A DNA stretch of 33,796 bases from Candidatus Gastranaerophilales bacterium (GTDB lineage Bacteria > Cyanobacteriota > Vampirovibrionia > Gastranaerophilales > Gastranaerophilaceae): positions 1-33,796 of the forward strand of contig CALUXV010000018.1 in assembly GCA_944324835.1 (NCBI GenBank). Direction: 5' to 3'. The position numbers were made by a program, and so were the translations under genes. This document shows, one piece after another, positions 1 to 33,796 of this stretch. How positions within the stretch are numbered: the stretch's first letter is position 1; every line of letters begins with the position of its first letter. The notes beneath the pieces are model-generated. The model made no database searches. It had not been told where the DNA came from and saw only the letters and a program-made list of their open reading frames with translations.

Positions 1-1265
1 GCATCATGTAAATCTTCAATAGTTATATCTTTTAATATTTCAAGGTAATCTTCTACTAATGCCAGGTTGTCGCATACTGTCATATAATATCCGATTGTTT
101 CGCCTATTTCAGAAACGGTTTCCGCATTGTATGCAAATTTTGATTCAATTTTTTTCTTTGCTTTTTTAAACTCGTCTCCGGTTATATCTTGTTTGATTTT
201 CTCGAGTTCTTTTTTCACAAGTTCAATCGCTTCTTCTTTCTTTTCAGGAACAAAATTCCCTTGAATAAAGAAGTTGCCGCCATCTTTAAACAAATAGTGT
301 TCCGCATCAATCATGTTAAATACAGGTGACGGCTGTGTTTCTATCAGGTTATGATACAGTCTTGAACTTGAACCTTCGCCAAGAATAATAGACAGCATGT
401 CTAAAAGAATATTATCTTTAATATCTGTTGCAGGACAGCCAAGGTAGCCGAACATCAGAAAAGCCGTATTAATGCAGGCTGTATTTTCTATGTATTTAGT
501 TTCTTGAGTCGGTTTGTCTATTTCATAAATATTGTTTTTATGCTGCGGTCTGTCTTTAAAGTCAAATAACTTAACCAATCTGTCCAAAACTTCTTCATTA
601 TCAAAATCACCTACAACAATCGTTGTCATATTATTTGGAGAATAAAAAGTTTTGTAATAATCCATAATTTCAGATTGCGGCACTTGAGATATGATTTGCG
701 GAGTACCTATTACATCTCTTTTATACGGATGATTTGTGTACATAGCTTTATTTGCTGCATTATATACTTTTGTCCACGGCTGGTCCTCACGCATTCTGAT
801 TTCTTCAATTACAACGTGGCGCTCTCTTTTGTCAGTAACGGTTTTATCGTTTGTATCAAATGGGGCACCTATTTCCTCCGGCGGAAGTACAGGATCTGTC
901 ATCATGTCTGCGTGTAATTCAAGTGCAAGATAAAAATCTTTGTTATCTTCCCCTTTTGGTAAAGTTACATAATAGAATGTATAATCTTTCCAGGTTGCAG
1001 CATTCACTATTGCCCCTTTGGATTCAAGGATTCGGTCGAATTCTCCGGCTTTATGTTTATGAGTACCTTTGAACATCAAGTGTTCAAGGAAATGAGAAAT
1101 TCCGTTATTTTTATCCGTTTCATTGATTGAACCTGTTTTTACCCAGGTGCTTATATTGACTAAACCGCCTTCTTTGTGGGCAAGAACTATTTTGTGCCCG
1201 TTTTCTCTTTCGTATATTTCTACTTCTTTTGTTAAAAACGGATATTTAACGGATGTTTTTTTCAT
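1..1265 (-). CDS. M16 family zinc metallopeptidase (partial, C-terminus beyond window)
   Basis: A processing-peptidase-like (pitrilysin superfamily, M16) zinc protease read on the minus strand. It starts at the ATG complementary to 1263-1265 and runs open off the left edge, giving about 421 residues. The inverted zinc motif HFLEH is at residues 58-62, and the downstream Glu ligand is most likely in VIEEI near residue 154. The family is usually 400-450 residues, so little may be missing. A spacer of about 15 residues before VIEEI is longer than usual. GAGG lies 6 bases before the start. A TATAAT on the minus strand (1292-1287) would give a leader of about 15 bases. I see no signal peptide, so it is probably cytoplasmic. 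Substrate unknown. Confidence 0.93.
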   Translation of the reverse strand, partial: MKKTSVKYPFLTKEVEIYERENGHKIVLAHKEGGLVNISTWVKTGSINETDKNNGISHFLEHLMFKGTHKHKAGEFDRILESKGAIVNAATWKDYTFYYVTLPKGEDNKDFYLALELHADMMTDPVLPPEEIGAPFDTNDKTVTDKRERHVVIEEIRMREDQPWTKVYNAANKAMYTNHPYKRDVIGTPQIISQVPQSEIMDYYKTFYSPNNMTTIVVGDFDNEEVLDRLVKLFDFKDRPQHKNNIYEIDKPTQETKYIENTACINTAFLMFGYLGCPATDIKDNILLDMLSIILGEGSSSRLYHNLIETQPSPVFNMIDAEHYLFKDGGNFFIQGNFVPEKKEEAIELVKKELEKIKQDITGDEFKKAKKKIESKFAYNAETVSEIGETIGYYMTVCDNLALVEDYLEILKDITIEDLHD

Positions 1266-1286
1266 AATCTACCTCTTTTTTCAAAT

Positions 1287-1317
1287 ATTATACCTGAAAA
1301 TATTCGTTTAGTATACT
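1287..1317. promoter_or_regulatory. Divergent promoter region between the M16 peptidase and eno
   Basis: On the minus strand TATAAT (1292-1287) predicts a start near 1280 for the M16 gene. On the plus strand TATACT (1312-1317), within the 8-bp palindrome AGTATACT (1310-1317), predicts a start near 1324 for eno with a leader of about 59 bases. No good -35 box is visible on either strand, so the exact starts are inferred. Confidence 0.5.
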
Positions 1318-1334
1318 TATTTACATATTTCTAA

Positions 1335-2800
<1,466 letters not shown>

Positions 2801-3157
2801 ATGTACGCTATAGTCGAAACTGGTGGAAAACAATATCAAGTAGAAGAAGGTCGTTACGTTGACGTTGAATTATTGGAAGGTCAGCCGGATTCTTCTGTTG
2901 TTTTTGATAAAGTCGTTATGATTGTAAACGGCAAAAAGTCTAAAGTTGGTCAACCTTACGTTGCTAATGCAAAAGCAGAAGGTACAATCATGAAACACGA
3001 TAAAGCTAAAAAAGTTATCGTTTACAAACAAAGACCTAAAAAAGGCTACAGAGTAAAACGTGGTCACAGACAAGAATTTACAAGAGTAATGATTAACAAA
3101 ATCAGAACAACTGCTTCTAAAAAATCTGCAGAAACAGCAGAATCAACTGAAGCATAA
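2801..3157 (+). CDS. rplU: 50S ribosomal protein L21
   Basis: Large-subunit ribosomal protein bL21, which binds 23S rRNA. It opens with the typical MYAIVETGGKQYQVEEG and has the conserved KVIVYKQRPKKGYRVKRGHRQEFTRV block near residues 71-96. At 118 residues it is slightly longer than the usual 101-104 because of an Ala/Glu/Ser-rich tail (SAETAESTEA). AGAAAGGA precedes the ATG. It is followed after 36 bases by rpmA, the usual pairing. The structured leader upstream suggests control of the operon at the RNA level. Confidence 0.98.
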   Translation: MYAIVETGGKQYQVEEGRYVDVELLEGQPDSSVVFDKVVMIVNGKKSKVGQPYVANAKAEGTIMKHDKAKKVIVYKQRPKKGYRVKRGHRQEFTRVMINKIRTTASKKSAETAESTEA

Positions 3158-3193
3158 TTAGTTACTGGAAATTAATAACAAAGGAGAATAAAA

Positions 3194-3448
3194 ATGGCAC
3201 ATAAGAAAGGTATGGGATCTACCCGTAACGGTCGTGATTCGGAAGCGAAACGTTTAGGCGTAAAAAAATTCGGCGGTGAAATGGTTAAAGCCGGTAATAT
3301 TATTGTTAGACAACGTGGAACAAAAGTTCACCCTGGTAATAATGTTGGTATCGGTTCCGATGATACATTATTTGCACTTATCGACGGACAGGTGAAATTT
3401 GAATCACATAGACGTGATAAGAAACAGGTTAGTGTTTACGCTGTTTAA
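3194..3448 (+). CDS. rpmA: 50S ribosomal protein L27
   Basis: Large-subunit ribosomal protein bL27, whose N-terminus reaches toward the peptidyl-transferase centre. The 84-residue length is typical, with [28 protein letters not shown] at the start and [13 protein letters not shown] near residues 36-48. The protein starts MAHKKG directly, so it has no cleavable N-terminal extension of the Firmicutes type. AAAGGAG lies upstream of the ATG. It is the second gene of the rplU-rpmA operon, and a strong terminator follows 20 bases after its stop. Confidence 0.98.
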
Positions 3449-3467
3449 TAAAGAATTAATTACACAA

Positions 3468-3509
3468 TAAAAAAACAAGTTCTTTAAATTTAAAGAACTT
3501 GTTTTTTTT
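3468..3509. terminator. Two-way terminator between rpmA and the YajQ gene
   Basis: A perfect inverted repeat runs from ACAAGTTC (3475-3482) to GAACTTGT (3495-3502), centred at 3488/3489, with AAATTT at its middle. A-runs on the left and T-runs on the right make it a Rho-independent terminator on both strands, serving the convergent genes on each side. Confidence 0.93.
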
Positions 3510-3525
3510 GTATTTGTTCTTTTTA

Positions 3526-4026
3526 TTATCGATAATTAGTAAATTGCAAAGGGTAGTCGTATTTATCTTCATTTCCCCTTAAAAGTTTTATTACTTCTTG
3601 CAAGTCATCCTTGCTTTTTCCGGTAACTCTTACTTGATCACCTTGGATTGATGCTTGAACTTTAAGTTTAGAATCTTTAATATCTGCAACGATTTTCTTT
3701 GCTAATTCTTGTGTTAAGCCTTTTCTTAAATTATATACCTGTCTGACATTTCCGCCAAGAGCATTTTCAACCGGCTGCGCATCAAGTATTTTTATACTAA
3801 GCCCCCTTTTAACAAGTTTTGTTTGAAGAATATCATAAATATTCCGTAATTTCATATCATCACAAGTCGTTATTGTAATAGTTTTATCAGAATCAAGATT
3901 AATATCAGAATTTGAATTTTTTAAATCAAATCTTGATTGTAAATCTCTTTTTACCTGGTCAACTGCATTTAAAAGCTCTTGTCTGTCGAATTCTGATACT
4001 ACATCAAAGCTGCTGTCTTTTGCCAT
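3526..4026 (-). CDS. YajQ/DUF520 family nucleotide-binding protein
   Basis: A 166-residue protein of the YajQ (DUF520) family, recognised from the N-terminal SSFDVVSEFDRQELLNAVDQ, the middle KRGLSIKILDAQPVENALGGNVRQVYNLRKGL, and the C-terminal IKDSKLKVQASIQGDQVRVTGKSKDDLQ block. Length matches the family. Members have two ferredoxin-like folds, and some have been shown to bind nucleotides, including cyclic di-GMP in Xanthomonas. The role here is not known. AAGGAGATAA precedes the ATG. It is a single gene, ended by the shared terminator with rpmA. Confidence 0.95.
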   Translation of the reverse strand: MAKDSSFDVVSEFDRQELLNAVDQVKRDLQSRFDLKNSNSDINLDSDKTITITTCDDMKLRNIYDILQTKLVKRGLSIKILDAQPVENALGGNVRQVYNLRKGLTQELAKKIVADIKDSKLKVQASIQGDQVRVTGKSKDDLQEVIKLLRGNEDKYDYPLQFTNYR

Positions 4027-4169
4027 AAGTTATCTCCTTATTTTATACCTGACGAATATAATAACATAAAAGATATAAAGATTAAATTAAGTTTTGTTAT
4101 ATTAGGGTTGAAATGAAAAATAATAGTACTATAATAAGTGTGTTAATTACATTTAATAAGGACTATTAT

Positions 4170-4496
4170 ATGAGTATTTTTGAAGCCGCAATGATGTTAT
4201 GCTTTGGTGCCAGCTGGCCTTTTCAGGTTGCCAAAACATATAAAACCAAAGATGTTAAAGGAAAAAGTATATTTTTCTTATGGCTTGTTGAAATTGGATA
4301 TATATGCGGTATGATACACAAAGTCCTTTATAATCCTGATATTGTACTATTTTTGTATCTGTTAAATTTTGCACTTGTCGGAACAGATATGATTCTTTAT
4401 TATATGTACAAAGATAAAGATTCTCAAAAATCTATAATCTTACAGAGAACATATGAAAAGAAAGAACATCTTGTCCGTATTCCTATAAGGCATTAA
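4170..4496 (+). CDS. PQ-loop (SemiSWEET-like) small membrane protein
   Basis: A 108-residue protein with three hydrophobic segments. The first contains CFGASWPFQV, the Trp-Pro-x-Gln form of the PQ-loop, followed by the basic KTYKTKDVKGKS turn seen in SWEET/SemiSWEET and PQ-loop proteins. Three helices fit a half-transporter that works as a dimer. The substrate is unknown; sugars are the best-known cargo of related proteins. I chose the ATG at 4170 because AAGGA lies 7 bases upstream. An in-frame ATG at 4113 would add 19 residues but has no clear ribosome-binding site. Its last 4 bases overlap the end of the convergent ABC ATPase gene. Confidence 0.75.
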   Translation: MSIFEAAMMLCFGASWPFQVAKTYKTKDVKGKSIFFLWLVEIGYICGMIHKVLYNPDIVLFLYLLNFALVGTDMILYYMYKDKDSQKSIILQRTYEKKEHLVRIPIRH

Positions 4497-5458
4497 ATCT
4501 GATATAAATAGCATTCTACAAAATGTCCTGGTGCAATTTCTTTTGAACAAGGTGATTTTACATTACATATTTTATCTATCATTTGTTCACAGCGTGGATT
4601 AAATCGACAACCGGAAATATTTTCTTGTATACTTGGTGGTTGTCCTTCAATAATTTTTAGACGGTTATTATCCGGATTATTCGCAGGAAGTGAATTTAAT
4701 AAAGCTATTGAATATGGGTGTAATGGATTTTGAAAAAATTGTTTTGATGAAGCTTTTTCAACAATTCGACCTGAATACATAACATTTATTTCATCCGAAT
4801 ACTGCCCGACAAGATTAAGTTCGTGCGAAATGAGAAGTATAGATGTTCCTAAATGTTCTTTGATATCATTCAAGATATTCATAATTTGTGCCTGTATTGT
4901 AACATCCAATGCTGTAGTTGGTTCATCTGCAATAATCAATTTTGCATTTGCAGCAAGAGCCATGGCTATAATTGCTCGTTGTTTCATTCCGCCTGAAAAT
5001 TCATGAGGATAAAATGATAATTTTTCCTTTGCCTGCGGGATTTTAACGATATCTAGAACTTCAACAGCTTTATTCTCAGCATCTTTTTTAGATATATTTT
5101 TATCTTTTAAAATAACTTCCAAAAGTTGGTTTCCAATCGTATACAAAGGATTCAATGAAGTCATTGGATCTTGTGGAATAAGAGCAATTTTATTTCCTCT
5201 GACTTTATTCATTTCAGAATTTTTGAGCGTCAAAAGGTTAATTCCATCAAAAATTATTTCCCCGGAATTAACAACTGCATTTTTAGGCAAAAGCCTTAAA
5301 ATACTCATTGCTGTCATGCTTTTACCGCAACCAGATTCTCCAACTAAAGCAACCATTGATTTTGGTTCAATACTTAATGAGATATTATTTAGAGCATTAT
5401 ATATACCTGACTCACAGCGAAATGACATTGAATAATTTTTAATCTCTAACAAACTCAT
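4493..5458 (-). CDS. Oligopeptide/dipeptide ABC transporter ATP-binding protein (OppD/DppD type)
   Basis: The ATPase subunit of a peptide/nickel-type ABC importer, acting on the inner face of the membrane. Walker A GESGCGKS (residues 40-47), Q-loop PQDPMTSLNP (95-104), signature FSGGMKQR (154-161), Walker B LIIADEP (174-180) and switch His 212 are all present. The C-terminal oligopeptide-transporter domain carries Cys 284, 290, 298 and 304, the spacing seen in OppD-type proteins. Only this ATPase is present; no permease, binding protein or OppF partner is adjacent, so partners must lie elsewhere or it was left behind. No Shine-Dalgarno site precedes the ATG; a TATAAT sits where it would make the transcript leaderless. 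Confidence 0.92.
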   Translation of the reverse strand: MSLLEIKNYSMSFRCESGIYNALNNISLSIEPKSMVALVGESGCGKSMTAMSILRLLPKNAVVNSGEIIFDGINLLTLKNSEMNKVRGNKIALIPQDPMTSLNPLYTIGNQLLEVILKDKNISKKDAENKAVEVLDIVKIPQAKEKLSFYPHEFSGGMKQRAIIAMALAANAKLIIADEPTTALDVTIQAQIMNILNDIKEHLGTSILLISHELNLVGQYSDEINVMYSGRIVEKASSKQFFQNPLHPYSIALLNSLPANNPDNNRLKIIEGQPPSIQENISGCRFNPRCEQMIDKICNVKSPCSKEIAPGHFVECYLYQI

Positions 5459-5465
5459 AATAAGT

Positions 5466-5493
5466 ATTATACATTAATATAATGAGTTGTACA
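5466..5493 (-). promoter_or_regulatory. Promoter of the OppD-type gene, predicted leaderless
   Basis: On the minus strand TATAAT occupies 5471-5466, so the first transcribed base should be 5459, one base before the ATG at 5458. TGTACA (5493-5488) is a 4 of 6 match to a -35 box at 16-bp spacing. The bases between the -10 box and ATG contain no purine-rich ribosome-binding site. Confidence 0.5.
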
Positions 5494-5510
5494 TTAATTG
5501 AAAGAATGAT

Positions 5511-6398
5511 TTATTGTTCAAAATTATTTGTAATTGTATGAATGTATTCAAGTATCTGCGAGAAATATTCAAGGCTGGAATCGCCATTTAAAATAATATC
5601 CATATCTTTTCTTGATGGAATAATATACTTTTGACCGGCAGAAAGAATATATTCCCAATGTTTTAGTGCATTTTCCATATTTTGATTTCTTTCATCACAG
5701 GCTCTTGTTAAAAAACGTTTCCTTCTGACATCAATATCGGTTTCAATGTATATTTTAATATCAAATAAATCTTGAATTCCTTCATACATTGTTGCCATTC
5801 CTTCTACTACAACAATTTTCTTCGACGGAATAAATTTTGATAACGGAACAGAAACTCCGGTTCCGTTTGGCAAATATTCAGGAGTATAAATATCCTCTCC
5901 TGAAGCAACTTTTTCTAAATCTTGTCTTAAAAGCTCTAATTGAAAATTTTGTGGAGAATCAATATCATACCCGTTATCTCTTAAATTATCAAAGCCGCCA
6001 TATTTTGAAATTAATTCAGATATGTCATTGAAATAATTATCAGTTGTAATAATTGATACAGGTAAGTCTAATCTTTCAATAACATTTTGTATTTCTCTAC
6101 ATATAGTTGATTTTCCGGATGCAGATTCTCCTGTAATACCTACTAAAAAACGCTTATTAGGAGTATTAATAAGACGTTTTGAAAATCTGGCAATAAAATC
6201 CGGTTTAATATTAATGAACACAGGTATAGATGCTTTTTTATCAAAAGCCAGAATCTGTTTAAACTTCGTCTGAAGATAGAACGCAAGCAACTCACGTCCG
6301 GTTTTCTGATTGAAGTCGGGTTTTAGTATTTTGTCCTTGGAATGTACCTCTTGAGATATCAAGTTGGATATTCCATCTTTTATTTCATCATTATTCAT
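5511..6398 (-). CDS. Uridine kinase/phosphoribulokinase-family P-loop kinase
   Basis: A 295-residue P-loop protein of the uridine-kinase/phosphoribulokinase superfamily. From the chosen ATG, Walker A GESASGKST is at residues 90-98, followed by ITTDNYF (the substrate-side Asp of uridine kinases) and VVVEGMATMY as the second acidic strand. About 85 N-terminal residues without a recognised domain make it longer than a plain uridine kinase (about 210). The substrate cannot be fixed from sequence; a pyrimidine nucleoside is the default. An in-frame TTG at 6431 would add 11 residues, but a TATTAT on the minus strand (6428-6423) predicts transcription starting near 6416, downstream of that TTG. It diverges from the response regulator and precedes the ABC ATPase on the same strand. 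Confidence 0.83.
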   Translation of the reverse strand: MNNDEIKDGISNLISQEVHSKDKILKPDFNQKTGRELLAFYLQTKFKQILAFDKKASIPVFINIKPDFIARFSKRLINTPNKRFLVGITGESASGKSTICREIQNVIERLDLPVSIITTDNYFNDISELISKYGGFDNLRDNGYDIDSPQNFQLELLRQDLEKVASGEDIYTPEYLPNGTGVSVPLSKFIPSKKIVVVEGMATMYEGIQDLFDIKIYIETDIDVRRKRFLTRACDERNQNMENALKHWEYILSAGQKYIIPSRKDMDIILNGDSSLEYFSQILEYIHTITNNFEQ

Positions 6399-6474
6399 GC
6401 TATTATTCCAAATTATTTTTACATAATACAAAGGACATGAAAAATTTTCCAGTGTTTATTTTAAATTTTTATTA

Positions 6475-6486
6475 TATTATTAATTT
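6475..6486 (+). promoter_or_regulatory. -10 box of the response regulator, predicted leaderless
   Basis: TATTAT at 6475-6480 sits exactly 12 to 7 bases before the A of the ATG at 6487, so the predicted first transcribed base is the start codon itself. The upstream 30 bases are almost purely A and T, with no Shine-Dalgarno site. No good -35 box is visible. Confidence 0.4.
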
Positions 6487-7182
6487 ATGAATAAAATATT
6501 AGTTGTAGATGATGACAGAGCAATAAATGAATTAATCAAAGTGAATCTTGAATTAAACGGTTATTCAGTAGTTCAAGCATTTGATGGTATCGAAGGTTTT
6601 GCAATGGCAAAGCAAGAATTACCATCATTAGTTATTCTAGATATCATGATGCCGGATGTTGACGGTTTTACAGTTGCTCAGAGAATCCGTATGAATCCAG
6701 AACTAAAAGAAACACCTATACTAATGTTAACGGCACTTTCACAGATTAATGATAAAGTAAAAGGTTTTGATATTGGAGTTGATGACTATCTTGTGAAACC
6801 TTTTGATATGGAAGAATTGAAAGTTAGAGTTCGTGCACTTTTGAAACGTTCTAACCAAATTCCGGAAACAGCAGCCGTTAAAGAATTATTGAATTATAAA
6901 GAAATTACCCTGCTACCAGAAATTTATAGCGTAAAAATATATGATAAAGTAGCTAAATTAACACCAATAGAATTTGATATATTCAATTTACTATTCCAAA
7001 ACCATGGGAACATGGTTTCTTCTGCAAAAATTTTAAAGGAAATATGGGGATACGAACCTGATGACGATGTTGAAACAATAAGAGTTCATGTAAGACATTT
7101 AAGAAGCAAAATCGCAAAAATTTCGGGAGAAAAAAAATATATTGCAACAATATATGGCGGTGGCTATAAACTTGATATTTAA
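6487..7182 (+). CDS. OmpR/PhoB-family response regulator (orphan)
   Basis: A 231-residue two-domain regulator. The receiver domain (1-120) has the acidic cluster VDDD (7-10), phospho-acceptor Asp 52 in LDIMMPDVDG, Thr 82 and Lys 104 in VKPF. The C-terminal winged-helix domain shows LTPIEFDIFNLL, the recognition-helix stretch VETIRVHVRHLRSKI and the wing YGGGYKL. It is similar in style to cyanobacterial RpaA/RpaB. No sensor kinase gene is adjacent, so it is an orphan in this window. It diverges from the uridine-kinase-like gene with 88 bases between starts. Targets unknown; the start lacks a ribosome-binding site (see the promoter entry). Confidence 0.95.
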   Translation: MNKILVVDDDRAINELIKVNLELNGYSVVQAFDGIEGFAMAKQELPSLVILDIMMPDVDGFTVAQRIRMNPELKETPILMLTALSQINDKVKGFDIGVDDYLVKPFDMEELKVRVRALLKRSNQIPETAAVKELLNYKEITLLPEIYSVKIYDKVAKLTPIEFDIFNLLFQNHGNMVSSAKILKEIWGYEPDDDVETIRVHVRHLRSKIAKISGEKKYIATIYGGGYKLDI

Positions 7183-7264
7183 ATTACGTCAAATGAATGA
7201 TTAGATTTCATTTATAATGTTATATTATACATCATGTTATGTTACTTGTTATGGAGATATGTAT

Positions 7265-7669
7265 ATGAAGAAGATAGTATTAACAGCTTGTTTATTGTTG
7301 TGTACAGGAGCAGCTTTTGCTGATGGTAATGCGTTTACTCCTTTAAATTTTGATGAAACTCCGAGCATTTCATCATCTCAAACGAAACCATCCGCTGTGG
7401 AAAATGCAGTAAAAGCAACAGGAGTACAGCCGGCTGAAGAAGCATTAGGAAATGGAAATATTCAAAATGCGATTTTACAATTAGATAATGCACAGGTTGA
7501 TATTAGAAATGAATTATTAAACTTAAAAACAAAATATGCAGATGTTGATGCTCAATATAAGTTAGTTCGAAATGAACGTAAAGCATTAAAAAAACAAATT
7601 AATACAGTACAAAAAAGAATTAATGCAATTGACAAGGCAAAAGAAAAAATTAGAAAAAATATGATTTAA
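7265..7669 (+). CDS. Small exported coiled-coil protein, function unknown
   Basis: A 134-residue protein with a clear signal peptide: MKK, hydrophobic core VLTACLLLCTGAA, cleavage expected after AFA (residue 19). After a Ser/Thr/Pro-rich linker (30-55), residues about 68-131 form a highly charged helix with heptad spacing (LLNLKTKYADVDAQYKLVRN, then KALKKQINTVQKRINAIDKA). A periplasmic adaptor or envelope-binding protein is plausible, but I do not recognise a family. The ATG at 7265 is chosen because GGAG ends 8 bases upstream; upstream in-frame starts at 7217 and 7259 are poorly placed. The Cys at residue 13 lacks a proper lipobox, so it is not a predicted lipoprotein. Confidence 0.75.
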   Translation: MKKIVLTACLLLCTGAAFADGNAFTPLNFDETPSISSSQTKPSAVENAVKATGVQPAEEALGNGNIQNAILQLDNAQVDIRNELLNLKTKYADVDAQYKLVRNERKALKKQINTVQKRINAIDKAKEKIRKNMI

Positions 7670-7720
7670 ATAAAAAATTGTTATATGAACTGCCCTATAA
7701 TGGCATACATAAACCTTAAA

Positions 7721-7756
7721 AAAAATGGTTCCTGTTATTCAACAGTAGCCATTTTT
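7721..7756 (+). terminator. Terminator after the exported coiled-coil gene
   Basis: AAAAATGG (7721-7728) pairs with CCATTTTT (7749-7756), with an inner CTGTT/AACAG stem (7732-7736 with 7741-7745). The T-run at the end of the right arm makes a Rho-independent terminator for the plus-strand gene ending at 7669. Confidence 0.75.
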
Positions 7757-7804
7757 AATTTATCAAATTAAATCTTTTTACCAAGAACTCAAACATTTTT
7801 TGCA

Positions 7805-7853
7805 GATAAAAGCCCTAAAACCGACTTTTTACTTTGTCTGATTCTAGGGCTTT
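7805..7853 (-). terminator. Probable leuS terminator
   Basis: AAAGCCCTA (7809-7817) pairs perfectly with TAGGGCTTT (7845-7853) across a 27-base loop. It lies 25 bases beyond the leuS stop in the leuS direction of reading and is followed by a short T-rich stretch. The long loop makes it less certain than the others. Confidence 0.6.
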
Positions 7854-7877
7854 AGTTAAAATTATAAATACTTGTTT

Positions 7878-10352
7878 TTATTTAACAACAATATTAACTA
7901 ATTTTTTCGGTACGACAATTGTTTTTACAATTGTTTTTCCTTCAATTAGGTCTTTAATTTTCTGGCTGTTCATTGCAATTTCTTTTAATGAATCATTATC
8001 AAGCCCTTCGTCAGCTTCAATTTTGTCTTTTACTTTGCCGTTTATTTGAACAACCAAAGTAATAGAACTTGCTTTTGCCAGATTTTCATCATATTCACAC
8101 CATTTTTCATCATGAATAGATGTTTCAGAACCTAATTCTTTCCAGATTTCATCAGCCATAAATACTGTAACTGGCGACATCAGTTTGATTAATGAAGTTG
8201 TTGCAAAACTGAATACAGCTTTATCTTCTTCATTCAATTCGGTCTTTTTACCTCTCCAATCATAAATAGCATTTGTCAGTTCTCTATATCTTGAGATTAC
8301 AGTATTAAATTGGAAATCGTGAGAAATGTCATTGGTAATTGACTTGATTGCCATATGAACAACTCTTACCAAATCGTCATTTTCTTTTGATAATTTTTCC
8401 GGCAGTTTGTAATCAAGTGTTATATATTCCTGATTGTTTGAGAACAGTTTCCAAACACGGTTCAAGAATTTGTAACAACCTTCAACCCCTGCATCAGACC
8501 AATCAAAATCTCTTGCCGGAGGTGAATCTGAAAGTATAAATAATCTTGCAGTATCCGCTCCGTAGTTTTCAAAGATTTCGTCAGGGTCTACCGTATTACC
8601 TTTAGATTTTGACATTTTAGAGCCGTCTTTTAGTACCATACCTTGAGTTAACAAGTTGCTGAACGGTTCATCAAAATCAAGCAGTCCTAAATCTCTTAAT
8701 GCTTTGGTAAAGAATCTTGAATATAAAAGGTGCAGAATTGCATGTTCAATACCACCTACATATTGATCAACCGGCAGCCATTTATTAACAAGTTCTTTAG
8801 AGAACGGCAGATTTGTATTATGCGGGTCTGCATATCTTAAGTAATACCAGCTTGAACATACAAATGTATCCATTGTGTCGGTTTCACGTCTTGCGTGACC
8901 TCCGCATACAGGACAAATTGTATCCTGGAATGTAGGTGATGTTGTAATAGGAGATTTTCCGACAACTGAGAAATCAACATCTTCAGGAAGTCTTACCGGT
9001 AATTGGGTTTCCGGTACCGGTTGAATTCCGCACTTGTCACAGTATACAACAGGGATTGGAGCTCCCCAGTATCTTTGACGTGAAATCAGCCAGTCACGAA
9101 GCCTATATTGAGTTTTAAATTCCCCGTATCCGTTATCAACCGCTTTTTGAGTAATAGCTTTTTTAGCTTCAGTATTCTTCATTCCGTTAAATTCGTTTGA
9201 ATTAACAAGAACACCTTCTTCTACATAAGCTGATTCTGAACAATCACTAGGACTTTCAGAGTTTTGGATAACAACTTTTATAGGCAGATTATATTTTTTG
9301 GCGAAATCATAGTCCCGTGTATCGTGTGCAGGAACTGCCATTACAGCACCTGTTCCATATTCAACAAGTGCATAGTCTGCAGTCCAGAGCGGGAATTTTT
9401 CACCCGTAAACGGATTGATACAGTGTGTACCTAACGGAACACCTGTTTTAATTCTTTCGGTTGAAAGTCTTTCTATTTCTGTTAATTTACGGGCATTTGC
9501 TCTATATTCTTCAACAGCCTGTTTGTTTTCAGGAGTTGTCAGTTCTTCAATATTTTTGTATTCAGGAGCAACAACAAGATAAGTTATACCGTGAACTGTA
9601 TCAGGTCTTGTTGTATAAACAGGGATTTCAAGGTCTTTTTCTACTACTTTGAATTTCAAAATAGCACCTTGAGATTTACCTATCCAGTTGGCTTGCATTG
9701 TTTTAACATTATCGCCCCAGCCTTTTAGCTTATCCAAATCTTTCAAAAGGTCTTCTGCGTAGTCTGTAATTTTAAAGAACCATTGTGATAAATACTTCTT
9801 CTCAACAACACTGTCGCATCTCCAGCACTTGCCGTCTATAACTTGCTCATTCGCAAGTACTGTTCCGCATTTTTCACACCAGTTTACGGCAGCCTCTTTT
9901 TTATATGCTAAACCTTTTTTATATAATTGTAAGAATATCCATTGAGTCCATCTGTAATAATCTTCTTTGCAGGTTGTAACTTCTCTGTCCCAGTCATAAG
10001 AAATACCGAGACGTTTAAGCTGTCCGGTCATATAAGCAATATTTTCATCCGTCCAAACTGCAGGATTTGCTCCGTGCTGCATAGCAGCGTTTTCTGCCGG
10101 TAAGCCGAAACTATCCCACCCTATCGGATGCAATACATTGAATCCGTTTAGTTTTTTGAAACGCGCAATAACGTCTGTTATTGTATAGTTTCTAACGTGT
10201 CCCATATGAAGTTTCCCTGAAGGATAAGGAAACATTGATAAGGCATAGTATTTAGGTTTATCAGAATCATCCGTTGTTTTAAAAACGTCGTTTTCTTCAT
10301 AAAATTTTTGCCATCTTTTTTCTAATTCTTGAGGAAAATAATTTTCGTTCAT
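7878..10352 (-). CDS. leuS: Leucyl-tRNA synthetase
   Basis: Class I aminoacyl-tRNA synthetase that charges tRNA-Leu, cytoplasmic. The 824-residue length is typical of bacterial LeuRS. The HIGH motif is HMGH (49-52) and KMSKS is intact (579-583). Zinc-type Cys pairs are visible in NWCEKCGT and GKCWRCDS, and again in VYCDKCG, CPVCGG and TFVCSSWYYLRY. The editing domain includes TTRPDTVHGITYLVVAPE and the GTGAVMAVPAHDTRDYDFA block with the conserved Asp that recognises wrongly charged amino acids. GGGAG lies 8 bases before the ATG. Monocistronic, with its own promoter and a likely terminator. Confidence 0.99.
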   Translation of the reverse strand: MNENYFPQELEKRWQKFYEENDVFKTTDDSDKPKYYALSMFPYPSGKLHMGHVRNYTITDVIARFKKLNGFNVLHPIGWDSFGLPAENAAMQHGANPAVWTDENIAYMTGQLKRLGISYDWDREVTTCKEDYYRWTQWIFLQLYKKGLAYKKEAAVNWCEKCGTVLANEQVIDGKCWRCDSVVEKKYLSQWFFKITDYAEDLLKDLDKLKGWGDNVKTMQANWIGKSQGAILKFKVVEKDLEIPVYTTRPDTVHGITYLVVAPEYKNIEELTTPENKQAVEEYRANARKLTEIERLSTERIKTGVPLGTHCINPFTGEKFPLWTADYALVEYGTGAVMAVPAHDTRDYDFAKKYNLPIKVVIQNSESPSDCSESAYVEEGVLVNSNEFNGMKNTEAKKAITQKAVDNGYGEFKTQYRLRDWLISRQRYWGAPIPVVYCDKCGIQPVPETQLPVRLPEDVDFSVVGKSPITTSPTFQDTICPVCGGHARRETDTMDTFVCSSWYYLRYADPHNTNLPFSKELVNKWLPVDQYVGGIEHAILHLLYSRFFTKALRDLGLLDFDEPFSNLLTQGMVLKDGSKMSKSKGNTVDPDEIFENYGADTARLFILSDSPPARDFDWSDAGVEGCYKFLNRVWKLFSNNQEYITLDYKLPEKLSKENDDLVRVVHMAIKSITNDISHDFQFNTVISRYRELTNAIYDWRGKKTELNEEDKAVFSFATTSLIKLMSPVTVFMADEIWKELGSETSIHDEKWCEYDENLAKASSITLVVQINGKVKDKIEADEGLDNDSLKEIAMNSQKIKDLIEGKTIVKTIVVPKKLVNIVVK

Positions 10353-10382
10353 TTAAAAACTCCCTTGCTATATCTGAAACAT

Positions 10383-10412
10383 ATTATATCACAAGAGATT
10401 AAATAGGGTAAA
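10383..10412 (-). promoter_or_regulatory. leuS promoter with extended -10
   Basis: On the minus strand TGATATAAT (10391-10383) is an extended -10 box. TTTACC (10412-10407) is a 4 of 6 match to the -35 consensus at 18-bp spacing. The predicted start near 10376 gives a leader of about 24 bases, long enough for the GGGAG ribosome-binding site. Confidence 0.65.
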
Positions 10413-10493
10413 GAAAAAATAACCACTCTCTTCTATGGTAGTTACATTTATAAAAAATTATGATAAAATACTAATGAAATTAGGAGAAGAGCA

Positions 10494-10976
10494 ATGAAAA
10501 AAATATTAAGCATACTATTTTTATTAAGCATTACAACATCTTTAAATTTTTCTGATTTAGCTTTTGCGCAAACAGCTGCACCTGTAAAAACAGATTCTAC
10601 TGCAGTAACAACAAAACCGGCATTGGCTGTAAAACCTATAGATGTAGTTAATAATCCATCCAAATATATGCATAAAAGAATATCCATGACTTCAAGATTT
10701 TCTAAATTTGCGACACTCGGTCTTGACTATAAACCGGCATTCAGAAGTTCTGACAATTATATTTCTTTTGTATTCTTAAGAGATGATTCAGCAAATAATA
10801 TACCTTTATCTGAATTAAAAATGTTTATTCAAAGAAAAACTGCAGAAAAATTGCCGGATATAAAAGAAGGTGATAAAGTAAAAGTAGTAGGCACTGTTTT
10901 TTCAAATGCCTTAGGTGATGCCTGGGTTGATATCGAAAATTTTACTGTTTTAAGTACAAATAAAACAAAGAAATAA
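10494..10976 (+). CDS. Secreted protein of unknown function, possible OB-fold
   Basis: A 160-residue exported protein. The signal peptide is clear: MKK, a hydrophobic stretch to about residue 24, and cleavage after AFA (residue 25). After a Thr/Ala/Pro linker, the body (about 48-155) has PIDVVNNPSKYMHKRISMTSRF, then EGDKVKVVGTVFSNALGDAWVDIENFTVL. That pattern suggests a small beta-barrel of the OB type found in secreted proteins, but I cannot name a family. TAGGAGAAG precedes the ATG, and TGATAAAAT near 10459-10467 resembles an extended -10 box. It ends only 9 bases before the GH57 gene, so the two are probably co-transcribed. Confidence 0.75.
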   Translation: MKKILSILFLLSITTSLNFSDLAFAQTAAPVKTDSTAVTTKPALAVKPIDVVNNPSKYMHKRISMTSRFSKFATLGLDYKPAFRSSDNYISFVFLRDDSANNIPLSELKMFIQRKTAEKLPDIKEGDKVKVVGTVFSNALGDAWVDIENFTVLSTNKTKK

Positions 10977-10985
10977 GGATTTAGT

Positions 10986-13499
10986 ATGAGCGAAGAAAAA
11001 ATCAATGATAAAACTGTAGAAAAAGAAAACAAAAAAGTATTTTTAGCTATTCATGGTCATTTTTATCAGCCGCCAAGAGAAAATCCATGGCTTGAAGCAA
11101 TAGAACTTCAACCGAGTGCTTTGCCTTGTCATGACTGGAATGAACGTGTTAATAATGAATGTTATGCTCCAAATTCTGTTTCAAAAGTCGTAAATGATAA
11201 AAATGAAATTTTGAAAATAGTTAATAACTACGAAAAAATGAGTTTTAACTTTGGTCCTACATTACTATCCTGGATGGAAGTATTTTCTCCGCTAGCCTAC
11301 GAAAGAATTATCAAAGCAGACATCAAAAGTGTTGAAGAACACAATGGACACGGGAATGCAATTGCTCAAGTTTATAACCATATTATAATGCCATTAGCAA
11401 ACGAACTGGATAAACAAACTCAGGTCAAATGGGGAATTCGAGATTTTGAATACAGATTTGGCAGAAAGCCTGAAGGAATGTGGCTTGCAGAAACAGCAGT
11501 AGATGATGATACATTAAGAGTGCTTGTTGAAAATGGGATTAAGTTTACAATTCTTTCACCGTTTCAAGCAAAACGCATCCGTAAAGAAGGAGAAAACAAT
11601 TGGAATGACGTTAGCTGGGGGAATATAGATCCTGCTCGTTCTTATCGTTATTACATAAAATCTGCACCGGGTAAATTTATAGATTTATTCTTTTATGATG
11701 GTGCAATATCTAAATCCGTTGCATTTGATGAATTATTAAGAGATGGCAACAAGTTTGTTAAACGATTAAAAGATGGCATTTCATTTGACAGAAACTATCC
11801 TCAATTAGTAAACATTGCAACAGATGGTGAAAGTTACGGTCACCATACTAAATTTGGAGATATGGCTCTCGCATACGCATTATCAACAAAAGCGAAAGAA
11901 GCCGGATTTATTATAACCAATTATGCAGAATATTTAGATAAATACAGAAGCAAATGGGAAGTAGATATTAAAGACGTATCATCATGGAGTTGTTTCCATG
12001 GTGTTGGACGCTGGTGTGACGATTGCGGATGTTCTACAGGCGGTCATCCAGGCTGGAATCAAAAATGGAGAAGACCTTTAAGAGATGCAATGGATTATTT
12101 ACGTGATGAAGTTATTCCACTTTGCCAAAAACAAGGTAAAAAATACTTTAAAGACTTTATGAACGCACGTATGAATTATATCAATGTCATTTTAGATCGT
12201 TCAGATTTAAGTGTTAAAAACTTCCAAACAGAAAACTTTTTACCGGATTTATCTGAAACAGATAAAGTTCGGGCAATGGAACTTTTGGAAATACAAAGAC
12301 ATGCAATGCTTATGTATACAAGCTGTGGATGGTTCTTCTCTGACATATCCGGCATTGAAACAACTCAAATTATGAAATATGCTGCAAGAATTATCCAACT
12401 TGCAAAAAATTTCACTAAAAAAGATTTGGAGACCCCTTATCTTGAAATACTATCAAAAGCTCAAAGCAACTATCCGGAACTTGGAACCGGCAAAGATATT
12501 TATGAAAAATATGTAAAACCGTCAGTTATTACTATAAAACAAATTGTAAGTTTATGGGCAATATCATCACTTTATCAAGATATTGATGATGAAGAAGATG
12601 TCTATTGCTACACAATTTCCAGAAAATCATACAAGAGAGTGAAAAAGGGTGATTCGCAACTACTTGTCGGGCACGTTGAAATACAATCAAAAATTACTCT
12701 TGAACGTTCAGATATGATGTTTGCCCTTGTTCAATTCTCCGGCGGAGATTTCCAATGTGCAATAAGAGATTACTCCGATGAATATGAAAACATCCAAAAG
12801 GAACTTGTCAGAACATTTATGGTTAATCCTTTAACAGAAATCATTCGTGGATTAGATGGTTATTTTGGCAAAGAATACTTCACATTAAAAGACATATTTA
12901 TAGAAGAAAGAAGAAAAATTCTTCAAATACTAATGAAAGATAAACTCTCAGGCTTTGCAAGAAACTATGAAGGAATGTACGAAGATGGCAAAGCTTCAAT
13001 ATTCCACTTCCAGGCTTTAGGTTTGGAAGTTCCGGAAGAATTTAAAATATCTGCGCAGTATTCTTTAACAAAACAATTTAATGCACTCTTTGCTCATTCT
13101 AATGGATTCATTGATGATGATATAATCCAGCTTGCTGCTGATATCAATTTTGAAGCCAAAAGACTCGGTATAACTATAGATAAAAGTGATACAAGCAAAA
13201 TATTTGAGAAAAAAGTTGTACAAAACATTAATAGACTTGTATATAGTATGGAATATCAACAAGCTGATGTAACTTTAGAATTGTTAGATGCAATTAAAAA
13301 ACTAGAAATTAATGTTAATTTATCAGAAGCACAAAATATCTATTATTCTAAAATAGTATGCGTATTTGATACTCTTTTAGAAGATATGACAAGACAAGGA
13401 GATCGTGACTTTATTTTACTTCTGTTTGATATTGCAAAACGACTAAATTTAAATATTGACAGTTACAAAGCTAAATTTGACAAAGCAATACTACGTTAA
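10986..13499 (+). CDS. Glycoside hydrolase family 57 protein with DUF3536 domain
   Basis: An 837-residue protein with an N-terminal GH57 (alpha-amylase/branching-enzyme-type) catalytic domain and a C-terminal DUF3536 region. GH57 motifs are HGHFYQPP (23-30), the nucleophile Glu 169 in GMWLAETAV, and the acid/base Asp 280 in IATDGESYGHH. A Trp/Cys-rich block, SWSCFHGVGRWCDDCGCSTG followed by GHPGWNQKWR, lies near 347-376. There is no signal peptide, so it is probably cytoplasmic and acts on glycogen-like alpha-glucan; the exact reaction is unproven. AAGGA precedes the ATG. It follows a secreted protein by 9 bases, and its end overlaps the convergent small gene by 9 bases. Confidence 0.92.
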   Translation: MSEEKINDKTVEKENKKVFLAIHGHFYQPPRENPWLEAIELQPSALPCHDWNERVNNECYAPNSVSKVVNDKNEILKIVNNYEKMSFNFGPTLLSWMEVFSPLAYERIIKADIKSVEEHNGHGNAIAQVYNHIIMPLANELDKQTQVKWGIRDFEYRFGRKPEGMWLAETAVDDDTLRVLVENGIKFTILSPFQAKRIRKEGENNWNDVSWGNIDPARSYRYYIKSAPGKFIDLFFYDGAISKSVAFDELLRDGNKFVKRLKDGISFDRNYPQLVNIATDGESYGHHTKFGDMALAYALSTKAKEAGFIITNYAEYLDKYRSKWEVDIKDVSSWSCFHGVGRWCDDCGCSTGGHPGWNQKWRRPLRDAMDYLRDEVIPLCQKQGKKYFKDFMNARMNYINVILDRSDLSVKNFQTENFLPDLSETDKVRAMELLEIQRHAMLMYTSCGWFFSDISGIETTQIMKYAARIIQLAKNFTKKDLETPYLEILSKAQSNYPELGTGKDIYEKYVKPSVITIKQIVSLWAISSLYQDIDDEEDVYCYTISRKSYKRVKKGDSQLLVGHVEIQSKITLERSDMMFALVQFSGGDFQCAIRDYSDEYENIQKELVRTFMVNPLTEIIRGLDGYFGKEYFTLKDIFIEERRKILQILMKDKLSGFARNYEGMYEDGKASIFHFQALGLEVPEEFKISAQYSLTKQFNALFAHSNGFIDDDIIQLAADINFEAKRLGITIDKSDTSKIFEKKVVQNINRLVYSMEYQQADVTLELLDAIKKLEINVNLSEAQNIYYSKIVCVFDTLLEDMTRQGDRDFILLLFDIAKRLNLNIDSYKAKFDKAILR

Positions 13500-13757
13500 T
13501 TGCGTTTCAAGTTCTGTATTTAATAGTTCAATAGTTTTCAAATGCTGTAATGCCATTGCTGAAAGATTTATATATTTATTTCTTTCTTCACTAAGTTTTT
13601 GTGTCAGATTCTCTGCATCTTCATAATATTGAGAATTTAATTCCAGATTTAAACACAATTCTTGAATTGTACTAATTAATGTTGATATTATTGTGATTTC
13701 TTCAAATGTATGTTCACACACATCCATACAATACATATTTACGCCAATTTCTTTCAT
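13491..13757 (-). CDS. Small helical protein, function unknown
   Basis: An 88-residue protein, largely predicted helical, with Cys-Met-Asp-Val-Cys near the N-terminus (YCMDVCEHTFEEI) and a charged helix later (DAENLTQKLSEERNKYINLS). I recognise no family. The ATG at 13757 follows GGGAGGA, a strong but close ribosome-binding site; an in-frame ATG at 13781 with a weaker GGAA would add 8 residues. Its last 9 bases overlap the end of the convergent GH57 gene, so neither gene has a separate terminator. Good ribosome-binding signals support a real gene. Confidence 0.6.
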   Translation of the reverse strand: MKEIGVNMYCMDVCEHTFEEITIISTLISTIQELCLNLELNSQYYEDAENLTQKLSEERNKYINLSAMALQHLKTIELLNTELETQLT

Positions 13758-13877
13758 AATTCCTCCCACATATTCTCTCATCTTAATTCCAACATTATTA
13801 CAACGATTTAATAAGTATAGTTAATAAATCAAAGAATGTGTTAATAAATTTTCTGTTGTTTTTATATTGTTTAGTAT

Positions 13878-13913
13878 TTGTTATTTTTAGCCAATATGTT
13901 ATAATTATTAAAC
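13878..13913 (+). promoter_or_regulatory. Extended -10 promoter abutting a TTG start
   Basis: TGTTATAAT (13897-13905) is a full extended -10 box. TTGTTA (13878-13883) matches the -35 consensus at 4 of 6 with a 16-bp spacer. The predicted start is at about 13912, two bases before the TTG at 13914, leaving no room for a ribosome-binding site. Confidence 0.65.
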
Positions 13914-15128
13914 TTGAAAAGAATAGTATATTTAATCTTAATATATCTATTTTGTGCATCATTTACCCTGGCTGCAGAAAATATATCACAAGACAGGGAT
14001 GAAGTTTTCTTAATTGATGATGCGCCATTTGGAGTGCATAAATCCAGAGTAAAAGAATTGATTGAAATGAAAACAGAATATGATGAATACGGATTTTCTC
14101 ATAAATTAAAAGAAGTAATTACTAATACAATACCATCTGATGAAGAATGTCTGAATACACGTCGTCCTGCATATTTACTTGAAGATATAACAACAAAATA
14201 TTTTGAAAAAGGACCTCTAGATAGCTTACATACAGGTTTTTTCTATAAAGGTTCTATTGGTACAAATATTATACATGGAGGAGCCACTCACACAGAATAT
14301 GCTAACAATAATATTGAAAATCATTTTCGTGGATATTTTAAAAATGGAAAAACATCATTTAATTTGTCTACCAGATACACACCAAGAGATGATTTAAATT
14401 TCTGGCAATTTCTAATTGGAGATGCATTTATTTCACACCAAATTACACCACACCACCGAATTGTTTTCGGGAATTCACGTACACACACAGGAGAAGAAGG
14501 TTCAAAACCTGATTGGATGGTACCTTTTATATCTTATTCACAAATTGGACGCAACTTTGGGAATATAAGAAAATTTGGTGCACGTGTAATTGGAGAATAC
14601 GATTTAGTTGAATATGATTTAGGCGGGTATAGTTCTGATTCTTATTTTAGAGAATTTTTCCCGGGAGTCGAATTTACTGGATGGATAAACTTAAAACCAC
14701 TTGGAAAAACTGATGGCCGATACGGAGATTTAAAGCTTGGCGGAGGTATAAGCAGCGGTCATAATGATTTTACATATAATGTTATCGGTGCTTATGCAAG
14801 ATATCAATACAAAAAATTTAGAGCAGATTTTGAATATGCAAACGCTGACGGGTATAATGGCAATTTGGGCCTATCTGACAATCATGCCAGAGGTATGTAC
14901 ACTACTGTATATTACAAAATACATCCCAAAGTAGAACTGCTTGCCAGATATGACAAATTTCAACCGAATCTAGGGATATCTGACGGTGATATAACAGAAT
15001 ATGTAGTAGGTGTTAATTATTATGTAAAAGGGCAAGGTTTAAGATTTATGCTTAACTATATATTTAGACAGAATAGTTTTGACGCAGATTCACATCGAAT
15101 TATTCTGGGAACACAAATAATGCTATAA
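13914..15128 (+). CDS. Predicted outer-membrane beta-barrel protein, TTG start
   Basis: A 404-residue exported protein. The signal peptide is MKRIVYLILIYLFCASFTLAA, cleaved near residue 21. About 75 polar residues follow, then alternating beta-strands rich in Tyr, Gly and Phe (FFYKGSIGTNII, TSFNLSTRYTP, RFMLNYIFRQNS) to the C-terminus, as in porin-like barrels. The last residue is Leu rather than the classic Phe. I cannot name its family; a channel or porin is likely. TTG is the only usable start: an in-frame TAA lies at 13902-13904, and the next Met is residue 52, past the signal peptide. No ribosome-binding site is present. Its last 6 bases overlap convergent recO. Confidence 0.8.
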   Translation: MKRIVYLILIYLFCASFTLAAENISQDRDEVFLIDDAPFGVHKSRVKELIEMKTEYDEYGFSHKLKEVITNTIPSDEECLNTRRPAYLLEDITTKYFEKGPLDSLHTGFFYKGSIGTNIIHGGATHTEYANNNIENHFRGYFKNGKTSFNLSTRYTPRDDLNFWQFLIGDAFISHQITPHHRIVFGNSRTHTGEEGSKPDWMVPFISYSQIGRNFGNIRKFGARVIGEYDLVEYDLGGYSSDSYFREFFPGVEFTGWINLKPLGKTDGRYGDLKLGGGISSGHNDFTYNVIGAYARYQYKKFRADFEYANADGYNGNLGLSDNHARGMYTTVYYKIHPKVELLARYDKFQPNLGISDGDITEYVVGVNYYVKGQGLRFMLNYIFRQNSFDADSHRIILGTQIML

Positions 15129-15893
15129 CAGAACCTCTTGTAATATTTTATCAGACTTAAATTTTTTATTTGAATGAAGCTGCACATAATCTTTTAAAAG
15201 ATTAAAACAGACAATACAAACTTTTTCAGTGGCTTTTTTATCATAGTCGCAACTATAATCAAAATCGAATTGCAGCATAGCCTGTAAAAAATCCCTGATT
15301 TTATAATGCATTTTGGTTTTTATTTTAAAAGTATGATTACATTCTTTGCAAATAATCCCGCCCATGTCGTTTGAGAAAAACATATCTTCATCTAAAATTC
15401 TTTCACCACAACAAAGACAACTATCCAATTCAAGCGAAAAACCTGATATCAACATCATTTTTAACTGGAATTTAATAGTTGCAATCAGAATATCTTTTTT
15501 AGATTCTGCTTGAGCAATCTTATTTAATGCTTTGTATAAAAGATTATAAATGTCTTTTGAACAAGGGTCTTCTTCAACGCCAAAATTGGATACTATTTCT
15601 GAAATATAAGATGAACACATCAATTTATCGATATCTTGCCTTGATTCTTTAAAAGTATTTATTGATTGCGCTTGACAAATTCTATCAAGATTACGGCCTT
15701 TAGCAAGCATAATGGTATTTGCTATTAAAGAATCCATTCTTGCTCCAAGCTTGCTTTTAGGTTTCTTTACGCCTTTGGCAACCCCTCTGATTAAGCCCTT
15801 ATCCTTTGAATACATAAGTATAATTTTATCGGCATCACTTAAATCATAAGATTTGAGATTGATGGCATCTGTTGTATAATTTTTCTCTTCCAA
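15123..15893 (-). CDS. recO: DNA repair protein RecO
   Basis: RecO works with RecR and RecF to load RecA at gaps. The N-terminal OB-fold is recognisable in TDAINLKSYDLSDADKIILMYSKDKGLIRGVAKGVKKPKSKLG (8-50), and a zinc-type site is present as Cys 159-x2-Cys 162 and Cys 182-x2-Cys 185. The 256-residue length is typical. The start is TTG at 15893, preceded by GGGAG at a 9-base distance; the next Met (residue 28) would cut into the OB-fold. It lies 36 bases downstream of the M2-like peptidase on the same strand and is probably in the same transcript. The 3' end overlaps the outer-membrane gene by 6 bases. Confidence 0.93.
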   Translation of the reverse strand: MEEKNYTTDAINLKSYDLSDADKIILMYSKDKGLIRGVAKGVKKPKSKLGARMDSLIANTIMLAKGRNLDRICQAQSINTFKESRQDIDKLMCSSYISEIVSNFGVEEDPCSKDIYNLLYKALNKIAQAESKKDILIATIKFQLKMMLISGFSLELDSCLCCGERILDEDMFFSNDMGGIICKECNHTFKIKTKMHYKIRDFLQAMLQFDFDYSCDYDKKATEKVCIVCFNLLKDYVQLHSNKKFKSDKILQEVLL

Positions 15894-15929
15894 ATATTAA
15901 ATCTCCCAAACATTATTCTAATTGAGAAA

Positions 15930-17495
15930 TTATTCCTTGTCTAATTGTAAAGATGTGCAAAGTGCAGCCGATGATAATTTTTCTCCGGTAAATTGTTCAA
16001 TTAAATCGTCTTCCTCAATACTACGGCCTAATTTAAATAAGTTATTATTTAAATATTCGGCTGTTCTATTATTTTCGGTTAAAAGCCCTAATTCTTTTGT
16101 TAAGTGATTATACATTTGAGCTTTAACTAAATCTGCACGAAAATAATTTTGATAATATCCAGGATGAGACAAATAATGGGGAATTGTTGCCCATTCATTA
16201 TCAATATTTTCAGATACATTTCGTCCTAAGTACTTACATTTTAAATCATGCCAGAGTTTACCTAAATCCTGCTCCGGATTTTTATACATTTCTCTTTCGA
16301 AATTTATTATAAGCATGCTGCGATTTATAAACTTTGCTTCTGATTTTTTATAATCATTTTGATATTTTTTTAATGATTCACCATCAACAACATCTTTTAA
16401 AATATATTCTCTTTGAAGTAAATCACCCATCATCATTGCAACAGCCTCCGTCATTGCAGGTGTTGTCCCCCTGTCAAGATAAGGCAATTTTGTATCAATC
16501 CCCAGATTATAAACGCAATGACCAAGTTCATGACAAATAGTATCAAGACTATTTGTATTATTTGTTAGATTGGCTAGAATTCTTGAATCTTTTCCTGGTT
16601 CAATTTCAAAACAAAACCCATGCGTATTTTTATTTTTTCTTGGAAATAAATCCAGCGTTATATTCATATTATCTAAATCAAACCCCATATTTTTATATGC
16701 AGTTTTTGCAATATCAACTACTTGTTCTTTTGTTTTTAATGCTTTGTTTATCGCTTTAGCAGGATTTTTATCTGAAATTAATCCATAATGGTATGCTTTT
16801 AATTCTTCGGGAGCAATTTTGAAAACCTCGGATAATTCTTGCTGATTTTCTTGCTTTAATTTATTATTTAACGGTTTCGCATTTATATATACATCATCTA
16901 ACAACTTATCCAACTCTGCGGAATTAACATCATATTCTTCTTTAAGTTGATATTCGTAAAAGTTTTCATATCCTTGAGATTTCGCAAATTCGTTTCGTAA
17001 TTTAACCAATTCTTGCAAATCAGCAGCTATAATATCTCCGCCATTAATCTTTGCATCATAAGCCTTTTTACGAATTTCAGGATTTTTTTCAGTTTCTAAA
17101 ATTTTATTTATTTCTGGTTTTGTAACCTCTTTTTCATCAATTTTAGGTACATATGCATTATACTTAGCCGCAATTTCATTTTCTTTTTCTCGTAGTTTTT
17201 GTTTTAATTCCCCCGCATTTAATTCTTCATCAAAACTTTTGTACAAATCTTTTAATTGTTTGTTTAAGTGTTTATCATTCAACCCTTTATTTTTTATTTC
17301 TTTAAGTTGGTTATATATTTCTTCATTTTTAAATAAATTATGAGTTTCATCTTCAGACTTTAAATATTTTTTTAAATTGTCATCTGTACTATTTGTATAA
17401 AAATCCCATGCATTTAATTCGGTTTCTAAAACCTTTGGAGCTAGTTCTTTTGAAAAATTTTCTCTTATTTTTATATAATTATCTTTTAAATTCAT
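15930..17495 (-). CDS. M2 (angiotensin-converting-enzyme-like) zinc metallopeptidase
   Basis: A 521-residue gluzincin. HELGH (322-326) supplies two zinc His, and Glu 350 in TEAVAMMMGDLL is the third ligand. The 28-residue distance from the first His to Glu, and the RGTTPAMTEA stretch, match the ACE pattern (RGANPGFHEA) better than M3 oligopeptidases. It should release peptides from the C-terminal side of small substrates. There is no signal peptide, so it is probably cytoplasmic, unlike animal ACE. I chose ATG 17495 because GGAGAG lies 5-6 bases upstream. An in-frame ATG at 17669 adds 58 residues of low family resemblance but fits a promoter predicted at 17716. It precedes recO in a likely operon. 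Confidence 0.82.
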   Translation of the reverse strand: MNLKDNYIKIRENFSKELAPKVLETELNAWDFYTNSTDDNLKKYLKSEDETHNLFKNEEIYNQLKEIKNKGLNDKHLNKQLKDLYKSFDEELNAGELKQKLREKENEIAAKYNAYVPKIDEKEVTKPEINKILETEKNPEIRKKAYDAKINGGDIIAADLQELVKLRNEFAKSQGYENFYEYQLKEEYDVNSAELDKLLDDVYINAKPLNNKLKQENQQELSEVFKIAPEELKAYHYGLISDKNPAKAINKALKTKEQVVDIAKTAYKNMGFDLDNMNITLDLFPRKNKNTHGFCFEIEPGKDSRILANLTNNTNSLDTICHELGHCVYNLGIDTKLPYLDRGTTPAMTEAVAMMMGDLLQREYILKDVVDGESLKKYQNDYKKSEAKFINRSMLIINFEREMYKNPEQDLGKLWHDLKCKYLGRNVSENIDNEWATIPHYLSHPGYYQNYFRADLVKAQMYNHLTKELGLLTENNRTAEYLNNNLFKLGRSIEEDDLIEQFTGEKLSSAALCTSLQLDKE

Positions 17496-17718
17496 ACTAC
17501 TCTCTCCATTTCTTTTTATATAGTTAATATTATCATAAGCAATATACCCTTTAAAGCATTTATTTAAAGGGATTGAGAACTTTGATACAGAATTATTACC
17601 ACGTAGACTATCCTTTTTATCTGCTCTTTTATACTGTATATTCAATGCATTAAATCTTGAGATTAACATATGTATATAACTCTTGTAAAAATATAATTTG
17701 CCAGCAATATTTTTTAGG

Positions 17719-17728
17719 TATAATTATA
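17719..17728. promoter_or_regulatory. Palindromic -10 element TATAATTATA between divergent genes
   Basis: The 10-bp palindrome reads as TATAAT on both strands. On plus it predicts a start near 17731, giving the ABC exporter gene a 32-base leader. On minus it predicts a start near 17716 for the M2 peptidase. TTGCCA (17698-17703, 5 of 6 to the -35 consensus) lies on plus but with only a 15-bp spacer. No clear -35 box is seen on minus. Confidence 0.5.
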
Positions 17729-17762
17729 TCATACGATATAGTATTAATGGGGATAATAATTA

Positions 17763-19601
17763 ATGAAACTACAAAATACACAGGCAGAAAATGCTTTTAG
17801 ATATTCTTGGCTGTTAAAAAGAGCCTTTCCTTTCATCAAACCATTCTTATTCAGAATATTCTTAGGGGTACTCGTTGCTATTCCTGTAGGTTTGCTAGAT
17901 GGGGTAACCGCATTCGCACTTAAGCCATATATGGATTACGTAATAGGAAAACACGATTTAATCTTTTCGTTATTTGGACATCCAATAACAATTTCTTGTG
18001 GAACATTAGCAGCAATTATACCCTTTGGTGTTATATTATTTGCCGTTTTTCAAGGCCTTATGAGATATTTAAATGATTATCTTACAGATTGGACCAGTCA
18101 GAAAATCACAAACTCTATTAAAATGAAACTTTTTGCCTGTTTAGTACAAATGGATTCAAGTTTCTTTGATGAAAATTCATCAGGTATTATTCTCACCAGA
18201 TATTTGTCAGATCCGGATAGTGCAGCAAAAAATTTTATCCAGCAGCTTAAATCTATTGTTACCAGTGCATTTGGAGCCGGCAGTTTAATAGCCGTAATGC
18301 TTATAAGTTCCTGGAAACTAGCTGTTGTCGGAGTTTTGGTTTTAGGATGTGCATTTTTACCAATGGCATTAATTAGAAAAAAAATTAAAGAAACGTCCAA
18401 TAAAGGAATGATTGTTGGCGGGAATATAACAACAAACTTTAATGAAACATATTCCGGCAATAAAGTTATGACCGCATATTCATTACAAGAACATCAAAAA
18501 AATGCATTTAATGACCAAATTCATAAATCATTTGATATTTCAATATCGTTAACTAAACGTGCAGCATGGATGTCACCTATAATGTATTCTATTGCATCTA
18601 TTGGCATTGCCTGCGTATTGTATTACGGCACACAGCTAATTTTGGTAGGAGAAATGACGGCCGGAAGTTTTGCATCATTTGTTACGTCATTACTACTCTT
18701 ATATAAACCGATGAAAACACTTGGCAGCACATTAACGAATTTGCAAAATATATTTGTCTCATTTGGACGGGTATTTGAATTATTTGATATTAAACCGGAA
18801 ATTATTGATAGACCAAATGCAATTAATATAAAAAATTTAACATCGTCAATTGATTTTGAAAATGTATGTTTTGAATATGAAGAAGACAGACCTGTTTTAA
18901 ATAATATTAACCTTCACATAAATAAAGGAGAAACAATTGCACTGGTAGGGAATTCCGGAGGCGGTAAATCTACGCTTGTCAATTTACTCCCTAGATTTTA
19001 TGATGTAAAATCCGGTTCAATTAAATTTGATGGAACAGACATTCGAGATATAACATTAGAATCTCTAAGAGAAAATATTTCAATTGTATTTCAAGACAAT
19101 TTCTTATTTACCGGAACCATCCGTGAAAATATTATGTTGGGGAATCCTGAAGCAACAGATGAAATGCTTGATAATGCAATAAAATCTGCACATTTAGAAG
19201 AAGTCATAGATACTCTTCCTGATGGTCTGGATACATTACTTGGAGAAAGAGGCACTTCATTATCCGGCGGACAAAGACAACGAGTTGCAATAGCACGAGC
19301 AATGGTAAGACAAAGTCCTATAGTTATTTTGGATGAAGCTACCAGTGCACTTGATAATAAGTCTGAAGCTGTTGTTCAAAAAGCTCTTGATGCGCTGATG
19401 AAAAATAAAACAGTATTTGTTATTGCGCATAGATTATCGACTATCAGAAATGCAGATAAAATTGCAGTTATAAACGAAGGTAATCTTGTAGAATTAGGTT
19501 CCCACGACGAACTTATTAACATTCAGAATGGACAATATAAAATGCTTTATGAAATGCAATTTCGCAAAGCAGCAGATAAAGAAGTAGGCTCAATTGCTTA
19601 A
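17763..19601 (+). CDS. MsbA-type ABC exporter (fused permease and ATPase)
   Basis: A 612-residue half-transporter working as a dimer in the inner membrane. About six transmembrane helices (residues 25-330) are followed by the nucleotide-binding domain: Walker A GNSGGGKST (396-404), signature LSGGQRQR near 500, Walker B IVILDEATSALD and switch His in IAHRLSTIRNADKI. Length and layout match MsbA and related lipid or drug exporters. In a two-membrane cell lipid A precursor export is a reasonable role, but the substrate is not provable. GGGGAT precedes the ATG by 9 bases. It is monocistronic, with a strong terminator shared with the convergent flavodiiron gene. Confidence 0.95.
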   Translation: MKLQNTQAENAFRYSWLLKRAFPFIKPFLFRIFLGVLVAIPVGLLDGVTAFALKPYMDYVIGKHDLIFSLFGHPITISCGTLAAIIPFGVILFAVFQGLMRYLNDYLTDWTSQKITNSIKMKLFACLVQMDSSFFDENSSGIILTRYLSDPDSAAKNFIQQLKSIVTSAFGAGSLIAVMLISSWKLAVVGVLVLGCAFLPMALIRKKIKETSNKGMIVGGNITTNFNETYSGNKVMTAYSLQEHQKNAFNDQIHKSFDISISLTKRAAWMSPIMYSIASIGIACVLYYGTQLILVGEMTAGSFASFVTSLLLLYKPMKTLGSTLTNLQNIFVSFGRVFELFDIKPEIIDRPNAINIKNLTSSIDFENVCFEYEEDRPVLNNINLHINKGETIALVGNSGGGKSTLVNLLPRFYDVKSGSIKFDGTDIRDITLESLRENISIVFQDNFLFTGTIRENIMLGNPEATDEMLDNAIKSAHLEEVIDTLPDGLDTLLGERGTSLSGGQRQRVAIARAMVRQSPIVILDEATSALDNKSEAVVQKALDALMKNKTVFVIAHRLSTIRNADKIAVINEGNLVELGSHDELINIQNGQYKMLYEMQFRKAADKEVGSIA

Positions 19602-19610
19602 GAGTTTAAT

Positions 19611-19644
19611 AAAAAAGGTTGGAAATAAAATTCCAACCTTTTTT
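19611..19644. terminator. Two-way terminator between the ABC exporter and flavodiiron genes
   Basis: AAAAAAGGTTGGAA (19611-19624) pairs perfectly with TTCCAACCTTTTTT (19631-19644) around a 6-base loop. The flanking A- and T-runs let it stop transcription from both convergent genes. Confidence 0.95.
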
Positions 19645-19674
19645 ATAACTAAGTAATCCGTAAAATTAAATTAT

Positions 19675-20859
19675 TTACAACACCCCTAAAGCTTTATGTT
19701 TGTCGTAAATAGAATTTACCAGATTATCAAGTTTCTTGTAATCACCTTCTTTTAATCTGCCTTTAACTTGAATAGGCTCAATAACATCTAATTTAAGTTT
19801 TGAAACGCATTCTGCCAATGGTTCAAATAATTTTCCTGCCCAGCCATATGAACCGACAAATGATGCAATCCGTAATTTTGGTCTTAGAACTCCTGCCAAG
19901 TATGCAATATTAACCGATGCAGGATGCGGTCCGGCAAGAACCATTGATGTTCCTAATACCATTGTAGTAGCATCAACAAGCCCCATTGCTAAATCGCCTA
20001 AGTCGCCTCTTACAATATCGTATTTTAATGTTTTAATATGTTTTTCTTCAAGTTTTTCAGACAGATAGTCAATCATTTCTTTTGTTGAACCGTACATAGA
20101 GACATATGGAAGAAGAACAAGGTTTTTGCCTTCATCTTTTGTCCAATCTTCATATAAATCTAAAATATCTGAAGGGTTGTTGTAAATAGGGCCATGACTC
20201 GGACAAATTATGCTAACACCCATTTCTTGAATAAGTTTTGTATATTTTTTGCATAGCATTCTAAACGGCATCATGATTTCTGCGTAGTATCTTTTTGCAC
20301 TATGCGTCAATTCTTCTGACGGTTTTGCAAATACATCATCAAATACATAATGTGCACCTAAGAAATCACAGGTAAATATAATGTTATCTTCTATAATATG
20401 CGTAAACATTGTATCCGGCCAGTGAACATTCGGAGCAAAAATAAATTGAAGAGTTTTATCTCCTAGTGATAACTGTTCTCCGTCATTTATAATTTTGATT
20501 TTTTCATCAGGAACAAATAACATTTCTCTTAGATTATCCGCACATTTTGAATTTGTAACAACAATAGCCTCCGGATATTTTTCTAACAATGCAGGAATTG
20601 AACCTGAATGATCCTGTTCTCCGTGATTTTCAATAATATAATCTACTTTTTCGACCCCGTTTTCATCAAGGTTTTTAAGATATTCTTCAGTTTTTGGCGG
20701 ATACATTGTATCAATAATCGCAACTTTTTCAGATCCTTTAACAAGGTAAGAATTATAACTTGTTCCGTGTTCTAAAGGAATTAATTCATCAAAAATTGCT
20801 CTGTTTTCATCGTTTAATCCGCAATAAAAAACATTATTTTTTATTTCTTGAAATTTCAT
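19675..20859 (-). CDS. FprA-family flavodiiron protein (O2/NO reductase)
   Basis: A 394-residue flavodiiron protein that reduces oxygen to water and/or nitric oxide to nitrous oxide, cytoplasmic. The N-terminal metallo-beta-lactamase-like domain has all six di-iron ligands: His 79, Glu 81 and Asp 83 in HGEQDH, His 146 in HWPDT, Asp 165 in CDFLGAH and His 222 in SHGPIY. The C-terminal flavodoxin domain begins near 248 with the FMN-binding loop YVSMYGSTKEM. No rubredoxin or flavin-reductase domain is fused, so electrons must come from a separate partner. GGAGAGG precedes the ATG, and TGCTAAAAT upstream on the minus strand is a possible extended -10 box. It fits defence of an anaerobe against oxygen or NO. 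Confidence 0.97.
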   Translation of the reverse strand: MKFQEIKNNVFYCGLNDENRAIFDELIPLEHGTSYNSYLVKGSEKVAIIDTMYPPKTEEYLKNLDENGVEKVDYIIENHGEQDHSGSIPALLEKYPEAIVVTNSKCADNLREMLFVPDEKIKIINDGEQLSLGDKTLQFIFAPNVHWPDTMFTHIIEDNIIFTCDFLGAHYVFDDVFAKPSEELTHSAKRYYAEIMMPFRMLCKKYTKLIQEMGVSIICPSHGPIYNNPSDILDLYEDWTKDEGKNLVLLPYVSMYGSTKEMIDYLSEKLEEKHIKTLKYDIVRGDLGDLAMGLVDATTMVLGTSMVLAGPHPASVNIAYLAGVLRPKLRIASFVGSYGWAGKLFEPLAECVSKLKLDVIEPIQVKGRLKEGDYKKLDNLVNSIYDKHKALGVL

Positions 20860-20943
20860 AATATCCTCTCCTTTTTAATCTAATTTTAGCATGGACATAG
20901 CAAAAAAATAAATTTATATGTTTTATAATAGGCAGGTAGTATT

Positions 20944-21678
20944 ATGGTTAATAGTGTAAGTGACTTTACAACATTAAATAACAGCAGGTACTTTCTAAAT
21001 AAACCTCAGACAAGCAATACCCCGCCACAAAGGCTAAGTAAAAATCAAAGATTAGGAATCCAGTTTGCAACAGCATTAGGCGTAATAGGAAGCCTTGCTC
21101 TGCTTGCCAAATTGTCAAAAACACCTTATTCTTTTAAGCCATCAAAGGTTTTAGCCACACCATTCAAGGATACTTTTTTAGGAAAGATTGATTATGACAT
21201 TAAAACGATTCCGGTAATTGGAGCAGGCAGCTGTCTAGGAGGACTTTTGGGCGGAGTAATTTTTGATAAAAACAAAAATAACCGTCAGGCAAAAGTCAGA
21301 GAAGCGTTAGTTCAATATACAAATATTGTATTACCAATCGCAACCGTACACTATACATCGCTATTAGGCGAAGCAGCTGTGAAAAGACTACCAAAGATGA
21401 ATAAACCGATAGGAATTGCCGCTCCGCTCATCGGACTTGCTGCAGGGATTGTTGCAGGAAACAAACTTGCGAATAAACTTAATCAACTGATTTTCCACAA
21501 AAAAGATAACAGACCGGTAGAATTAACAGATATGTCTGCACACCTTGATGATATATGTATGACATCACAGTATATTAAAAAAGATAATATACTTACAAAA
21601 TCTGTATCACGTTTTATCCCCCTCGCATTAATGGTTCCCGGATGCGAAATAGGCAAAAAGCAAGAAAAAACCTTTTAG
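20944..21678 (+). CDS. Hydrophobic protein of unknown function
   Basis: A 244-residue protein with a polar N-terminal 36 residues (MVNSVSDFTTLNNSRYFLNK, then a Thr/Pro/Ser-rich stretch) and about four hydrophobic segments: 38-56, 88-107, 125-145 and 155-173. The second and fourth are Gly/Ala-rich (GAGSCLGGLLGGVIF; IGIAAPLIGLAAGIVAG), which would pack closely or form a hairpin in the membrane. The C-terminal 60 residues are polar. There is no cleavable signal peptide. I recognise no family. TATAAT at 20924-20929 would leave a leader of only about 8 bases; an alternative is TGGACA (20892-20897) with TATATG (20915-20920). Confidence 0.7.
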   Translation: MVNSVSDFTTLNNSRYFLNKPQTSNTPPQRLSKNQRLGIQFATALGVIGSLALLAKLSKTPYSFKPSKVLATPFKDTFLGKIDYDIKTIPVIGAGSCLGGLLGGVIFDKNKNNRQAKVREALVQYTNIVLPIATVHYTSLLGEAAVKRLPKMNKPIGIAAPLIGLAAGIVAGNKLANKLNQLIFHKKDNRPVELTDMSAHLDDICMTSQYIKKDNILTKSVSRFIPLALMVPGCEIGKKQEKTF

Positions 21679-21753
21679 AATACCAATCTATAAAAAATGA
21701 ACTTTTTATAAAATTAATCGTTATATAAATGTACACAAATGGAGAGAATTATA

Positions 21754-21897
21754 ATGAATGAAAGAATGTTAATATTCGGGATGATGATTGGTATTGCTAT
21801 ACCTGTATGCGCTGCAATTTATACTTATCCAAAGTATCCACATTATCCTTGTTTTTATCAATACCACCCAAATATTTTCTTCAGGTATAGATACTAA
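21754..21897 (+). CDS. Very small secreted Tyr/Pro-rich protein
   Basis: A 47-codon gene. The product starts MNERMLIFGMMIGIAIPVCAA, a plausible short signal peptide cleaved after Ala 20-21, then about 26 residues rich in Tyr, Pro, His and aromatic residues (IYTYPKYPHYPCFYQYHP). GGAGAG lies 7 bases before the ATG, which is the best evidence that it is real. The next gene also encodes a small exported Tyr-rich protein, so they may be related in role. The mature part is too short for a fold to be assigned. The single mature Cys could form an intermolecular disulphide. Confidence 0.55.
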   Translation: MNERMLIFGMMIGIAIPVCAAIYTYPKYPHYPCFYQYHPNIFFRYRY

Positions 21898-21906
21898 AAT
21901 TAGTTA

Positions 21907-21922
21907 GTTATAAATTTATAAC
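21907..21922. repeat. Perfect 16-bp palindrome between two small secreted-protein genes
   Basis: GTTATAAATTTATAAC is a perfect palindrome lying 10 bases after the stop of the 47-residue gene and about 32 bases upstream of the next gene's -10 box. It could be an operator or a weak transcript-end hairpin. There is no T-run after it. Confidence 0.45.
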
Positions 21923-21951
21923 ATACAAAAGCGTTTAACATTACAATTTTA

Positions 21952-21960
21952 TGCTATTAT
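21952..21960 (+). promoter_or_regulatory. Extended -10 box for the Tyr-rich secreted-protein gene
   Basis: TGCTATTAT (21952-21960) is an extended -10 box predicting a start near 21967 and an 11-base leader that contains the AAAGG ribosome-binding site before the ATG at 21978. Confidence 0.5.
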
Positions 21961-21977
21961 CGTAATAAAGGTTAATT

Positions 21978-22271
21978 ATGAAAAATATTTTTCGATTCTT
22001 TTTAATTTTAACAATAGTTTTAATACCAACAATTGCATTGGCAGAAAAACCTGTTAATCTTCCTTGCAAAAAGCCTAAAAACTGGCACGGCAGCATTGTA
22101 GTTAAAGATGAAACATATGATTCTGAATCCGGATTTGATTTTACAGGTAAAGGAAAACCTAAGTACTATGACCCAATGTACTATAATTATTATATAAATG
22201 AGCCTATGTATGATTTATTTTATAATTATCCGATATTTTATATGCCGCCAATCAGAGGAAAGGCTAAATAG
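21978..22271 (+). CDS. Small secreted Tyr-rich protein, function unknown
   Basis: A 97-residue exported protein. The signal peptide is MKNIFRFFLILTIVLIPTIALA, cleaved after ALA (22). The mature 75 residues include CKKPKNWHGSIVVKDE and a tract of about 35 residues packed with Tyr, Met, Pro and Asn (PKYYDPMYYNYYINEPMYDL). The tract resembles low-complexity adhesive or surface-coat segments, but that is a guess. AAAGG precedes the ATG. It follows another small Tyr-rich exported protein by 80 bases and is followed by hisS, which has its own promoter. No family recognised. Confidence 0.68.
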   Translation: MKNIFRFFLILTIVLIPTIALAEKPVNLPCKKPKNWHGSIVVKDETYDSESGFDFTGKGKPKYYDPMYYNYYINEPMYDLFYNYPIFYMPPIRGKAK

Positions 22272-22283
22272 GTCGTATAATAA

Positions 22284-22318
22284 TTGACATTAATTTGCAG
22301 TCTTAATATAATCAAAGT
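22284..22318 (+). promoter_or_regulatory. Consensus promoter of hisS giving a leaderless mRNA
   Basis: TTGACA (22284-22289) and TATAAT (22307-22312) are perfect matches with the ideal 17-bp spacer. Counting from the -10 box, the first transcribed base is 22319, the A of the hisS ATG. The six bases between box and ATG (CAAAGT) hold no ribosome-binding site. This is the best promoter in the window. Confidence 0.85.
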
Positions 22319-23560
22319 ATGGCTGAAATTATTAGAGTACAAAAAGGTACAAAAGATATATTACCTGCAGAGATTGATTTGTGGCATTTTATGGAAGGGA
22401 AAGCGTTAGAAGTATTTTCTAATGCCGGCTACAAAGAAATAAGAACCCCAATATTTGAAGCAACAGAATTATTTGCAAGAGGTGTTGGAGATACTACAGA
22501 TATTGTTAATAAAGAGATGTACACATTCGAAAAAAGTGAACGTTCTCTAACTCTCCGTCCTGAAAATACTGCCGGAGTTGTAAGAGCTTTCATTGAAAAC
22601 GGTATGCATAGACTAAGTGCACCGGTAAAGCTCTGGTACAAAGGCCCAATGTTTAGATATGAACGTCCGCAAGCAGGACGACAAAGACAATTCCATCAAG
22701 TTGGGATGGAAATGTTTGGTATAAAAGCCCCTACAGCAGATGCTGAAGCTATAGCTCTGGCAATAAGATATTTAAATACATTAGGCTTAAATGATTTAGA
22801 TGTCGAAATTAATTCTCTTGGCTGTCCTGAATGCCGGGAAGAATTCAAAACAAAGTTAAAAAACGTTATAAGGCCATATCTCAAAGATTTATGTGAAGAT
22901 TGCCAAAAAAGGTTCGAAAAAAATCCGTTAAGATTGCTGGATTGCAAAGTAGAATCCTGTAAAGAAATTTATGCAAAACCAGAGATTCAAGAAGTTATAC
23001 AATCAGATTTTATTTGCACTGATTGTGCAGAACATTTTAATAATCTAAAAACATACTTAAACGATTTAGGTATAAAATATTCAGTTAACAAACTTCTTGT
23101 CAGAGGTTTAGATTATTACAATCGAACAGTATTTGAAATCAAATCAAACAATTTGGGTTCACAAAATGCCGTCTGCGGTGGAGGACGATATGATTCACTT
23201 GTAAAGAATCTTGGAGGGCAAGATACTCCGGCCGTCGGTTTTGCAATGGGTATGGAAAGATTGTATTCATTATTACAATCATTGCCTCAAAAGAAACTTA
23301 CAGCTTATGTCGTATCAAATGATATATCAGAAGCCATAAAACTTGTTTCAGAACTAAGAAATAATAATATAAGCGTAGATTTTGACATGACAAATAAAAA
23401 ATTTACAAAACAAATGGAAAAAGCGTCAAAACTAGCAGATTATGCTCTTATTCTAGGGGAAGACGAAATAAAAGCCAACCAAATTTCAATCAAAAACCTT
23501 GCAGAATCCACTCAAGAAACTATTTCAAGAAATGAACTTATAAACTATTTTAAGCTGTAA
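22319..23560 (+). CDS. hisS: Histidyl-tRNA synthetase
   Basis: Class II synthetase charging tRNA-His, cytoplasmic, 413 residues as expected. Motif 2 is FRYERPQAGRQRQFHQ (112-127), the histidine-specific signature is RGLDYYNRT (262-270), GGGRYDSLVKNLGG is at 287-300, and motif 3 is AVGFAMGMERL (305-315). The C-terminal anticodon-binding domain follows. The insertion carries Cys residues (GCPEC, LCEDC, LDCK, ICTDC) typical of one HisRS group. There is no Shine-Dalgarno site, and a perfect promoter places the mRNA start on the ATG. The hairpin after its stop lacks a T-run in this direction. Confidence 0.98.
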   Translation: MAEIIRVQKGTKDILPAEIDLWHFMEGKALEVFSNAGYKEIRTPIFEATELFARGVGDTTDIVNKEMYTFEKSERSLTLRPENTAGVVRAFIENGMHRLSAPVKLWYKGPMFRYERPQAGRQRQFHQVGMEMFGIKAPTADAEAIALAIRYLNTLGLNDLDVEINSLGCPECREEFKTKLKNVIRPYLKDLCEDCQKRFEKNPLRLLDCKVESCKEIYAKPEIQEVIQSDFICTDCAEHFNNLKTYLNDLGIKYSVNKLLVRGLDYYNRTVFEIKSNNLGSQNAVCGGGRYDSLVKNLGGQDTPAVGFAMGMERLYSLLQSLPQKKLTAYVVSNDISEAIKLVSELRNNNISVDFDMTNKKFTKQMEKASKLADYALILGEDEIKANQISIKNLAESTQETISRNELINYFKL

Positions 23561-23570
23561 ATTAAAGAAT

Positions 23571-23597
23571 AAAAAAGGCTTACATTTTGTAAGCCTT
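23571..23597 (-). terminator. Terminator of the Gln-rich protein gene
   Basis: AAGGCTTAC (23575-23583) pairs perfectly with GTAAGCCTT (23589-23597) around ATTTT. Read on the minus strand it is followed by TTTTTTA, so it ends the minus-strand gene that stops at 23625. In the hisS direction no T-run follows. Confidence 0.8.
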
Positions 23598-23624
23598 AAA
23601 TCTGTGTGTAGGTTATTGTGAAGG

Positions 23625-24005
23625 TTAAATTAGTCCGAGTTTAAGTCTGTTTAACTGAGCAGTGATTTCATTAGCCATTTGGAACGGTTGAGGCTGACCT
23701 TGAATTGCCCCTGCTTGTCCGCCTGCAAATGCTTGAATTTGTTGAGAATCTTCTGCTTTACCAACTTGTTGTGTGCTGTTTAAATCTTGTACAGCTTGCG
23801 GAGCTTGCATGTTTTGTACTTGATTTTGTGCATTTTGGAGTTCATGGAATTGTTTGATAATTTCTTGTGCTTGTGATTCTGTTTTAATATTTTGAGAATT
23901 AATTCCCAGTGCTTGAAGTTCTTGTCTTGTTTCAGGCTTAATTGCATTTACCTGTTGCATTTGTTGATATTGACTTGCTCCGTTAATTGCATTAATTGAT
24001 ACCAT
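23625..24005 (-). CDS. Gln-rich small protein, function unknown
   Basis: A 126-residue protein with about one quarter Gln plus many Ala and Asn, no Cys and no Trp. It starts MVSINAINGASQYQQMQQVN, has a short conserved-looking charged segment (KPETRQELQALGINSQNIKTESQAQEIIKQF, about 23-53), then a Gln/Ala/Pro-rich linker, and ends in a helix (MANEITAQLNRLKLGLI). There is no signal peptide. AGGGGA lies 5-6 bases before the ATG, and it has its own terminator, so it is a real gene. The N-terminus and composition resemble the orphan at 29300. Function unknown. Confidence 0.72.
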   Translation of the reverse strand: MVSINAINGASQYQQMQQVNAIKPETRQELQALGINSQNIKTESQAQEIIKQFHELQNAQNQVQNMQAPQAVQDLNSTQQVGKAEDSQQIQAFAGGQAGAIQGQPQPFQMANEITAQLNRLKLGLI

Positions 24006-24164
24006 GTTTATCCCCTATTTTCTTCATTTTATTGACAGATTATTTGACGACATTTATTCAATAAACTTTAGAAATTTAAACTAAATTGTTACAAATCTTT
24101 ACCTCTTTAGCAAAATTTATTTTTTTTGAGCATTTAACTACTCGTTATAGGAGGTCTTAGATAT

Positions 24165-24680
24165 ATGTTTGGAATAAAGTTTTCACCGGTAAAAAATACA
24201 CGCCCTTTGAGAACAATAGAACGAGAAATGGAAATGACAAAAGCAAGATATCAGCATTATCTTGACACAACATCTGATAATTATATGGCTCAACGTAGTA
24301 ATGTTAAAATAAAAGATCCTCATACAATGGCAGGGAATGCATATAACGAAATTAAAGAATATATCAACCCAATAAATCAATTAGCTAAAAAACACAATAA
24401 AGAAGTTACTTTTGAAGATGCAAGAGCATTAATCCGTAATGATGAATTCGTGTCCCCTGCGGTTGAAAATGATTTATCTACTAAAATTCTTATATCGGCT
24501 AAAGATAAATCAAAAAACAGTGCTAAAGAATCAATGTTTGAAAAATTTAAGAATGGTATATTGGTAGATAAATTTGATAATCCTGAAATACCATTTATGA
24601 AAAAAATCTCTAATGCTTTAGGTGAAGTACTTACCGGCAAAAAGAATTCAAATGTAGACGCAGAATTAGGTATTAAATAA
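24165..24680 (+). CDS. Hypothetical protein
   Basis: A 171-residue soluble, charged protein with no signal peptide or membrane segment. It starts MFGIKFSPVKNTRPLRTIER; the middle is helical (ARYQHYLDTTSDNYMAQRSN; NAYNEIKEYINPINQLAKKH), and the end has FMKKISNALGEVLTGKK. I recognise no family. AGGAGG lies 9 bases before the ATG, the strongest ribosome-binding site in this area, and a good terminator follows. The -10 region is unclear. It sits among other small uncharacterised genes, which suggests lineage-specific content. Confidence 0.72.
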   Translation: MFGIKFSPVKNTRPLRTIEREMEMTKARYQHYLDTTSDNYMAQRSNVKIKDPHTMAGNAYNEIKEYINPINQLAKKHNKEVTFEDARALIRNDEFVSPAVENDLSTKILISAKDKSKNSAKESMFEKFKNGILVDKFDNPEIPFMKKISNALGEVLTGKKNSNVDAELGIK

Positions 24681-24702
24681 TCTAAACATTTTATATAAAC
24701 TT

Positions 24703-24733
24703 AATCCGCTGTTATTGAGCAGCGGATTTTTTT
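24703..24733 (+). terminator. Terminator after the 24165 gene
   Basis: AATCCGCTG (24703-24711) pairs with CAGCGGATT (24720-24728) around an 8-base loop and is followed by TTTTT. It is a strong Rho-independent terminator. Part of its loop and right arm doubles as the likely -35 region of the next gene. Confidence 0.92.
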
Positions 24734-24742
24734 GTGTATAAT
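24715..24742 (+). promoter_or_regulatory. Promoter of the synthase gene, nested in a terminator
   Basis: TATAAT (24737-24742) lies 9 bases past the terminator stem. TTGAGC (24715-24720), inside the terminator loop, matches TTGA of the -35 consensus with a 16-bp spacer. The predicted start near 24749 gives a 20-base leader containing GAGGAG. Confidence 0.5.
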
Positions 24743-24768
24743 ATAGTAATTTGAGGAGCGATTTAAAT

Positions 24769-26079
24769 ATGGAAAACAGAATTTATTTTGTAGACGTAAC
24801 CAACAGAGACGGTGTTCAAACATCAAGACTTGGCTTAGCCAAGCTTCAAAAAACAATTATAAATCTCATGCTTGATGATATGGGTATTACCCAATCTGAA
24901 TTTGGATTCCCTACCACAATGCACGAACTAAACTATTTGAATGCAAATCTCGAACTTGTGGAGTGGAATGTTATTACAAATACAAAATTATCAGGCTGGA
25001 TGAGAGCAATATCAGGAGATGTTGAACAGTCATTTAAAAATGTTCCAAAATTAAAGAATTGCAATCTTTCACAATCGACTTCAGAACAAATGATTTACGG
25101 AAAGTATATGGGGAAAAAGACTCCTGATGATATTCTTAAGATGACCTGTGAAGCTGTTGAATGCGCTGTAGATAAAGGGGCGCAAATTATTGGCGTTAAC
25201 GCAGAGGATGCTTCAAGAAGTGATATCAATTTTCTTATTAAACTTGCAAAAGAAGTAAAAAAAGCCGGAGCATACCGCTTTAGATATTGTGATACATTAG
25301 GATATGAAGATCCTCAGACTACTTATGAAAGAATTTACCAAATAGCAAAAGAAGCACAAATGCCTATAGAACTACATTTCCATAACGATTTAGGCATGGC
25401 AGTTGCCTGCTCTGTTATGGGGGCAAGAGCTGCTATTGATGCAGGCGTTGATGCTTATATAAATACTGCAATAAATGGTATGGGAGAACGTGCAGGAAAT
25501 GCAGATTTAGTTTCATGTCTTTTGGCTGTATTAAAATCTGCTGGGTTCAAAAACAGCAAATATAAAATTGACCCTAAAATTGATTTAAGCAAATCATGGA
25601 AACTTGCAAAATATACAGCTTATGCTTTCGGAGTTCCAATACCTATAAATCAGCCGGCAGTTGGGGACAATGCATTCGCTCACGAATCGGGTATCCATGC
25701 TGACGGAGCATTAAAAGACCGAAGAAATTATGAGTTATACGATTATGAAGAACTTGGACGCGGAGAACCTGAAATCATTGAAACCGGACGTATGATTACA
25801 ACAGGCGAGTATGGCGGTATTAAAGGATTCAGAAATGTATACGACAAACTGGAACTGGAATTTCATGATGAACACGAAGCACGTAACATTCTTGAACTTG
25901 CCCGCTATGCAAACGTTCATACACAAAAACCGTTAACAGAAAGTGAATTGAAATTTATATACTATTATCCGGATATTGCGGCAAAAGTTATGACAGTGTC
26001 ACCGTATTATTGTCCGGAAGGGGCTATTAAAGACAGGGTAGATGCACATCTTCTCACTCTGCCAAAACATATTATTTAA
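24769..26079 (+). CDS. Homocitrate/Re-citrate-synthase-like enzyme (LeuA superfamily)
   Basis: A 436-residue acyl-CoA Claisen-condensing enzyme of the 2-isopropylmalate/homocitrate synthase family. The divalent-metal ligands are Asp 9 in VDVTNRDGVQ (8-17) and His 203/His 205 in ELHFHNDLG. INGMGERAGNA (235-245) and FAHESGIHADG (303-313) are also typical. The usual TLRDGEQ is altered to TNRDGVQ. The protein ends about 80 residues before a normal LeuA and lacks the leucine-binding regulatory domain. This favours homocitrate synthase or a Re-face citrate synthase over LeuA; which one is undecided. ATG 24769 follows GAGGAG by about 10 bases; the TTG at 24751 overlaps that site and is rejected. It is followed 20 bases later by a LeuC-type gene. 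Confidence 0.85.
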   Translation: MENRIYFVDVTNRDGVQTSRLGLAKLQKTIINLMLDDMGITQSEFGFPTTMHELNYLNANLELVEWNVITNTKLSGWMRAISGDVEQSFKNVPKLKNCNLSQSTSEQMIYGKYMGKKTPDDILKMTCEAVECAVDKGAQIIGVNAEDASRSDINFLIKLAKEVKKAGAYRFRYCDTLGYEDPQTTYERIYQIAKEAQMPIELHFHNDLGMAVACSVMGARAAIDAGVDAYINTAINGMGERAGNADLVSCLLAVLKSAGFKNSKYKIDPKIDLSKSWKLAKYTAYAFGVPIPINQPAVGDNAFAHESGIHADGALKDRRNYELYDYEELGRGEPEIIETGRMITTGEYGGIKGFRNVYDKLELEFHDEHEARNILELARYANVHTQKPLTESELKFIYYYPDIAAKVMTVSPYYCPEGAIKDRVDAHLLTLPKHII

Positions 26080-26099
26080 TATAGGAAGGATTGAAATAA

Positions 26100-27347
26100 A
26101 TGGGTTTAACATTAGTAGAAAAAATTCTATCAAACCATGTTGGCAGAGATGTTCATGCCGGAGAATTGGTTATATCAAAAGTTGATGTTTGTGCGGTTCA
26201 AGATGGAACAGGACCTTTGACGGTGCAAGAATTTAAGAAAATAGGTAAAGATAAATTAAACAATCCTGAAAGAACAATCCTTTTTATAGACCACGCATCA
26301 CCAAGTCCGAGAAAAGAGTTATCAAATACTCACATGGTTTTAAGAGAATTTGCCAAAGAATATGGTGCTATCCTTTCTGATACAGGCTCTGGTGTATGCC
26401 ATCAGAGATTAATCGAATCTTATGTAAACCCTGGTGAAGTTCTTGTCGGGGCAGATTCTCATACCTGTACATCCGGGGCTTTAGGTGCGTTTGCGACCGG
26501 CATGGGGTCTACGGATATAGCAGTTGCAATGGCACTTGGTAAAACATGGCTAAAAGTACCTGCTACATTCAAGATTGTTGTAACAGGTAAGTTTAAACCG
26601 GGAATTTGTTCAAAAGATTTAATGCTTCATCTTATTGGGATGATTGGTGCAGATGGTGCTACATACAAAGCTTTGGAATTTACAGGCGATACAATTGATA
26701 ATATGGAAATGGCAGAAAGATTCACTCTTGCTAATATGGCAGTTGAAGCCGGTGCTAAATGCGGTTTGTTTGTTGCAGATGAAAAAACAAAGGTATATTT
26801 AGAAGAAAAAGGCAGAGGTGATAAGTATTCTCAAATCCTTCCTGATGAAGATGCGGTTTATGAACGTGTAATCAATATCAACGCAGAAGATATTAAATAC
26901 ACTGTATCTTGTCCGCATACGGTTGATAATACAAAAACAGTTGAAGAATTAGAACCTAAAAAAATTAAAGTTAATCAGGTTTATGTCGGAACTTGTACAA
27001 ACGGCAGAATTGAAGACTTGAGAGTTGTTGCAGATATTTTAAAAGGAAAAGAAGTTAATCCTGATGTCAGAATGTTGATATGTCCTGCATCTCCGACTGT
27101 ATATAAACAGGCATTGAAAGAAGGATTATTAGAAACATTCATTGATTCTCATGCCCAAATACTACCGCCTGGATGCGGTCCTTGTGTCGGAGTTCATGCG
27201 GGTATTCTTGGAGATGGCGAAGTTTGTCTTGCAACTCAGAACAGGAATTTTCAAGGCAGAATGGGAAACACAAATGGTGAAATATATCTTGCATCTCCAT
27301 ACGTAGCGGCATATACCGCAATTAACGGATATATTTCTGCAAAATAA
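26100..27347 (+). CDS. 3-isopropylmalate dehydratase/homoaconitase large-subunit family protein
   Basis: A 415-residue aconitase-superfamily protein, in size and layout the LeuC/HacA large subunit. [4Fe-4S] ligands are Cys 299 in VGTCTNGR and Cys 359 and Cys 362 in PPGCGPCVG. The substrate motif VGADSHTCTSGALGAFATGMGSTD is at 117-139. It isomerises a 2-hydroxy or 3-hydroxy tricarboxylic-type acid. The swivelling small subunit (LeuD, about 160-200 residues) is not fused and not adjacent, so it must be encoded elsewhere for activity. The substrate depends on the upstream synthase: isopropylmalate, homocitrate or citrate. AGGAAGG precedes the ATG, and the two genes probably form an operon. Confidence 0.93.
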   Translation: MGLTLVEKILSNHVGRDVHAGELVISKVDVCAVQDGTGPLTVQEFKKIGKDKLNNPERTILFIDHASPSPRKELSNTHMVLREFAKEYGAILSDTGSGVCHQRLIESYVNPGEVLVGADSHTCTSGALGAFATGMGSTDIAVAMALGKTWLKVPATFKIVVTGKFKPGICSKDLMLHLIGMIGADGATYKALEFTGDTIDNMEMAERFTLANMAVEAGAKCGLFVADEKTKVYLEEKGRGDKYSQILPDEDAVYERVININAEDIKYTVSCPHTVDNTKTVEELEPKKIKVNQVYVGTCTNGRIEDLRVVADILKGKEVNPDVRMLICPASPTVYKQALKEGLLETFIDSHAQILPPGCGPCVGVHAGILGDGEVCLATQNRNFQGRMGNTNGEIYLASPYVAAYTAINGYISAK

Positions 27348-27375
27348 ACTATATAATATTACAAAGGGGGATTTC

Positions 27376-27585
27376 ATGATAAAAAAATGTCCGTTTACAC
27401 AAGGAGATTGTACATCTGAGTGTAGTTTATTTATTGCCACTGATGATTTAAACGAACTTGTAGCGGCCAGACTATCAAGTCTTGGGGTTGTAGACAAACA
27501 ATTTAACGGGTCGTGTTCTTTAAAAATGCTTGCTATGAGCGGCGGCAGATTTATTTTTGAAAATACGTCAACGAAGAGATTGTAA
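27376..27585 (+). CDS. Small Cys-motif protein, function unknown
   Basis: A 69-residue protein with the N-terminal pattern CPFTQGDCTSECSLF (Cys 5, 12 and 16) and a fourth Cys 47 in GSCSLK. Four Cys could bind zinc or an iron-sulphur cluster. No signal peptide, so cytoplasmic. AAAGGGGGA lies just before the ATG, a very strong ribosome-binding site. It follows the LeuC-type gene by 28 bases with no terminator, so it may be part of that operon, for example as an iron-sulphur-related accessory, but that is only a guess. No family recognised. Confidence 0.68.
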   Translation: MIKKCPFTQGDCTSECSLFIATDDLNELVAARLSSLGVVDKQFNGSCSLKMLAMSGGRFIFENTSTKRL

Positions 27586-27593
27586 TCGTAAAT

Positions 27594-27638
27594 CTTTGTT
27601 ACAAAGCATGGTATAAAACTTATTTGTCTAGTATACTA
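27594..27638 (+). promoter_or_regulatory. Regulatory region of the merR-like/recA operon
   Basis: TATACT (27632-27637), within the palindrome TAGTATACTA (27629-27638), predicts a start near 27644 and a 17-base leader with GGAGAGGAG. A dyad CTTTG-TTA-CAAAG (27594-27606) is centred about 44 bases before that start, the position of an activator or repressor site. No clear -35 box, and neither the Gram-positive nor the E. coli LexA-box pattern is visible. Confidence 0.4.
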
Positions 27639-27660
27639 TTGTAATGGAGAGGAGAAGCTA

Positions 27661-28158
27661 GTGATTAGTGAAAACATAAAGGGGAAAGTTTTATCACCTC
27701 AAGATTTAAGAAAAATTTTGAATGCTGATAATATGGAAATTGTAAAGCTTTGTAGAAAAGCTGCAATTGTCCCGCAAAAAGATGAGAATGGGAAAACTTA
27801 TTTTTCGATGGAAGAAGCAAGAATATTGAAACAGGCAAAAGATTCAAAAAAAGATGTTATGCCGAAATCTTCTTCTCAAGTCGTTGTAAATACACTACTG
27901 TCATCTTTAAAAAAGATGGAAGATAATATGACAACTTCTATTACAGATTCGATTACAAAAGTACTTGATGAACGTCTTGAAGGAATGGATGAAGTTGTTG
28001 TTGAATTAATTCGCTGTAAAACAGAAAATGAAAATTTAAAAAATAAGGTTAATGAATTAAATAAAGAAAATTATAAACTTAAGAATACCTTAAATTCATA
28101 TAAACCTTTTGCTTTTGGACTTTTTATCAAAAAGCCGGAAGATGATATTTTATTATAA
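27661..28158 (+). CDS. MerR-like helix-turn-helix and coiled-coil protein, GTG start
   Basis: A 165-residue protein. Residues about 8-55 (KVLSPQDLRKILNADNMEIVKLCRKAAIVP through YFSMEEARILKQ) look like a MerR-type winged helix: a helix-turn-helix followed by a short wing and the aromatic residue before an acidic helix. Residues about 70-150 form a long coiled coil (RCKTENENLKNKVNELNKEN), as in regulators that dimerise or DNA-organising proteins. The GTG start follows GGAGAGGAG by 6 bases. It ends 21 bases before recA with no terminator, so they are probably co-transcribed. No effector domain is present. Its DNA target is unknown; autoregulation of the recA operon is possible. Confidence 0.75.
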   Translation: MISENIKGKVLSPQDLRKILNADNMEIVKLCRKAAIVPQKDENGKTYFSMEEARILKQAKDSKKDVMPKSSSQVVVNTLLSSLKKMEDNMTTSITDSITKVLDERLEGMDEVVVELIRCKTENENLKNKVNELNKENYKLKNTLNSYKPFAFGLFIKKPEDDILL

Positions 28159-28179
28159 AGATTATAAAGGGAAGATAGT

Positions 28180-29202
28180 ATGGCTGTTAAAGAAGAAGAA
28201 ACTACAACAGGTTCAGTTGATGAAAGAAATAGAGCGCTAAAACTTGCAATTGAAAAAATAGAAAAGGATTTTGGTAAAGGTGCAATAATGCGTCTTGGAG
28301 ATAAAACTACGGTTAATGTTGATGCAATCCCAACAGGTGCGCTGGCACTTGATGTAGCTTTAGGAATCGGTGGTATTCCGAGAGGACGTATCATAGAAAT
28401 CTATGGTCCTGAATCATCAGGGAAAACGACTCTTGCACAACACATCGTAGCTGAATGCCAAAAAAGAGGAGGTATTGCAGCATTCGTAGATGCGGAACAT
28501 GCTCTTGATCCTGAATATGCAAGAAATCTTGGCGTAAATATTGATGAACTTTTAATTTCTCAACCTGATACAGGAGAACAAGCTCTCGATATCACCGAAG
28601 AATTGGTTCGCTCAGGTGCTGTTGATGTTGTTGTAGTCGATTCTGTTGCAGCTCTTGTTCCAAAAGCAGAAATTGAAGGAACAATGGAAGACCAGCAAAT
28701 GGGGCTTCAAGCAAGATTAATGTCTAAGGCGCTGAGAAAATTAACCGGCGTTATAGGAAAAACCAATACTACCGTAATATTTATTAACCAATTAAGACAA
28801 AAAATCGGTGTTATGTATGGTAATCCGGAAACAACAACCGGCGGTAACGCACTTAAGTATTATGCATCTGTCAGAATGGAAATTAAACGTGTTGAAGGCT
28901 TAAAAGGCGACGGAATGGATGTAGGAAACCATGTAAGAGTAAGAGTTCTTAAAAATAAGGTTGCACCTCCGTTTAGGACTGCAGAGTTTGATATTATATT
29001 CGGTAAGGGAATTTGTAAGACCGGAAATATCCTTGATGTTGCAGTAAATCTTGATATAGTTAAAAAGGCCGGAGCCTGGTTTAGTTTTAATGATGAAAAA
29101 TTAGGTCAAGGCCGTGACAAAGCAAAAGAATACTTGAATGCTAATCCAGAATTACTTGCAGAAATTGAAAAATTAGTTAGAGAAAAACTTGCTGAACAAT
29201 AA
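28180..29202 (+). CDS. recA: Recombinase RecA
   Basis: RecA forms ATP-dependent filaments on single-stranded DNA for strand exchange and SOS signalling. The 340-residue length is typical. Walker A GPESSGKT (76-83), Walker [11 protein letters not shown], the L1 loop [23 protein letters not shown], and the L2 region [30 protein letters not shown] are complete. No intein. AAAGGGAAG precedes the ATG. It appears to be the second gene of an operon with the MerR-like protein, an unusual partner for recA; recX is not adjacent. RecO lies in the same window, 12 kb away. Confidence 0.99.
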
Positions 29203-29299
29203 GAAATGTAAAAAATATTCTTTTATTTAGCAAAAAAAATCTGTCATCTAACTTAGTTAAGTCGGATACATGTGTGTAAAGTGAAAGGATAGTGGGAAA

Positions 29300-29713
29300 A
29301 TGATACAAGCAATTAGTGGTTTCAGACCATACGTATCTGCAGTTCCGCGAGTTACTCAACAACAAAGAGTTAACCAAATTAAACTTGAACGCAATGAAGT
29401 AACTGATGATTTAAGAAACGGGAAAATTACTGACATGCAAGCAATGTCTGAAAAAGTTGCATTAAATTCTAAATTATCAGATGCTAAGGCTAAAGTTACT
29501 CCTTCTGTTTACATCAATAACACATCGAAAGTAGAAAAACCAACAAATCTTTTTACTTCTCCGATGAATGCTCAACCGGCGAATATCAAAGCCATGGATA
29601 GACAACAAAAAGGTAAGGAATTATCAAAAGCCGAAAAAGAACAAATTGTTGAGAATCAAATGAAACAGATGGCTATTAACAATCAAGTTTTACACGGATT
29701 GGCTGCTGTATAA
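29300..29713 (+). CDS. Small Gln/Lys-rich protein, function unknown
   Basis: A 137-residue polar protein starting MIQAISGFRPYVSAVPRVTQQQRVNQIKLERNE, then DDLRNGKITDMQAMSEKVALNSKLSDAKAKV, a Pro/Asn linker, and a charged C-terminal helix (AEKEQIVENQMKQMAINN). No Cys, no signal peptide, no transmembrane segment. The opening, Met-hydrophobic-x-x-Ile-x-Gly/Asn followed by a Gln-rich helix, resembles the minus-strand orphan at 23625. It has AAAGGA and GTGGGA before the ATG and a strong terminator after it, so I consider it a real gene. Function unknown. Confidence 0.7.
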   Translation: MIQAISGFRPYVSAVPRVTQQQRVNQIKLERNEVTDDLRNGKITDMQAMSEKVALNSKLSDAKAKVTPSVYINNTSKVEKPTNLFTSPMNAQPANIKAMDRQQKGKELSKAEKEQIVENQMKQMAINNQVLHGLAAV

Positions 29714-29740
29714 AAAACTTTATTAATATGTATTTCTTTA

Positions 29741-29771
29741 GGACTTGGGATTTTTCTCAAGTCCGTTTTTT
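29741..29771 (+). terminator. Terminator after the 29300 gene
   Basis: GGACTTGGGA (29741-29750) pairs with TCTCAAGTCC (29755-29764), with one G-T pair and a TTTT loop, followed by GTTTTTT. It overlaps the 3' end of convergent mutS by two bases (mutS stops at 29770). Confidence 0.92.
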
Positions 29772-32349
29772 AAGTATTAAACAAATTAAGCTGCGGCGGT
29801 ACAAGTTCCGGTTTATCCGCATATTTTTTATTAGTAGATAAATTTTTAGAAAAATCTTTTTGCATTTTAGTCATTAGTGATTTTGATTTATTAATAACAG
29901 AGCTTGGCAGTCCTGCCATCTGAGCGACATGGATACCATAACTTTTGCTTGCTCCGCCCGGTACAATCTTTCTTAAAAATTCTATTTTGCCATCTTCTTC
30001 CGTAATTGTTATTCTGTAATTTTTAATTTGAGGATATGTTTTGGTCATAACGTTTAATTCGTGATAATGCGTTGCAAATATGCATCTTGCATTTATTTTG
30101 GTTGCAATATATTCAGCAACAGCCCATGCAATTGCAACTCCATCATAAGTACTTGTTCCTCTGCCTATTTCGTCAATCAAAATAAAACTGTTTTCTGTTG
30201 CATTGTTCAGAATATACGCAGTTTCGACCATTTCTACCATAAATGTTGATTGTCCTAGAGTTAAATCATCACTGGCGCCGACACGAGTGAATATTTTATC
30301 CGATATTCCGATTCTTGCATAATCTGCAGGAACATACGAACCTATTTGGGCAAGAATTGCAATAAGTGCATTTTGACGCATATATGTTGATTTCCCAGCC
30401 ATATTTGGACCTGTAAGAATCATAAACCTTGTTGAATTATGTTCTACGGAATCTTGCAACTCTAAGTCATTAGACACATAAGTTCCAAGAGGCAGAATTT
30501 TTTCTAAAACAGGATGACGTCCGTTTTTTATTACAAATTCAGAAGTTTCATTTATCTCAGGTTTCACATAATTATTTTCTAACGCAGTTATTGCAAAAGA
30601 ATTCAATACATCCAGCTTTGCAATACATTCTGCAACTTTTCTTATGATGTCTACAAACTCTTTGGCATAGTTTTTGAAATCAGAATAAATTTTATATTCA
30701 AGTTCATTAATTTTTGTTTGAGCGGTCAGAACTTCATCTTCATGTTTTTTTAGTTCATCTGTGATAAATCGCTCTCCGCCGGTCAGGGTTTGTTTTCTAA
30801 CATAATTAGCCGGAACTTGGCTTAGGAAAGAATTTGTAACCTCAATATAGTATCCAAAGACCCTGTTATACCCAACTTTAAGATTTTTAATGTTAGTTTT
30901 TTCTCTTTCCTGTTGTTCAAAATTTTCTATCCAGGTTGTTCCGTTTGTAAGTAAATCTCTTAAATAATCAAGTCCTTCATCAACGCCAGATTTTATAACT
31001 CCGCCTTCTTTAATTATATTTGGAGCATTGTCATCAATTGTGCGTTTAATTATATTTGCGAAATCGGCTAAATCATCTAACCTATCTTCTATATGATTAA
31101 AAATATCAATATTGCAATCTTTTGTAAGTTTGTATAAGTCTGGCAGAGCAAATAAAGAATCCCTAAGACTCAAAAAATCTTTTGGGAGCGCCGAAGTTGT
31201 ACTCAGTCTAGTTGCCAGCCTTTGGATATCATAAATATCATGAAGTGTTTCTGTTATTTCAACTCGAATATTATCATTTTCGATTAATTTTTCTACAATT
31301 TCTTGCCTTGTTTCTATTTCAGAAAGTTTTTTAAGCGGTTGACAAATCCAGGATTTAAGGAGTCTTGTTCCCATATTCGTACTTGTTCTATCTATAGCCC
31401 AATACAAAGAACCATATTTATTTTTTTCACGTAATGTTTCAACCAGTTCAAGATTTTTTCTTGTACTTGAATCCATTAATACATATTGAGATAGTTCATA
31501 TTGTTCAATTGTATCAAGTTTCGGAAATGATGATTTTAAGTTTTCCCAAATATATGCCAGTAATGCAGCTGCAGCCCTAAAACCGAGTTTACAATTATCA
31601 TACCCCAAAGCATCCAAGGTTGATATATTGAGTGCATTTTTCAAATTATTTTTAGCAAAATCAGGAGTAAAAATTTTAGCAGGAACTTTAGAACAAGTAT
31701 AATTTGCTGTCATTTCTTCCGGTAAATTTAATTTTTCATCAGGAACAATCTGAAATGGTAAAGCTTTTTGAGCAATTGAAGGTCCTATTATTTCAGAAGG
31801 TTTTATTCTTGCTAGTTCAGATAATATTAAGTTTAAAGGGGCTTGAGTTACTTTAAACTCGCCAGTACTGATATCTGAATATGCAAAACCGTACATTCCT
31901 TTTTCTTCAAAAGTTGCGCAGATATAGTTATTGCTGCTTTGCTCTAAAAAATCATTTTCTATAATTGTTCCAGGAGTAACAACTCTAACCAGTCCCCTTT
32001 TTACAATTCCTTTGGCTTGTTTAGGGTCCTCAAGTTGTTCGCATATAGCAACTTTTATACCTTTTTCTATAAGTTTTCTAAGGTAATTTTCCATTGATTT
32101 GACAGGGATTCCAGCCAGAGGAACTTTCCCTAGAGCAGCTCCGGCATCACGTGCAGTAAGAGTGATTTCTAATTCCCGCGATAAAATCTCTGCATCTTCA
32201 AAGAATGTTTCATAAAAATCTCCCATTCTATATAACAGCAGAGTGTTAGGATTTTGCTGTTTTATCTCAAGATACTGGCGCATTCCGGGGGATGTTTCTT
32301 CCGGATTTACATCTATACTATTAATATGATTGATTTCCCCTTTTGTCAT
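29770..32349 (-). CDS. mutS: DNA mismatch repair protein MutS
   Basis: MutS recognises mispaired bases and starts repair with MutL. At 859 residues it is typical of full-length MutS1. The mismatch-contact motif is GDFYETFFEDA near residue 43-53, with Phe and Glu both present. The ATPase has Walker A GPNMAGKST (647-655), Walker B FILIDEIGRGTSTYDG and ATHYHEL. A C-terminal helix-loop region follows. MutL is not in the window. There is no ribosome-binding site before the ATG, and a TATAAT places the transcript start within one base of it. It ends two bases inside the terminator of the convergent gene. Confidence 0.98.
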   Translation of the reverse strand: MTKGEINHINSIDVNPEETSPGMRQYLEIKQQNPNTLLLYRMGDFYETFFEDAEILSRELEITLTARDAGAALGKVPLAGIPVKSMENYLRKLIEKGIKVAICEQLEDPKQAKGIVKRGLVRVVTPGTIIENDFLEQSSNNYICATFEEKGMYGFAYSDISTGEFKVTQAPLNLILSELARIKPSEIIGPSIAQKALPFQIVPDEKLNLPEEMTANYTCSKVPAKIFTPDFAKNNLKNALNISTLDALGYDNCKLGFRAAAALLAYIWENLKSSFPKLDTIEQYELSQYVLMDSSTRKNLELVETLREKNKYGSLYWAIDRTSTNMGTRLLKSWICQPLKKLSEIETRQEIVEKLIENDNIRVEITETLHDIYDIQRLATRLSTTSALPKDFLSLRDSLFALPDLYKLTKDCNIDIFNHIEDRLDDLADFANIIKRTIDDNAPNIIKEGGVIKSGVDEGLDYLRDLLTNGTTWIENFEQQEREKTNIKNLKVGYNRVFGYYIEVTNSFLSQVPANYVRKQTLTGGERFITDELKKHEDEVLTAQTKINELEYKIYSDFKNYAKEFVDIIRKVAECIAKLDVLNSFAITALENNYVKPEINETSEFVIKNGRHPVLEKILPLGTYVSNDLELQDSVEHNSTRFMILTGPNMAGKSTYMRQNALIAILAQIGSYVPADYARIGISDKIFTRVGASDDLTLGQSTFMVEMVETAYILNNATENSFILIDEIGRGTSTYDGVAIAWAVAEYIATKINARCIFATHYHELNVMTKTYPQIKNYRITITEEDGKIEFLRKIVPGGASKSYGIHVAQMAGLPSSVINKSKSLMTKMQKDFSKNLSTNKKYADKPELVPPQLNLFNT

Positions 32350-32362
32350 GTCTATAATTATA
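32330..32362. promoter_or_regulatory. Bidirectional promoter with palindromic -10 between mutS and the 32388 gene
   Basis: TATAATTATA (32353-32362) reads TATAAT on both strands. On plus, TTGATT (32330-32335) sits at the ideal 17-bp distance, giving a start near 32365 and a 23-base leader with GAAGGA. On minus it gives a start at about 32350, one base before the mutS ATG. The plus -35 box lies within the mutS coding region. Confidence 0.7.
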
Positions 32363-32387
32363 CAATAAGTATGTAGAGAAGGAAAAT

Positions 32388-32999
32388 ATGTTTCGATTTT
32401 TTAAAAATATTTTTAACGCAATTATTCTGGTGCTTGTATTTGTAGGTTTAAATAATTTGTATCAAGCACACGTTTTTGACAATTTAATAGAAAACTGTTC
32501 AAATTTTTTCAAAGAAAAATCTGCTCAAACTATTCAGAGAGTTGGTGATTTTTCACATATAAATGCGGAATTTAATGTGGATACTGCAGTAAATCTTTTT
32601 GGATATAAAGCCGTGCTTGCTGAACACAGAGCATCAGGACAAAGAATGATAATTCTTGATTCCGGTCACAAACAAATATTAACACGCGAAGATTTAAGAG
32701 GTGATGGCATTGAACAAAAACTCGGGGATTTGAGTAAAAAGTTTAAATACCAATCATCAAATGTAAGTGATATTCATATTACAAACAGAGGAAATATGTA
32801 TGCTTACGGCAGACAATTGCCTTATGTAAGATTTACCGCAAGTGTAACCAAACTTCCGATTAATAAAATATCCGGTATTATAGCTGTTTATGATGATAAT
32901 CCTAAAGAACAGCGTTTGTTGTTATCAGTGAATGAAAAAGACAGATATTCTCAGTTGATAACTAATGAGTTTTATAGAGCAGTTAGAGAGTCTAATTAA
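32388..32999 (+). CDS. Membrane-anchored protein of unknown function
   Basis: A 203-residue protein with one N-terminal membrane anchor (residues about 9-25, FNAIILVLVFVGL) and a soluble domain beyond. The domain mixes helices and strands (VNLFGYKAVLAEHRASGQRMIILDSG; MYAYGRQLPYVRFTASVTKL) with no known motif visible to me. The basic segment FRFFKN before the anchor implies the domain faces the periplasm. GAAGGAAAAT precedes the ATG. Its stop is 11 bases before the GatD-type gene, so the two form a transcription unit diverging from mutS. Its function is not clear from sequence. Confidence 0.75.
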   Translation: MFRFFKNIFNAIILVLVFVGLNNLYQAHVFDNLIENCSNFFKEKSAQTIQRVGDFSHINAEFNVDTAVNLFGYKAVLAEHRASGQRMIILDSGHKQILTREDLRGDGIEQKLGDLSKKFKYQSSNVSDIHITNRGNMYAYGRQLPYVRFTASVTKLPINKISGIIAVYDDNPKEQRLLLSVNEKDRYSQLITNEFYRAVRESN

Positions 33000-33010
33000 A
33001 GGTTTTGGGA

Positions 33011-33739
33011 ATGAAAAGACAATTACGATTAGCACATTTGTATCCTAAAATGTTAAATATATATGGAGATTTTGGTAACGTCTTAACAATACAAAAACGT
33101 TGCGAATGGCGTGACATAGATTTAATTATTGATCAAATTGAAATTGGTGATAGAATGTCTGAGCATGACATGTACTTTATTGGCGGCGGCCAGGATATTC
33201 AACAGGTAGAGGTAGCCAAAGAGTTACAAAAAAACAAAGCTTTTTTACAAAATGAACAAAATTTGAATGCGGTATTTTTGGCTATTTGCGGCGGATATCA
33301 ACTTTTGGGACATTATTATCAACCCAACAATGCTGATAGACTAGAGGGTATTGGATTATTAGATGCGTATACGGTTGCTGGGTCAAATAGGTTTATTGGA
33401 AATGTAACGGCAGAAATTGATTACCCTCTAAAGAAAAAGACCTTAGTTGGTTTTGAAAATCATAGCGGACTTACTTATTTAAAAGGAAAAACAAAACCTA
33501 TATCCCATATTATTGTCGGAAAAGGTAACAACGGTAAAGATAAAACTGAGGGTGCAAGGTATAAAAATGTATTTGGCACATATTTACATGGTTCATTTTT
33601 GCCTAAAAATCCGCATTTCGCTGATTATTTGATAGAATTGGCGTTGCAGAAGAAATACGGTGTAGAGATGGAACTGGAATCATTGGATGATTCATTGGAA
33701 TATTATGCACATGTTGCTGTTGTAGAAAAACCATATTAG
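33011..33739 (+). CDS. CobB/CobQ-type glutamine amidotransferase (GatD-like)
   Basis: A 242-residue class-I glutaminase of the GatD/CobQ type. The nucleophile is Cys 93 in LAICGGYQLLGHYY, His 193 in FGTYLHGSFLPKNP is the catalytic base, and FIGGGQDIQQ (57-66) is the usual preceding loop. GatD with MurT amidates the second-residue glutamate of peptidoglycan lipid II; the length and motifs fit GatD best. MurT is not in the window; downstream is unread. ATG 33011 follows AAAGG by 8 bases; an in-frame TTG at 33005 sits inside that spacing and is rejected. Whether it works with MurT here is an inference from family. Confidence 0.88.
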   Translation: MKRQLRLAHLYPKMLNIYGDFGNVLTIQKRCEWRDIDLIIDQIEIGDRMSEHDMYFIGGGQDIQQVEVAKELQKNKAFLQNEQNLNAVFLAICGGYQLLGHYYQPNNADRLEGIGLLDAYTVAGSNRFIGNVTAEIDYPLKKKTLVGFENHSGLTYLKGKTKPISHIIVGKGNNGKDKTEGARYKNVFGTYLHGSFLPKNPHFADYLIELALQKKYGVEMELESLDDSLEYYAHVAVVEKPY

Positions 33740-33796
33740 AGATATGTAGTACAGTTCTAGTTCAATACATTTTTAACACTTATTACGCCGGCTCCA

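Follow-up and report, generated by a model that had tools for sequence, protein, structure and literature searches.

In the window, by which we mean the whole 33,796-nucleotide stretch of Candidatus Gastranaerophilales DNA that was analyzed, the histidine-tRNA ligase gene hisS is preceded so closely by a consensus promoter that little or no room is left for an untranslated leader. This raises the question of whether hisS transcription begins on the A of the start codon and, if so, whether hisS is an isolated case. The features at issue are as follows.

21978 to 22271, plus strand: 97-aa ORF with a signal-peptide-like N terminus, upstream of hisS and ending 47 bp from it
22284 to 22289, plus strand: -35 hexamer TTGACA, read directly
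22290 to 22306, plus strand: 17-bp spacer with an in-frame TAA inside it (22304 to 22306), poorly conserved beyond close relatives
22307 to 22312, plus strand: -10 hexamer TATAAT, 6 bp before the hisS ATG
22313 to 22318, plus strand: 6-bp discriminator CAAAGT, with T at -1 (a pyrimidine before a purine, as at a transcription start)
22319 to 22321, plus strand: hisS start codon ATG, whose A is the transcription start predicted from the distance to the -10 box
22319 to 23560, plus strand: hisS, histidine--tRNA ligase, 413 aa (TIGR00442, E=2.4e-144)

The hisS promoter and start codon

The start codon of hisS is secure, because an in-frame TAA lies upstream, the conserved HisRS N-terminal motif KGTKDIL starts at residue 9, and the protein scores 481 bits, passing the NCBIfam hisS equivalog cutoff of 287. 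Its nearest matches are from Candidatus Gastranaerophilales (93% identity), which places the window among gut Melainabacteria/Vampirovibrionia, nonphotosynthetic relatives of Cyanobacteria. The initial annotation had described perfect -35 and -10 boxes separated by 17 bp, a first transcribed base on the A of the ATG, and no ribosome binding site. The boxes and spacer were confirmed at 22284 to 22312. With the last T of the -10 box counted as -7 (the box then spanning -12 to -7), the 6-bp gap places the predicted +1 on the A of the ATG. No Shine-Dalgarno (SD)-like 4-mer derived from AAGGAGG was present at -20 to -4 of hisS, while SD motifs were strongly enriched 5 to 9 nt before the starts of other genes of the genome. 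A T-box, riboswitch, or attenuator leader before hisS was also considered and rejected, as no Rfam family matched at gathering score anywhere in the window and the promoter leaves no room after it. Downstream, the inverted repeat AAGGCTTACA...TGTAAGCCTT (window 23575 to 23597) lies between hisS and a 126-aa Q-rich ORF, at their convergent ends, and is probably a terminator, recognized on the minus strand.

The same annotation had singled out this maximal promoter as unusual. Exact TTGACA-N16-18-TATAAT pairs occurred 7 times in the 1.98-Mb genome, compared to 6 times for a reversed-pattern control, so the perfection of the hisS boxes is not significant on its own, and exact consensus was dropped as evidence. 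Two of the 7 pairs (those of hisS and one other gene) were followed after exactly 6 bp by an ATG opening a long ORF (413 and 214 aa). It is the position of the -10 box relative to the ATG, and not the perfection of the boxes, that is informative.

Conservation of the promoter-to-ATG distance in Gastranaerophilales

We compared the upstream regions of 47 hisS genes from the order, the window's own included, and classed a gene as leaderless if a -10 box (TA...T, ≤2 mismatches) lay exactly 6 bp before the ATG and no SD was present. A second, independent sample was chosen by genus (25 genomes, 21 genera). The box-to-ATG distance, proposed at the outset as the feature to compare among relatives, was kept in both: 36 of the 47 order-level genes had the -10 box exactly 6 bp before the ATG and no SD, a count that phylogenetic correlation inflates, and 15 of the 25 genus-sampled genes were leaderless-like (14 with ≤1 mismatch in the -10 box and 1 with two). 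The remaining order-level genes had either an SD and no such box (10/47) or a 9-bp gap (1/47); in the genus-chosen sample, 8 were SD led and 2 were of other types, leaving ~40% of these genomes without the leaderless hisS layout.

Two side observations concern individual sequences. A contig titled uncultured Geobacteraceae (L051) carries hisS and an upstream region identical to those of one Gastranaerophilales locus (L029), which points to probable contamination or misnaming of the bin it comes from. In another relative (L191, the hisS of G157), the match contains one in-frame TAG, which may stem from a sequencing error, a damaged gene, or another cause.

Among 30 nonredundant leaderless hisS genes, T-12, A-11, A-8, and T-7 were present in all 30, with T-12, A-11, and T-7 fixed by the class definition; T-1, which lies outside that definition, was also invariant (30/30). 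Flanks and spacer were near background, except for a few T- or A-rich positions. Most relatives carried TTGAC(A/T) as the -35 of hisS in one of two registers, with a spacer of 17 or 18 bp, and the -10-to-ATG gap was still 6 when the spacer shifted from 17 to 18 bp. A gap that stays constant despite turnover of the spacer and upstream DNA is expected under selection to keep transcription starting at the A of the ATG.

The conserved letters also bear on a translational role for the AT-rich block before hisS, which might serve ribosomal protein S1 or an unstructured enhancer site instead of acting as a -10 box. In other bacteria, S1 has been invoked to explain AT-rich signals before genes that lack an SD (PMC5397173). 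However, an S1 site needs neither a -35 partner nor a single-base register, and what is conserved here is a -10 box (TA...AT) held in such a register, with a TTGAC partner 17 or 18 bp upstream; we find the translational reading barely credible. A different possibility is that the promoter is real and that transcription starts 1 to 3 nt off the A, giving an hisS mRNA that is nearly, and not exactly, leaderless. Start-site choice can wobble, two relatives (L047 and L168) have a 9-bp gap before hisS, and the corresponding gaps vary among mutS and alr orthologues. Set against this are the predominance of the 6-bp gap in the order-level set, the invariant T-1, and a conserved N terminus that begins at this very ATG, which make a short leader unlikely; a transcript of that kind would in any case still be functionally leaderless.

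No terminator was recognized between the 97-aa ORF and hisS, and with only 47 bp between them, a read-through, leadered hisS transcript may coexist with one initiated at the promoter. That such a transcript is the main source of hisS translation, with TATAAT an incidental AT-rich match, is very improbable: the 6-bp gap and the -35/-10 pair are kept across the order while the upstream DNA varies, and the leader so produced would still lack an SD. Moreover, L029 has a strong terminator, with a stem of 16 pairs, that ends 4 bp short of the hisS TTGACA; because it lies directly before the promoter, transcription from upstream should contribute no leader at this locus.

An SD site with the -10 box shifted upstream, the pattern that the initial annotation had named as evidence against its proposal, was looked for in relatives; it was confined to other lineages, with most cases falling in one derived clade. 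On the hisS tree, the SD-led genes comprised one 9-member clade (support 100/99) and one long-branch entry, and they had a -10-like element ~30 nt upstream together with an AAGGA-type SD. The best explanation is that the 6-bp layout is old in hisS of this order and gave way, in one clade, to an upstream promoter with an SD. The switch of that clade to an SD-led leader provides a natural contrast in which an evolutionary change between initiation modes is directly testable.

Predicted leaderless genes in the genome and across the phylum

Gene starts were surveyed in 20 stretches of the genome (400 kb) plus the window, a sample of 434 kb and 351 gene starts. TATAAT preceded ATG at 6 bp in 13 cases and at 7 bp in 10, for a total of 23 compared to 2.5 expected (1.25 per position elsewhere; p about 5e-15). 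The peak was limited to 6 to 7 bp, which further argues against read-through as the main source of hisS translation, and it was seen for ATG and not for GTG or TTG starts. Allowing ≤1 mismatch to TATAAT, 46 of the 351 genes had a match at 5 to 8 bp, and 42 had one at 6 to 7 bp. After background subtraction, we estimate that the predicted leaderless class makes up ~8 to 12% of genes. Because TATAAT peaks 6 to 7 bp before ATG genome-wide, hisS belongs to this class and is not the lone exception that its promoter had first suggested.

SDs were found in 4/46 class genes versus 204/305 others, a difference that is partly mechanical because an SD and a -10 box at 6 to 8 bp compete for the same position. 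Class genes were less often tight operon followers (8/41 versus 82/196, p=0.008), and T occupied -1 in 79% of the 6-bp cases. Members included mutS, mutL, recN, recF, alr, mnmE, ispD, ispG, purD (an assignment that scores below its curated cutoff), rnhB, murJ, rdgB, and mgtE. Besides that of hisS, two such -10 boxes lie in the window:

32357 to 32362, minus strand: TATAAT 7 bp before mutS (29770 to 32349, minus strand), like hisS predicted to be leaderless
5466 to 5471, minus strand: TATAAT 7 bp before an oligopeptide-type ABC ATPase gene (4493 to 5458, minus strand)

That mutS, mutL, recN, recF, and rnhB are all predicted to be leaderless (window 29770 to 32349; L093, L100, and L101) hints that DNA repair genes may be overrepresented in the class.

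With hisS itself left out, the genes flanking hisS in relatives showed the same 6- to 7-bp peak; a set of 97 genes from other bacteria, mostly Firmicutes loci, did not. Orthologues of recN and alr often had a -10-like hexamer at 6 to 8 bp, and mutS was more variable. Across Gastranaerophilaceae (L218 to L242), recN repeatedly carried TATYCT exactly 6 bp before the ATG with a TTGC-type -35, so that in recN, as in hisS, the distance from promoter to ATG is nearly fixed. The 16S 3′ end, which holds the anti-SD, was not found in the assembly and is probably missing there; the strong SD enrichment implies that an anti-SD exists.

To extend the measure to the phylum, we compared TATAAT-N6-7-ATG with the codon-phase-matched TATAAT-N12-13-ATG, which replaced a reversed-pattern control because the latter was poorly matched in composition. 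N6-7 exceeded N12-13 in 87/87 Gastranaerophilaceae genomes (ratio, 1.51), whereas photosynthetic, psbA-bearing cyanobacteria had no N6-7 excess (34/81 genomes above 1; ratio, 0.95). Six other psbA-lacking families summed to 482 versus 226, and one psbA-lacking family, f16, showed no excess (279 versus 294). The highest ratios, 3 to 12 on small counts, came from G013, G026, G041, G021, and G038 of the psbA-lacking families f9, f12, and f13, where leaderless genes may be even more prominent, though not at hisS. Upstream of hisS, the leaderless layout was seen neither in psbA-lacking outgroup families nor in photosynthetic cyanobacteria. In psbA-lacking family f5 (G004, G010, G018, and G032; L155 to L158), hisS is ~31% identical to that of Gastranaerophilales and belongs to a different HisRS lineage, which suggests gene replacement. 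We put forward tentatively, at somewhat less than even odds, that leaderless expression is old and widespread in Vampirovibrionia and other psbA-lacking families, and that photosynthetic cyanobacteria either lost it or never had it; if true, the phylum would be split by translation initiation mode.

Proposed initiation at hisS and comparison with known systems

Textbooks treat leaderless genes as exceptions in E. coli; in Deinococcus and mycobacteria they are common. We propose, with a probability of nearly 0.9, that a sigma-70-type promoter is fused to the hisS ATG, that the main hisS transcript is leaderless, and that hisS is one of a standing class of such genes coexisting with SD-led genes in Gastranaerophilales. 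RNA polymerase with a housekeeping (sigma-70-type) factor would initiate at the A of the ATG, giving a main mRNA that starts 5′-AUG, and a 70S ribosome with initiator tRNA would most likely recognize that terminal AUG. A start on the A and 70S initiation are what established knowledge would predict from this layout; recognition of 5′-AUG by 70S ribosomes is reviewed in PMC12340547.

In Deinococcus-Thermus, TANNNT located ~6 to 7 bp before the ORF is a transcriptional -10 element, accompanied by no SD, at nearly one third of genes (PMC12340547). Motif position, lack of an SD, and coexistence with SD-led genes are alike in the two systems. Gastranaerophilales differ in phylum, in the smaller share of genes, which here is predicted by sequence alone, and in the form of the box: TACACT is the commonest -10 in Deinococcus (PMC12340547), whereas the motif here is near TATAAT and hisS has a full -35. 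In Mycobacterium tuberculosis, a TANNNT -10 places the start at the initiation codon, and leaderless transcripts account for 22 to 26% of genes and for 7 of the 14 tRNA synthetase genes that had a primary start site (PMC3898074). The mycobacterial promoters lack a conserved -35 and their starts were mapped by RNA-Seq (PMC3898074), whereas hisS has a consensus -35 and a predicted start.

The survey of Zheng et al. in 2011 defined TA-led genes by a -10-like signal ~12 bp upstream of the start codon with no SD, and it found leaderless genes in many phyla and many cyanobacterial genomes whose genes were neither SD led nor leaderless (PMC3160421). Under the same sequence definition, it is the nonphotosynthetic sister groups of cyanobacteria that show the signal here. 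Within the phylum in its broad sense, only 19 gene start sites were judged leaderless in the transcriptome of Synechococcus elongatus UTEX 2973 (PMC6091082), and the 81 psbA-bearing genomes had no N6-7 excess. Our literature search returned no report on leaderless genes in Gastranaerophilales, Melainabacteria, or Vampirovibrionia. Start codon callers that score SD sites only may misplace starts in Gastranaerophilales genomes. The mechanism is known from Deinococcus and mycobacteria, and its predicted occurrence in Gastranaerophilales is a new addition, extending it to an uncultured, host-associated order that neighbors Cyanobacteria and in which hisS, an essential tRNA synthetase gene, is the clearest example.

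Follow-up and report, generated by a model that had tools for sequence, protein, structure and literature searches.

Can a single short element start transcription of both mutS and the gene that runs away from it, and if so, does it couple the expression of the two? The locus that raises this question lies in the genome of Candidatus Gastranaerophilales bacterium (G000), on contig C18, which was analysed in its entirety (33,796 nucleotides) and is called the window here. A first-pass annotation had proposed that one palindromic -10 box between the two genes fires in both directions and that, with polymerase binding in only one direction at a time, mismatch repair expression is tied by competition to an envelope operon. 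The features concerned are as follows, in window coordinates.

32353..32362, both strands: palindromic decamer TATAATTATA, read from the sequence as two overlapping -10 boxes; the same in 7/7 genomes of genus g1
32353..32358, plus strand: -10 box TATAAT in the predicted promoter of the 203-aa ORF; its spacing to the mutS ATG is kept family-wide
32330..32335, plus strand: -35 box TTGATT, 17 nt from TATAAT, within mutS codons 5-7 (Glu Ile Asn)
32357..32362 (read 32362-32357), minus strand: -10 box TATAAT of the predicted mutS promoter; predicted mutS start at 32350 or 32349
32379..32383, plus strand: Shine-Dalgarno (SD)-like AAGGA of the 203-aa ORF, from the sequence
29770..32349, minus strand: mutS, 859 aa, predicted leaderless; NCBIfam MutS equivalog, over the cut-off
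32388..32999, plus strand: 203-aa ORF with an N-terminal hydrophobic helix, from the ORF list and the homologue alignment
33005..33739, plus strand: GatD-like glutamine amidotransferase (lipid II isoglutaminyl synthase subunit), directly after the 203-aa ORF in g1
32303..32369: block with one variable base (32351) among the seven genomes of g1, from the genus alignment
32395..32416, minus strand: perfect match to the UP-element consensus, upstream of the predicted mutS promoter and inside the 203-aa ORF coding sequence

The geometry is largely as the first-pass annotation had described it. TATAAT can be read on both strands of the decamer, and TTGATT with its 17-bp spacer was found where it had been placed. 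In our scan for promoter-like sites the plus promoter TTGATT/TATAAT matches the consensus at 10/12 positions, and its geometry predicts a transcript start at about 32365 and a leader of 23 nt for the 203-aa ORF. On the minus strand the mutS ATG occupies 32349-32347. If the minus hexamer ends at -7, +1 of mutS falls at 32350, one base ahead of the ATG, as had been claimed; a +1 on the A of the ATG would lie one base further on. The window contains no SD-like word ahead of mutS, also in line with the earlier claim, and no good -35 was found in it for the minus promoter. By geometry only, the predicted divergent starts are 15 bp apart in the window, and 10 bp apart in a second arrangement, in which the boxes face each other.

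We determined how widely the gene pair is conserved. A mutS gene was found in 371/383 family genomes and a homologue of the 203-aa ORF in 129/194 relatives. An alignment at the start of mutS covered 168 genomes, and the ORF is divergent and upstream of mutS in 137; these include G062, which was counted as adjacent because both genes are placed side by side there. Removing 18 rows from the order's other families and 16 rows (g3, g22, g27, g37, g38 and g40) with a mutS of about 780 aa and unsure starts, several of which have the same neighbour, left 134 family genomes with a long mutS, and in 122 of these the ORF homologue divergently adjoins mutS. The alignment comparison of -10 boxes and SD words used 132 genomes, selected with a slightly different filter. 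The gap between mutS and the ORF is at most 60 nt in 105 genomes from 23 genera (median 39), in a sampling of genomes that is uneven, with g25 and g8 over-represented. Genera whose MutS is shorter have the divergent pair too, as do a few genomes from other families, in which the gaps are longer. The genera with a shorter, diverged MutS (L156-L163, L167 and L169-L171, with frames of about 780 aa) have the same neighbour, short gaps and TATAAT-like boxes.

The -35 box of the plus promoter is spelled by mutS codons: codons 5-7, GAA ATC AAT, give TTGATT when read in reverse. TTGATT with a correctly spaced -10 was present in 110/122 genomes with the neighbour and in 0/12 without it; the plus promoter is lost in the remaining 12 of the 122. 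The Ile codon that gives the key G of the -35 is ATC in 105/112 genomes with the neighbour versus 0/7 without. Elsewhere in codons 1-110 of mutS, Ile is written ATC in 138/969 cases, and at the next Ile in the motif in 5/88. After neighbour loss the Glu-Ile-Asn peptide often persists and the Ile codon switches. The predicted plus promoter tracks the presence of the neighbour gene, in a comparison in which independent events are few, since adjacency changed only three times on the mutS tree, each time counted as a loss. Independent-pair tests on that tree yielded two to three pairs, too few to reach significance. Within g1, third positions are invariant at 15/16 of mutS codons 1-16 versus 54/234 of later codons. 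Gene starts are generally better conserved than gene bodies, though less so than that of mutS: between G000 and G004, third-position identity at the gene start was 15/15 for mutS and 11-14 of 15 for six other genes.

By score the plus promoter is unremarkable, as positions 29000-33796 contain 20 promoter-like sites compared with 21.6 in shuffled sequence. A 434-kb portion of G000 has the decamer TATAATTATA at 11 places, where about 8 are estimated from base composition, and the combination TTGATT-N16-18-TATAATTATA occurs there once. While the decamer alone is near chance, the conservation of its setting lifts the element above chance. The UP-like match at 32395-32416 falls in an invariant run of the g1 alignment. 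No other perfect match lies in the window, and 434 kb of G000 has eight in all, but this one is in coding sequence, was spotted after the fact and is only suggestive.

We next consider the box on the opposite strand. In g1, g25, g29, g30 and g35 the minus box (TANAAT) and the plus box share 2 nt. In g2, g11, g14 and others the two boxes face each other 3 nt apart (TATAATnnnATTATA); this form places the -10 about 12 nt ahead of the mutS start, leaving a predicted leader of about 6 nt. A pseudo-symmetric -10 that can be read on both strands, as in the window, was examined over 17 genera in 89 loci with a plus box and a gap of at most 45 nt, by keeping the plus box fixed and shuffling the bases after it. 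A minus -10 was found at positions 8 or 13 in 14/17 genera, compared with 2.4 on average in 500 shuffles, none of which gave more than 8. As these two positions had been picked after inspection, we added a broader test of positions 8-15, which gave 16/17 genera against a shuffle mean of 4.3 (maximum 11). No good minus box was found at positions 8 and 13 in the 12 genomes of g8. In several genera TTTCAA, which reads as a candidate -35 TTGAAA on the minus strand, stands between the SD and the ATG of the ORF, and similar words persist close to the start of the ORF in wide arrangements. These comparisons support the earlier proposal of one -10 region common to mutS and the ORF well beyond the genus. 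Conservation of its symmetry, which the first-pass annotation had asked for in close relatives, holds in all seven g1 genomes and not in general: an exact palindrome near the mutS start is present in 8/168 genomes, seven of g1 and one of g39. The exact decamer is mainly genus-specific, and the feature with the wider conservation is a plus -10 paired with an opposite -10, either overlapping it by 2 nt or facing it across 3 nt.

The predicted absence of a leader on mutS fits its lack of an SD. An SD of at least four bases precedes mutS in 8/122 genomes with the neighbour versus 8/12 without it. Both the distance of 7 nt between -10 box and start codon in the window, inside the range of 5-8 nt for leaderless genes, and the absence of an SD, in the window and in 114/122 genomes having the neighbour, are consistent with a leaderless mutS. 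A similar signature was seen at other genes. Of the 86 no-SD genes among 349 gene calls in G000, 24 show a -10 hexamer whose end lies exactly 6 nt ahead of the start codon, and the same peak was found in 10/41 no-SD genes of G013 and 6/56 of G127, a genome from another family. It was absent from SD genes and internal ATGs in the three genomes. Counting -10 boxes at 6-8 nt gave 37, 14 and 7 no-SD genes in G000, G013 and G127, compared with shuffle means of 6.6, 3.5 and 2.7; the G127 peak is weak, at least one of 300 shuffles also reaching 7. The loci concerned are L192-L211 and the window (G000), L219-L228 (G013) and L229-L238 (G127). Gene calls were crude, being the longest ORFs with SD and ATG deciding the start; as a control, 50 kb of E. 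coli with 43 gene calls was used. Since no-SD genes peak sharply for a -10 at 6 nt in three genomes, a leaderless mutS would fit a wider class, and the peak points to widespread leaderless genes in the Gastranaerophilales. Our literature search found no paper combining 'leaderless' and 'Melainabacteria'. An internal ATT start of mutS that uses AAAGGGGA (codons 3-5) was considered and rejected: other genera do not conserve this word, and most relatives keep the ATG-led N-terminus from its first residue onward.

Another locus has a compact divergent pair of the same kind. Here an ispG-like gene without an SD (L195:6793-7863, minus strand) and a phosphoesterase-like gene (L195:7894-8640), both named by eye, lie 30 nt apart. 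A TATAAT overlaps the ispG start codon and a TACAAT is on the opposite strand, so that the two opposite -10 boxes overlap within L195:7860-7900. The compact pair recurs in the six genus genomes that had a match (L268-L273), and a phosphoesterase match was found near ispG at 17/21 loci examined in all. The mutS case is therefore probably one example of a class.

Sequence searches of Pfam, NCBIfam and PDB returned no convincing relative of the 203-aa ORF, and its AlphaFold model is poor (pLDDT 56). Its homologues occur family-wide (alignment A2) and have an N-terminal hydrophobic helix, many of them starting with MGCL. The top NCBIfam model for the gene behind it is GatD, at 211 bits and under its cut-off of 400. 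Among the genera checked, gatD follows the ORF in g1, g29 and g35 only, and at nine loci of other genera different genes lie downstream. The envelope operon of the earlier proposal can be recognised in these three genera and not in the others checked, and its first gene belongs to no known family; a conserved envelope operon as the partner of mutS was rejected on these grounds. Considering that the downstream genes differ between genera, a specific functional link is doubtful.

We favour, with a probability of roughly 0.72, a compact bidirectional promoter core of the sigma-70 type, whose mutS arm is leaderless. A polymerase heading rightward would use TTGATT in mutS codons 5-7 and, across the 17-nt spacer, TATAAT, and would produce a leadered, SD-bearing mRNA of the ORF. 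One heading leftward would use the overlapping minus -10, start at the mutS ATG or one base before it and produce a leaderless mutS mRNA. The two complexes could not be bound simultaneously. The conserved promoter element is real, and the sequence comparisons make it very likely that it works in both directions. The poor -35 of the minus box, its varying position between genera and the near-chance frequency of the decamer in the genome would also suit a locus with a genuine promoter on the plus strand alone, at which the minus -10 arises as a side effect of AT-rich, T/A-symmetric sequence and transcription of mutS begins further upstream, inside the ORF, with an SD-less leader. We consider this unlikely. 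The minus -10 far exceeds its shuffle mean across genera, and mutS lacks an SD in most genomes with the neighbour, yet has one in most of those without. In addition, no-SD genes of G000 carry a -10 right at their start, and at the threshold of our scan there was no minus-strand promoter-like site in 32388-33270 from which such an mRNA could begin. Very unlikely, in our view, is that the symmetric sequence serves a dimeric regulator as its operator and does not represent two promoters. The dyad does extend to GYTATAATnnnATTATARC or near it in g11, g14 and g18. Still, ten genomes contained 52 sites of TATAATNNNATTATA versus 36 of its reversed control, which is not a clear enrichment and argues against a regulon operator, and spacing and arm identity vary between genera where -10 identity is kept.

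If the promoter core is bidirectional, competition between its arms could also be put to use, more transcription of the ORF (and here of gatD) lowering that of mutS and so linking mismatch repair to it. Steric exclusion is a likely consequence of the overlapping geometry, in which the boxes preclude simultaneous binding, and the arrangement is old and conserved. According to the accessible part of one study (PMC12825309), however, none of five E. coli bidirectional promoters showed substantial competition at basal activity, and competition became clear only after one of the -35 boxes had been improved. The mutS locus has no known activator site, and what lies behind the ORF varies from genus to genus. 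Regulation by competition would therefore go beyond what published work favours, and we regard it as doubtful. More unlikely than this is a full switch, in which across the family a leaderless mutS has its only promoter as one half of a two-way element, the orientation of polymerase balances mismatch repair against a membrane protein, and leaderless translation adds control by ribosome state, so that growth state could influence the mutation rate. In our view a regulatory switch is less likely than compaction in which the coupling is weak at most.

Bidirectional promoters have reportedly been recognised since a founding paper of the Grainger group in 2021. As described in the available portions of work on E. 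coli, Salmonella and other prokaryotes (PMC12825309, PMC10268837), they have a pseudo-symmetric -10 for both strands with separate flanking elements, often lie between divergent genes and accommodate one polymerase at a time, as two cannot bind together (PMC12825309); the element in the window resembles them in these respects. It differs in that the mutS arm is predicted to be leaderless, with its -10 beside the start codon, and that the opposite -35 lies in coding sequence. Its predicted start spacing of 15 bp, from sequence geometry, also departs from the commonest spacings of 18, 10 or 23 bp, around which small variations are allowed (PMC12825309, accessible part). The mutS arm in turn resembles leaderless genes as portrayed in the accessible text of PMC3160421 and, for Deinococcus-Thermus, PMC12340547: a TATAAT-like box with its first T about 12-13 nt before the start, and no SD. 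Unlike the known cases, it belongs to the Gastranaerophilales, and a leadered gene running divergently would use the same box. According to the available part of PMC3160421, SDs and leaderless genes are both unused in many Cyanobacteria genomes, and a term search of the accessible text of PMC12340547 gave no mention of 'divergent' or 'bidirectional'. Bidirectional promoters and leaderless genes, which are known but have been studied apart, would here be joined in one small family-wide element, for which the mutS coding sequence appears to be held to carry a -35. A codon choice that is gained or lost together with the neighbour gene offers a comparative test of a predicted promoter, and one that needs no RNA data.
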